A program made the position numbers and the translations under genes. From a virus, in the IMG/VR virus record IMGVR_UViG_3300020156_000011, positions 1 to 43,819 of that record: DNA of 43,819 nt; one strand, given 5' to 3'. The notes below the pieces were generated by a model that saw only the letters and a list, made by a program, of their open reading frames with translations, was not told the DNA's origin and made no database searches. Below are positions 1 through 43,819 of this stretch, piece after piece; positions within the stretch are counted from its first letter, which is position 1; each line of letters opens with the position of its first letter.

Positions 1-127
1 CCGAGTCGCGCCGGGCGCCGATGACCCGCTGGATGCGGCTGCTGTCGATCGCCTGCGTCAGTCTGACGACATCCTGTGCGGGCTTCGGCCGGGGATCTGT
101 GCCGGAAGCGGCGACCGCGGAACCGCC
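1..127. repeat. Terminal direct repeat, left copy (circular closure)
   Basis: Bases 1-127 are identical to bases 43693-43819. An exact overlap of 127 at both ends is what a de Bruijn assembler leaves when a molecule is circular or circularly permuted. The unique circle is therefore about 43,692 bp. I infer an assembly overlap rather than a biological terminal repeat, because two overlapping spanin genes read through it without interruption. Confidence 0.93.
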
Positions 128-148
128 CAGGCTGGAGATCCCGGCTGA
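2..148 (+). CDS. Inner-membrane spanin (Rz-like), 3' end wrapping from the right end
   Basis: This is the tail of the gene that starts at 43427. After joining the circle at the 127-bp overlap, its frame continues through bases 128-148 and stops at TGA 146-148. The joined protein has 137 residues. Its C-terminal half shares DNA with the lipoprotein gene starting at 21 in another frame, the nested Rz/Rz1 arrangement. Seen directly; the spanin role is inferred from the N-terminal anchor, the nested lipoprotein and the lysis-gene context. Confidence 0.75.
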   Translation, partial: RVAPGADDPLDAAAVDRLRQSDDILCGLRPGICAGSGDRGTAQAGDPG

Positions 149-371
149 CGCGCAGAAGCCCTGCGCCCTGTACCGGCTGCCGGCGAGCCCGACGCGGGCG
201 GATCTCGAGGTCGGCTATGTCACCCGCGGCGCCCAGCTGATCGAATGCGAGGGCCGCCGCGCGGTGGCGGTGACGACGTTCGCCACCCAGGCCGCGGCCG
301 AGGCCGCCTGGATCGAGGCGCGCGAGCGCCGGCGGTCGCGCACCTGCCGCTGGTTGCGGCTGGGGTGCTGA
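21..371 (+). CDS. Outer-membrane spanin lipoprotein (Rz1-like)
   Basis: A 116-residue protein starting MTRWMRLLSIACVSLTTSC. It has a short basic and hydrophobic signal peptide with candidate lipobox cysteines at residue 12 or 19, and a soluble C-terminal part. It begins inside the Rz-like gene in a different frame and continues past its end, the arrangement known for Rz/Rz1 pairs. Together the two proteins would bridge inner and outer membrane and fuse them at the last step of lysis. It follows the endolysin and a small TM protein in the lysis cluster. Which cysteine is lipidated is not certain, and neither lipobox is ideal. Confidence 0.7.
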   Translation: MTRWMRLLSIACVSLTTSCAGFGRGSVPEAATAEPPRLEIPADAQKPCALYRLPASPTRADLEVGYVTRGAQLIECEGRRAVAVTTFATQAAAEAAWIEARERRRSRTCRWLRLGC

Positions 372-374
372 GAC

Positions 375-390
375 CCCGCCTCGAGGCGGG
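375..390. other. Perfect 16-bp palindrome after the spanin gene
   Basis: CCCGCCTCGAGGCGGG is a perfect inverted repeat right after the spanin stop, with no T-run behind it. A second, looser dyad (CGCCCC...GGGGCG) lies near 469-491. The 147 bases up to the methyltransferase hold no other feature I recognise. The palindrome may be an RNA hairpin that protects or punctuates the late mRNA. Confidence 0.4.
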
Positions 391-518
391 ACCGGCGCGT
401 TGGCGCGCGCCGATCTGCGAGGACTGACCTCGCACGACTGACCGATCGGCCGTCCGGCTGATCGTCCGCCCCACTCCCGAGAGCGGGGCGATTCAATCGT
501 GCGAAAGGTTGAGACTCC

Positions 519-1382
519 ATGACCACCCCCCGCGACCTGCTGTACGTCGATCACCGTCCGGTGACGCCGTGCGATCCGCCCGCCGCCTGGATCGGCGGGA
601 AGCGACGACTGGCCCGCCGCATCTGCGCCAGCCTCGCCGCCACGCCCCACGAGGCCTATTGCGAGCCCTTCATCGGAATGGGCGGCGTCTTTCTACGCCG
701 GCGGGTGCGGCCGCCGGTAGAGGTGATCAACGATCTGTCCGGCGACGTCGTGACCCTGTTCCGGGTCCTGCAGCGGTTTCCCGACGTTTTGACGAGGGAA
801 TTGCGGTGGCGCCCCGCCATGCGGTCCGAGTTCGATCGGCTGAAGGAAAGCCGCGACGTCGACCTGTTGGACATCGAGCGGGCGGCCCGGTTCCTGTATC
901 TGCAGGCTCTGGCGTTCGGGGGAAAGGTGACCGGGCGGAACTTCGGCACGGACCCGCGACAGGCGCACAATTTCGACCTGACCCGCATCGCCTCCAGGAT
1001 CGAGCGCTTGCACGCGCGGCTGCAGGGGGTGGTGATCGAGAACCTGGACTGGCTGGCGTTCATCAGCTGCTATGACCGTCCGGGCACGCTGTTCTATCTG
1101 GACCCGCCGTATTGGGCGTCCGAGGACGACTATGGGGCCGGCATGTTCATCCGCGGCGACTTCCAACGGATGGCCGACAAGCTGCGCTCGATCGACGGTC
1201 GGTTCCTGCTGTCGATCAACGACCGTCCGGAGATCCGCGAGATGTTCGCCTGGGCCGATATGGAGGCGGTGGCCACGACCTACACGATCGCGGGTGGGGA
1301 ACATGCCGCCCCCGCCGGTGAGCTGCTGATCGCCAGAGGGGTGAATCTCGCGCCGGCCGCCGCGCAGCCGACCCTGCTCTGA
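519..1382 (+). CDS. D12-class N6-adenine DNA methyltransferase (Dam-like)
   Basis: 287 residues, normal for the D12/Dam family. Motifs in order: WIGGKRR near residues 24-30 (N-terminal SAM-site motif), EPFIGMGG at 49-56 (SAM-binding motif I), and DPPY at 195-198 (catalytic motif IV). It should transfer a methyl group from SAM to N6 of adenine in a specific DNA site. It is the last gene of the late operon, with a strong terminator 23 bases on. Methylating phage DNA late in infection would protect it from host restriction or mark it for regulation. The target site cannot be read from sequence; GANTC and GATC are both plausible in such hosts. The start at 519 has a modest upstream AAAGG. Confidence 0.92.
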   Translation: MTTPRDLLYVDHRPVTPCDPPAAWIGGKRRLARRICASLAATPHEAYCEPFIGMGGVFLRRRVRPPVEVINDLSGDVVTLFRVLQRFPDVLTRELRWRPAMRSEFDRLKESRDVDLLDIERAARFLYLQALAFGGKVTGRNFGTDPRQAHNFDLTRIASRIERLHARLQGVVIENLDWLAFISCYDRPGTLFYLDPPYWASEDDYGAGMFIRGDFQRMADKLRSIDGRFLLSINDRPEIREMFAWADMEAVATTYTIAGGEHAAPAGELLIARGVNLAPAAAQPTLL

Positions 1383-1404
1383 CAATCGCTGCCTGTCTGT
1401 CAAC

Positions 1405-1435
1405 GCCCCCGCCGGTTCGCCGGCGGGGGCTTTTT
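1405..1435 (+). terminator. Strong rho-independent terminator at end of late operon
   Basis: An 11-bp perfect GC stem (GCCCCCGCCGG pairing with CCGGCGGGGGC) with a TTCG tetraloop, followed by TTTTT at 1431-1435. It ends rightward transcription after the methyltransferase. The minus strand has no T-run, so it works for the plus strand only. Confidence 0.93.
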
Positions 1436-1440
1436 GCGTT

Positions 1441-1683
1441 TCACAGCCCGGCGGCGAGGATCCGAGCCACCATCGGGTCCTGCCGCGAGGCCTCGACCTC
1501 GGCCGCCCAGACGCGCTCGGCGTCGTCGCGATCCGCGCGGACCCTGGCCGCCTGTCGCCGGCGCGTGGTGATGCGGAAGTGAGGGCCGCCGGTCCCGCTG
1601 GCCGGCTCGGGCGGGACGTCGCAGAACTCCAGCCGCACGCCGTGCTCTTCCTTGATCAGCCGGGTCGTGGATCTGGTCGTCAT
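1441..1683 (-). CDS. Small hypothetical protein, 80 aa
   Basis: Family not recognised. The protein starts MTTRSTTRLIKEEHG and is charged and soluble, with no membrane segment. A basic stretch (RITTRRRQ) sits near the middle, and an acidic helix-like segment with DDAERVWAAEVE follows. It starts at ATG 1683 and ends just beyond the late-operon terminator, so it is the last leftward gene. Confidence 0.6.
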   Translation of the reverse strand: MTTRSTTRLIKEEHGVRLEFCDVPPEPASGTGGPHFRITTRRRQAARVRADRDDAERVWAAEVEASRQDPMVARILAAGL

Positions 1684-1719
1684 CGGAACGAGTCAGCGCC
1701 GGCGGCGGTTGGCGGTTCC

Positions 1720-1893
1720 ATGGAAGAGGACAGGCCCATCCTCGGCCGGCGGATCGTCGGGCCGGTGCGCGAGGGCGGCGAGGCGGATCGCTTCGTCGAC
1801 TGCGGCTGTGGCGCGCGGCTGGACATGCGCCGGCTGGATCTGCTGATCGCGCATGGACGGGTTTGCCCGCTGGGCGCCGATCACCGCGCCTGA
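1720..1893 (+). CDS. Small Cys-containing hypothetical protein, 57 aa
   Basis: Starts at ATG 1720 (MEEDRPILGRR...). It contains DCGCGARLDMRRLDLLIAHG followed by a further Cys, compatible with a small metal-binding fold, but only three cysteines are present. It sits alone on the plus strand between two leftward genes and overlaps the 3' end of the next one by 13 bases. The orientation is odd and no promoter is clear, so the call rests on composition and sensible amino-acid content. Confidence 0.45.
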   Translation: MEEDRPILGRRIVGPVREGGEADRFVDCGCGARLDMRRLDLLIAHGRVCPLGADHRA

Positions 1894-2237
1894 CTGGCGG
1901 CCTGGCTGCGCAGTTCGATGGCGTTGCGGACCTCGCCCGTCATGCGCAGGGGGACGGCCGAGCCGGTCAGGCTGGACTGGGCGAGGAAGACGACCTGGCC
2001 CTCGCATCGCCGGTCGGTCGACCATCGGACCCACGCCTTGCACCGTGTCGAGCGGCCCCACAGGACATAGCCGTCGCCCAGCAGGCGCCGCAGGGCCGAC
2101 AGGTCGACGTGGGTCCGGGCGTGACACGCCGGGCAGTCCGCCAGCACGATCCAGCGGCGGGCGTGCATCTCGGACAGGGTCAGGGCCGTCAGCGGGTGCG
2201 GCGGGGATGCGAGCCGATCGGGATTGGTGGCGCCCAT
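1881..2237 (-). CDS. Hypothetical protein with zinc-ribbon-like cysteines, 118 aa
   Basis: Contains CPAC near residues 35-38, then C67 (STRCKAW) and C78 (DRRCEGQ), a spacing that could bind one zinc ion. It also contains HARRWIVLAD at the start and a basic C-terminal helix. Family not recognised. It lies just downstream of the integrase in the same direction. It could be a small DNA- or RNA-binding protein or an excision partner; neither is shown by sequence. Confidence 0.6.
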   Translation of the reverse strand: MGATNPDRLASPPHPLTALTLSEMHARRWIVLADCPACHARTHVDLSALRRLLGDGYVLWGRSTRCKAWVRWSTDRRCEGQVVFLAQSSLTGSAVPLRMTGEVRNAIELRSQAASQAR

Positions 2238-2279
2238 GCCGCCCGGGATAGCGCCGGCGAGGCGCGCGCGGCAAGGGCG

Positions 2280-2405
2280 ATGTTCTGCGAATGTTCCGGG
2301 CGGCGGCCGACCCTACGCGGCGAAGCTGACAGTCTGGGGTATGTTCCGGATCGGGCTCCCGCACCCATCGATACCCCAGAGTCCGGAAACGGCTCTGGGG
2401 TTTTT
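2280..2405. other. Candidate attP region beside the integrase
   Basis: The short gap after the integrase and its last codons hold three ATGTTC boxes (2280, 2291, 2341; two read ATGTTCCGG), two TCCGGA palindromes (2345, 2382) and a strong hairpin. Large serine integrases commonly have attP next to their own gene, and there is no room on the other side (5 bases to the next gene). The last 20 or so integrase codons look non-conserved in style. This placement is inference. Confidence 0.3.
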
Positions 2406-3947
2406 CGCGTTTTGGGCCCCGGTCTGCTGGCCGCCGCCGGCGCTGATGCGCAGCAGGTCGTCGAGGCGACCGTGCACCTGCAGCTCGAACCGCCCCAGGC
2501 CCTTTAGCGGGATGAAGTCGACATGGTCGATCAGGGCCCGGAAGGCGTCGCGGACCTCGGCGCCGTCATCGGCCGCGAGCGCGTCGTCGATCGTCTCGGC
2601 CAAGGCCTGATAGGCGGCGGCCGCGCCGGGGTGAAGGGTGATGACCGGCGGGGCGTCGGCCGTGGCCAGCCGGGCCTCGATCTCTGCCCGGCGGGCCTTC
2701 AGCGGGTCGGCCGCCCGGGCCATGTCGGCCAGATCCATGGCTCCCGCCAGATAGGCGTCCTGGGCCCGGCCGAGGCGCCGGCCGATCTCGGCCAGTTCCA
2801 GCTCGAGCGGCGCGCGGTCGGCCAAGGCGGCCTTGCGGTCGGCCTGCTGGTCGGCGTGGATCGTCCGGACCGCCTCGGCGATCGCGGCGGGTGACAGCAG
2901 GTGGCGTTTCGCGCCCTCGACAACGCGGGTCTCGACCGTCGCGGCCTTGATGGCCTTTGAGTTGATGCAGACGCCGCGGTCCTTGTTGTTGGCGCAGCGA
3001 TAGACCCCGCCCTGCAGCACCATCGACCCGGCGCACAGGCGGCATTTCAGCAGGCCGGACAGCAGCCGCTTCGGTGCGCGGGCCATGGCCCGGGGCTGGG
3101 CGTCCAGGGTGCGCTGACGGGCCCGGACGGCGTTCCACGCCTCGTCCGACAGGATGCGCAGATGCGGGACGGGCTCGCGGATCCACTGGTCCGGCGGATT
3201 CAGCACGCTGGAGCGCTTGCCGGTCTCGGGGTGTTTGCGGAAGCGCCGGCGGTTGAAGACCCGCACACCGATGTAGAGTTCCTGACACAGGATGCCGTCG
3301 CCGGCGCGGCGGTCGCCCGCGATGGCCGTCGGGGCCCAGGTCCCTCCGCGGGGGCCGGGCAGGCCCTCGGCGTTCAGGGCCTTGGCGATGCGGACCGGAG
3401 ACAGGCCGGCGGCGTAGTCGGCATAGATGCGGCGCACGACGGCCGCCTCGGCGGGGTTGATGGCCAGCACGCCCTTGCCGGCCACGTCGTAGCCGTAGCA
3501 GCGGCCGCCGGCCGAGAAGCCGGCGCTGACCCGGCCGACCAAGCCGCGCCGGGTCTTCTTGCCCAGTTCGACCAGGAACAGACGGTTCATCGTGCCCTCA
3601 AGGCCGACGTGCAGTTCGGTGACGGCGCCGCCGGACAGGGTCTCGAGGCGGACGCCGGCGAAGGACAGCAGTTCGAACAGTCGGGCGGTGTCGGACTGGC
3701 TGCGGCTGAGCCGGTCCAGCGCCTCGGTCAGGACGACGTCGACGTCGCCGGCGGCGGCGGCGCGCATCAGGGCTTGGACGCCCGGCCGGGTGGTGACGGC
3801 CGCGCCCGAGACGCCCCGATCGGCGAACTCGGCCGCGACGGTCCAGCCGCGCGAGGCGCACGCGGCCCGCAGGGCGGCCAGCTGGTCGTCGGCGGAGCGC
3901 TCGGACTGCAGGTCGGACGAATAGCGGGCGTAGAGGGCGGCGCGCAT
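2313..3947 (-). CDS. Large serine recombinase (phage integrase)
   Basis: 544 residues. The N-terminal resolvase domain opens with YARYSSDLQ, placing the catalytic serine at residue 10, and includes DRGVSG and LDRLSRS. It is followed by the recombinase domain (about 165-290, with GPRGGTWAPTAI) and a zinc-ribbon domain with CRLC and later C residues (about 300-330), then a coiled-coil-rich C-terminus. It makes a double-strand exchange between attP and attB through a phosphoserine link, inserting the phage into the host chromosome; excision needs a directionality factor not identified here. The C-terminal tail runs through a plus-strand terminator hairpin, so the true functional end may be shorter. 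It starts 5 bases after the stop of the upstream gene in the leftward operon. Confidence 0.95.
   Translation of the reverse strand: MRAALYARYSSDLQSERSADDQLAALRAACASRGWTVAAEFADRGVSGAAVTTRPGVQALMRAAAAGDVDVVLTEALDRLSRSQSDTARLFELLSFAGVRLETLSGGAVTELHVGLEGTMNRLFLVELGKKTRRGLVGRVSAGFSAGGRCYGYDVAGKGVLAINPAEAAVVRRIYADYAAGLSPVRIAKALNAEGLPGPRGGTWAPTAIAGDRRAGDGILCQELYIGVRVFNRRRFRKHPETGKRSSVLNPPDQWIREPVPHLRILSDEAWNAVRARQRTLDAQPRAMARAPKRLLSGLLKCRLCAGSMVLQGGVYRCANNKDRGVCINSKAIKAATVETRVVEGAKRHLLSPAAIAEAVRTIHADQQADRKAALADRAPLELELAEIGRRLGRAQDAYLAGAMDLADMARAADPLKARRAEIEARLATADAPPVITLHPGAAAAYQALAETIDDALAADDGAEVRDAFRALIDHVDFIPLKGLGRFELQVHGRLDDLLRISAGGGQQTGAQNAKNPRAVSGLWGIDGCGSPIRNIPQTVSFAA
2374..2405 (+). terminator. 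Rho-independent terminator on plus strand, inside integrase 3' end
   Basis: CCCCAGAG (2374-2381) pairs with CTCTGGGG (2393-2400), with an inner CCG/CGG pair and a GAAA loop, followed by TTTTT at 2401-2405. It would stop rightward read-through into the integrase region. On the minus strand the hairpin lies within the integrase reading frame and has no T-run. Confidence 0.75.
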
Positions 3948-3952
3948 CGGGG

Positions 3953-4159
3953 CTAGTCGATGTCGATGACGGACAGATCCAGCTGCAGCTCTACGTCGAT
4001 GGTCTGGTAGGTCGGCCCATCATGGCTGAAGATCGGACTGGTCTGGAATTCGACCCGGAATCCGTCGCGGTTCGCCTGAGCGACCTTGGCGTTCAGATCC
4101 GCGACGATGTCTCGGATCGCCTGTTCTTGTTTCTGGTAATCGGAGAGGGTCTTCGTCAT
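3953..4159 (-). CDS. Small hypothetical protein, 68 aa
   Basis: Family not recognised. It starts MTKTLSDYQKQEQAIRDIVA, likely one N-terminal helix, followed by beta-rich segments ending in ELQLDLSVIDID. ATG 4159 overlaps the previous stop (ATGA), and the integrase starts 5 bases after its own stop, so it is co-translated with both. An excision factor is possible from position alone. Confidence 0.7.
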   Translation of the reverse strand: MTKTLSDYQKQEQAIRDIVADLNAKVAQANRDGFRVEFQTSPIFSHDGPTYQTIDVELQLDLSVIDID

Positions 4160-4308
4160 GGGGCTCGGCTCTTCATGTCCGGGGGCGAACCGGCGGCACG
4201 CTGGCGCCGGGCGGCCATCCGCGCAAGGGCCCGTACCAGCGGCAGCAGTTCCGTCGGCAGGTCGCCGGGGATGTCGTTGGCCGGAATGGGGTGCGCGGCG
4301 GGGGGCAT
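4156..4308 (-). CDS. Very small hypothetical protein, 50 aa
   Basis: Starts MPPAAHPIPANDIPGDLP; a proline-rich head leads into one amphipathic basic helix (ELLPLVRALARMAARRQRA). It starts 2 bases after the previous stop and overlaps the next start by 4 bases. Family not recognised; support comes from tight packing in the operon. Confidence 0.5.
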   Translation of the reverse strand: MPPAAHPIPANDIPGDLPTELLPLVRALARMAARRQRAAGSPPDMKSRAP

Positions 4309-4310
4309 GG

Positions 4311-4610
4311 TCAGTGCGTGACCGGTTCGTCGGCCGTGACCGCCGAGCGGAAACCGCGGGCGAACGCTTCCTGCGCGCCGGGCGTCACGCCGTCCCGGAC
4401 GATGCAGCCGAACACCGCCCCGAGCGCCGAGACCGCCTTCAGCTCGTCCGCCGATCCGGCCAGCACCAGCTGCAGGGCGTTGAAGGTCGCCTGAAAGGAG
4501 GTCGACTCGGAGAAGGGCGTGCCGGTCCATTCGGTCCAGCCTTCGGTGATCAGGCGGCGGCCCAGGGCCTCGCCGTCGGCCTGGCGGGGGTTCGGGGCGG
4601 CGGGCTTCAC
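4311..4610 (-). CDS. Hypothetical protein, 99 aa
   Basis: GTG at 4610 overlaps the previous stop (GTGA), which fixes the start. The protein contains an alpha-helical segment FQATFNALQLVLAGSADE and ends in EPVTH. It is soluble and has no motif I can name. The neighbours are an ASCH-like protein upstream and a 50-aa protein downstream. Confidence 0.65.
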   Translation of the reverse strand: MKPAAPNPRQADGEALGRRLITEGWTEWTGTPFSESTSFQATFNALQLVLAGSADELKAVSALGAVFGCIVRDGVTPGAQEAFARGFRSAVTADEPVTH

Positions 4611-5356
4611 GCTTCCGGCTCCTGCACGCGGAAGCTGACGGCCCAGACCCACGAGTTTGCGTTCCAGCTGTCCCAGCCGTTGATGTGCTCCCATAGGGCC
4701 TTGTAGGCCTCGACGGGCGTCGTCCGTTTGAGTGGGAAGCGCTCGCCGTCGGTCGGCTCGCCGGCGGTCCAGTAAGTAGCGTCCGGCCCCCGGTGCGGAC
4801 CCTCGCAAGGGAACTCGCGCAGGCCTTCGGCGACGGCGTCGACCGGACTGATGTCCTGCAGCCGCTCGACCCGGACGTCGGTGATCTCCAGCGTCAGGCG
4901 CGAGGCCCAGCGGGGCATGTGGATCGAGGGGCGAACCTTCCAGCCCGCCCCGATCATGCTGTCACGCGTGATCGCGGGTCCGTAGGGCGCGCCGTAGCGG
5001 CCGCCGTCGGTATCGGCCCAATACCGCCCCGGCGTCGCATCATGGGTGAACAGCTTGAATAGCGGCCCGTCTTTCTGGAGCCCGCTCTCCCGCACCCACA
5101 GCCGGTCGCCGGGGACGCCATAGGGGCAGCGGCCGATGAACTTGATGTAGCCGTCGCGGCCATTCTTCCGGGCCCAGAGGCCGGGCTCGGAAACGTTGCG
5201 CCAGCCCTTGCGGCGCAGCTCCTCGCCAGACCAGAAGAAGACGTCGTCCGCGTCGATCGGCACATCCAGTTTCACCACGCGTCGGGTCTGGGTCTTCCGG
5301 CCGTCCAGCAGGGCGCGGACCATGGGCCCGCTGAAGAGGATGGGGCGCTCGGTCAT
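4607..5356 (-). CDS. ASCH/PUA-like phage protein
   Basis: 249 residues. The N-terminal PILFSGPMVRALLDGRKTQT and following TRRVVK is the typical opening of a phage family related to ASCH domains. PYGVPGDRLWVRE near the middle and LEITDVRVERLQDIS with DAVAEG later complete the pattern. ASCH folds resemble PUA RNA-binding domains, and some cleave or bind modified nucleosides; the exact role here is unknown. It overlaps the acetyltransferase gene by 4 bases (ATGA). Family membership is judged from motifs; function is inference. Confidence 0.75.
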   Translation of the reverse strand: MTERPILFSGPMVRALLDGRKTQTRRVVKLDVPIDADDVFFWSGEELRRKGWRNVSEPGLWARKNGRDGYIKFIGRCPYGVPGDRLWVRESGLQKDGPLFKLFTHDATPGRYWADTDGGRYGAPYGPAITRDSMIGAGWKVRPSIHMPRWASRLTLEITDVRVERLQDISPVDAVAEGLREFPCEGPHRGPDATYWTAGEPTDGERFPLKRTTPVEAYKALWEHINGWDSWNANSWVWAVSFRVQEPEA

Positions 5357-5784
5357 GGACGGACCACGGGGAAGGTGTAGGACAGCCCCTCAAGCGTGCG
5401 GCCCAGCGCGCGGTGCATGGCCTCCGAGGCGGCGTTGTCGATGTGATGGCCCGAGGTGATGCGGTCGACCTTGGGGTGGTTCAGGGCGATGTCGGCGCAT
5501 AGATCCTGGAACAGGCGACGATACAGGCCCCGGCGGCGATATGGCGCCTTGACCCCGCCGATGCAGACGAAGGCGTCGCGGGTCCAGTCCATGGTGCGCC
5601 AGGCGATGACGCCGACGACCTCGCTTTCCGGCGTGACCGCATAGGTGGCGCGATCATTCCAGGCGTGGATCTGGGTGCGGATCATGCCCCGTTCCATCAG
5701 GTCCAGCACAAGCGCCATGGCGAGCGGTTCGGCCGGGCTGGCGCCCAGCTGGTCCATGCGGCGGATCTGGATGGCGTCGGTCAT
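5353..5784 (-). CDS. GNAT-family N-acetyltransferase
   Basis: 143 residues, the usual size of a single GNAT domain. The motif GGVKAPYRRRGLYRRLFQDL (about 76-95) matches the acetyl-CoA binding motif A (V-x-P-x-x-R-x-x-G). A beta strand EVVGVIAWR precedes it, and DNAASEAMHRALG matches the C-terminal motif B. It would acetylate a protein amine or small molecule; the substrate is unknown. It overlaps both neighbours by 4 bases. A role against host defence or in host takeover is possible but not shown. Confidence 0.82.
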   Translation of the reverse strand: MTDAIQIRRMDQLGASPAEPLAMALVLDLMERGMIRTQIHAWNDRATYAVTPESEVVGVIAWRTMDWTRDAFVCIGGVKAPYRRRGLYRRLFQDLCADIALNHPKVDRITSGHHIDNAASEAMHRALGRTLEGLSYTFPVVRP

Positions 5785-6017
5785 CGCTGGGCCTCCGGCC
5801 GCGGCTTCCAGCCGCAGCCGTAGAAGGCCTCGCGCTTGGCTTCATCCATGGTCTGGACAGCGTCCGGCGCCCAGCCGTCGTACAGGTGCCCGCCGTCAGG
5901 CGCCGTGACGGTGATGTAGAAGGCCTTTGCGTGGTGGTCGCGATCGCGCTCGATCTCGATCGAGCAGCCCTTGTGCGTGGCCCGTAGATAGCCGCGCCGA
6001 TGTTCGAGGATCCTCAT
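5781..6017 (-). CDS. Hypothetical protein, 78 aa
   Basis: Starts MRILEHRRGYLRATHKGC. Alternating strands (CSIEIERD, AFYITVTAPDGGHLYDGW) and a final helix DEAKREAFYGCGW suggest a small alpha/beta domain. ATGA overlaps at both ends tie it to the DUF5131 and GNAT genes. Family not recognised. Confidence 0.65.
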   Translation of the reverse strand: MRILEHRRGYLRATHKGCSIEIERDRDHHAKAFYITVTAPDGGHLYDGWAPDAVQTMDEAKREAFYGCGWKPRPEAQR

Positions 6018-7141
6018 GACCGCGCCTCCGGAAAGCCGTCGTGCAGGACACCGTCGAGCCGGCGGCCGGCGGCCTTCTTGCCGGCGCGGTACAGAGTCGG
6101 TTCGTCGTCGATATGCTGGTCAGCGCAGCTGGCGGCGGACAGGCGCTGGAAGTCCCAGCGACCGTCGAACCAGTCGGCGGTGTCGACGGCGCGCCCGATC
6201 GTGTTCTGGGCGTTCTCGCCCGGGGCCCACTCTCCCCACTGTTTGAACAGGAAGGAGACGCCGGCGGCGGCGAACTGGTCTCGGCCCTCACGGACCCAGT
6301 CCGGGTGCATCGGCCGGGCGCTGGGGCCGCTCTCGCCGCCGAACACTCCCCAGTCAATGCGGGCGGTGCGGCTGTGGCAGGTTCCGCAGGTCCGTCCTTC
6401 GAAGTGCTGACCGCCGAGAAGCGGCCGGCGGCAGCAGGGGCACCAGCTGCCGAGCCATTCGGCCAGATCGATCGGCCCCAGCAGCGGCTCGGCGGAGATC
6501 CAGCGGACGGCCGCCGGCGTGTCCAACAGGACCGGGACACGTTCGTCGGCGCGGGCCTGATCCTCGACCGAGACGCCCAGCCAGATGTTCGGGAGGGGCC
6601 AAGGGTTTTCGTTTCGCGGGGCGCACCCCTGAGCCTCAAGGGTCCTAGTGAAGGTGGCCAGCGATCGGCCAGCGGCCTTGTTGACTGCGAATGCCTGCTG
6701 CCAAACCAGATGGGGCCGCACATTGCGGCCGAGGCCGGGACTGAACTCGCCGGTCAGATACGCCCGCATCCGCTCGGGCCGCTTCGTCAGGATCTGGAAG
6801 ACGTGCTGGGGGCACAGCGCCATGACGGCGAAGATCTGGTCCAGCTGGTCGTCGGTGACGCCTTCGTGGAACAGGTCGCCGTGGGCGGCGACGAAGATCC
6901 GGCGCGGGCGGGCCCAGCGCAGGGGCTGGGTCAGCCATTGGGCGTTGAACCGCACCTGGCCGTTCCAGACCGGCCCGGCCTTGCTGTCGACCGTCAGGCC
7001 CGCCCGGCTGGGGTGGTTGCGGAGGCGCGTGCCGGCCAGCTTCATGGCGTAGCAGTTGGTGCATCCGGGCGAGACGACGCTGCAGCCGGTGACGATCTGC
7101 CAGGTGGCGTCGGTCCATTCGATCAGGGAGCGGTCAGCCAT
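6014..7141 (-). CDS. DUF5131 / phage Gp37-Gp68 family protein
   Basis: 375 residues. It opens with SLIEWTDATWQIVTGCSVVS and a cysteine cluster C20, C27, C30 (PGCTNCYAMK), the family's radical-SAM-like iron-sulfur motif with spacing unlike the canonical CxxxCxxC. Later blocks ILTKRPERM, PNIWLGVSVEDQARAD, RWISAEPLLGP and FGGESGPSARPM are typical of Gp37/Gp68. A zinc-ribbon-like insert, CPCC at 234-237 and CGTC at 252-255, sits between conserved blocks. The family is widespread in phages and its reaction is unknown to me. It overlaps the upstream winged-helix gene by 8 bases and the next gene by 4. Confidence 0.88.
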   Translation of the reverse strand: MADRSLIEWTDATWQIVTGCSVVSPGCTNCYAMKLAGTRLRNHPSRAGLTVDSKAGPVWNGQVRFNAQWLTQPLRWARPRRIFVAAHGDLFHEGVTDDQLDQIFAVMALCPQHVFQILTKRPERMRAYLTGEFSPGLGRNVRPHLVWQQAFAVNKAAGRSLATFTRTLEAQGCAPRNENPWPLPNIWLGVSVEDQARADERVPVLLDTPAAVRWISAEPLLGPIDLAEWLGSWCPCCRRPLLGGQHFEGRTCGTCHSRTARIDWGVFGGESGPSARPMHPDWVREGRDQFAAAGVSFLFKQWGEWAPGENAQNTIGRAVDTADWFDGRWDFQRLSAASCADQHIDDEPTLYRAGKKAAGRRLDGVLHDGFPEARS

Positions 7142-7412
7142 GGGAGGGCGCTCCGCGCTTATAGCCCCGCACCATCCACGGCCGCCCCGTGTCGAGACTG
7201 CGCAGCCATTGGATCCCGCTGCTGGTGATCCGCCACATGCGGCCGCCTTGGCGCTCTCGTTTCATGTAGCCGCGCCGGTCCAGCTGCCGGCAGACCTCGC
7301 CGGTCTGGCGCACGGTCATGCCGGCGGGTGTGAGATAGGTCGTGCAGGCCCCGCTGGCGGCCAAGCGGGCCCGGCGGAGAACGGCGACCTGCCGCTGAGT
7401 GAGTTCCCCCAT
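7134..7412 (-). CDS. Small winged-helix protein, 92 aa
   Basis: The sequence ELTQRQVAVLRRARL, then TVRQTGEVCRQLDRRGYM followed by KRERQGGRMWRITSSGIQWL, reads as a MarR-like winged helix: recognition helix, wing, and a final strand ending in a TxxG turn. The start ATG 7412 is 2 bases past the previous stop. A regulator or DNA-binding partner within the leftward operon is likely. Its target is unknown. Confidence 0.65.
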   Translation of the reverse strand: MGELTQRQVAVLRRARLAASGACTTYLTPAGMTVRQTGEVCRQLDRRGYMKRERQGGRMWRITSSGIQWLRSLDTGRPWMVRGYKRGAPSHG

Positions 7413-7414
7413 GG

Positions 7415-8152
7415 TCAGGATTCTCCCTCGGTTCGGGGCGTGATCGCCCGCAGGGTTTCGCGCAGGGCCAGCACGCCCTCGGCGGTCAGGGCCGAGGCGT
7501 CGGGGCGGGTCAGGTTCAGGTCGCCGCCGCCGGCGGCGTGCAGCAGGAAGGTCAGCTCGGCCGGGGTGAAGACCCGCTGGACGATGCCGACGCAGGCGGT
7601 GCACAGGTTCGGCGACGCCCAGGCGCAGGTATCGCCGCTGACCGGATCACTGCAGGCCGCGTGTTCGGTGCAGCCGCAGGCGCGGCAGGCGGGGCCGTCG
7701 TGCAGCAGCTCGCGCACCGCCCGGGAGGCCTCGGCCCAGCCGCCGCGGATGATCGCACCCGGCGGGGGCATGACGTCGGGCCAGTCCTCGAAGAAGGCAT
7801 CCAGCAGGGCGTGGGCGAGGGCCAGACGGGGATCGCGGGCTAGCAAGGGCTCGCGCGCCTCGTCCCCCCCGATGGCGAAGTCGTTGCGTTCGCCGGCGGA
7901 CAGGGCCGACAGGGCCGACTCGATGTCGTCGAGTCCGTCGGTCCAGGCCTCGGGCACGAAATAGACCGGGTGGCCGGCCCCGTCGCCGCCGTCGTGACTG
8001 ACGCCCTCGAAGGCTTCATGGACGGCGGGCCACTGGCCGTCGGCCTCGACGGCGAAGTCGCGGGGCTCCTGACGGTGGCGGCGAAGCGTCGCCTCGGCGA
8101 TCGCGGTCACGCGCGGCGGCCCGGCGAAGGCGGCGGTTTCAAGGTCGGCCAT
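7415..8152 (-). CDS. Cys-rich phage protein, 245 aa
   Basis: ATG 8152 shares a base with the previous stop. The N-terminal half is acidic and helical. Residues 156-187 hold a cysteine cluster, CRACGCTEHAAC and later CAWASPNLCTAC, able to bind metal. The C-terminus (FTPAELTFLLHAAGGG) is helical. The Cys block resembles small phage modules of unknown function seen in other high-GC phages. No catalytic motif is seen. Confidence 0.7.
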   Translation of the reverse strand: MADLETAAFAGPPRVTAIAEATLRRHRQEPRDFAVEADGQWPAVHEAFEGVSHDGGDGAGHPVYFVPEAWTDGLDDIESALSALSAGERNDFAIGGDEAREPLLARDPRLALAHALLDAFFEDWPDVMPPPGAIIRGGWAEASRAVRELLHDGPACRACGCTEHAACSDPVSGDTCAWASPNLCTACVGIVQRVFTPAELTFLLHAAGGGDLNLTRPDASALTAEGVLALRETLRAITPRTEGES

Positions 8153-8484
8153 CAGCAGCAGCCCCCGTGATCCGCGTCCGGCCCTGCGAAGCCTGGGCGC
8201 AGCGCCTCGACGGCGGCGGAGATGCGGGCCCATGCCGCGCTGCATTTCGGGCAGTCGGCGGCCGCACCGGGCTGAAGGTCGTCGGCGAGCCGCTGCAGCA
8301 GCATGAAATGGGCCAGCTCCTGCTGGCGGCTGGTCAGGCCGTGGACCGAGAAGCCCACGCCGGTCGCCCCATCAACCTCGAGGGCGGCGGCGATCAGGAC
8401 CGGACAGCCGGATGTGCGGTGAAGCCGTTTGGCGGCGTCGTCGACTTGGCGCTCGAGCCGCAGGTGCGGAGGGGCGCCGGTCAC
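8152..8484 (-). CDS. Hypothetical protein with CPKC motif, 110 aa
   Basis: GTG 8484 overlaps the preceding stop (GTGA), which sets the start. CPKC at 78-81 could pair with the final GGCC to hold a metal. A central helix with TSRQQELAHFMLLQRL precedes it. Family not recognised. It shares a base with the next gene (ATGA overlap). Confidence 0.65.
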   Translation of the reverse strand: MTGAPPHLRLERQVDDAAKRLHRTSGCPVLIAAALEVDGATGVGFSVHGLTSRQQELAHFMLLQRLADDLQPGAAADCPKCSAAWARISAAVEALRPGFAGPDADHGGCC

Positions 8485-9137
8485 TGGACCGTCTCCTGAC
8501 GCACGGCGTGCGTCGCGGCGGCGCGGGCCATGCGCAGGGCGGCGGCGGGGCTGGGCCCCTTGCCGCCGAAACAGCGGCCGACCTGTTTGAGCGGGTCGAA
8601 GTCCGGGGTGGCGATGGTGACGCGATAGGCGCCGGCGTTGAACGACAGGGCCCAGCTGTGGTCCGGCAGGGCCGCGAGGGTGCGGGCGATTTCGTCGGCC
8701 GTGGCCAGATCCGGCGCGGGGCCGCCGATGGCGGCGGTCCACAGGGCGTCCTTGTCCGCGACGTTGGCGAAGACGGCGCCGGTCGACATGCCGGCGGCGC
8801 GGGCGATGTCGCGGATGGAGGCCCGGGCATAGCCGACGGATTCGAACAGTTCGCGGGCCGCGGCCAGGACGATCTGACGGGTGCGGGCCTTGGCCAGCTT
8901 TCGCTTGTTCGGTTTCTCGGGCGGGGGCTGACGCGGACCGTCGTAGTCGCAATGGGCCGGATCGAAGACCCAGAAGCCGCGGCCCTTCAGCGACTGGACC
9001 CGCATCCGGCCGTCGGGTTCGAGATGGGCGAAGGTCCCTGTCCGCCCGTCGGCGTGGCGCAGCAGGCTGACGCCCGCCTGCAGCAGGGCGAGGGGCTGGC
9101 CGGCGAGCGGGCCGGGGGTGAGTTGAGCGGTTTCCAT
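8481..9137 (-). CDS. Protein with TetR-type DNA-binding domain
   Basis: 218 residues. An N-terminal domain of about 75 residues with no match I know (LLRHADGRTGTFAHLEPDGR, later FWVFDPAHCDYD) is followed by a full TetR-type helix-turn-helix at about 85-135: TRQIVLAAARELFESVGYAR, then SIRDIARAAGMSTGAVFANV and DKDALW. TetR proteins usually carry this domain at the very N-terminus and bind palindromic operators as dimers, so the extra N-terminal domain is unusual. One copy of the dispersed 17-bp palindrome lies in its 3' end (8498-8514). It is a candidate reader of that palindrome, by inference only. Confidence 0.8.
   Translation of the reverse strand: METAQLTPGPLAGQPLALLQAGVSLLRHADGRTGTFAHLEPDGRMRVQSLKGRGFWVFDPAHCDYDGPRQPPPEKPNKRKLAKARTRQIVLAAARELFESVGYARASIRDIARAAGMSTGAVFANVADKDALWTAAIGGPAPDLATADEIARTLAALPDHSWALSFNAGAYRVTIATPDFDPLKQVGRCFGGKGPSPAAALRMARAAATHAVRQETVQ
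8498..8514. repeat. Dispersed 17-bp palindrome, copy 1
   Basis: GACGCACGGCGTGCGTC, perfect palindrome around a central G. Lies within the 3' end of the TetR-HTH gene, where it encodes THAVR on the minus strand. Confidence 0.85.
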
Positions 9138-9139
9138 GA

Positions 9140-9322
9140 TCAGTCCTCTCGGGTGGTGACGGGCTGGCCGTCCTCGGGCTTGTGGATCTGCTGGCCGTCT
9201 TCGGGCGTGCGGGGCCGGCGCCAACCGCCGGAGGGCGGCGGGGGCGTCGGCGACGGGATTGGTGCGGGCTTGCGGCCGGCGTCGGAGTCCGGCGGGGTGA
9301 AGCGGAGCGGGTCGCGGGACAT
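9140..9322 (-). CDS. Small proline-rich protein, 60 aa
   Basis: ATG 9322 shares a base with the ParB-like gene's stop. The protein is largely disordered: PIPSPTPPPPSGGWRRP in the middle and repeated PEDGQ in the second half (TPEDGQQIHKPEDGQP). Family not recognised. It may be a linker-like or scaffold peptide; support comes from its exact fit between two genes. Confidence 0.5.
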   Translation of the reverse strand: MSRDPLRFTPPDSDAGRKPAPIPSPTPPPPSGGWRRPRTPEDGQQIHKPEDGQPVTTRED

Positions 9323-11397
9323 CACGATCCCTCCGACACCGTGTTGATCGCCCAGGCGATCAGAAGTTCCAGCGCCCTCACGCGCTCGTCGGGGAGGGCG
9401 TTGTATTGGTCGACGACGATTTCCGTGACGACCTTGCCGTCGGGTCCGACCAGATCGACCCAGCCGGCCGCATTGATGCGCGCCTCATGGACGGCGAGGT
9501 CTGACAGCAGGCTGGCGACGTCGTTCAGCGGGTCGGGCCTTGCGGTCCAGTCGCGGGCGCGCTCGAGCAACAAGCCATCCGCGGCGATCCGGGCTTCGCT
9601 CCGGTCCCAGGGGTCCGGCTGATCCGCGACCAGCCCGGCGGCGTGTTCGGCGGCCCGGTCGGCGTCGGCCGGCTCGGCCGCCGGGGCGGCCTCGGTTGCG
9701 AGGCAGGCGGTGGCGTAGCGTTCGCCAGGGGCAAGGGCCGGCACGCCCTCCTTTCTGACGGCGATGTGCTGATCCTTGTTCAGTTCTGCCGCCGTGATCG
9801 GCAGGGCGCAGCCGTAGTTCAGCAGGTAGCGCAGCCCCGCCTCGGTCAGGGCCAGCATGGGCGGGTGGCCGCCGGGGATTTGAACCACGCGGGCGGCCTG
9901 CAGTTGGATCAGCTGCTGGACGTGGGGGTCGAGCCAGTGGGCGCCGCAGGTGCAGCCGTGGGTCAGGAAGTCCTGATCGACGTCGCCGGTCCAATCGGCC
10001 GGATGGGCCGGGTCGAGGGGGCGGCGCTGGTCGCCGATCTTGTGCGCGATCTCGATCAGGGCGAGGCGGGCGCGAGTGTTGTCAGGGTCACGGGTCAGGG
10101 CGGCGATGTCGCCCCTGGGCGTCGCGCGCTCGGCCTGGGCCAGATCCTCGATCGCGGCCTTGAGCGAACCGCCGCCGCTGTTGGACTGGCGCGGAGCCCA
10201 TCCGAGGGCCCGGCGAGCCTCGCCGGCGTTGCTGGCGTTCAGGAGATCGAGTCCGTTGACATAGAAGGGGCCCAGCTGTTGATCCAGCCAGTTGCGAGCG
10301 GCGGCGGGCATGTCCGGATCGTTGGCGAGGACCCGCAGACGAGCCGCCTTCAGCGCGTCCAGCCGGGTCGGGAAGGCGGGTTGGGCTGGGCCGACGCGAT
10401 AGGACGATCCCGTGCCATGGTTCCCGATCTGCGTGCTGGTCGAGATGAACCAGCTGCCGTCGCTGTGAACGAACTGCCGCAGCGTGATGTGATCATTCTT
10501 CTGGCGCCACTCCAGTTCGGTGCTGGCCTGCCAAGGCTTATCAAGCGCCCAGTCGCCGAAGTGGGGCCCCGGCGCCAGTTCGCCAATCTCTTTCTTCTCC
10601 GTCACGCTGGCGCGCAGCTGGTCCCAGCTGCCGTGTTCGCGATAGGCCTCGATGGCCTCAGGCGCCGCCGTGCGGGCGATGCGGATCTTGTCCTGGACGT
10701 CGCGGACGCCGAGGCCGAGGCGTTCCGCCACCGATTTGGCGTCCAGCGGCTTGCCGTCCTCGCCCGCCGCGTCGGCGTAGTCGCGCAGCAGCATGGCCAG
10801 TTCCAGCGGGGGGATCGACTGGCGCTCGACGTTTTCCACCACGGTGATGGCCAGCGCCTCGGCCGGGGTGGCCTCGCGTTCCTCGAACCGCAGGCCGTCG
10901 GCGAGGCTGTCGGTCAGGCGGCCCTGATCCCGGGCCAGTCTGGCGCCGAGCCAGCGGCGTTCCCCGATCAGCAGCATGCGGGTTCCGTCTTCCCGCACCG
11001 GCGTCAGGGTGACCGGCTGCAGCTGGCCCTGGGCCACCAGGCTGTCGGCCATGGCGGGGATGCTGTCGGGATCGACGGCGCGGTTGGCCGGGTTGCGTGC
11101 GATCCTGTCCAGAGGCCAGGTGGGTGGGGTGAGGGTCGACGGTCGAGGGGCGAGGGCGGCGGCGTTGACCCGACCCTCGGCGACGTCGAGCCCGTCAACG
11201 ATACGCCGCCCTAGCGGCGTCAGGGCGAACTCACCGGGGCGAACCACGCCGTCCTCGCGCAGGCCCTTGAGGGTGCGGGCGGTGTTGGACTTGTCGCGGC
11301 CGAGATGGTCGGCGAGGGCCTTGGGCCCTTCGAAAGTCAGGGTCGGGTCGGCAAGGGCCCGAAGGAGTTCGGGATTCTGGAAGGCGAGCGCGGTCAT
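9322..11397 (-). CDS. ParB-like protein with N-terminal winged helix
   Basis: 691 residues, starting at MTALAFQNPELL. Residues 1-75 form a winged-helix-like domain (DKSNTARTLKGLREDG, then LTPLGRRIV). A ParB N-terminal core follows (about 95-195): DPDSIPAMADSLVAQGQLQP, GERR at 145-148 (the nucleotide-binding arginine patch of ParB CTPases) and ENVERQ at 188-193. A helix-turn-helix KSVAERLGLGVRDVQDKIRI lies at about 221-240. The long C-terminal part (LDPHVQQLIQLQAARVVQIP etc.) is of unknown role. ParB proteins bind palindromic sites and slide on DNA using CTP. No ParA is seen, so plasmid-like partition is not supported; gene regulation or DNA organisation is possible. It is a candidate binder of the dispersed palindrome. 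Confidence 0.85.
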   Translation of the reverse strand: MTALAFQNPELLRALADPTLTFEGPKALADHLGRDKSNTARTLKGLREDGVVRPGEFALTPLGRRIVDGLDVAEGRVNAAALAPRPSTLTPPTWPLDRIARNPANRAVDPDSIPAMADSLVAQGQLQPVTLTPVREDGTRMLLIGERRWLGARLARDQGRLTDSLADGLRFEEREATPAEALAITVVENVERQSIPPLELAMLLRDYADAAGEDGKPLDAKSVAERLGLGVRDVQDKIRIARTAAPEAIEAYREHGSWDQLRASVTEKKEIGELAPGPHFGDWALDKPWQASTELEWRQKNDHITLRQFVHSDGSWFISTSTQIGNHGTGSSYRVGPAQPAFPTRLDALKAARLRVLANDPDMPAAARNWLDQQLGPFYVNGLDLLNASNAGEARRALGWAPRQSNSGGGSLKAAIEDLAQAERATPRGDIAALTRDPDNTRARLALIEIAHKIGDQRRPLDPAHPADWTGDVDQDFLTHGCTCGAHWLDPHVQQLIQLQAARVVQIPGGHPPMLALTEAGLRYLLNYGCALPITAAELNKDQHIAVRKEGVPALAPGERYATACLATEAAPAAEPADADRAAEHAAGLVADQPDPWDRSEARIAADGLLLERARDWTARPDPLNDVASLLSDLAVHEARINAAGWVDLVGPDGKVVTEIVVDQYNALPDERVRALELLIAWAINTVSEGS

Positions 11398-11419
11398 GCC
11401 GGGGCTCCGGTTCGTGGGG

Positions 11420-11647
11420 TCAGGTCTGGGTGAAGAGGCGCAGGCGCGAGACGGCCCTGCGGGCGGCGTCGCGCTGGCCCGGGCCGCGGAGCAGGCGGGG
11501 GTCGGCGTCCAGCGCCGCGCGGCCTGCCTCGGCCAGGACCAGGAGGGCGGTGGCCTCGCCATGGGTCAGGGCCAGCCGCTGGACCGGCGCCGGCGCGGGG
11601 CCGGGCCGCTCGCCCGGGCCAGAGCGACAAGCGAAGACGGCGGTCAC
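11420..11647 (-). CDS. Hypothetical protein, 75 aa
   Basis: GTG 11647 overlaps the upstream stop (GTGA), giving VTAVFACRSGPGERPG. The rest is helical and Ala/Arg-rich (THGEATALLVLAEAGRAALD, RDAARRAVSRLRLF). Family not recognised. It ends 22 bases before the ParB-like start. Confidence 0.55.
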   Translation of the reverse strand: MTAVFACRSGPGERPGPAPAPVQRLALTHGEATALLVLAEAGRAALDADPRLLRGPGQRDAARRAVSRLRLFTQT

Positions 11648-11991
11648 GCCGCCAGCCCTCCGGCGGAGCGGATCCGCTGCAGGGCCGCCTCGAGCCCGGA
11701 CGGGTCGGCGGCGATCGGCCCGGCGACGAAGCCCAGCCAGCAATCCTGAAACCGCCACGGCATGTCGGCGCCGCCGGTCGGGTCGTCGATGAAGGCGCGG
11801 GCGTCGGCGGGCTTGAGCGCGAACACGGCGAGCACGGGGAAGTCGGGGCCGTCGCCGCGCGTGCCGGTCTGGCGCAGCCAGTTCAGGCGTAGGCCGGGCC
11901 GCTGGCGCAGCAGATGGGCGGCGAGGGCGTCGGCCGAGACGAACGGGATCGGCGCGCGGGGGTCGGCCGCGGGAAAGAGGGTGGCGGCCAT
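11644..11991 (-). CDS. Hypothetical protein, 115 aa
   Basis: Starts MAATLFPAADPRAPIPFVSA. Contains GPDFPVLAVFALKPADARAF and an aromatic segment MPWRFQDCWLGFVAGPIAAD. It is soluble, alpha/beta in style, and has no named family. It starts one base after the previous stop in the leftward operon. Confidence 0.65.
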   Translation of the reverse strand: MAATLFPAADPRAPIPFVSADALAAHLLRQRPGLRLNWLRQTGTRGDGPDFPVLAVFALKPADARAFIDDPTGGADMPWRFQDCWLGFVAGPIAADPSGLEAALQRIRSAGGLAA

Positions 11992-11992
11992 G

Positions 11993-12289
11993 TCAGACGC
12001 CGCCAGCCGCGACGGCGGCGAAGGCGCCGGCGAGGGTGGTCAGGACCGCGCCGGCCAGAATGGCCCCGGCCCCCGCCAGGGCGAAGAAGGCCAGCCACCG
12101 GAAGGCGGCGTCGACCTGATCCGAGACGTCGCGCCCCGGCATCCAGTCCACGATCGGCTGGGCGGGGGGGTAATGGAACGTCGCCGCCGGCGCACGGCGT
12201 GCGTTGCCCGGGGATTCGGTCAGGACGGAGACCGCCGGTGCGGCGGATTTCCTATGATCTTCAAGGCGGATGACGGTCGCGGTGTCCAT
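11993..12289 (-). CDS. Membrane protein, 98 aa, first gene of leftward operon
   Basis: A soluble N-terminal 60 residues precede a hydrophobic C-terminal segment, FRWLAFFALAGAGAILAGAV and following residues, long enough for one long or two short membrane passes. The start ATG 12289 has GGGGAA upstream on the minus strand. It is the first gene behind the leftward promoter and operator cluster and so should be shut off in a lysogen. One copy of the dispersed palindrome lies inside it, encoding NARRA. Function unknown. Confidence 0.65.
   Translation of the reverse strand: MDTATVIRLEDHRKSAAPAVSVLTESPGNARRAPAATFHYPPAQPIVDWMPGRDVSDQVDAAFRWLAFFALAGAGAILAGAVLTTLAGAFAAVAAGGV
12189..12205. repeat. Dispersed palindrome, copy 2
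   Basis: GGCGCACGGCGTGCGTT; 13-bp core CGCACGGCGTGCG perfect, with the last base pair mismatched. Inside the 98-aa membrane-protein gene. Confidence 0.8.
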
Positions 12290-12316
12290 GTCGCATTCCC
12301 CTGTGAGGTGAATGAG

Positions 12317-12390
12317 GGATACAGTCCGTATCCATCACGCGTCAATAGGGAAGATACAAAGCGTATCCTTCGCCGTTACGGACTGTCGCC
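12317..12390. promoter_or_regulatory. Operator cluster (three sites) with leftward early promoter
   Basis: Three related 17-bp sites: GGATACAGTCCGTATCC at 12317-12333 (perfect GGATAC-N5-GTATCC), AGATACAAAGCGTATCC at 12352-12368 (one arm mismatch), and a weaker one at 12374-12390 (CGTTACGGACTGTCGCC) that matches the reverse complement of the first. On the minus strand TTGACG (12345-12340) is a good -35 element, with a weak TGTATC about 16 bases on. The first operator overlaps the spacer and -10, as for a repressed promoter driving the gene at 12289. The cluster lies between divergent genes, so it may also control 12457. Confidence 0.7.
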
Positions 12391-12456
12391 GTTCACTCCG
12401 GCGTTCCGGCTCTCCCTTCGATCGTCGGAATCCGGTAGGGTGCTGGCGGAGGCGAG

Positions 12457-12759
12457 ATGACGGACGACAAGGATCTTGAAATCGCCCGGTTGAAGGGGCG
12501 TCTGGAGGCCGCTGAGCAGCGCAGGGGCGGAGTCGTTGGCCCCACGCTGAAGGTGGTGCTGACGCTGCTGGCTATTCCCGTGGTCGTGATCCTGGTGCTG
12601 GCCCTTGTGGGGACTCTGGGGCAGCTGGTCCCGGAACCAGATCCGGCGGTCGAGGCCGCGCGGATCAACGCCTATTGCGAGAGCCAGTACGCCGGCTATG
12701 CACAGAAGGTTCGAGATGAGTGCAGGTTTCGTGAGTTCCGCGCCCGCGCCGCCGACTGA
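12457..12759 (+). CDS. Single-TM protein with N-terminal coiled coil, 100 aa
   Basis: Starts MTDDKDLEIARLKGRLEAAE, a coiled-coil helix, then one strongly hydrophobic segment (VVLTLLAIPVVVILVLALVG, about 33-52), then a charged domain of about 40 residues with two cysteines. Its stop abuts the repressor's stop tail-to-tail with no gap. The position next to the repressor and behind the operator cluster fits a phage accessory such as superinfection exclusion, but that is inference. A modest upstream GGAGGCGAG serves as ribosome site. Confidence 0.6.
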   Translation: MTDDKDLEIARLKGRLEAAEQRRGGVVGPTLKVVLTLLAIPVVVILVLALVGTLGQLVPEPDPAVEAARINAYCESQYAGYAQKVRDECRFREFRARAAD

Positions 12760-13098
12760 TCAGCTGGCCTTGCGGAACGTCTCAAGCACCTGAAGCGCGA
12801 GCGCCTGTCGGTCGTCAGGGATATTTTCCCAGAGCGCGAGGATGTCCTGCGGGACATCGTCCGGGTGCCGATCGATGATGAAGCCCGCCGGGATCTGAAG
12901 TACAGCGCCAAGGGTGCGCAGCCAACGGGTCGTCAGCTGTCGCCGCCCCGCCTCGAGGTGGCCGATCATGCCGCGTGTCGTGTCCGCGCGCTCGGCGAGT
13001 TCATCCTGCGTCCAGCCGCGGAACTCACGCCACGCGCGCAGGAAGTTGCGATCGTCGAAATCGAGCGCTGCCGTCATCGATACAATCTGCGACAGCAT
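12760..13098 (-). CDS. XRE-family (CI-like) phage repressor
   Basis: 112 residues. The HTH domain spans about 22-75: REFRGWTQDELAERADTTRG, then MIGHLEAGRRQLTTRWL and LGAVLQIPAGFII. A short C-terminal helix follows (QALALQVLETFRKAS). It lacks the LexA-like self-cleavage domain of lambda CI, so induction must work another way. Start ATG 13098 has AAAGGGGGG upstream. Divergent from the Cro-like gene with 83 bases between; it most likely binds the GGATAC-N5-GTATCC sites on both sides and holds the lysogenic state. Confidence 0.85.
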   Translation of the reverse strand: MLSQIVSMTAALDFDDRNFLRAWREFRGWTQDELAERADTTRGMIGHLEAGRRQLTTRWLRTLGAVLQIPAGFIIDRHPDDVPQDILALWENIPDDRQALALQVLETFRKAS

Positions 13099-13181
13099 GG
13101 CCCCCCTTTCGACTAACAGGCTGTACCGTTACGGCGTCATACCCTCTTGCCCGATCGGATACAATCCGTAGCCTATGGGGT
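13099..13181. promoter_or_regulatory. Genetic switch: overlapping divergent promoters and operators
   Basis: A 17-bp operator GGATACAATCCGTAGCC lies at 13157-13173 (one arm mismatch) and a weaker one at 13127-13143 (CGTTACGGCGTCATACC). Rightward: -10 TACAAT at 13160-13165, with a weak -35 at 13136-13141. Leftward: -35 TTGTAT (13164-13159), 17-base spacer, -10 TATGAC (13141-13136). The two promoters share the same bases, so a repressor on 13157-13173 would block the rightward one. Another resemblance, CGATACAATCTGCGACA, lies at 13078-13094 in the repressor's first codons. Confidence 0.65.
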
Positions 13182-13448
13182 ATGGAAACTGATTCGCACC
13201 ATGGAGCTGAGGCGGGCGAGGACGCGCAGAGCCTGAACGCCCGCCTGATCGCGGCCGGTTTGAAGAAGGCCCACGCGGGCCACCTGGCCACCGGGCGGCG
13301 CAGGCCGTCGCTCATTGTTGCGCTGAACCTCGAGGAGGCCTTGGGAATTCCGCCTGCCGCATGGCGACAAGGACCGGCGGCGGTGAAGGCCGCCCTGGCG
13401 GCCGCCGACGCCGCTCGGCCCCCTACCGCGCCGGGATGTCCCGCGTGA
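13182..13448 (+). CDS. Cro-like small HTH protein, 88 aa
   Basis: Starts METDSHHG. The core, LNARLIAAGLKKAHAGHLAT and then RRRPSLIVALNLEEALGIPP, reads as a short helix-turn-helix of the Cro/YdaS type. It is the first rightward gene, divergent from the repressor, the classical place of cro. The start has a poor ribosome site (GGGG one base away) and the predicted leader is only about 10 bases, so translation may be near-leaderless. Its 3' end overlaps the opposite-strand gene by 26 bases. Confidence 0.65.
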   Translation: METDSHHGAEAGEDAQSLNARLIAAGLKKAHAGHLATGRRRPSLIVALNLEEALGIPPAAWRQGPAAVKAALAAADAARPPTAPGCPA

Positions 13449-14079
13449 GCGGGTCGGTCGCCAGCGGGCAGCGGCCGCAGGCCCGGCAGCGGGCCGCATG
13501 GCTGTTGCGGTCGGACAGCATGATCAGCCGGGCCGTGTCGGCGACCGGACGCCGATCGACCGACAGCCGGGCCAGTTCGCTGTCCAGCAGCTGGAGTCGC
13601 CCGCGCATCTGTTTGCGGCACCCCTTGGCCTTGACCCCGGCCGGCATGACGGGCGGCGGCATCGGCGGGCGGACGCGGGTCGTCGCGGCAGGCCGCGCGG
13701 TTTCGCCGCCGAAGGCGGGGGTCCAGCGCTTTTCCATCCACGGGCCGATCTTGCGCAGGGCGCGGCGGACCCGCGCGTCCATGCCGGGATCCGGAAGCGG
13801 CGGCACGGCGCCGGGCTGGCCATATCGTTCCGCAGCCGCGCGGGCCAGATCGGGCATGCGCTCGACCGAGGTCGGCACGGCGGCGAAGGCGCGGCAGGCC
13901 CGGGAGAGGGCGGCCATGTCGCGCTGGTCGGCGGCGTCGGCCACGGCGGCCGCGGCGTCGCGGGCGGCGCGCTGCCAATCCAGCACGGCGCGCATGTGCA
14001 CCGTGGCGACGATCAGGGCGTCGCTGATTTCAGGCAGTTCGTCGAAAGACAACGGCAGATCGACCGGAACGTCGGTCAT
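13423..14079 (-). CDS. Hypothetical protein on opposite strand, 218 aa
   Basis: Starts MTDVPVDLPLSFDELPE. It has a helical Ala-rich N-terminal half, a proline-rich middle (PPMPPPVMPAG) and a C-terminal CRACGRCP block that could bind metal together with an earlier Cys. It is the only minus-strand gene inside the rightward early region, and it converges on the Cro-like gene with a 26-base overlap. Transcribing it would produce antisense RNA against the end of the Cro-like mRNA. Family not recognised. Confidence 0.6.
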   Translation of the reverse strand: MTDVPVDLPLSFDELPEISDALIVATVHMRAVLDWQRAARDAAAAVADAADQRDMAALSRACRAFAAVPTSVERMPDLARAAAERYGQPGAVPPLPDPGMDARVRRALRKIGPWMEKRWTPAFGGETARPAATTRVRPPMPPPVMPAGVKAKGCRKQMRGRLQLLDSELARLSVDRRPVADTARLIMLSDRNSHAARCRACGRCPLATDPLTRDIPAR

Positions 14080-14206
14080 GGAACCCCTCGCAACTTACGC
14101 GCCCCCCCGGGTCGCGGCTCGCCCCATTGGCGAATCGATTTCGGGCGGATGCAAGGCGTTACAAGCGCGAATGGGACGTGTGCGGACGTTTCAACCGCCG
14201 GTAAGT

Positions 14207-14224
14207 TTCCCTGACGTCGGGGAA
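14207..14224. promoter_or_regulatory. 18-bp dyad over the ribosome site of 14230
   Basis: TTCCC-t-GACGTC-g-GGGAA is symmetric except one central pair, and its GGGGAA is the ribosome-binding site for ATG 14230. It could be an operator or an RNA hairpin that hides the start. The rest of the 150-base divergent gap (14080-14229) should hold promoters for both genes, but I see no convincing -35/-10 pair. Confidence 0.45.
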
Positions 14225-14229
14225 GCGGC

Positions 14230-14586
14230 ATGACCCAGCGCCACGCCATGCGCCGGGGCGTCGCGCCCCGCCCTTCGGACAAGGACATGCGCATCTGGGC
14301 CCGGCTGCTGAAGCGTGCCGCGCCGATCGGGCGCGCGCCGCACAGCGACGGCCTGTCGTTCGTGCTGGCGGCCGAGAAGGCCGGCAAGGCGATCATGCCG
14401 CGGGGCCATCAGCACACGGCCAGCCCGTTCACCGCCCTGGTGCGGACGGGAAAGGGATGGCTGACGCTGAACGCGGCCGAGCGCGAGGCGGCGGGCGAGC
14501 GGGTGCGCGGCCTGATCGCGGAATGTGAGGCGGCGCTGGAGGCTCTGGCCGACGGCAGGCGCGAGCGGAAGGACATCGACGGATGA
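14230..14586 (+). CDS. Hypothetical protein, 118 aa
   Basis: Basic N-terminus (MTQRHAMRRGVAPRPS), then IWARLLKRAAPIG, a central Gly/His segment and a long C-terminal helix (LTLNAAEREAAGERVRGLIA). Start ATG has GGGGAAGCGGC before it. First gene of the rightward replication operon; ATGA overlap with the next. Family not recognised. Confidence 0.65.
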   Translation: MTQRHAMRRGVAPRPSDKDMRIWARLLKRAAPIGRAPHSDGLSFVLAAEKAGKAIMPRGHQHTASPFTALVRTGKGWLTLNAAEREAAGERVRGLIAECEAALEALADGRRERKDIDG

Positions 14587-15332
14587 ACCGGATTACGGCG
14601 GAACAGGCCGCGCGGGCCATCGTGGCCGCGTGCATGCTGCTGGGGGTCGACCCGGCGAAGGCGTTCGACGCGACGGAGCGCAAGGGGCGGACGAAGAACG
14701 CGCCCGGCGGGTTTTCGGCGCGCGTTCTGGCTGCGCACGGCGTGCGCGCCCGACTGGGGGTTTCCCCGACGACGCTGGGCAAGGTGTTCCAGGTGCATCC
14801 GAACACCGTCGCGCCCAGCCAGCGGGCCAAATACGGGATCACGACCGACCAGCTGCTGGCCGTCAGCGAGGCCCTGGGGCCTGTCGGCCCGGCCGATGCG
14901 CGCGAGCGGTTCATGGAGCCGTTGAGCGGGGTTCCGACGCGCAGCAATCCCCGGCCGGACGCCGGACGCCGGACGCCGGACGCCGGACGCCGGACGCCGG
15001 ACGCCGGGAGTGTGCGCGGTGACGCCGGCGGTCAATCCCTTGATGGCCGAGCGGCCGCAGGCGGTGCGGTTCGCGGCGTGGTTCCTGGAGGCCGAGTGGC
15101 CGGTGCGGACCGTGGCGCGCCTGTTCGACGTGGATCCGCGCCAGCTGCTGGATGCGCTGGACCCGCAGGCGCCGCCGGCCATGGAGGCGGGACGGTGAAG
15201 GCGGGTCCGGATGACCGGCTGGTTCGCGCCTGTCTGGCGCAGGGCGGCTTTCCCGTGGCGGTGAAGACCCGGATCGGCACGGTCTGGGCCGGGCCCGACG
15301 GCAGGCCGTGGGCCGGGTGGAAGGCGTCATGA
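14583..15332 (+). CDS. HTH-like protein whose reading frame runs on through a heptamer repeat
   Basis: The first 120 residues look genuine: MNRITAEQAARAIVAACMLL, then RARLGVSPTTLGKVFQVHPN and TVAPSQRAK, an HTH of uncertain type (faint resemblance to the DnaA C-terminal domain). The frame then enters seven copies of CCGGACG and stays open to 15332, crossing a well-formed gene (15019-15198) in another frame. The Arg/Gly/Ala-rich stretch after the repeat does not look like evolved protein. One more repeat copy would end the gene at TGA 15020-15022, overlapping GTG 15019 as GTGA, the spacing used by its neighbours. The C-terminus is therefore probably frameshifted or variable. Confidence 0.6.
   Translation: MNRITAEQAARAIVAACMLLGVDPAKAFDATERKGRTKNAPGGFSARVLAAHGVRARLGVSPTTLGKVFQVHPNTVAPSQRAKYGITTDQLLAVSEALGPVGPADARERFMEPLSGVPTRSNPRPDAGRRTPDAGRRTPDAGSVRGDAGGQSLDGRAAAGGAVRGVVPGGRVAGADRGAPVRRGSAPAAGCAGPAGAAGHGGGTVKAGPDDRLVRACLAQGGFPVAVKTRIGTVWAGPDGRPWAGWKAS
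14732..14748. repeat. Dispersed palindrome, copy 3
   Basis: TGCGCACGGCGTGCGCG; 15-bp perfect palindrome in the centre. Inside the 14583 gene, encoding AHGVR. Confidence 0.8.
14955..15003 (+). repeat. Seven tandem copies of a 7-bp unit (CCGGACG)
   Basis: Seven exact copies of CCGGACG, preceded by a partial CCGG and followed by CCGGGAG. The unit is not a multiple of three, so each gain or loss shifts the frame of the 14583 gene. Such tracts change length by slipped-strand copying. A miscounted copy number in the assembly is also possible. Confidence 0.95.
15019..15198 (+). CDS. Small helical protein, 59 aa
   Basis: GTG 15019 with CGGGAG 8 bases upstream gives VTPAVNPLMAERPQ; an in-frame GTG at 15010 is the alternative. 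The core AVRFAAWFLEAEWPVRTVAR and LFDVDPRQLLDAL has the look of a small helix-turn-helix. It ends in GTGA overlap with the next gene. A good protein in an otherwise messy stretch, which supports this frame as the real one here. Confidence 0.6.
   Translation: MTPAVNPLMAERPQAVRFAAWFLEAEWPVRTVARLFDVDPRQLLDALDPQAPPAMEAGR
15195..15332 (+). CDS. Very small hypothetical protein, 45 aa
   Basis: GTG 15195 overlaps the previous stop (GTGA) and the gene ends in ATGA overlap with 15329. The protein, VKAGPDDRLVRACLAQGGFP then VAVKTRIGTVWAGPDGRPWA, reads like one small beta domain. It shares frame with the long read-through of 14583 but has its own coupled start. Confidence 0.5.
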   Translation: MKAGPDDRLVRACLAQGGFPVAVKTRIGTVWAGPDGRPWAGWKAS

Positions 15333-15541
15333 CCCGGCAGTGGAAGACGCAGGAAACGTCCCCCGCCTATGAGCGGCCCGCGGTGATGCCGGAGGATCCG
15401 GCCGTCGTGGCCGGGGCGGATTACGAACGGGCCTTTGTGCAGACCAAGCGCCGGCGCGGCGTCAGCTGGGCCAATATCGCCCGGATGCTGGGCAAGGCCG
15501 AGGGCCAGCTGCGGCGCAGCTATGGCGGGGGCGGGCTGTGA
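15329..15541 (+). CDS. Small hypothetical protein, 70 aa
   Basis: ATG 15329 overlaps the previous stop. The C-terminal half, ERAFVQTKRRRGVSWANIAR and MLGKAEGQLRRSYGG, is an HTH-like pair of helices (SWANIARMLGKAEGQLRR). Probably a small DNA-binding protein. It ends in an overlap with the next gene. Confidence 0.6.
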   Translation: MTRQWKTQETSPAYERPAVMPEDPAVVAGADYERAFVQTKRRRGVSWANIARMLGKAEGQLRRSYGGGGL

Positions 15542-15780
15542 TGCGCCCCGTGGAAGCCAGGGACCGGTCCTGCACGGACAAGAAGCGGCTGGCCAGCGAG
15601 GCGGCCGCGCGGGCGCTGGCCAGCCTGCTGATGGGGCAGGGCGTGTTCAAGGGGGCCAAGGCGTGGGTCTATCACTGCCGCCACTGCCGCGGGTTCCACA
15701 TCACAACCAAATTCGGGGCGGGGAACCTGCCGGGGGCGATCACCGCCAGCAGCACCTATGACGACGGGGCGCGGGCATGA
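15541..15780 (+). CDS. Small zinc-knuckle-like protein, 79 aa
   Basis: Contains an N-terminal RSCTDKKRLASEAAARALAS helix and YHCRHCRGFHIT, a CxxC-x3-H pattern common in small phage zinc-binding proteins. ATG 15541 directly follows an in-frame GTG (15538), which is an alternative start. Overlaps the methyltransferase start (ATGA). Confidence 0.65.
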   Translation: MRPVEARDRSCTDKKRLASEAAARALASLLMGQGVFKGAKAWVYHCRHCRGFHITTKFGAGNLPGAITASSTYDDGARA

Positions 15781-16730
15781 CCGCCCCCGCCAACGCCATG
15801 GCCGTGATGGCCCATCGGGTGACGCCCGCCGGCGAGGACGTCGATTTCTTTCCCACCCAGCCGTGGGCGGCGCGGGCCGGGGCGGAGATCATCCGGCGGC
15901 TGGACCCCCGGGCCCGAAGCGCGTGGGAGCCGGCGTGCGGCGCCGGGCATATGGCGCACGGGCTGCGCGACCTGTTTCCGGACCTGCTGACCTCGGACGC
16001 TTATCTGTACGACGGGAACCGGGTGCACGACTTCCTGGGCGAGGCGCCGCCGCCGTTCGGGGCGGTCGACTGGATCGTGACCAATCCGCCGTTCTCGAAC
16101 CTGCCGGGCTTCATGCGGACGGCATACCGGCAGGCGCGCCGGGGCGTGGCCCTGCTGATGCCATCGCGGGTGCTGGAAGGGGTGCTGCGCCACGAGCTGC
16201 TGTACCGGGAATGCCCGCTGACCGTGGTGGCGCCGTTCAGCGAGCGGGTGCCGATGCACAAGGGGATGTACGACCCCGGCCGGTCGACCGCGGCGTTCTA
16301 CAGCTGGTTCCTGTGGCTGAAGCCGGCGCTGAAGCCGTATCGCTTCATGGCGCGGATGCCGGATGGCGCCGGCGGCTGGGACTGGCGCCCCGGGGTGATG
16401 CCGATCGCGCCCGGGACGAAGAAGCGGCTGTTCCGGCGCAGCGACCTGAGGTTCGCGGTCGGGGGCGAGGCCTTGGCGATCGTGGCCGACCGGACGGCGA
16501 AGGGGCAGCCGGTGCTGGCGCCCTCGCTGCTGGACCTGCTGGCCCGGGTGGCGGCCGAGCCGCATGGCGTGACGCCGCACAGCACCGCCTATCCCCACGG
16601 CCTGCTGGCGACCCTGAAGGGCATGGATCTGATCGATGCGGGCGAGCTGGACCCGGTGTTCGGGGATCGCCGCTACAGCGTCAGCGCGGACGGACGGGCG
16701 CTGCTGGCGGCGCGGGGGGTGGTGTGGTGA
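15777..16730 (+). CDS. SAM-dependent DNA methyltransferase (NPPF type)
   Basis: 317 residues. EPACGAGH at 51-58 is the SAM-binding motif I and VTNPPF at 101-106 the catalytic motif IV of N6-adenine (or N4-cytosine) methyltransferases. FFPTQPWA near 24-31 is typical of a phage family often annotated as adenine methyltransferase or possible restriction-linked enzyme. The C-terminal third (LLDLLARVAAEPHGVTPHST) may be a helical target-recognition part. It is in the early operon, so it would act on DNA before or during replication, unlike the late D12 enzyme. Confidence 0.82.
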   Translation: MTAPANAMAVMAHRVTPAGEDVDFFPTQPWAARAGAEIIRRLDPRARSAWEPACGAGHMAHGLRDLFPDLLTSDAYLYDGNRVHDFLGEAPPPFGAVDWIVTNPPFSNLPGFMRTAYRQARRGVALLMPSRVLEGVLRHELLYRECPLTVVAPFSERVPMHKGMYDPGRSTAAFYSWFLWLKPALKPYRFMARMPDGAGGWDWRPGVMPIAPGTKKRLFRRSDLRFAVGGEALAIVADRTAKGQPVLAPSLLDLLARVAAEPHGVTPHSTAYPHGLLATLKGMDLIDAGELDPVFGDRRYSVSADGRALLAARGVVW

Positions 16731-17077
16731 TGGGCGAGGTCGTCAAGTTCGAACGGATCGGGGGCCGTAGAAAGTTCGACGCCTGCGAAGTGGGCGATCT
16801 CGTCATCGGGCGATTGAATCACGGCCCCCAAGCCGGCTGCTGGTCCGTTCTGGAAATCGGCCGCGTCGATAGCGACGGAGCGGTATCGGAAGTCCGCGAC
16901 GGGGAAGATCTGATCGCCGTCGGCCGCGTGTTCGAGAACAGTTCGACGGCTCCGCACTGGATCGCCCCGCTAAAACGACTGAGGCCGGGGGCGACCGAGG
17001 CCCTGGCGCGGGTGTTCGCCGCCGACCTGGATGACCTGCAAGATCATATCCGCGGCTGGTTGGCGGAGGAGGCGTGA
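16730..17077 (+). CDS. Hypothetical protein, 115 aa
   Basis: ATG 16730 overlaps the methyltransferase stop. Starts MGEVVKFERIGGRRKFDACE; beta-rich (GDLVIGRLNHG, CWSVLEIGRVDSDG) with a C-terminal acidic helix (LARVFAADLDDLQDHIRGWL). Family not recognised. Ends in overlap with the next gene. Confidence 0.65.
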   Translation: MGEVVKFERIGGRRKFDACEVGDLVIGRLNHGPQAGCWSVLEIGRVDSDGAVSEVRDGEDLIAVGRVFENSSTAPHWIAPLKRLRPGATEALARVFAADLDDLQDHIRGWLAEEA

Positions 17078-17376
17078 TGGCGCGCCCGCTCTGCGATGAC
17101 TGGGGTTGCCCCGCCATGGCCAGCTGCGCCCTGCACTGGGGCCGGGCCGAGGCCTATTGGGCGATGTCGGAGGAACCCCGCCGGTTCCAGAAGGGCGAGC
17201 GGAAGGCGTGGCAGGCGGCTTGCCCCGAGTATCACCGCGACGTCGTTCGGCCTTGGATGATCGAAGCGCATCGGACACCGGAAACGACGCCGACCGGGGC
17301 GTGGCGGATGCCATTGTTCGTGGATGTCGGCGGCTTCGCTACTGACGCACGCCGTGCGTCGCGAGGGGGTCGCTGA
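17077..17376 (+). CDS. Cys/Trp-rich small protein, 99 aa
   Basis: MARPLCDDWGCPAMASCALH at the N-terminus gives three cysteines and a histidine, a likely metal site, followed by many aromatic residues. A fourth Cys is near 50. The 3' end carries a dispersed palindrome encoding DARRA. It overlaps the primase start by one base. Function unknown. Confidence 0.6.
   Translation: MARPLCDDWGCPAMASCALHWGRAEAYWAMSEEPRRFQKGERKAWQAACPEYHRDVVRPWMIEAHRTPETTPTGAWRMPLFVDVGGFATDARRASRGGR
17344..17360. repeat. Dispersed 17-bp palindrome, copy 4
   Basis: GACGCACGCCGTGCGTC, the exact reverse complement of copy 1. In the last codons of the gene before the primase, encoding DARRA. Confidence 0.85.
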
Positions 17377-18608
17377 TGGCTGAGACTCCCCCGATCATCC
17401 TGGAAGCGATCAAACAGGTCTCGATCGAGGCCGTCGCCGGGGTGAAGTTCACCGGCGGGGCCACCCGCGTCGGCCCCTGTCCGCTGTGCATGAAGGGCGA
17501 GACCAAAGGGACCTGTTTCAAGATCCGCGATGGGGACCGCTGGTTCTGTCACAAGTGCGAGAAGGGTGGCGACGCCGTGGCGCTGGAGGCCCTGCTGGCC
17601 AACGTCGGCATGGTCGAGGCCGCCCGCCGTCTGCTGGGCGGGGCGTGGCGCGAGCGGGTGGCGGAGCCGGCAGCGGATCCCCGGCCGAAGGCGCGGTCGG
17701 AGAGCGCCGAGGCCGAGGCCGCCCGCAAGGCCGGGTACGCGGCCGAGATCTGGCGAGGGGGCCAGCCGTTCGCCGGCAGCCCGGCCGAGGCCTATCTGGC
17801 CGGGCGCGGGATCGTGCCCGAGGTGCTGCAGGCCATGGCGCCGAACCTGAGGTTCAATCCGCGTGCGAGATGGTTCTGGGACGTGGCCGGGCGGCGCTGG
17901 GTTACGGCGGCGGCGATGGTCGCCCTGGTGGTCGTGGCGGGTGGCGACGGCCGGCCGGTCGCCACCGGCGGGGTGCATGTGACCGCGCTGGAGGAAGACG
18001 GCGCCGGGGGGTGGGTGAAGGCCACGGACCGGCGGACCCTGCCGCCCGGCGAAAAGCCGGTCAGCGCCAAGGTGATGTGGGGGCCGCAGGGTCTGGACGG
18101 ACGCGCCGGCGGGACCTGGCTGATCGGTCCGGACGCGTCGTGGCTGGAGGGCGTCGACGGGGCGGTGGGGGCCGAGGGGATCGAGACCTCGGCGTCCATG
18201 GCCAGCCTGTCGTTCCTGAAGCACGGGGTCGTGCCCCGGGCCTGGGCGGCGTTGTCGTTGGACCGGCTGCAGGGCCGGCTGGCGCAGGACGACGACAGGT
18301 GCGTCGACCTGAAGACGTTGGCGGCCCGGCCGGGTTCCGCCTTCGTCTGGCCCGGCATGGACGACGTCGAAATTGGCGTGGACCGGGACATGGGGCCCTT
18401 CACCCTCAGGGCCCGTGCGGGACCGAAGAACAAGCCTTGTGAGGTGACGCTGGATGGCGAGGCGCGGGCGCGGATCTGCGCCCGGATGGCCACTGCCGCC
18501 TGGCGTGAGGCCGGGGCGCGCAAGGTATGGGCGATCGCGCCGCCGGCGAGGATGGATTTCAACGACGAACTGCGCCGCGTGCTGGCGCAGACGGGGGCCG
18601 CTGCGTGA
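17376..18608 (+). CDS. DNA primase with zinc ribbon and TOPRIM domain
   Basis: 410 residues. A zinc ribbon formed by C35, C38 (GPCPLCMKG), C58 and C61 (FCHKCEKGG) binds template DNA. The middle region resembles phage primases of the DUF7146 type. The TOPRIM motif EGIETSAS at 267-274 provides the catalytic glutamate, and later acidic residues (PGMDDVEIGVDRD) complete it. It lays RNA primers at the phage fork. Its stop overlaps the helicase start (GTGA), so the two are co-translated and likely act together. Confidence 0.88.
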   Translation: MAETPPIILEAIKQVSIEAVAGVKFTGGATRVGPCPLCMKGETKGTCFKIRDGDRWFCHKCEKGGDAVALEALLANVGMVEAARRLLGGAWRERVAEPAADPRPKARSESAEAEAARKAGYAAEIWRGGQPFAGSPAEAYLAGRGIVPEVLQAMAPNLRFNPRARWFWDVAGRRWVTAAAMVALVVVAGGDGRPVATGGVHVTALEEDGAGGWVKATDRRTLPPGEKPVSAKVMWGPQGLDGRAGGTWLIGPDASWLEGVDGAVGAEGIETSASMASLSFLKHGVVPRAWAALSLDRLQGRLAQDDDRCVDLKTLAARPGSAFVWPGMDDVEIGVDRDMGPFTLRARAGPKNKPCEVTLDGEARARICARMATAAWREAGARKVWAIAPPARMDFNDELRRVLAQTGAAA

Positions 18609-20446
18609 GTGACGACGGGTACGAGGTGCTGAGCGGCGGCGACGCCGAGGTCGAGCGGAAGCTGGGGGTGTTTCCCAATCCGCCGCTGAAGGAATGCCCG
18701 GTCGTGCCGTTGGGGTTCGATGGCGGCCGGGTGTTCTTCGCCATGCCCGAGGGCGAGATCCGCAGCGAGCCGGCGTCGAAGATCGCGGGGATGCTGCGCA
18801 CCGACATCTTCTGCAGCGAGGCCGGGCAGGCGTTCCTGACCTATTGGCGGCCGCCCGAGGACGACAACAAGTTCGCGGCGCCCCTGATGGCGGTCTGGTT
18901 CAACCGCCAGTGCCGCAACGCCGGCAAGTGGGACACGCGGCGGGCCATGCGGTCGCTGGGCGTCTGGCCCGGGGATCCGGGCGAGGTCGTGCTGCACAAG
19001 GGCGACGAGATCTGGCGCTATGCGCCGGACGGGAGCCTGACGAAGGTGTCGGTCGCGGACAGCCTGAGGGTCAGGACCGGGCCGCTCTACAAGCTGTTCC
19101 CCCCGGCCCCCCAGCCGGGCGAGCCGGCCTCGGCGGCCGACGGGCAGTGGTTCCGCGATCAGCTGGACATGTGGCGGTTCGAGACCCTGGAGGAAGAGGG
19201 CCTGACCGGCGCGGACGTGCTGGCCGGCTGGATCATGGGGGCTCTGCTGGGGGCGGTGCCGGCGTTCCGTCCGCACCTGCTGATCCGGGCGCTGGCGGGA
19301 TCGGGCAAGACGACCCTGATGACGCTGGTCCATGCGCTGATGTCGGCGCTGACCGGGGATCTGATCAACAGCTTCTCGGACGCGGGCTGGCGGGCGGACA
19401 TCGCCGGCATGGCCCGGCCGCTGGCGGTCGACGAGGCGGAGTCCAGCGGCGGGGACGGCGGGCCGGGGCCGGTGGAGCAGGTGCTGAACTATCTGCGCCT
19501 GATGGCCACGGGGGCCGGCCAGAACCGCAAGATGGGCGATGTCGGCGGCGGGGTGCTGAGCCAGACCGCCGTGGGCTCGGCGATCCTCGCTGCCATCCTG
19601 CCGCCGCCGCTGGACAGCGCCCTGGCGACGCGGGTCGTCGATATCAAGCTGCTGGCCCTCGACGAGCGCGACCTGGCCGAACAGGACCGGGTGCGGGAGA
19701 TGTCGACCGATCCGGAGATCGTGGCCGCGACGACGAAGGCGCGTGCGCTGGCGCCCGCCATGTTGGCCCGGGCCCTGCTGGGGGCGGGGCGATACCAGTC
19801 CGAGACCGCCATGATGAAGGCGGCGCTGATCCAGGCGAAGCAGGATCCCCGGACCGCTGACCTGATCGCCTCGCTGGCCGCCGGCCGGCGGCTGCTGACC
19901 ACGGACGCCCCCCTGACCCCCGAGGAGGCGGACGCCGACGTCCGGTTCTGGAGCCCCCTGCTGAAGCGCAGGGCGCAGAACGAGGCGGTGTCGAACCCGG
20001 GGGCGGACCTGCTGGGCCACATCATGGCCTGGGAGACGCCCCAGCACATGAACGATCGCCGCGTGACGGTTGGCGACCTGGTGGCGAAGTGGGCCTCAGG
20101 CGAGGACATCAACCTGTCGGTCCTGAAGAACCTCGGCCTGCGGCTGTACGCCGGCCATGGTCCGGACGGGCGGGAGGGGCCATGGCTGTTCGTCTCGAAC
20201 AAACACCCCGGGCTGGAGAAGATGACGGCCCGCACCGCCTGGAAGGATCACCGGGCGACGCTCGAGTATCTCGACCAGCTGGGCCCCGACCACAAGACGT
20301 GGGCGGTCAAGTCCCTGAAGTACGGCCCGGGCCAGCAGCATCGCGGGCTGGCCGTCCCCCTCGCCCCCTGGTTGGAAAGGCCCGCCTCGCGCGGCGTTCC
20401 CTCTGGCGTTCCCTCTGGCGTTCCCGGTGAAGCCGATGAGTTTTAA
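18605..20446 (+). CDS. Replicative helicase/ATPase partner of primase
   Basis: 613 residues from GTG 18605. Walker A ALAGSGKTTL at 229-238 and Walker B LAVDEAES at 273-280; downstream LDSALATRVVDIKLLALD could supply sensor/arginine residues. The layout (N-terminal domain of about 200, central ATPase, C-terminal domain of about 150) fits DUF927/D5-like phage helicases rather than DnaB. It would unwind DNA at the origin for the adjacent primase. The last residues repeat VPSG three times; this is the protein reading of the CGTTCCC repeats of the adjoining array, so DNA function may shape the C-terminus. Confidence 0.78.
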   Translation: MSDDGYEVLSGGDAEVERKLGVFPNPPLKECPVVPLGFDGGRVFFAMPEGEIRSEPASKIAGMLRTDIFCSEAGQAFLTYWRPPEDDNKFAAPLMAVWFNRQCRNAGKWDTRRAMRSLGVWPGDPGEVVLHKGDEIWRYAPDGSLTKVSVADSLRVRTGPLYKLFPPAPQPGEPASAADGQWFRDQLDMWRFETLEEEGLTGADVLAGWIMGALLGAVPAFRPHLLIRALAGSGKTTLMTLVHALMSALTGDLINSFSDAGWRADIAGMARPLAVDEAESSGGDGGPGPVEQVLNYLRLMATGAGQNRKMGDVGGGVLSQTAVGSAILAAILPPPLDSALATRVVDIKLLALDERDLAEQDRVREMSTDPEIVAATTKARALAPAMLARALLGAGRYQSETAMMKAALIQAKQDPRTADLIASLAAGRRLLTTDAPLTPEEADADVRFWSPLLKRRAQNEAVSNPGADLLGHIMAWETPQHMNDRRVTVGDLVAKWASGEDINLSVLKNLGLRLYAGHGPDGREGPWLFVSNKHPGLEKMTARTAWKDHRATLEYLDQLGPDHKTWAVKSLKYGPGQQHRGLAVPLAPWLERPASRGVPSGVPSGVPGEADEF

Positions 20447-20644
20447 GGGGAAACCGCCGCCGGGAACGGTGGGAACGGTGGGAACGCCACCGCCTCCCGG
20501 GTGCAGGCGCAGGGGCGCACGACGCCACAGGTCCGTTCCCTGCGTTCCCGGCGTTCCCTCTCTCTTTTCTTATAGCAGTTTCAATAGAATAGACCGGAAC
20601 AGGGCTGGGAACGCCTTGGGAACGGTCGAGTTCGGGGCGTTCCA
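20395..20644. repeat. Iteron-like array of GGGAACG boxes (candidate origin or control region)
   Basis: Eleven exact boxes: CGTTCCC at 20395, 20407, 20419 (12-bp steps); GGGAACG at 20462, 20471, 20480 (9-bp steps); CGTTCCC at 20534, 20543, 20552 (9-bp steps); GGGAACG at 20607 and 20618. Variants CGGAACA (20595) and CGTTCCA (20638) add two. Groups two and three form a long inverted repeat about 47 bp apart. Bases 20556-20592 are AT-rich in a GC-rich genome, like a duplex-opening element. It begins in the helicase 3' end and fills the gap before 20645. Origin is the leading reading; operators for the next gene are the alternative. Confidence 0.75.
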
Positions 20645-21373
20645 ATGACCTTCATCCCACGCAAAGAAGGCGAGGCACTGGCCATGCACCTGCACCGTAA
20701 CGCCGTGGCCTTGGGCTGCACGAATGGACAGATCGCCACGCTGCGCGAGGCGGCCCGCCTATCGATGGGCAACCGCCAGAACCGGGTGGATGCCGGTCGG
20801 CTTGCCGCTGAGATCCGGGACCAGCTGGCCGAGAGCCTGAAGGCTGCCGTCTATGCCGCCCAGGCTAGGGGCGAGAAGATCGTCGACTTCAACGATGACG
20901 GGGCCAAGCGCATCAAGGGCCGCGACGGTCTGAAGTCCATGCTCGACAGCGAGGCCATCACGGAAGAGCAGTTCAACGCCGGGCTGGTCTATCGCTCGCT
21001 GTTCGAGGCGGTGGATGCAGGGTCGGTCGGGTCGCAGCTGGGACGCCTCGGCGAGGCCTCGGCCGGACGGACCAGCACGGACGCCATGGTTCGCCACGGT
21101 CTGCACGGCGCCTATGCCAGCGTCCGCCTGACGGAAGCCGAGAAGGCGGTCGGTTCGCCTGACCTGGTGGCGGTGCTGCGCGCCGTCGCCGGCCACGGCC
21201 ACACCATCGGCTCGCTCACCACCAGCGGTCACCGCCGCAAGGCCCTCGCCGCCGGCCTCGCCAAGGCCCTCGACGCCGCCCGTCCCGAACTGGCGAAGGG
21301 CCTAGCGGGGGCACTGGACGCCGTGGCCCTGTCGCTCGCCAGAACAGGGGGCTTGCGAATCACAGGCAGTTAA
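20645..21373 (+). CDS. DUF6456-like protein, possible late regulator
   Basis: 242 residues. The stretch RDGLKSMLDSEAITEEQFNA followed by GLVYRSLFEAV resembles the DUF6456 domain found in alphaproteobacterial HTH regulators. The N-terminal part, CTNGQIATLREAARLSMGNR, may be an HTH; the C-terminus is Ala/Leu-rich helical. It lies between replication and packaging genes and is followed by a terminator, the place of late activators or antiterminators such as lambda Q. Role is inferred from position. Confidence 0.55.
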   Translation: MTFIPRKEGEALAMHLHRNAVALGCTNGQIATLREAARLSMGNRQNRVDAGRLAAEIRDQLAESLKAAVYAAQARGEKIVDFNDDGAKRIKGRDGLKSMLDSEAITEEQFNAGLVYRSLFEAVDAGSVGSQLGRLGEASAGRTSTDAMVRHGLHGAYASVRLTEAEKAVGSPDLVAVLRAVAGHGHTIGSLTTSGHRRKALAAGLAKALDAARPELAKGLAGALDAVALSLARTGGLRITGS

Positions 21374-21410
21374 GTTCACAACAACCCTGCGCTTGAACCT
21401 GCGCCCGGAG

Positions 21411-21441
21411 CCCGCCCGACACCCCGTCGCGGCGGGTTTTT
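21411..21441 (+). terminator. Rho-independent terminator before the late operon
   Basis: CCCGCC-CGAC pairs with GTCG-C-GGCGGG around an ACCCC loop, followed by TTTTT at 21437-21441. It separates the early/replication transcript from the terminase genes; late expression needs a new promoter or an antiterminator. Confidence 0.82.
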
Positions 21442-21557
21442 CGTGCCCGATCAATGCCTTGCCCCCTCGCGCGGGTCCTTCCCGGGGGGCGCCCCCTATA
21501 CGGTGGGGCAGAGCGCGAAATCGCAGCGCTCAGGGCGTGAATAGGATTTTGAACACC
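21442..21557. other. Non-coding gap before terminase; candidate cos and late promoter
   Basis: Holds a dyad GCCCCC-TATACGGT-GGGGC (about 21491-21514) and GC-rich runs upstream of the Nu1-like gene, the usual place for cos in phages with GpA-type terminases. No overhang or binding sites can be told from sequence alone. The late promoter, if any, should also be here or upstream. Confidence 0.3.
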
Positions 21558-22214
21558 GTGAACTCGCCCGTCCGCTTCATGACAAAGGGGCAGTTCGCGG
21601 CGCATCGGGGCGTCGGGAAGTCGGCGGTTTCGAACTGGGTGAAGAAGGGCTGGGTGGTCGAAGCCGAGGATCCCGCCGACGGCGTGATCAAGGTCGACGT
21701 CCAGCGGACGGAAGCGAAGCTGAACGCCTATCTGGATCCGGCGCGGGGCCGCCCTCGCGCGTCGGACAGCCAGCCGCAGGGCGACCTGCCGCTGGCGGTC
21801 CCGTCCGTCGCTCCGGCGGCGGGCGGGAGCCTGGCGGACGTCAGGACCGATCTGATCCGGCAGCAGACCGAGAAGCTGCAGCTGGACAACGCCCGCAAGG
21901 CCGGGGACCTGGTGCCGGTCGAGGAATACGCACGCCGTGCGTCGGAGTACGGGCGGGTCTCGCGCGAGCGGGTGCTGTCGATCGTGCGGTCGCAGGCCGA
22001 GTGGCTGGCGGCGTGCAAGGATCCCCGGGCAATCGTGGCGCAGCTGGAAGACGAGATCGAGCGCGGCTTCGCAGACCTGGCGGCTCAGATCGCGTCGGGC
22101 GAGGTCGCGGACGGCGCCGAAGACGACGGCGAGGACGACGCGGCGGTGCAGGCCGAGGTGGCCGAGGCGCTGGCGGCGGAAGACGACGAAGGAGACGAAC
22201 GGGAGGTCGGCTGA
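21558..22214 (+). CDS. Terminase small subunit (Nu1-like)
   Basis: About 218 residues from GTG 21558; GTG 21537 and ATG 21579 are alternatives. The N-terminal HTH MTKGQFAAHRGVGKSAVSNW and following VKKGW matches Nu1-type DNA-binding domains. A central helix EKLQLDNARKAGDLVPVEEY is the family's link to the large subunit, and the end is very acidic. It recognises the packaging site on phage DNA and loads the motor. ATGA overlap with the large subunit. Confidence 0.8.
   Translation: MNSPVRFMTKGQFAAHRGVGKSAVSNWVKKGWVVEAEDPADGVIKVDVQRTEAKLNAYLDPARGRPRASDSQPQGDLPLAVPSVAPAAGGSLADVRTDLIRQQTEKLQLDNARKAGDLVPVEEYARRASEYGRVSRERVLSIVRSQAEWLAACKDPRAIVAQLEDEIERGFADLAAQIASGEVADGAEDDGEDDAAVQAEVAEALAAEDDEGDEREVG
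21927..21943. repeat. Dispersed palindrome, copy 5
   Basis: TACGCACGCCGTGCGTC; 15-bp perfect centre. Inside the small terminase gene, encoding YARRA. Confidence 0.8.
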
Positions 22215-24364
22215 TGGCGTTCGATCTGGAAGCCTTCGGCACGACGCGGCCCATCATCGAGGCGAACGCCCGCAAGCTGGACAAGGCCTTCGCGGACGGG
22301 TTCCGGCCCGCCGAGCGGATGTTGGTCTCGGAATGGGCGGCCAAGTATCGGCGCTTCAGCGACGACGCTCCGATCCCGGGCCGGTGGCGGCACGAAACCG
22401 CGCCCTATCTGGTCGAGATCATGGACGCCCTGTCTCCGCAGGACCCCTGCGAAGAGGTCATCCTGCGCAAATGCGCCCAGTCGGGTGGGACGGCGGCGGT
22501 CGAGAACTGGATCGGGTTCATCTCGGACCTTGCGCCGGGCCCGATGCTGTTCGTGCAGGCCACGCTGAAGGCGGGGCTTGAGTGGTCGGCCGAGAAGCTG
22601 TGGCCGATGATCGAGTCCACGCCCCGGCTGGACCCGGCGCGCGGCGGCACGATCCGCCAGCTGGGCGAGGCGACCGGCGACGGCTCGACGAAGAACAAGC
22701 TGCGGTTCGCGCGGTCGTCGTCCTATGTGGCGCTGGCCGGCGCGAACTCGGCGGCGGGGCTGCGGTCCCGCACCATGCGATACGCGGTAGAGGATGATCT
22801 CGACCAATTCCCGGACAACCTGGACGGCCAGGGTTCGCCCGAGGCGATGGTCGACCAGCGCCTGAAGGTATACCGCCGCCGCGGCCTGTCGAAACGGGCC
22901 AAGATCTCGACGCCGACGATCAAGGGCGCGAGCAAGATCGATGCGGCGTTCAGCGCCGACGGCGTGGACCGGCGCTTCGCCTGGTACGCCTGCCCGCACT
23001 GCGCCTCGCGTTTCCGGATCGTTTGGGATCCCCAGCCAGATGGCGAGCGCGACATCCAGTGGCCCGACGGCCGCCCGGAAGAGGCGTATCTGAACCCGCG
23101 CTGTTGCGGCGCCGAGGTCCAGCACTGGCAGAAGCTGGCGATGATCCGCCAGGACTGCTGGCTGTCGGAGGAGATCGACGGCGAGGCGACGCCGCTGGTG
23201 CTGACGGAAGAAGAGTTTCAGGCCCTGCGGGCCCGGATGCCGCGCAGCGTCAAGCGGGCGTTCGACATCGACGGCATGCTGACCAGCTTCCAGACCTGGG
23301 GCGACATGGCGGTCGAGTTCGTGGCCTGCCGCGGCGACCAGTTCAAGCTGATGGGCTGGACGATGTTGACCCGCGGGGCGGCGTTCGAACTGCGTGGCGC
23401 CACGCCGGACCATGAACGGCTGAAGCTGCTGCGGTCGCAGGACTGGGGCACGGGCCAGATGCCGGCGGGGCCGGTCGTGCTGACCCGCGCGAGCGACGTT
23501 CAGGGCGACGGAATCTACACCGAGCTGGTCGGCTGGGGGCCGGACGCGGAAAGCTGGTCGCTGCACCAGGCCTTCCTGCCGGGCAATACGGACGTGCCGG
23601 GCGAAGGGGCCTGGGTCGATCTGGACAGGCTGTCGCGCCAGCCGACGATCTTCCCGGGCGGGAAGGCGCTGGGGCTGGACTGGGAAGTGGTCGACGGCGG
23701 CTATCACACCAAGGCGGCCGAGGAATACGCCCGGATGCGCCCTAACCGGATGGTCGTTTTCGGCCGTTCGGGCTGGCAGCGCCCGATCCTCGGGCGCGGC
23801 GAGAACTTGAAGTATGAGCGGCAGGGCAGCCGGACTGGGTTCGCGTCCAAGAAGGCCGAGGACAAGGCCTATCTGGTCGGCGTCGATGGCGTGAAGGCCA
23901 TGTTCTACGGCTTCCTGCGTTCGACGCTGAAGCTGGCGGCGGAAGAGGCGAAGACCGGCGTGGCGGCGGAGCGCCAGCCTCGCGGCCTGTGCCATTTCAG
24001 CCGGGACACCCCCGACGAATGGTTCGAGATGGTGACGGCCGAGACGATCGTCAGCGTAATCGAGCACGGCTATCCCAAGAAGAAGTGGCAGCCCCTGCCT
24101 GGCCGGGAAAACCACTTTCTGGACTGCCGGGTCTACAACATTGCGGCCGCCGAAAAGCTGATGCTGGACACCCTGTCGGCCGCCGACTGGGCCCGGTTGA
24201 GGGCGGAGCGGTACGGGCCAAAGGATCCGCTGCAGGGCGACCTGCTGGCGGGCGCGGTCGCGATCACGCCGCCGGCCTCGCCGGTGGCGGCGAAGGCGGA
24301 AACGAAGACGGAAGCCCCCGGCCCGGGCGGCTTCGTGGACCCGGGGGAGTTCTCCTTTGACTGA
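22214..24364 (+). CDS. Terminase large subunit (GpA family)
   Basis: 716 residues, typical for lambda GpA-like terminases. MLVSEWAAKYRRFSDDAPIP is the standard family opening; VILRKCAQSGGTAAVENWIG (around 83) holds the variant P-loop; RTMRYAVEDDLDQFP is the Walker B region. The C-terminal nuclease part includes LGLDWEVVDGGYHT. It cuts concatemeric phage DNA and drives it into the prohead with ATP. Starts in overlap with the small subunit; its 3' end overlaps the gpW-like gene by 8 bases. Confidence 0.93.
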   Translation: MAFDLEAFGTTRPIIEANARKLDKAFADGFRPAERMLVSEWAAKYRRFSDDAPIPGRWRHETAPYLVEIMDALSPQDPCEEVILRKCAQSGGTAAVENWIGFISDLAPGPMLFVQATLKAGLEWSAEKLWPMIESTPRLDPARGGTIRQLGEATGDGSTKNKLRFARSSSYVALAGANSAAGLRSRTMRYAVEDDLDQFPDNLDGQGSPEAMVDQRLKVYRRRGLSKRAKISTPTIKGASKIDAAFSADGVDRRFAWYACPHCASRFRIVWDPQPDGERDIQWPDGRPEEAYLNPRCCGAEVQHWQKLAMIRQDCWLSEEIDGEATPLVLTEEEFQALRARMPRSVKRAFDIDGMLTSFQTWGDMAVEFVACRGDQFKLMGWTMLTRGAAFELRGATPDHERLKLLRSQDWGTGQMPAGPVVLTRASDVQGDGIYTELVGWGPDAESWSLHQAFLPGNTDVPGEGAWVDLDRLSRQPTIFPGGKALGLDWEVVDGGYHTKAAEEYARMRPNRMVVFGRSGWQRPILGRGENLKYERQGSRTGFASKKAEDKAYLVGVDGVKAMFYGFLRSTLKLAAEEAKTGVAAERQPRGLCHFSRDTPDEWFEMVTAETIVSVIEHGYPKKKWQPLPGRENHFLDCRVYNIAAAEKLMLDTLSAADWARLRAERYGPKDPLQGDLLAGAVAITPPASPVAAKAETKTEAPGPGGFVDPGEFSFD

Positions 24365-24569
24365 TCCGGTTGACCATGACGCCCTGATCGCTGGCCTTGA
24401 GGCCGGGCTGACCGCCGAACTTACCGTCGAGAGCGACGGCGACCGGGTCACGAACCGCAGCGTCGGGGACATCGAACGCGCCCTGAACCTTGTCGAGAGC
24501 CGCAAGGCCCGCGCGGCCAGCCCGTCGCGCCGCTCGGCGACGACGGTCGTCAGCTTCAGCCCGGAGTGA
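24357..24569 (+). CDS. gpW-like head-tail joining protein, 70 aa
   Basis: A TTG start at 24357 with a clear GGGGGAG 8-10 bases upstream. The protein, with DPVDHDALIAGLEAGLTAEL at the N-terminus and DIERALNLVESRKA, has the size and place (between terminase and portal) of lambda gpW, which completes the filled head before tail attachment. Sequence similarity is slight; position is the main evidence. Confidence 0.65.
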   Translation: MTDPVDHDALIAGLEAGLTAELTVESDGDRVTNRSVGDIERALNLVESRKARAASPSRRSATTVVSFSPE

Positions 24570-24573
24570 GGCG

Positions 24574-26076
24574 ATGAACGTCGGGCGGATGATCGACAAC
24601 GCCATCGCCGTGGTGGCGCCGACGCACGGCGCGCGCCGGATGGCGGCCCGCATCGGGGTCGAACAGATCCGCGGCTACGACGCCGCCGCCCGGAATCGTA
24701 AGACCAAGGGCTGGAAGCGCCCCTCGACCAGCCAGAACGCCGAGAACGCCCGGGCCATCCGTCTGCTATCGGCCAGCGCGGCCGACCTGTTCCGGAACAA
24801 CAAATACGCCGCCGCCGGCCTGCGCCACTATGTCGGGGCGGTCTGGGGCGACGGCATCGCGCCGATGGTCTCGCACCCGGACCCGGTCGTGCAGCAGCTG
24901 GCGCAGGACGACTGGGATCGTTGGGCCGAGTCCCGTGTGGGGGATCAGGTCGACTGGTACGGCCACGGCAAGCTGATCTGCCGCGGCATGATCGGCCCGG
25001 GCGAGAGCCTGACGCAGTGGAGCCCGGGCCGCGACGGCGAGCCGGACGGGACCGTGGTGGGGCTGGAAGGCGAGTATCTGGACGAGACCCGGACCGAACA
25101 GTCCGGCGACGCCCGGATCATCCAGGGCGTCGAGTTCCGGAACCGTCAGCGGTCCGCCTACTGGCTGTTCGACGAGCATCCCGGCGACGTGATCTTTTCG
25201 ACCTCGTGCACCTCCCGCCGGATCGACGCGCGGCACATCGACCATGTGTTCGAGAAGTTGACCCACACCCAGGCGCGCGGGGTGTCGCGCTTCGCGCCGC
25301 TGATGATGACGCTGCGGGACATTGGCGACATCGAGGACTCGCGTCGGCTGCAGGAAAAGGTCGCCAGCTGCGTCGGGATGATCCTGCAATCGCAGCCCGG
25401 GTCCGAGGTCTCGCCGCTGGTCAACAACGCCGAGGCCCAGACCGACAACCGCCCGGACATCGAGACCATCACCCCGGGCATGATCCTGCGTCCGCCCGCG
25501 GGCGTCACGGCCCACAGCTTCACCCCGGCGCCCTCGAACGAGGGGACGAACTTCATCCGCCAGCAGCTGGCCGCCGTCTCGGCCAACCTGGTCCCGTATC
25601 ACGTCCTGACCGGCGACGTGTCGCAGGCCAACTATTCGGGGCTGCGCGCCTCGCTGCTGAGCCTGTGGGGCCAGCTGGACGACGACCAGCAGAACACGAT
25701 CATTCCGCAGCTGTGCCAGCCCGCGCTGGACCGGCGAATGCAGCTGCTGGCTACGCGGACCGGCGACCGCCGCTTCCTGCAGGTCCGGGCCACCTGGGCG
25801 CTGCCGGTTCGTCGTCACGCCGATCCAGTCAAGGATCTGATGGCCGAGCTGATCGAGATCCGCAGCGGCCTGAAGCTGATCTCGCGCTCCCTGGCCGAGC
25901 GCGGCATCAACGCGGACGAACATATGCGCGAGATCAAGCGCATGAACGACCTGATCGACACGCTCGGCCTGGCGCTGGAATCCGATCCGCGCCGGGTGAC
26001 CAAGAGCGGCGTCTTGCAGGCGGCGACCGGCTACCTCTTGCCCAAGGGTGAGGGGGAGGCGGCGGCCGCCGACTAA
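24574..26076 (+). CDS. Portal protein (lambda family)
   Basis: 500 residues from ATG 24574, preceded by GGAGTGAGG. Family blocks: GYDAAARNRKTKGWKRP, NKYAAAGLRHYVGAVWGDGI, the RGVSRFAPLMMTLRDIGDIE segment and TGDVSQANYSGLRASLLSLW. It forms the twelve-subunit ring at one head vertex through which DNA enters and leaves. It follows terminase and precedes the capsid fusion as in other phages of this group. Confidence 0.93.
   Translation: MNVGRMIDNAIAVVAPTHGARRMAARIGVEQIRGYDAAARNRKTKGWKRPSTSQNAENARAIRLLSASAADLFRNNKYAAAGLRHYVGAVWGDGIAPMVSHPDPVVQQLAQDDWDRWAESRVGDQVDWYGHGKLICRGMIGPGESLTQWSPGRDGEPDGTVVGLEGEYLDETRTEQSGDARIIQGVEFRNRQRSAYWLFDEHPGDVIFSTSCTSRRIDARHIDHVFEKLTHTQARGVSRFAPLMMTLRDIGDIEDSRRLQEKVASCVGMILQSQPGSEVSPLVNNAEAQTDNRPDIETITPGMILRPPAGVTAHSFTPAPSNEGTNFIRQQLAAVSANLVPYHVLTGDVSQANYSGLRASLLSLWGQLDDDQQNTIIPQLCQPALDRRMQLLATRTGDRRFLQVRATWALPVRRHADPVKDLMAELIEIRSGLKLISRSLAERGINADEHMREIKRMNDLIDTLGLALESDPRRVTKSGVLQAATGYLLPKGEGEAAAAD
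24621..24637. repeat. Dispersed palindrome, degenerate copy
   Basis: GACGCACGGCGCGCGCC: the left arm is exact and the right arm has two changes. Inside the portal gene, encoding THGAR. Confidence 0.5.
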
Positions 26077-26089
26077 CCGGGGGACACCC

Positions 26090-28258
26090 ATGAAGACGAC
26101 CACCCTGCTGGCGGCGGCGGCTTTGATGGCCGCCGCGCCGATGACCCGAGACGCGCCGAACGGCGCGGAAGACCGTCGGGCCTCGCCCCCGTCAGGCCCT
26201 CAGATGCGTTTCGCCGGCTTCCTGCCCAGCAGCTACAACGCCGAGGCCCGCACGGTCGAACTGGACCTGACGGTCGGCGCGGCCGTGAACCGCGGCTGGT
26301 TCGTCGAGGAATTGGCTGTTTCGGCTGAAGCGATCGATCTCGGCCGCGTCGCGCGGGGGCTTGTGCCTCTGCTGGACACGCACAATCGCTGGGGCATCAA
26401 CGCCATTCTCGGCAATCTGGTCTCGACGCGCTTTGAGACCATTTCCGGCAAAACCACCCTGGTCGGCGTCGTCAAGTTCACCGAAACCGCCGCTGGCCGA
26501 GAGGCAGAAGGCATGGTCGCCCGGGGCGAACTGCGCGGCGTTTCGATCGGCTACGACCCCAAGGCCTGGGAAGTCGTGTCGATCGACAAGGACACCGAAA
26601 TTCGCACCTGGCGCGCGACTTCCTGGGAGCTTCTGGAAGTCACGCTCTGCCCTGTTCCCGCCGACCCCGCCGCCGGGGTGCGCTCGGCGGCCTCTTCCCC
26701 CGGCGCCCTCGATTCCAACGGCGCTTCCGCCACCCAGGAGACTGAAGAAATGATCCGTTCGCGTCTGATGGGCGGCGCCGCCGCCTCGGCTCTGGCCGCC
26801 AATCTCGCCCCGCCGGACGATACGTCTGGCGCCGCCGGCGCTGCGCCTGTCCTCTCGGACACCCGCACGGCTGAACCTGCTCCGCAGGTCCCGGCTCAGG
26901 CCGCCGCCGCCGCCCCGTCCGGCGGTGAGGCTGCCCGGTCGGCGCCGAACGCCTCGGGCGCTCCGCCGTCCAACGGCGTGACCCGTTTCGGCGCCGTTGA
27001 AGCTCTCGGCTTCGCCGCGGACGCCGCCGCCTTTGGCCTGACCGCGCGTGGCGCGGCCCTGGTCGAACAGAACGAGCGCGGCGAGATCAGCGTCGAGACC
27101 GCCCGCGCCACCCTGCTGCGCGAGGCCGGAGAGGCCCAACGCGCCGCCACCTCGGGCGCCCCCCAAGCGCCCGCGTTCGGAGCCGGGGCCCGGTCCAGCG
27201 ATGGCAACGCCCTCGCGACCCGCCAGCACGCCATCGACGCCATCGTCGCCAGGGTGCTGGGCACGACGCCTGATCCCGCGGCCCGCGAATTCGTGGGCCT
27301 GCGCCTGCTGGAGATGGCCGCGCTTCGCGCCGGTCTGAGCCCGCGGGAGCGAGACCCGATCACCATTCTGCGCGCGGCCCACACCACCTCGGATTTCCCG
27401 ATGATCCTCGAGGCGGCCGCCAACAAGATCCTGATCGAGCGGTACAAGCTGGCGGAACCGACCTTCCGCCCGATCGCCCGCCGCCGCGATCTGCGCGACT
27501 TCAAGCCGACGAAGCTGCTCTCGATGGGCGATTTCCCGACCCTGCTGCCCTATGCCGAGGACGGCGAGATCAAGTCGGGCACGATCAACGAGGGCCGGGA
27601 GTCCGTCGTGCTGGGGTCGTATGGCCGCATCCTTCGCCTGACCCGTCAGGCCATCGTCAACGATGATCTGAGCGCCTTCGACGACGTGTTCGGCTCGATC
27701 GGATCGATGATCGCCCAGTTCGAGAACGCCACGTTCTGGGCGGTGCATGCACTGAACAGCTGGCGCGGGCCGAACCTGTCGGATGGCAAGTCGGTGTTCC
27801 ATGCCGATCACGGAAACTACACCGGCACGGGCACGGCTCCTTCGGTGGCCAGCTTGGGCATTGGCCGGGCCTCGATCCGGAAGCAGACCAACATCGACGG
27901 CAACCCGCTCGATCTGGCTGCGAAATACATCGTCGTCGGCCCCGACAGCGAGACCACGGTCGATGCGCTGGTGGCGACCATCACCCCGAACGCTGTGGCT
28001 GGCGTCAATCCGTTCAGCGGCAAGCTCACCCCGATCGTCTCGGGCGCGATCCCCGACTACGCCTGGGAACTGTACGCCGATCCGGCCATGGCCCCGGTCT
28101 GGTCCTACGGCTATCTGGCCGACGCGCCCGGCCCTCGCGTGCTGACAGAAGAGCAGTTCAACGTGGACGGCGTCGCCTTCCGCGCCACTCTGGACTTCTA
28201 CGCCGGGGCCACGGACTTCCGCGGCGGCTACCGCAACGCCGGCGCCGCGCCGTCCTAG
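26090..28258 (+). CDS. Prohead protease-major capsid protein fusion
   Basis: 722 residues from ATG 26090. Residues about 40-215 form an S78-type prohead protease: LVPLLDTHNR gives catalytic His98, and ARGELRGVSIGY gives Ser152. A low-complexity Ala/Pro linker (about 215-300) is followed by a helical scaffold-like part (TRQHAIDAIVARVLG) and the capsid domain (about 410-722: DFPMILEAAANKILIERYK, FPTLLPYAEDGEIKSGTINE, NATFWAVHALN). The protease should release itself from the shell protein during maturation. The first 20 residues look like a signal peptide, odd for a capsid gene. Terminator follows. Confidence 0.9.
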   Translation: MKTTTLLAAAALMAAAPMTRDAPNGAEDRRASPPSGPQMRFAGFLPSSYNAEARTVELDLTVGAAVNRGWFVEELAVSAEAIDLGRVARGLVPLLDTHNRWGINAILGNLVSTRFETISGKTTLVGVVKFTETAAGREAEGMVARGELRGVSIGYDPKAWEVVSIDKDTEIRTWRATSWELLEVTLCPVPADPAAGVRSAASSPGALDSNGASATQETEEMIRSRLMGGAAASALAANLAPPDDTSGAAGAAPVLSDTRTAEPAPQVPAQAAAAAPSGGEAARSAPNASGAPPSNGVTRFGAVEALGFAADAAAFGLTARGAALVEQNERGEISVETARATLLREAGEAQRAATSGAPQAPAFGAGARSSDGNALATRQHAIDAIVARVLGTTPDPAAREFVGLRLLEMAALRAGLSPRERDPITILRAAHTTSDFPMILEAAANKILIERYKLAEPTFRPIARRRDLRDFKPTKLLSMGDFPTLLPYAEDGEIKSGTINEGRESVVLGSYGRILRLTRQAIVNDDLSAFDDVFGSIGSMIAQFENATFWAVHALNSWRGPNLSDGKSVFHADHGNYTGTGTAPSVASLGIGRASIRKQTNIDGNPLDLAAKYIVVGPDSETTVDALVATITPNAVAGVNPFSGKLTPIVSGAIPDYAWELYADPAMAPVWSYGYLADAPGPRVLTEEQFNVDGVAFRATLDFYAGATDFRGGYRNAGAAPS

Positions 28259-28282
28259 TCCACAGTCTCCTGCTGACCCTTT

Positions 28283-28315
28283 CCGGGGCCGCTTCGGCGG
28301 CCCCGGTCCCTTTTG
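28283..28315 (+). terminator. Hairpin terminator after the capsid gene
   Basis: A perfect 10-bp stem, CCGGGGCCGC and GCGGCCCCGG, with a TTCG loop, followed by TCCC and TTTT. It probably trims rather than ends late transcription and so raises capsid mRNA over downstream genes. Confidence 0.75.
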
Positions 28316-28344
28316 CGATCCGCAGACGAGAACTCGCCGCTTCC

Positions 28345-28361
28345 GACGCACGCCGTGCGCC
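28345..28361. repeat. Dispersed palindrome, copy 6 (intergenic)
   Basis: GACGCACGCCGTGCGCC; 15-bp perfect centre. In the gap between the capsid and decoration genes, just after the terminator, so not protein-coding. Confidence 0.85.
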
Positions 28362-28423
28362 GGTGGCGACGTGTCTTCGCCGGCGGCAGTCGTCCGGCTT
28401 CTCCAGCGCAAGGAACAACCGAT

Positions 28424-28756
28424 ATGCGTAACCACATCTTCCGGGGCATCGGCCTGCCCCTGATCGCCCCGTCGGGCGGCGTCGTTTCGGGCACGGGCGT
28501 GAAGATCGGCTCGATCATCGCCATCCCGTCGACCGACGCGGCCGAGGGCGAGACCTTCAATGGCGACACCGAGGGGTGTTTTGAACACGCCGCGGCGACC
28601 GGCCAGGCCTGGACCCAGGGCGCGTTGCTCTACTGGGACAACACGGCCAAGAACTTCACCACCACCTCGACCAGCAACACCAAGGCCGGCGTCGCGATCT
28701 CGGCCAAGGAGTCGGCCGCGGCGGTGGGCGAGGTGAAGCTGATCCCCAGCATCTAG
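28424..28756 (+). CDS. DUF2190 head decoration-type protein, 110 aa
   Basis: ATG 28424 with AAGGAACAACC upstream. Segments GVKIGSIIAIPSTDAAEGET, ATGQAWTQGALLYWDNTAKN and FTTTSTSNTKAGVAISAKES match the beta-rich DUF2190 family that sits after capsid genes and decorates or stabilises the shell. No membrane part or signal. Confidence 0.85.
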   Translation: MRNHIFRGIGLPLIAPSGGVVSGTGVKIGSIIAIPSTDAAEGETFNGDTEGCFEHAAATGQAWTQGALLYWDNTAKNFTTTSTSNTKAGVAISAKESAAAVGEVKLIPSI

Positions 28757-28765
28757 GGCCCCGCC

Positions 28766-29077
28766 GTGTCTTTCGCCGAGGTTGTGGTGCGACAGCAAGA
28801 GGCTGTGTTCCGCCGCCTCGGCGAGGATGCCACCTGGTCGGGGGTGGCGGATCCGGTACGGGTCCGGTTCGCTGAGCGGGACGAGATGGCCAGCTGGTCG
28901 GACTCCCGGACGGTTCATCTGGCGCGGTTCGTTCGGGTCCGTCGATCCCAGGTCCCGGCGCCGGCGTCGGGGGACGTGATCACCCGGACCGAGCATGGCG
29001 ACCAGCAGCTGGTCGTGATCGAGACGCCGACGCTGGACCGCAAGGGCGTCTGGCTGTGCGCCGTCAAGGAGGCGTGA
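28766..29077 (+). CDS. Head-tail joining (neck) protein, 103 aa
   Basis: GTG 28766. RLGEDATWSGVADPVRVRFA and QVPAPASGDVITRTEHGDQQ give the beta-barrel pattern of FII-like head-tail connectors. It lies between decoration and tail terminator genes, as expected for a neck component. Function from context and size. Confidence 0.65.
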   Translation: MSFAEVVVRQQEAVFRRLGEDATWSGVADPVRVRFAERDEMASWSDSRTVHLARFVRVRRSQVPAPASGDVITRTEHGDQQLVVIETPTLDRKGVWLCAVKEA

Positions 29078-29080
29078 GCC

Positions 29081-29494
29081 ATGGCCGGTGAACGCGAGGC
29101 GGTACTGGCCGCGCTGGAGTCTTTGGCGATCGCTGCCCTGCCGGGCGCGGACGTGAAGCGGAACCGCAGCGAAGCGACCCGGCTGGGCCCCGCAGGGGCG
29201 GTCAGCCTGTATGACGGGGATCCGGGCGAGCCCGAGATCGACCTGTCGCCCCCGATCTATAACTACGCTCACCGAATCCCGGTCGTGTTCGCGGCCGCGT
29301 CGCCGGCGGCGCTTGATCTGCTGCACCGGGCGCTGGGCGCCGCCGTCGAGGCGGACCGGACCCTGGGCGGCCGGTGTCAGTACCTCGAGACGGTCGCTCC
29401 GGATGTCGAGCCGCTGGATGTGGCCGGCGCTGAGGCCTCGGCCCAGTCCGAAGGCGCCATCGTGGCGCACTATTCAACCAAATCCCCCCTGTAG
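29081..29494 (+). CDS. Tail terminator-like protein, 137 aa
   Basis: REAVLAALESLAIAALPGAD at the start, a central YNYAHRIPVVFAAASPAALD and a long helical C-terminus fit the minor tail/tail-completion proteins found between neck and tail tube genes. The terminator caps the tail tube and fits it to the head. Assignment is mostly by order. Confidence 0.6.
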   Translation: MAGEREAVLAALESLAIAALPGADVKRNRSEATRLGPAGAVSLYDGDPGEPEIDLSPPIYNYAHRIPVVFAAASPAALDLLHRALGAAVEADRTLGGRCQYLETVAPDVEPLDVAGAEASAQSEGAIVAHYSTKSPL

Positions 29495-29503
29495 GAGGCT
29501 CCC

Positions 29504-30796
29504 ATGGGTCGCGCACGCGGTGCGAACGCTCAGATCGCGTTCGCCTTTTCGACGGCTGGCTACGGCTCGGTTCCGACGACCGGGTTCCGGCCCGTGCCGA
29601 TGGTCTCGGTCGATCTGGGCGAGGACCAAGGCCTGCAGGAAGACGATCTGCTGGGCCTCGGCCGCGAGGAGCGGGAGGCGGACGAGGGGGTCATCAACAA
29701 TGAGGGCGGCTCGGTCGTGCCTGTCGACCTGCGCAACTTCGGCTATTGGCTGAAGCTGTTGCTGGGCGAGCCGGTCACCTCGGCGGGCGTGGCCGCGACC
29801 GGATCGGTTCTGATCACCGGCCAGCCGGCCAACAACTCGGTCCTGACCGTGAACGGAACCGATGTCACCTTCGTCACCGGCACGGCCGGGGCGGGACAGG
29901 TCAAGGTCGGAGCCACGATCGCCGAGACCCTGGCCAACCTGGTCGCCTTCCTGAACGCCAGCGCCGACGCCTCGATCGACGACGCCACCTATTCGGCGGA
30001 CGTGGACGGCGCGACCCTGATCATCGAGCACGACACCCTGGGGACGGCCGGCAACGCCTTCACCCTGGCCAAGGGCACGTCGCCGGTTCCGGACGTGACC
30101 CTGTCCGGCGCGACCCTGACGGGCGGCGCGGCCTCCGGCGCCTATAACCACGTTTTCACCGCGGGCCAGCTGAGCCACCCGGACGCGGCGGTGCAGATCA
30201 CCAACCCGGAAGTGCCGCAGTCGCGCATGAACTGGGGCGTGATGGCCGACTCGATGTCGATCCAGGGGCAGCGCTCGGGCCTGCTGAACGCCAGCCTGCA
30301 GCTGGTGGCGCAGGGCGAGACCAAGGACGCGGCCAGCATGGCCGGGACGCTGGGGGATGCATTCGAAGTCGAGCGCTTCAGCCAGTTCACGGGCCAGATC
30401 GAGGCCGATCATGTGCCGCTGGCCCGGGTCGAGACCTTCACCCTGCGGATCGCCAACAATCTGGACAAGGACGAGTCGATCCGCCGCGACGGCCGTATCG
30501 GCGGCGCCGACCCGGGCAAGCTGACGGTCGGTCTGAACCTGACCCTGCGCTTCGCCGACACGGTGATGCAGGCGCGGGCCGAGGCCGGAACCCCGCTGCG
30601 GATGACGGTCGGCTGGCGGATCAGCGCCACGAAGCGGCTGGACTTCATCATGGACAACGTCCGGCTGCCGCGCAGCAAGGTGCCACTGTCGGGCCCGGGC
30701 GGGATCCGGGTCAGCTATTCGGCCCGCGCCCTGAAGCGGCTGGCCAGCCAGAACGCCTTGCGCGCGGTGCTGGTGAACGACGTCGCCAGCTACTGA
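29504..30796 (+). CDS. Tail tube protein with inserted domain
   Basis: 430 residues, long for a tail tube protein. The N-terminal (about 1-90) and C-terminal (about 225-430) parts look like one tail tube fold: FRPVPMVSVDLGEDQGLQED and later LARVETFTLRIANNLDKDES. Between them (about 100-200) is an extra domain, NNSVLTVNGTDVTFVTGTAG, IAETLANLVAFLNASADASI and GNAFTLAKGT, a pattern recurring in phage tail and decoration proteins. The extra domain probably sits on the outside of the tube. AGGAGG-like site upstream of ATG 29504. Confidence 0.82.
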   Translation: MGRARGANAQIAFAFSTAGYGSVPTTGFRPVPMVSVDLGEDQGLQEDDLLGLGREEREADEGVINNEGGSVVPVDLRNFGYWLKLLLGEPVTSAGVAATGSVLITGQPANNSVLTVNGTDVTFVTGTAGAGQVKVGATIAETLANLVAFLNASADASIDDATYSADVDGATLIIEHDTLGTAGNAFTLAKGTSPVPDVTLSGATLTGGAASGAYNHVFTAGQLSHPDAAVQITNPEVPQSRMNWGVMADSMSIQGQRSGLLNASLQLVAQGETKDAASMAGTLGDAFEVERFSQFTGQIEADHVPLARVETFTLRIANNLDKDESIRRDGRIGGADPGKLTVGLNLTLRFADTVMQARAEAGTPLRMTVGWRISATKRLDFIMDNVRLPRSKVPLSGPGGIRVSYSARALKRLASQNALRAVLVNDVASY

Positions 30797-30803
30797 TCCG
30801 CCT

Positions 30804-30820
30804 GACGCACGGCGTGCGTC
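30804..30820. repeat. Dispersed 17-bp palindrome, copy 7 (intergenic)
   Basis: GACGCACGGCGTGCGTC, exact, 8 bases after the tail tube stop, in a 196-base gap that also has a terminator-like hairpin. The rest of the gap (30821-30942) shows nothing I recognise. Confidence 0.88.
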
Positions 30821-30942
30821 GCTCCCTTCAACCGAATACCCGAGAGGGCGGTCTGGTACGGCTCGCAAGGCCCCCAGCACCTGTATGTGGAACGCGCCGG
30901 CCCAGTCCGGAGCGTAGGGGTTCAGCCCGCCGCCCGTTAGAC

Positions 30943-30972
30943 GAAGCCCCGCCGGTTCCCCGGCGGGGCTTC
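30943..30972 (+). terminator. Strong hairpin before the tail chaperone
   Basis: A perfect 13-bp stem (GAAGCCCCGCCGG with its complement) around TTCC, followed by ACCCATTT, a poor T-run. It lies 21 bases before the tail chaperone start. Attenuator or mRNA stabiliser between the abundant tail tube and chaperone messages is likely. Confidence 0.65.
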
Positions 30973-30992
30973 ACCCATTTCCAGAGAGCCCC

Positions 30993-31466
30993 ATGCATCA
31001 ACTTCAATCGGACGACCCGGTCCGGGTCGACCTGTTCCCCGGCGCCTTCGCCATGATGGCGCCGATCACCTCGACGGACTTCCTGCGCGCCCGCCAGGCG
31101 ACGCGCGAGGTGCTGGCTGAGGCGGAGGAGGGCGATCCGGACACGGGGCTGAAGCTGCGCACCGCCCTGATCCGCAGCCTGGTGCAGGCGGGGATCCATT
31201 CCGTCGAAGGCGTCGCGGACGTGGATGGGACGGCCATCGAGGGCCGGCCGAGCGAGGAACAGGTGGATCGGTTGCTGGCCTGGTTCCCGGCCTATGAATC
31301 GTTCGAGCGCCTGTACGCCGGCCCCATCCTGGAGGCCGAAGCGGAAAAAAACGCCTTGTCGCCCTCGCGGAACACGAGTTCCGCCGGGGCGGCGACGACT
31401 ACTGCGAAGGCTGCCTCGCCCGAAAGCCCGGCGAAGCCCGATGCGGAGAATGTCCAGCCCGATTGA
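30993..31466 (+). CDS. Tail assembly chaperone (gpG-like), 157 aa
   Basis: Helical protein with FAMMAPITSTDFLRARQATR, TGLKLRTALIRSLVQAGIHS and LLAWFPAYESFERL. The last 35 residues in this frame are low-complexity Ser/Ala/Thr. It lies between tail tube and tape measure, where siphoviruses encode the chaperone that coats the tape measure. It contains A AAA AAC at 31346-31352, with a longer product made by -1 frameshifting (see the extended form). Confidence 0.82.
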   Translation: MHQLQSDDPVRVDLFPGAFAMMAPITSTDFLRARQATREVLAEAEEGDPDTGLKLRTALIRSLVQAGIHSVEGVADVDGTAIEGRPSEEQVDRLLAWFPAYESFERLYAGPILEAEAEKNALSPSRNTSSAGAATTTAKAASPESPAKPDAENVQPD

Positions 31467-31690
31467 ACGCGCCGCGCACCCGTGAGGGGGCGCTGGCTTG
31501 GGACGTGATCCAGGGCTGCCGGCGCCAGCTGCGCACCAGTCTGAACGGCCCGGTCGGGCTGGATTTCGGCGCCGTGATGGCGGTGGCGGCCGCGCGGGGC
31601 TGCGCCTCGGCCCTGCTGGCCGAAGCCCTGCCGGACGTCGAGCTGCACCTGCTGCTGTCGATCAGGGAAGCGGCCGAGGGGGGCGAATAG
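30993..31690 (+). CDS. Tail assembly chaperone, frameshifted long form (gpGT-like)
   Basis: Joined 30993-31352 with 31352-31690, giving about 232 residues. After the slip, the -1 frame encodes RLVALAEHEFRRGGDDYCEG then CLARKPGEARCGEC, a C-x2-C-x9-C-x2-C zinc knuckle, and continues into NAPRTREGALAWDVIQGCRR. Such an ordered metal site in one frame, against Ser/Ala/Thr filler in the other, argues the -1 frame is under selection. A TTG at 31463 could start the downstream part alone but is not needed. The long form should link chaperone to tail tube during assembly, as gpGT does. Confidence 0.82.
31346..31352 (+). promoter_or_regulatory. -1 ribosomal frameshift site A AAA AAC
   Basis: In the zero frame the ribosome reads GAA AAA AAC at this place. 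Slipping back one base re-pairs AAA with AAA and AAC with AAA, the classic X XXY YYZ form. The -1 frame is then open without a stop into the downstream coding region and on to 31690. A GC-rich stretch following could form a stimulatory structure. Confidence 0.85.
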
Positions 31691-31693
31691 GCC

Positions 31694-32386
31694 ATGCGCT
31701 ACCGGACCAGCTTCGACGGTCTGGAAGGGCTGGCGAAGGGTTTCGAGAAGGATCTGGCGCGGGCCGTGACGCACGGCGTGCGTCAGGCGACCGAGGCGTT
31801 GAAGGCGGATGTGCGGGAGGAGACGGCGGGCGCCTTCAGCCTGTCGCACCGCCTGCCGAAGGCATGGCGGTCCAGCGTTTTCCCGCGCAGCGGCGACAGC
31901 GTCGACGCGACCGGCTGGGTGGCGGTGCGCAATACGGCGGCGGACATCATCCAGTCGGCCATCACGGCGACGACGATCCGGGCCCGCAATGCGAAATGGC
32001 TGGCCATCCCGACGCGGGACGCCGGTCGGTTCGGCCTGAAGTCCGGCGCGGGCGGAATGGGCACGACCACCAATAGCCGGGGCGCGCGGGAAAGGATCAC
32101 GCCGGCGGGGTTCGAGCGGCGGACAGGAATGAAACTGCGGTTCGTTCCGGATGGCGGCCGCCGCGCCTTTCTGTTGGCGGATCGGGCCCAGCTGACGCGG
32201 GGGATCATCGCGCCGTATCGCGGCAAGGGCCGGGGGGCGCGGCTCTACGGCCCGAGCGGCCAGACCTTCGTCGCCTTCATCCTGGTGCGCAGCGTCCGGA
32301 CGAAGAAGCGGATGGATCTGGACGCCATCGCGGACCAGGCCGCCGGCGCGGCCGCCAATCTGATCGTGCAGAGCTGGAGAGACTGA
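31694..32386 (+). CDS. DUF6441-like tail protein, 230 aa
   Basis: MRYRTSFDGLEGLAKGFEKD at the N-terminus, RLPKAWRSSVFPRSGDSVDA in the middle and RKGRG/FILVRSVRTKKRMD-type segments match a family placed just before the tape measure in similar phages. Basic, soluble. One exact copy of the dispersed palindrome lies near its start, encoding THGVR. Role in tail assembly by context. Confidence 0.65.
   Translation: MRYRTSFDGLEGLAKGFEKDLARAVTHGVRQATEALKADVREETAGAFSLSHRLPKAWRSSVFPRSGDSVDATGWVAVRNTAADIIQSAITATTIRARNAKWLAIPTRDAGRFGLKSGAGGMGTTTNSRGARERITPAGFERRTGMKLRFVPDGGRRAFLLADRAQLTRGIIAPYRGKGRGARLYGPSGQTFVAFILVRSVRTKKRMDLDAIADQAAGAAANLIVQSWRD
31768..31784. repeat. Dispersed 17-bp palindrome, copy 8
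   Basis: GACGCACGGCGTGCGTC, exact, inside the DUF6441-like gene, encoding THGVR. Confidence 0.88.
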
Positions 32387-32387
32387 G

Positions 32388-35147
32388 ATGGCGGTGAAAC
32401 AGGTCGCCGTCCGTCTGAAGCCTGAGGGCGGCGCCGAGACGGTCTCCACCTTCAAACAGGTCGAGGAGGCCGGCGCGCGGGCCGGGAACGCGGCGGCGGC
32501 GGCCAGCGACAAGGCCACGGCGGCGGCCGCGAAACAGGAAGCCCAGTGGAAGCGCAACGCCGAGGCGTATCGCGCGGCCGCGAACGCGGCCGACGCCCAG
32601 GCCCGATTCAACACCGTGCTGGGGGTGGGGGCGGGCCAGTCCAGCGCGGCGGCGAGCGCCGAGGTGTTTGCGGCGCGCTTCGCCTCGAACGACAACGACG
32701 CCCGGCTGGCGGCGCAGATCCGGGCCCAGATTGACCCGCTGGCGGCGGCGCAGGACCGCTATAACCGCGAGCTGGCGGAGACCCAGCGGCTGCGCGCGGC
32801 GGGTCGTCTGACCGACGAACAGGCGATCCAGTACCAGAACCGCCTGCAGAAGGAGCTGGACCAAACGACGGCGGCGCTGAACCGCAACACCTCGGGCCTG
32901 ACTCGCCGCGAGATGGCCGGCCGGCTGAACGTGACGCGGCAGCTGGCCGACGTCGGCGTGACGGCGGCCATGGACATGAACCCGGCGATGATCGCGATCC
33001 AGCAGGGGCCGCAGCTGCTGGAGGCGCTGTCGGACAGTGGGTTCAAGGCGCGCGGCTCGATGCTGCTGCTGGGCGGAGCCTTCGGGGTCGTGGCCGGCGC
33101 GGCGGCGCTGGGCGCCAAGGCCATGTGGGACGCGGAACAGGCGGCGCTGGCGCTGGACCGGGCCGCAAGCGGCCTCGGGCGGGCGGCCGGGCTGTCGGCG
33201 GCCGAGCTGGAAGCGATGGCGGTCCAGGGGGCCGAGGCGGGCAAGATCCACGCCTCGGCGGCGCGCGAGATGGCGGCCGCCTGGGTCTCGACCGGGCGGA
33301 TCGGCGGGGAGGTGATCCCCGGCATGCTGGCGATGGTCAAGGACTACGCCGCCTTCACCGGACAGGACGCCAAGGAGGCGACGGAGTCGCTGGGCAAGGC
33401 CATGCTGGAGCCGGACAAGGCCGGACGGGCCATGTCGGACGCCTTCGGCCTGCTGAACACTGAGCAGGAAGCGGCGATCGAGAACGCCATCAAGCATGGC
33501 GACCAGCTGAAGGCGCAGAAGATCCTGCTGGAGGCTCTGACCGGCGCCGTGGACGGACACGCCGAGAAGGTCGGGCGTATCGAGACGGCTTGGGGCGGCG
33601 TCGCGGCCGCCGCGGCGGGCGCCTATGAGTGGATCAAGGACGCCCTGACCCTGACCGAGACCGAGCAGGTCGAGGCGCTGGAATCCCATCTGCGGTCGCT
33701 GGGCCGGGACCCGGCGGCCGCCCGGTTCGGCGCCGGCGGCATGGAGGGCGAGCTGGCCCTGATGCGGGTGCGCGGGGCGCTGGAAGGCTGGGCCGACGAG
33801 TCGCGGGCGGAGACCGCAGCGAAGAACCAGTCCGACGCTCTGGCGCGGCGCCGGGCGGAACGGAACCGGGCCCGGGGCGGGCGCAGCGGCGCGGGCGCGG
33901 CCGAGCGGGCGGCGCGGCAGGCGCTGCAGCGCGAGCGGGCCGAGGAGGACCGCGAGGCGCAGCTGGACCTCGAGGTGGCGCGGGCGGCGCAGGACGTCGA
34001 CCGGATCCGGGTGCTGGAAGAGGAGGCGGCGATCCGCACGCGGATCCGCCAGCTGGTCGACGCAGACGTGTCGGCCGAGGACGCCCGCTTCAAGGCGCTG
34101 CAGGAACAGGCCCGACTGAACGAGGCGCGGGCGGCGTCGACGGATCGCGAGGTCGGACTGTTGTTCGCGGCCCATTCGGTCGAGGTCGATCGCATCCTGG
34201 GCATGGAGCGGTTCAACGCCGAACAGGAGCGGACCGAGGATCTGGCCCGCCGGATCAAGGCCTATACCGACGCCGGCGCCTCGGCCGACGAGGCTGAGCT
34301 GGCGGCCAGCCGGGACCTGCTGCAGATCGAGGAGGCCCGGGCCGAGGTGATGGCGCGGCAGGCCGCCAGCGCCGCGCGGGAGCATGAGCTGACGCTGGCG
34401 CGGCTGGCCGGGCGGACCGGCGATGTGGACCGGCTGGATCGGGCGGCGCGGATCGAGGCGCGGGCGCGCGAGATCGAGGCGCGCGGCCGGAACGGCAAGC
34501 CGCTGAACCACGGCGAGGGCGAGGACCAGGCCGGCCGCGAAATCGCCCAGGAAGTCGCGGCCGAGGCCGAGGGGGTCCGTCGCGAATGGCTGCAGGGCTT
34601 CATCGCCGACATCCGCCAGGGCGGAATCCGGGAGGCGCTGGCGGATCAGTTCGAGTCGGCGGTCGACCGGATGATCAACCGGCTGATCGACAGCCTGTTC
34701 GACGTCGATTTCGGCGGCCTGATGGGTGGCGGCGGCAAGAAGGGCGGCGGCGGGCTGGGGGGATTCCTGTCCTCGGCGGCCGATCTGCTGTTTGGCGGGA
34801 TCGGGCGGAACGCCAACGGCACGGACCACTGGCGCGGCGGCCTGACGTGGCTGGGCGAGGAAGGCCCGGAGCTGGCCTGGCTGCCGCGCGGGTCGAAGGT
34901 GGCGAGCCACCCGCGGTCGATGCAGATGCTGGCGTCGGCCTCGGGCGGCGGGGGTCCCACCGTGCACCACCACTACTATCAGCTGGACGGGGCCACGATC
35001 GGCTCGGACGAGCTGTGGCGGCGTATCGAACGGGGCGACCGGTTCGCGGCCGCCGCCGGCGCCCGGAACGGCGCCCAGGCGGCGGTGGGCATCGTGCACG
35101 CCTCGGCGTCGGAGGTGCAGCGCGGCGAGCGCATGCTGAAGGACTAG
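32388..35147 (+). CDS. Tail tape measure protein
   Basis: 919 residues. The long coiled-coil N-terminus (residues 1-170, Ala/Glu/Lys-rich) and the lambda-type TMP block (NPAMIAIQQGPQLLEALSDS near 198-217, hydrophobic LLLGGAFGVVAGAAALGAKA after it) are clear. A very charged helical middle (about 480-720) and a Gly/Ser-rich end (GGGKKGGGGLGGFLSS) with LGEEGPELAWLPRGSKV complete it. Its length sets tail length; it is ejected ahead of DNA and helps open the host membrane. At about 0.15 nm per residue the tail would be roughly 140 nm. Confidence 0.93.
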   Translation: MAVKQVAVRLKPEGGAETVSTFKQVEEAGARAGNAAAAASDKATAAAAKQEAQWKRNAEAYRAAANAADAQARFNTVLGVGAGQSSAAASAEVFAARFASNDNDARLAAQIRAQIDPLAAAQDRYNRELAETQRLRAAGRLTDEQAIQYQNRLQKELDQTTAALNRNTSGLTRREMAGRLNVTRQLADVGVTAAMDMNPAMIAIQQGPQLLEALSDSGFKARGSMLLLGGAFGVVAGAAALGAKAMWDAEQAALALDRAASGLGRAAGLSAAELEAMAVQGAEAGKIHASAAREMAAAWVSTGRIGGEVIPGMLAMVKDYAAFTGQDAKEATESLGKAMLEPDKAGRAMSDAFGLLNTEQEAAIENAIKHGDQLKAQKILLEALTGAVDGHAEKVGRIETAWGGVAAAAAGAYEWIKDALTLTETEQVEALESHLRSLGRDPAAARFGAGGMEGELALMRVRGALEGWADESRAETAAKNQSDALARRRAERNRARGGRSGAGAAERAARQALQRERAEEDREAQLDLEVARAAQDVDRIRVLEEEAAIRTRIRQLVDADVSAEDARFKALQEQARLNEARAASTDREVGLLFAAHSVEVDRILGMERFNAEQERTEDLARRIKAYTDAGASADEAELAASRDLLQIEEARAEVMARQAASAAREHELTLARLAGRTGDVDRLDRAARIEARAREIEARGRNGKPLNHGEGEDQAGREIAQEVAAEAEGVRREWLQGFIADIRQGGIREALADQFESAVDRMINRLIDSLFDVDFGGLMGGGGKKGGGGLGGFLSSAADLLFGGIGRNANGTDHWRGGLTWLGEEGPELAWLPRGSKVASHPRSMQMLASASGGGGPTVHHHYYQLDGATIGSDELWRRIERGDRFAAAAGARNGAQAAVGIVHASASEVQRGERMLKD

Positions 35148-35161
35148 GGCGGGAGACGAAG

Positions 35162-35845
35162 ATGGTCGATCGCCTGCCGCTGGACCGGCCCTTCCGCCCC
35201 GCCAAGCTGCGCTGGCGGCTGGTCGACGCCCGGATCGAGGGCCCCGACAGTTTCGGCCTGCCGCCGGACATGGTGACGACCGACGGCGGCGGCTGGTGGA
35301 CGGCCGAGTTCGGCGAGGCGCCGGCGATGACGCCGGACGAACACATGACCCTGCGGGCCGCGGCGCTCCAGCTGCGGGGCGGTCGGCGCATCGACGTGCC
35401 CTTCCTGGAGCAGCGACCGACGGGCGGTCTGGTCACGGCGGCCCCGGCGGGGGACGAGCTGTCGTTCGACGACGGGGTCTTCATCGCTCCCGGTCTGGTG
35501 ACCGCCGAGGTGGAATCGACGGTCGGGCTGCGGGCCGATGAGATGCGGATCCGCGTCACCTCAGGCGCGCCTCTGATCGGCGGCGATGTCTTCAGTCTGT
35601 GGCGCGGCCCGGAACTGGGCTCGGAACTGCACGCCCTGGGCGCGGTGACGGCGTTGGGCGATGACGTCTGGGCGGTCGAGATCGGCCCGCAGATGCGTCA
35701 GGCCTATGCCCCGGGAACGGAGATCAATTTCAACGATCCGCACTGCGCGATGCGGCTGGTCGATCCGGACGGGGGGCTGTGGCCCGAATTCGATCGGGGC
35801 TGGAATCCCCGCGCGCGCCTGCGGTTCGATGAGGCGGTGCGGTGA
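35162..35845 (+). CDS. Distal tail-type protein, 227 aa
   Basis: ATG 35162 with GGGAGACGAAG. MVDRLPLDRPFRPAKLRWRL begins a beta-rich protein, with GGGWWTAEFGEAPAMTPDEH, GGDVFSLWRGPELGSELHAL and WDPRARLRFDEAVR-like end. It lies between tape measure and the DUF2163 gene, where the distal tail ring protein is usually found. Assignment by position; no named motif. Confidence 0.55.
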   Translation: MVDRLPLDRPFRPAKLRWRLVDARIEGPDSFGLPPDMVTTDGGGWWTAEFGEAPAMTPDEHMTLRAAALQLRGGRRIDVPFLEQRPTGGLVTAAPAGDELSFDDGVFIAPGLVTAEVESTVGLRADEMRIRVTSGAPLIGGDVFSLWRGPELGSELHALGAVTALGDDVWAVEIGPQMRQAYAPGTEINFNDPHCAMRLVDPDGGLWPEFDRGWNPRARLRFDEAVR

Positions 35846-36435
35846 ACGAGACGGAACTGCGCCTGCTGCGCGCGACCCGGACCAATCTGGCCTTTTTCTT
35901 TCGGGCCGAGCTGCCGTCCGGCACGATCCGGCTGTACGCCGGCGCGGGGGATTTCCCGCTCGACGCGGATGCCGTCGAGACGGAGGGCGGGATCTATGAG
36001 TCGGCCGGCCGCTGGGCCGGCGGCTTGCCGGACGTGGATCATCTGATCAACGGCCAGGCGCAGGGGCTGACGCTGCAGCTGTCGGGCGTCGATGTGGAGA
36101 CAGCGCGGACCTATATCCGCGAGCGCAGCGAGATCGTGGGCGCTCCCGGGGCGTTCGGCTGGGCGGTGCTGGACGAGCGCTATCGGATGGCGGGCCCGGT
36201 GCGCTGGTCGCTGCGGGGCAAGCTGAGCCAGCCGAGGATCGGCCGTCAGCGGTCCGGCGAGTCGACGTGGACGCGGATCCTGTCGGTGACCCTGATATCG
36301 GGCGCCTACGCCCGCCGGCGGGGCGAACACGCCTATTTCACCAAGGCCGACCAGAGACGGTCGCACCCCACGGACGCGGCCTGCGACCGGGTAGGGCTGT
36401 ATAGCGCCGAGACGACCCGGAAATGGCCGAACTGA
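35842..36435 (+). CDS. DUF2163-like tail tip protein, 197 aa
   Basis: GTG 35842 overlaps the upstream stop (GTGA). LAFFFRAELPSGTIRLYAGA, LTLQLSGVDVETARTYIRER and the closing YFTKADQRRSHPTDAACDRV resemble the DUF2163/BR0599 family of tail tip hub proteins also seen in gene transfer agents. Probably part of the ring joining tape measure to the tip. Overlaps the next gene by 13 bases. Confidence 0.7.
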   Translation: MNETELRLLRATRTNLAFFFRAELPSGTIRLYAGAGDFPLDADAVETEGGIYESAGRWAGGLPDVDHLINGQAQGLTLQLSGVDVETARTYIRERSEIVGAPGAFGWAVLDERYRMAGPVRWSLRGKLSQPRIGRQRSGESTWTRILSVTLISGAYARRRGEHAYFTKADQRRSHPTDAACDRVGLYSAETTRKWPN

Positions 36436-36872
36436 CCGGGCGGTTGAGCGGGGCGCCGGCCCTGTCCGCCTGGCTGCGGGCCGAGGCGCGGCGGCCTCTG
36501 ATATGGGGTCGCAGCGACTGCCTGCTGACGCCGGCGAACTGGCTGATGTCGCTGGGGCTGCCGGACCCGGCGGCGCCCTGGCGGGAAAGCTACGCCGACG
36601 CCGAAGCGGCCGGCCTCGTGCTGGGGGCCCACGGCGGGGTCGTCGCGCTGATGACCACGGCGCTTGCGCCGCTGGCGGCGCACGGCGTGCGTCGGGCCCG
36701 TGTCCCGCGGCCGGGGTCGATCGGAGCGGTGACGGTGCTGGGGCCGGATGGTCCGGCCACGGTGGGCGGGGTGTGGACCGGCCGCCGTTGGGCCGCGCGG
36801 GCCGAACGGGGGATGTGGATGGGCCGGGCCGAGGCGCTGGCGGTGTGGCGGGTTCCCGCCGGGGAGGCTTGA
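36423..36872 (+). CDS. DUF6950-like tail protein (NlpC/P60-related place), 149 aa
   Basis: LIWGRSDCLLTPANWLMSLG matches the WGxxDC start of DUF6950, with Cys in the place of the NlpC/P60 nucleophile. GSIGAVTVLGPDGPATVGGV forms the later strand pair; the usual His and polar third residue are less clear. It may cut or bind peptidoglycan at the tail tip during entry. One dispersed palindrome copy lies inside. Followed directly by the tip protein gene. Confidence 0.7.
   Translation: MAELTGRLSGAPALSAWLRAEARRPLIWGRSDCLLTPANWLMSLGLPDPAAPWRESYADAEAAGLVLGAHGGVVALMTTALAPLAAHGVRRARVPRPGSIGAVTVLGPDGPATVGGVWTGRRWAARAERGMWMGRAEALAVWRVPAGEA
36677..36693. repeat. Dispersed palindrome, copy 9
   Basis: GGCGCACGGCGTGCGTC; 15-bp perfect centre, inside the DUF6950-like gene, encoding AHGVR. 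Confidence 0.82.
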
Positions 36873-39026
36873 ATGGTCGCCACCGTCGCCACATGGGTCG
36901 CCGGCAAGGCGACGGCGCTGGTGGCCGGCGCCACGGGCAGCCTGGCCGTGGCCCAGACAGTGTATGCGGCCGCCTATTTCGGGACCCAGCTGGCCATCAC
37001 GGCGGGTCTGTCGCTGGCGGCCCAGCGCCTGGCCCAGGCGTCGACCCCCGATATCGAGACGGCCAAGGCCAGCCTGAAACAGACGATTCCGCCGCGGATC
37101 CACGGCTATGGCTATCGGCGGCTGGGCGGCAGCTTTCTGCTGTGGGAGGCGAAGAACAACTACGCCTATGACGTCGTGGCGGTGCATCACGGCCGCATCG
37201 CTTCGGTCGATGAAATCTGGCTGCACGACAAGAAGCTGAATTTCGTCGGCGGCGGGGTGGGCGGCTGGGTGGCCAAGTCGGCGGAATACGGCGGCGGCGA
37301 CAGCGATCTGATCCATGTCGAGTACCGGCTGGGGGCGGCGACCGAGACGCCGTACGGCGCCATCGTCTCGGCCCTGTCGAGCGGCGGGACCTGGACCTCG
37401 GCCTGCCGGGGCGACGGCATCGCCACCCTGGGGGCCGACTACCATCACGCCAAGAAGGAGAACCTGCTAAAGGATTTCCCCAACGGGGGGCTGCTGCAGT
37501 GGAGCATGGTCGGCTGGCTGTCGCCGGTCTGGGATCCGCGGGATCCGGGCCAGTCGCGGACCGACCCGTCGACCTGGACCGCGACCGGCAATCTGGCGCG
37601 TCAGATCCTCGACTTCTGCTGGAACGCGCCCGGCGGGATGCGGATGGACTATGAGGCCGAGATCGAGCCGCTGCTGGCCGGCTGGATCGAGGAAATGGAC
37701 ATCTGTGACGAGGCCATCCCGCTGAAGGACGGAGGAACCGAGCCGCGCTATCACGGGGGCGGATTTCACGCCCTGGCGGCGGACCCGCAGGACTTCCTCG
37801 ACAAGATGCTGGCGGCCTGCGACGGGCGGCTGTGTCGGGACGAGTTCGGGGTGTGGCGGCTGTGGGTCGGCAAGGTGCGGATCCCGACCGTCTATCTGAC
37901 CGATGAGGATATCGCCGACTACGACATCCAGGGCGACGCCTCGGCCTTCGACGTCGTCAACGAGATTGCGCCGACGTTCGTCAGCGCCGCGCATGGCTGG
38001 ACCATGGTCGAGGCCACGCCGTGGCGGGTGACCGAGGATGTTACGGCGCGCGGTCAGCCGTTTTCGACGCCGATGCCGCTGGACTGCGTCGACAGCGCCA
38101 GCCACGCGCGCCGCCTGGCCAAGCGCGAGGCGCTGCGCCAGCTGGCCGAGACGCGCGGGACGCTGGTGGGCCGGCTGAGCGCCGCGCGGGCCATGGGGCA
38201 GCGCTGGATCGGGCTGGATCTGGCCGACCTGGGCTATGAGGCGGCCGTGGTCGAGATTCAGAAGGGGGCGAGGACATCGTTCGCCCGTTCGGCGGTGGAT
38301 CTGCCGTTCAGCCTGGTCGATTTCGCCGTCGACGACTGGGATCCGGACACCGAAGAGGACGGCAGCGGCACCGCGCCGCCCCGGCCGGGCGCGGGCGAGC
38401 TGGCGGTCCCGGGCATCGCCTCGGCGGCCCCGTTCTGGGGCGCGCTGGCGGGCGGCTACGGCGCCCGGCTGCGGATCCAGGCGACGGGCCCGGCGCGGGA
38501 CGATCTGACCTGGCTGGCGCGTTGGCGGGTGACCGGTGGCGACAGCTGGAACACGGGGCAATATCCGGACATCGACCCGGGCGCCGACATCATCATGGAG
38601 ACCGCCTTCGTCCCGACCGAAACGCTGGTCGAATGCCAGGTCGCCTATGTCACCGGCGGCGGGGTGCAGAGCGCCTGGGGGCCGGCGGTTCCGGTCGAGG
38701 TGAACACCTCAACCGCCAGCCTGGCGCCGGATCGGCCCTCGAGCCTGGACGCCTACATCAACGACGACACCATCCCGGACGCCGTCGTGCTGTGTTCCGC
38801 GCCGACCAGCGCCAATGTGGTGGACATCGTCTTCTACAAGGGCGGCGCGACCGACGATTTCGACGATGCGATCGCCCTCGCCCCCGTGGCGGCCACGCCG
38901 GGCGCCCTGATCCAGGTGGAGGTCACCAATCCGCCCGGCGGCGTCTATCGCTTCTGGGCGGTGGCCCGCAACGGCGCGGGGACCCCCTCGGCCCCGGCCG
39001 GCCCGGTCGAAGTCACCGTTCCCTGA
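36873..39026 (+). CDS. Tail tip / host-specificity protein (J-like)
   Basis: 717 residues. A short hydrophobic N-terminal stretch (TALVAGATGSLAVAQTVYAA), then the tip core: ASLKQTIPPRIHGYGYRRLG, DEIWLHDKKLNFVGGG and DEDIADYDIQGDASAFDVVN. The C-terminal 250 residues look like fibronectin-type beta modules (WRVTGGDSWNTGQYPDIDPG, RFWAVARNGAGTPSAPAGPV). It sits at the end of the tail and should bind the host surface or hold the fibre. Confidence 0.83.
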   Translation: MVATVATWVAGKATALVAGATGSLAVAQTVYAAAYFGTQLAITAGLSLAAQRLAQASTPDIETAKASLKQTIPPRIHGYGYRRLGGSFLLWEAKNNYAYDVVAVHHGRIASVDEIWLHDKKLNFVGGGVGGWVAKSAEYGGGDSDLIHVEYRLGAATETPYGAIVSALSSGGTWTSACRGDGIATLGADYHHAKKENLLKDFPNGGLLQWSMVGWLSPVWDPRDPGQSRTDPSTWTATGNLARQILDFCWNAPGGMRMDYEAEIEPLLAGWIEEMDICDEAIPLKDGGTEPRYHGGGFHALAADPQDFLDKMLAACDGRLCRDEFGVWRLWVGKVRIPTVYLTDEDIADYDIQGDASAFDVVNEIAPTFVSAAHGWTMVEATPWRVTEDVTARGQPFSTPMPLDCVDSASHARRLAKREALRQLAETRGTLVGRLSAARAMGQRWIGLDLADLGYEAAVVEIQKGARTSFARSAVDLPFSLVDFAVDDWDPDTEEDGSGTAPPRPGAGELAVPGIASAAPFWGALAGGYGARLRIQATGPARDDLTWLARWRVTGGDSWNTGQYPDIDPGADIIMETAFVPTETLVECQVAYVTGGGVQSAWGPAVPVEVNTSTASLAPDRPSSLDAYINDDTIPDAVVLCSAPTSANVVDIVFYKGGATDDFDDAIALAPVAATPGALIQVEVTNPPGGVYRFWAVARNGAGTPSAPAGPVEVTVP

Positions 39027-39057
39027 TCCGACCTCACGACCTGAAATGGAGGGCTTC

Positions 39058-41478
39058 ATGGCCTCGAGCGCCCTTATCTCGGCCGCCAACAGCGTCTATG
39101 GGGACTTCGCCGTTCCCGGCGTGCCGGCGAGCGGCGCCAAACCCCTGACCCGCGCCGAGGTTCGGGCCCTGTTCGGTCTGATCGACGCGGCCTTGGGAAG
39201 TCTGGGGGTCAACGGCGCCATCACCGTGAAAAAGGCCAGCCGGGCGCTGCTCTACGCGGATCTGGCGCATGCCGCGGACGCCCTCGCCGTGGTGTATAAC
39301 GATCCGACCCCGGCCTATAACGGCATCTACGCCAAGGTCGGCGACTCCGGTTCGGGCAGCTGGAGCCTCACCGCCCTCGCCCTGCCGTCGAGCTTCGCCG
39401 CTGACCTGTCGCAGGTCCTGGCGTCCATCGAGCAGGTCGAGGGCGACCGTGATCGGGCAGAGACCGCCGCGGACGCCGCGGACGCGGATCGCGTCCAGAG
39501 TCAGGCGGCCCGGGACCTGGCTATCGCCGCCGCGGCGGATGCGGCGCAGGTGTCGGGCGTCAGCGTTCCGATCTATGCGAGCCTGCCCTCGGCCGCGGCG
39601 GCGACCATTCCCGCGGCCGTCAAGTCAGTGCGGGTTCAGGGATATGCGAGCCCGGTCGATGGCGTGGTGACCGACTTCGCGCGAGCCGTGTCGGAACCGT
39701 CGCACGCGGGCAAGTTCCGCAGCCAGGATCGATTCCTGCCCGATGGCACGACCGATGCCGGAACCGGCGGCTGGTTCGAATATGTCCCCGGCCCGGCGGG
39801 GGTCGACTGCCGCGTGACCGGCGCGGGCCTGGGGGCCGCCGACGACACCTCGGCACTGACCGCAGCCCTGGGCATAGCGCGCGCCAAGAAGACGCGGCTG
39901 AATCTGGTGGGGGCCGACTATACGATCAGCGACAACATCGTCCTGGACGTCGGCGACGATGTCGATGGCGGCCTGTTCGCCCGCATCGTGCAGATCACGG
40001 CGGGCAAGGGCGTGTTCGACGGCCTGGACAAGGACAATGTACGCATCCGCAATCTCATCATCGACGGGCCTGGCTCACAGCACCTGATCGGGGGAAGCGA
40101 CATCAAGGCGGCGGTCGTGGTCCAGGGCGGCGAGAACGCCCGGCTCGAGAACCTGCACATCTCGGGCTTCTACAACGGCGTGAACGTCTGCGCCGGGGAG
40201 AACAAGCGGGTCTCCGGCTGCGTCATCAAGGATTTTCGCATCTATGGCGTGGTGGCCTCGCTGTGCGACGGCTTCCGCATCCAGAACTGCGTGATCGGCG
40301 AATGCAGCCAGACGGGCGCCGCCAACGGCTATTGCATCAGCGCCACCGGCGACGTGGTGGGCGGCGACGCCCAGAACGACAACTTCATCACCGACAACCT
40401 GCTGTATGGCGTGCCGTGCTGGGACGCGGTGATGACCCACGAGGTCAGCCGCCTGCAATGCCGCGGCAACATCATCAAGGATGTGCGGGTCGGGTTCGAC
40501 ATCTCCGCGGCCTCGGCCGTCAATCCGTTGTTCGACATCGTCATCGCCGACAACATCATCGAGATGACCACCACCAACACCTGGGGCTCGACCGGGGCCC
40601 AGCATGCCGGGATCTACATCGGCGGCGTTCCCGGAGCCTATATCGACGGGGTCGTGATTCACGACAACATCATTGTCGGCGCCAACAAGATCGCCATCCC
40701 CGGCGGTTCGATCGGCGGCAACCTGCCGGCGGCGATCCAGCTCCAGTATGTCCATAACGCCAACGTGCATGACAACGTCGTGCGCGAGCTGGGCAATATC
40801 GCGTCCTACAACGCCATCAGCGTCTTCCGGGGCGGCGACAACGTCGCGATCCGCAACAACTCGGCGTCGGGCGTGCTGAGCAACGGCTATATGGTGCGGG
40901 CCCAGGGCGTGAGCACGGCCGATGTCGCCCGGAACCTGTCGATCCAGAACAACGTGACCACCTGCCCGGTGATCGCCCATACCCACATTCAGAACCTGAC
41001 GGCGACCCGGCTGAGCTTCACAGGCAACGGAACCGCCGCCCTGGCGACGCTTCTGTCGACCAGCGGGGCCGATCTCATATGGCAGAACGGCTACGGCTCA
41101 TTCACGCCCAATCTCAAGATCGGCGGCGTCGCGCTGGCCTCGGGTTCCTATACGACCCGCCTGGGCGAATTCGTCGTGCGGGATGGCTTCCTGACCCAAA
41201 CGATAACCATCGTCCTGAACAGCAAGGAAGGAAAGTCGGGCGACATCACCATCGATGGCCTGGCGATGCCGACCCGGCCTGGCTCCGACGGGATGAGCTA
41301 TCCGTTCGCCGTGTCGAACCCGACGGGCGTGTCCGGTGTCCCCATGGCCACCATCGCCGCCGGAGGATCCTCGACGATCGCCATGCGGAACAACGCCACG
41401 GACACCAATCTGACCGGCGCGCACCTGTCCGACGCCGCGCGGTTCGTGCTGCAGGGCGGCTATCCGGTGTCCACCTGA
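39058..41478 (+). CDS. Tail spike/fibre with parallel beta-helix
   Basis: 806 residues from ATG 39058, which has GGAGG 5 bases upstream; ATG 39046 is weaker. The N-terminal 190 residues attach to the tail (ISAANSVYGDFAVPG, coiled part VEGDRDRAETAADAADADRV). GAADDTSALTAALGIARAKK at about 260-280 is the pectate-lyase-like lead-in, followed by repeated strands (GFRIQNCVIGECSQT, DNVAIRNNSASGVLSNGYMV) of a right-handed beta-helix, then a C-terminal cap. Such spikes bind and often cut surface sugars; no catalytic acid pair can be assigned. Confidence 0.87.
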   Translation: MASSALISAANSVYGDFAVPGVPASGAKPLTRAEVRALFGLIDAALGSLGVNGAITVKKASRALLYADLAHAADALAVVYNDPTPAYNGIYAKVGDSGSGSWSLTALALPSSFAADLSQVLASIEQVEGDRDRAETAADAADADRVQSQAARDLAIAAAADAAQVSGVSVPIYASLPSAAAATIPAAVKSVRVQGYASPVDGVVTDFARAVSEPSHAGKFRSQDRFLPDGTTDAGTGGWFEYVPGPAGVDCRVTGAGLGAADDTSALTAALGIARAKKTRLNLVGADYTISDNIVLDVGDDVDGGLFARIVQITAGKGVFDGLDKDNVRIRNLIIDGPGSQHLIGGSDIKAAVVVQGGENARLENLHISGFYNGVNVCAGENKRVSGCVIKDFRIYGVVASLCDGFRIQNCVIGECSQTGAANGYCISATGDVVGGDAQNDNFITDNLLYGVPCWDAVMTHEVSRLQCRGNIIKDVRVGFDISAASAVNPLFDIVIADNIIEMTTTNTWGSTGAQHAGIYIGGVPGAYIDGVVIHDNIIVGANKIAIPGGSIGGNLPAAIQLQYVHNANVHDNVVRELGNIASYNAISVFRGGDNVAIRNNSASGVLSNGYMVRAQGVSTADVARNLSIQNNVTTCPVIAHTHIQNLTATRLSFTGNGTAALATLLSTSGADLIWQNGYGSFTPNLKIGGVALASGSYTTRLGEFVVRDGFLTQTITIVLNSKEGKSGDITIDGLAMPTRPGSDGMSYPFAVSNPTGVSGVPMATIAAGGSSTIAMRNNATDTNLTGAHLSDAARFVLQGGYPVST

Positions 41479-41515
41479 CGCCCGCCGGCCTGCTGACTGA
41501 AGGAGATCGTGACCC

Positions 41516-41752
41516 ATGACCGCCCCCGCAATGACGTGGCCGCAGGCCATGACGCTCACCCAGTTCGGCTTCAAGGTCGCCCGCGCGCATTGGACGGACC
41601 GATGGCTCCAGATGTTCGAGGGCCAGCTGCGGCTGTGCAGCCGGACCGAGGGCGCCGCCGATGAGGTTGGGCGGCCGGTGCTGGGCGGCGCCGACATTCA
41701 GTCGCCCGACTGGCTGGACGTCTCCGACATCTACCCCGATCCGCCGGCCTGA
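41516..41752 (+). CDS. DUF2829-like small protein (possible Tad2-type anti-Thoeris)
   Basis: 78 residues with AAGGAG upstream. MTWPQAMTLTQFGFKVARAH followed by W fits the DUF2829 pattern (F-x-x-A, G-x-x-V-x-R-x-x-W), and GADIQSPDWLDVSDIY fits its closing D-I-x-x-x-D-W. DUF2829 includes Tad2, which sequesters the cyclic nucleotide signal of Thoeris defence. It lies between spike and lysis genes, a common place for such cargo. The loop between the two blocks is divergent, so ligand binding is uncertain. Confidence 0.55.
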   Translation: MTAPAMTWPQAMTLTQFGFKVARAHWTDRWLQMFEGQLRLCSRTEGAADEVGRPVLGGADIQSPDWLDVSDIYPDPPA

Positions 41753-41763
41753 GACGCGCCGTC

Positions 41764-41810
41764 CCGGGCCGCGAAAGCATCGACGGCCCGGAAAGCGGCC
41801 CCCGGCCGCT
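41764..41810 (+). other. Two tandem hairpins between spike and lysis genes
   Basis: CCGGGCCG (41764-41771) pairs with CGGCCCGG (41784-41791), and AGCGGCC pairs with GGCCGCT around CCC (41794-41810). There is no T-run. They lie in a 172-base gap with no gene I support; likely mRNA structure between tail and lysis messages. Confidence 0.55.
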
Positions 41811-41924
41811 GTCGCAGTGACCCTCCCTACGCTCTTCAGGAGGCGCCCGTGTCCGCATGCGGCCACATCATCGGCCCGGCCCGGCCTTCGCGCCCGGTCC
41901 GGTCATCGAACCGGGGAGCGGCCC

Positions 41925-42368
41925 ATGCCTGATCTGTCAGAGGTCGCGACCGGGTCGGGTCTGGTCGGCGGCGGCGCCGTCATGGCGGTCGCGGCGATGA
42001 AGTTCGTGGAGTCGTGGCTGGCGCGCCGGCGGACCCCGGAACAGAAGATCGGCGACGCGGCCGGGGCGGCCAGCGAACTGATCCGGCTGGCGCTCGAGGC
42101 GTCGGGAACCAGCGTGCAGCAGCTGCTGGAAGAACAGCGGGCCATGCGCGGCGAGATCGAAACGCTGAAGGCCGAGGTCGAGCTGTGTCACGCCCGCGAG
42201 GCCCAGAGCGCCCAGGTGAACCGTAGCCTGATCGCCGTGCTGCGCCGGCAGGGGATCGACCTGCCGGCCGATGAAGGGGTCGGCGCTTTCGTCGAGCTGA
42301 GCGGCGGCGAGGTGACGGCGTTGATGCCGGCGCGGAAGATCCGGACTCCAGCGGACGGGGAGGGGTGA
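41925..42368 (+). CDS. Membrane-anchored coiled-coil protein, 147 aa
   Basis: ATG 41925 with GGGGAGCGGCC upstream. A moderately hydrophobic N-terminal segment (GSGLVGGGAVMAVAAMKFVE) is followed by a helical coiled coil (EEQRAMRGEIETLKAEVELC) and a loose C-terminus. It stands before the two-TM holin-like gene, so a lysis accessory role is plausible. Family not recognised. Confidence 0.6.
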   Translation: MPDLSEVATGSGLVGGGAVMAVAAMKFVESWLARRRTPEQKIGDAAGAASELIRLALEASGTSVQQLLEEQRAMRGEIETLKAEVELCHAREAQSAQVNRSLIAVLRRQGIDLPADEGVGAFVELSGGEVTALMPARKIRTPADGEG

Positions 42369-42369
42369 G

Positions 42370-42759
42370 ATGACGACCGAACCAAACGCCGCCGAGACCC
42401 TGAAGTCGGCCGCGGCGGCCGTCACCGGCGCCGGCACGCCGGAAAGCGCCGCGGTCGTGACGGCGCCGAACGGATGGGCGGTGCGGATGCTGGCGATGGC
42501 CGGCCCGGCGCTGTCCGTCATGGTCGCCTGGGTGATCGCCATCCTGGGCGGCGGGCTGGTGATCTTCGGCATGACGATCGTGCGGGGCGTTTCATGGCCC
42601 GAGGCGGTGGCGGAACGCCGGGTCGAGGCGCTGGCGGCGATCGGGCTGGCCCTGTGCGCCATTCTGGCCGTCGTGGTGTTCCGACTGGCCTCGGGTGGGC
42701 TGAAGCGGATCGAGGCCAAGGCCGGGCCCGCGTCGATGACGGTCAGCACCGGCGACTGA
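42370..42759 (+). CDS. Holin-like two-TM protein, 129 aa
   Basis: An Ala-rich soluble N-terminus, two hydrophobic segments (GPALSVMVAWVIAILGGGLV at about 46-65, extending to 71; ALAAIGLALCAILAVVVFRL at about 87-106) and a charged end. Size, topology and the endolysin gene right after it fit a holin, which makes holes in the inner membrane at a set time. Starts one base after the previous stop. Confidence 0.68.
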   Translation: MTTEPNAAETLKSAAAAVTGAGTPESAAVVTAPNGWAVRMLAMAGPALSVMVAWVIAILGGGLVIFGMTIVRGVSWPEAVAERRVEALAAIGLALCAILAVVVFRLASGGLKRIEAKAGPASMTVSTGD

Positions 42760-42783
42760 GACGAACGGCGTTCGTGCCGCGGC

Positions 42784-42800
42784 GGCGCACGGCGTGCGCC
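42784..42800. repeat. Dispersed palindrome, copy 10 (intergenic)
   Basis: GGCGCACGGCGTGCGCC, a perfect 17-bp palindrome, between the holin-like and endolysin genes. Confidence 0.87.
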
Positions 42801-42828
42801 GGAACCTTGAACAGAGTGGAGCTGGACC

Positions 42829-43302
42829 ATGCCGTATGTGCTGGGCGCCAAGTCGCGCGCCGAACTGAAGGGGGTGCATCCCTCGCTGGTGAAGGTGGTG
42901 GAACGCGCCATCGCGATCACCGCCCAGGATTTCAGCGTCCATGACGGGCTGCGCACCGAGGCGGAACAGCGGGCCTATGTAAGGTCGGGCGTGTCCCAGA
43001 CGATGAATTCCATGCACCGGCCGCAGTCCGATGGCTTCGGCCATGCTGTGGACCTGGTCCCGTTCATCAACGGCAAGCTGCGCTGGGAATGGCCGCCGAT
43101 CTACATCATCGCCGCGGCCGTCTGGAAGGCGTCGCGCGAGCTGGGCGTCGAGATCCGCTGGGGCGGGGCCTGGATCGACCTGCGCGACATCCCGAACGGG
43201 ACGCCGGCGGCCATGAAGGCGGCGGTCGAAGCCTATGGCGCGCGGCAGAGGGCCCGGGGTCGCAAGGCCTTCACCGATGGCCCGCATTTCGAGCTGGCGT
43301 GA
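42829..43302 (+). CDS. M15-family endolysin (L-alanyl-D-glutamate peptidase type)
   Basis: 157 residues, the normal size. SMHRPQSDGFGHAVDLVP at 61-78 holds the zinc ligands His63 and Asp75, with His72 nearby, in an extended form of the SxHxxGxAxD motif, and GPHFEL at 151-156 gives the third ligand His153. VHDGLRTEAEQRAY is the usual substrate-groove segment. It cuts the peptide part of the cell wall. No signal peptide, so release needs the holin. Shares a base with the next gene. Confidence 0.93.
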   Translation: MPYVLGAKSRAELKGVHPSLVKVVERAIAITAQDFSVHDGLRTEAEQRAYVRSGVSQTMNSMHRPQSDGFGHAVDLVPFINGKLRWEWPPIYIIAAAVWKASRELGVEIRWGGAWIDLRDIPNGTPAAMKAAVEAYGARQRARGRKAFTDGPHFELA

Positions 43303-43430
43303 TGACGGTCCCTCCGATCGAACCGCCCGACCCGTTGGTCGATGGGAGCGCGATGGCGGTCTTGGCGGCCGTGGCGGTTATGGCCTTTGTGATGGCAGTC
43401 GCGCTGATCTGGACCGGGGGGCGGCCATGA
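43302..43430 (+). CDS. Small single-TM protein, 42 aa
   Basis: MTVPPIEPPDPLVDGSAMAV leads into a strong membrane segment (AAVAVMAFVMAVALIWTG). It overlaps the endolysin stop by one base and the spanin start by four. Too short for family assignment; a holin partner or antiholin is possible from place and topology. Confidence 0.6.
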   Translation: MTVPPIEPPDPLVDGSAMAVLAAVAVMAFVMAVALIWTGGRP

Positions 43431-43819
43431 GCCGCTGGTCTCCAGTCCGCCTCGGCCTGTCGGCGCTCGCCCTGCTGGCCGTCATCCTTCTGATCGTCTT
43501 CTTCAATCCCCTGACCGGCTTCCTGCATCGCCAGCTGGAAGAGGCTCGCGCCGACGAAGAGACGGCGATCGACGGGCAGGTCTCGGGTCAGTACGCGGCC
43601 GAGGGGCAGGCGGAGGTCGAGGCCGCCGCCGGCGAAGTCCGCATCATCGTCGAACAGGCCCGGGAGGCCGCCCATGACCACGAAATTCAGGCCCGAGTCG
43701 CGCCGGGCGCCGATGACCCGCTGGATGCGGCTGCTGTCGATCGCCTGCGTCAGTCTGACGACATCCTGTGCGGGCTTCGGCCGGGGATCTGTGCCGGAAG
43801 CGGCGACCGCGGAACCGCC
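43427..43819 (+). CDS. Inner-membrane spanin (Rz-like), 5' part, continues at base 128
   Basis: ATG 43427 overlaps the previous stop (ATGA). One N-terminal membrane anchor (LGLSALALLAVILLIVFF) precedes a helical periplasmic part (FLHRQLEEARADEETAIDGQ, VEAAAGEVRIIVEQAREAAH). The frame is open to the end of the window and, across the circular join, stops at 146-148, making 137 residues. The lipoprotein gene starts inside it in another frame. It acts with that lipoprotein to fuse the two membranes. Confidence 0.78.
   Translation, partial: MSRWSPVRLGLSALALLAVILLIVFFNPLTGFLHRQLEEARADEETAIDGQVSGQYAAEGQAEVEAAAGEVRIIVEQAREAAHDHEIQARVAPGADDPLDAAAVDRLRQSDDILCGLRPGICAGSGDRGTA
43693..43819. repeat. Terminal direct repeat, right copy
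   Basis: Identical to bases 1-127; one of the two copies should be removed when the circle is closed. Confidence 0.93.

Follow-up and report, generated by a model that had tools for sequence, protein, structure and literature searches.

P4 carries two separated sites, ori and crr, and a type I iteron, GGTGAACAGT, that resembles the box GGTGAACGT of one of the loci described here (L107); its alpha protein, in which primase and helicase are fused, reads its own iterons through a C-terminal winged-helix domain. To our knowledge, few temperate phages other than those of the lambda, P2 and P4 groups have a known origin. The pri-rep-ori modules of SaPI/PICI satellites (SaPIbov1, SaPI5, EcCICFT073) also combine a primase with an initiator helicase, the two sometimes being fused. 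There, the C-terminal domain of the helicase sets iteron specificity, that of SaPI Rep binding the iterons directly 3′ of its gene, apparently as two hexamers (PMC7581432), and the iterons of PICI origins flank an AT-rich region on both sides (PMC6092414). In SCCmec, the C-terminal domain of the Cch2 helicase binds iterons just 3′ of its own gene (PMC7581432), and in the PLE satellites of Vibrio cholerae the DNA-binding domain of the initiator and the iteron origin co-vary and are swapped as modules (PMC8263062).

The locus compared here with these systems lies in an IMG/VR phage record that was analysed over its whole length of 43,819 bp (GC 71%; hereafter the window). It comprises an array of short boxes which, judging from its relatives, is very likely the phage's own iteron replication origin, recognised by the upstream primase-helicase through its C-terminal winged-helix domain. 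The window encodes the small and large terminase subunits (terminase gpA), portal, capsid/protease and tail proteins, and a large serine integrase, so that the phage is probably temperate. The relevant features are as follows:

2313–3947, minus strand: large serine integrase (Resolvase and Recombinase)
17376–18608, plus strand: DnaG-type primase gene (DUF7146; phrog_510), the first gene of the replication module
18527–20446, plus strand: P-loop helicase gene P0001, of an unnamed family (phrog_21086; weak match to the primase phrog_35358), the proposed initiator
19994–20371, plus strand: C-terminal domain of the helicase (residues 490–615, H-E-E-H-H-E-E-H-H-E-E), the proposed box-reading domain
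20395–20425, minus strand: box group 1, three CGTTCCC at 20395, 20407 and 20419 (12-bp steps), within the last helicase codons
20462–20486, plus strand: box group 2, three GGGAACG at 20462, 20471 and 20480 (9-bp steps)
20487–20533, unstranded: 47-bp spacer separating the facing triplets
20534–20558, minus strand: box group 3, three CGTTCCC at 20534, 20543 and 20552 (9-bp steps), facing group 2
20565–20601, unstranded: AT-rich stretch, the proposed unwinding element, in the same position in relatives
20607–20624, plus strand: box group 4, two GGGAACG at 20607 and 20618 (11-bp step)
20638–20644, minus strand: near-match box CGTTCCA, directly ahead of the next start codon
20645–21373, plus strand: P0002, the neighbouring gene, of unknown function and not considered the box reader, its family confined to the window's clade

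Comparison with relatives suggests that the start of P0001 is probably the GTG codon at position 18605, which overlaps the stop of the primase. Among these relatives, the helicases of L045 (76%) and L025 (72%) match it, and the primase-helicase synteny of the window is seen in L025, L045, L059, L060 and L063–L065.

In agreement with a preliminary description of the window, there are eleven exact GGGAACG/CGTTCCC boxes in 230 bp (20395–20624), in the order <<< >>> <<< >>, with the triplets at the 12- or 9-bp steps that it had given. The rest of the window (43.6 kb) contains only six further exact boxes, and the Poisson probability of finding at least eleven GGGAACG boxes per 250 bp (P ~2e-24) rules out a chance cluster. 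Groups 2 and 3 do form a long inverted repeat (21 nt, 90%, with a 54-nt gap), and the array does begin in the last codons of the helicase, group 1 encoding VPSGVPSGVP at its C-terminus. Two points needed correction. Of two near matches claimed, that at 20638 (CGTTCCA) differs by one mismatch, but the other (at about 20595, CGGAACA) requires two; and the AT-rich stretch, which is the AT-richest 37-mer of the window (68% AT, against 57% for the next best), begins at 20565, 9 bp to the right of the interval first assigned to it (20556–20592). Three of the box groups lie on one side of this stretch and one on the other. A search of the window for a second GGGAACG cluster, comparable to a separate crr-like site, found none, and the cumulative GC skew has no turning point at the array. 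There is likewise no DnaA box (TTWTNCACA) anywhere in the 43,819 bp, which sets the locus apart from DnaA-dependent iteron plasmid origins.

The locus resembles the SaPI/PICI modules in that the array lies directly 3′ of the helicase gene, with the primase adjacent or fused, and in that multiple short iterons flank an AT-rich region on either side; the third likeness, iteron specificity set by the C-terminal domain, is seen through covariation in fused relatives only. However, SaPI/PICI are satellites without a capsid/terminase set of their own, whereas the window represents a full tailed phage. Furthermore, the iterons here come in alternating threes with a central spacer, often overprinted on the C-terminal codons of the helicase, and the helicases have no match to the Pfam DUF927/D5 helicase profiles. 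The earlier likening of the array to the P4 origin holds in part: the fused relatives share with P4 a C-terminal winged-helix domain that appears to read the iterons, but the layout is nearer to that of SaPI/PICI, with a single compact array just past the 3′ end of the gene in place of ori and crr, and the P4-family profiles (D5_N, primase_Cterm) match neither P0001 nor the fused proteins. A distant relative, L182, alone scores, weakly, to TIGR01613. PLE RepA differs in being a RepA_N initiator and not a helicase, with three semi-palindromic iterons of about 30 bp and few specificity types without a residue-level code, and SCCmec Cch2 in belonging to a staphylococcal cassette and another helicase family, with just three 5-nt iterons.

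Three GGGAACG boxes at 9-bp steps were sought in 2.9 million viral contigs. This pattern matched 42 contigs, about 18 of which have the same alternating array, located at the 3′ end of a primase-helicase gene wherever the flanking sequence suffices. Scanning genomes for the inverted pattern brought in Paramagnetospirillum, Nitrobacter and two MAGs of Alphaproteobacteria; an array of this kind is present in Paramagnetospirillum caucaseum SO-1 (L047). Most alternating-array loci from the two scans encode a fused primase-helicase of about 1000 aa with DUF7146, Toprim_3 and a P-loop (A2-type); the primase and helicase genes of the window and its close relatives are split (A1-type), and comparing the profiles of these two families of helicase revealed no significant similarity. 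The triplet pattern matched the seed genome only among 385 alphaproteobacterial genomes, which marks the exact GGGAACG type as rare. Pattern matches in viral loci of 40% GC and in Verrucomicrobiota and Streptomyces were rejected as origins, being GNG coding repeats or chance. In L005, L008, L010, L013, L014, L016, L034 and L044, GGGAACG occurs on one strand at multiples of 9 bp within a long ORF (about 1000–1100 aa where complete, with a PASTA match in L005), and is a GNG coding repeat and not an origin element. We also note that the P-loop of L038, L069 and other A2-type predicted helicases (at about residue 600) has the sequence PTPGTGATLMVD, in which the lysine typical of Walker A is missing, and that of L015 reads GSGKG.

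Relatives were also retrieved blind to the boxes, by helicase sequence alone, and over-represented 7-mers were then sought at the gene end. The preliminary description had proposed looking for the boxes beside homologous primase-helicase pairs, and the outcome is strongly positive. In every A2-type locus whose contig includes the end of the gene (78/78), an array outscores the control windows of that locus, and arrays were found in 19 of 19 loci of the window's helicase clade and in 12 of 16 distant helicase relatives, several weaker arrays in these last two counts having been recognised by eye and not by score. In the distant relatives L177, L180, L181 and L183, no array was found within 420 bp of the stop. 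The TTAGACA arrays of L172, L173 and L175 lie about 300–420 bp past the helicase stop, farther downstream than in other lineages.

The box word varies by lineage (more than 20 words) and is largely uniform within one array. A1-type words are GGGAACG, GGAACG, GGGACG, a GGGACG/TGTGACG mix, GTAACG (in circular phage-plasmids of Phaeobacter), TTAGACA, GAGACAC, GAAACG and TGTGAG (in Synechococcus phage MinM1), and A2-type arrays use no fewer than 14, all of the pattern GKGNNYNT. Conserved across lineages are the order <<<>>><<<>> and the 8–9-bp steps of the central triplets. The spacer between the facing triplets measures 47–72 bp in relatives and in many consists of alternating CG and is palindromic. 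The AT-rich 30-mer after the third group is also kept, mostly at 70–87% AT in window-clade loci of about 30% AT, and a TCAATRGGTTR motif beside it is conserved in many arrays, not all. A2 arrays hold a median of 11 exact box copies (range 8–16).

The reading frame across the boxes likewise differs between lineages. A2-type proteins translate the entire array, as a tail of the form GERGERGER ... RSPRSPRSP; in the A1-type helicases of the window and its close relatives the stop falls inside the array and the remainder is noncoding; and L015 and L052 carry the same boxes in another frame, as GNVGNVGN. The resulting tail peptides are VPSG followed by noncoding sequence in the window, and GER, GNV, GDV, GEP or GSQ elsewhere. 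Given the wholly translated arrays of the fused relatives, and the true GNG coding repeats that GGGAACG forms at 9-bp multiples in unrelated loci of 40% GC, one might regard the repeats as a protein feature, namely a low-complexity, repetitive C-terminal tail of which the DNA repeat is a by-product. This is scarcely credible for an array that is mostly noncoding in the window and its clade, that has boxes on both strands, and whose frame differs among phages while the tail peptide follows the box. The occurrence of the same boxes in differing frames or in noncoding DNA indicates instead that they are conserved as DNA. At the level of sequence, the array, its layout, its place at the 3′ end of the helicase gene and its conservation as DNA and not protein are evident in this family, as are lineage-specific concerted box changes and the joint replacement of the box with the C-terminal domain; the fused relatives show a recognition code in addition.

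This code concerns the A2 C-terminal domain (residues 801–885, L069 numbering). Among A2 pairs with an ATPase identity of at least 0.95, this domain is 98% identical where the box is the same and 73% identical where it differs. Pairs with 96–100% identical primase and ATPase domains and different boxes differ mainly in this winged-helix domain; between L113 and L133, for example, the ATPase is 100%, the primase 96% and the C-terminal domain 66% identical. An association scan of all columns against single box letters gave its sharpest peaks in the C-terminal domain. Letter 2 is associated with residues 875/878 (V/I and Q/K/N with G; T/S/K/R and G/R with T), letter 4 with residue 879 (A with A; T/V/S with G; L with T), letter 5 with residue 845 (Q with A, R with G), letter 6 with residue 847 (T with C, I with T) and letter 7 with residue 851 (K with G; M/I/Q/T/S with C). 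These five residue sites match the five box letters in 71 of 71 single-box loci, one of which has K845 with letter A. In a structure model of the domain (pLDDT 88–95 over the winged helix), residues 845, 847 and 851 are placed on the third, recognition helix and residues 875–879 at the wing tip, which are the usual DNA contacts of winged helices. Foldseek searches with this model returned nothing below E 0.2, and the top matches, all at E of 0.2 or above, include the winged helices of FOXN1 (forkhead), RctB, Cdt1 and ORC1.

Since the array is contiguous with the C-terminal codons, and swaps replace both, the two could in principle co-vary merely as co-recombining neighbours, the box having an unrelated function such as a packaging or recombination site; in the window, the terminase genes begin about 0.8–1.4 kb downstream of the array. 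Linkage of this kind, however, fails to predict that single helix and wing-tip residues match single box letters across lineages, with sensible residue-base chemistry (Gln-A, Arg-G, Lys-G). On the ATPase-domain tree, letters 2, 4, 5, 6 and 7 switched 12, 9, 2, 8 and 6 times, respectively, with the residue changing each time, and parallel changes recur (9, 6, 2, 6 and 6 switches) on a C-terminal tree built without the specificity columns, which is itself poorly supported, so that sign tests on its strongest branches come down to few pairs. Moreover, the helix residues still fit in L015-type phages with a different primase (L189 and L192, as well as L185–L187 and L196, which we weigh against linkage in particular). 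Co-recombination as the whole explanation is accordingly very improbable.

The code also carries over to loci fetched later, correctly giving 26 of 27 complete five-letter boxes in non-identical A7-derived loci (the exception being letter 5 of L226), although their relatedness to the training set makes this a test of consistency and not fully independent proof. In distant lineages (L188, L191, L193–L195, L197, L198, L276–L278, L295) the predictions fail or are undefined because of unseen residues (Val847) or an unalignable wing. The covariation of box letters with single helicase residues points to the primase-helicase's own C-terminal domain as the box reader in the fused relatives, and lends support to the earlier proposal that the adjacent primase-helicase binds the array. 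Because array and reader domain are contiguous or overlapping, joint swaps would be easy.

For the window's own helicase subfamily, the structure model of P0001 (A1 family) is confident only in residues 490–615 (pLDDT 70–85), where the modelled alpha/beta domain is compatible with winged helices, perhaps in tandem; Foldseek of the full model gave nothing significant. When a residue-level code was sought in this family, the columns were inseparable from phylogeny, there being few independent box changes, and residue 571 (H/K versus A/Q/R/V) is only suggestive as a box-specificity site. By analogy with the A2 proteins, and from its position and the shared layout, we infer that the P0001 C-terminal domain reads GGGAACG.

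The covariation bears as well on a transcriptional role, in which the boxes would be an operator bound by the 20645 protein (P0002), or by an autoregulating helicase, and would control the downstream genes. The array runs up to the start codon of P0002, with the near-match box at 20638 overlapping the upstream edge of the gene, and the P0002 family adjoins the array in six clade members. Yet this family is missing from all array carriers outside the window's clade, where arrays occur without it, and the gene after the array varies by lineage, encoding a NusG-like or an unrelated protein in L060 and L059. The boxes co-vary with helicase residues, and 10–13 of them beside an AT-rich stretch exceed the needs of an operator. 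We thus regard an operator as unlikely, and binding by the 20645 protein, named in the preliminary description as a competing account, is disfavoured; autoregulation by the helicase might be a second role of the boxes.

The family-wide arrays and the covariation instead favour the original proposal of an iteron origin to which the neighbouring primase-helicase binds, and the array is most probably where phage replication starts. We infer that physical binding, melting, helicase loading and replication start, and hence firing, take place there. About a dozen boxes of 7–9 bp, arranged in threes of alternating orientation (<<< >>> spacer <<< AT-rich >>), would hold helicase subunits that face each other across the 50–70-bp spacer; the neighbouring AT-rich stretch would then be opened, the helicase and the phage primase loaded, and synthesis begun for lytic replication. 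The number of boxes, about 12, is no more than suggestive of two hexamers. The array need not serve lysogenic maintenance, since some relatives also encode repA/repB. In the Phaeobacter phage-plasmid L184 (NZ_CP010703.1; 1–2099 and 30394–33451), for instance, repA/repB, a primase-helicase and a GTAACG array are found, possibly as separate modules for maintenance and lytic replication, and because of repA/repB this plasmid was dropped as proof of autonomous replication. L184 also has an acyl-homoserine-lactone synthase.

Our literature search, which left most subscription journals outside its scope, found no paper describing this element; the literal string GGGAACG returned chance primer matches only, and a survey of alphaproteobacterial phages makes no mention of origins (PMC10783043). 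An iteron origin served by an initiator helicase is of a known kind, to which the family-wide recognition code is a notable addition. On balance, we favour the view that these loci form a widespread and apparently undescribed class of replicon, mainly in tailed phages and phage-plasmids of Alphaproteobacteria, whose origin is either overprinted on the DNA-binding domain of its initiator helicase or directly adjacent to it. Reader and sites would then form one cassette, and a nearly programmable residue-to-base code would yield dozens of mutually exclusive specificities. For hundreds of phages, sequence alone would reveal the likely origin together with its reader and recognition code; with the code known, origin specificity becomes predictable and testable by single substitutions. 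This bears on phage-phage incompatibility, on satellites that may hijack such origins, and on the joint change of an initiator and its sites, including arrays that appear half-converted.

Finally, L022 carries two primase-helicase copies in opposite orientation (886–3801, plus strand; 11408–14245, minus strand) on one 14-kb contig, a doubling that is probably an assembly artefact. Two box words, for example GGGAATGT and GGGAACGT, are mixed in L070, L072, L073, L138, L253, L254, L255, L258 and L260. It is possible that mixed arrays (L070, L072, L073, L138 and L253–L255 among them) are snapshots of an array in mid-conversion. In mixed arrays the reader residue already fits one of the two box words, and the four with mixed C/T at letter 6 have Ile847.
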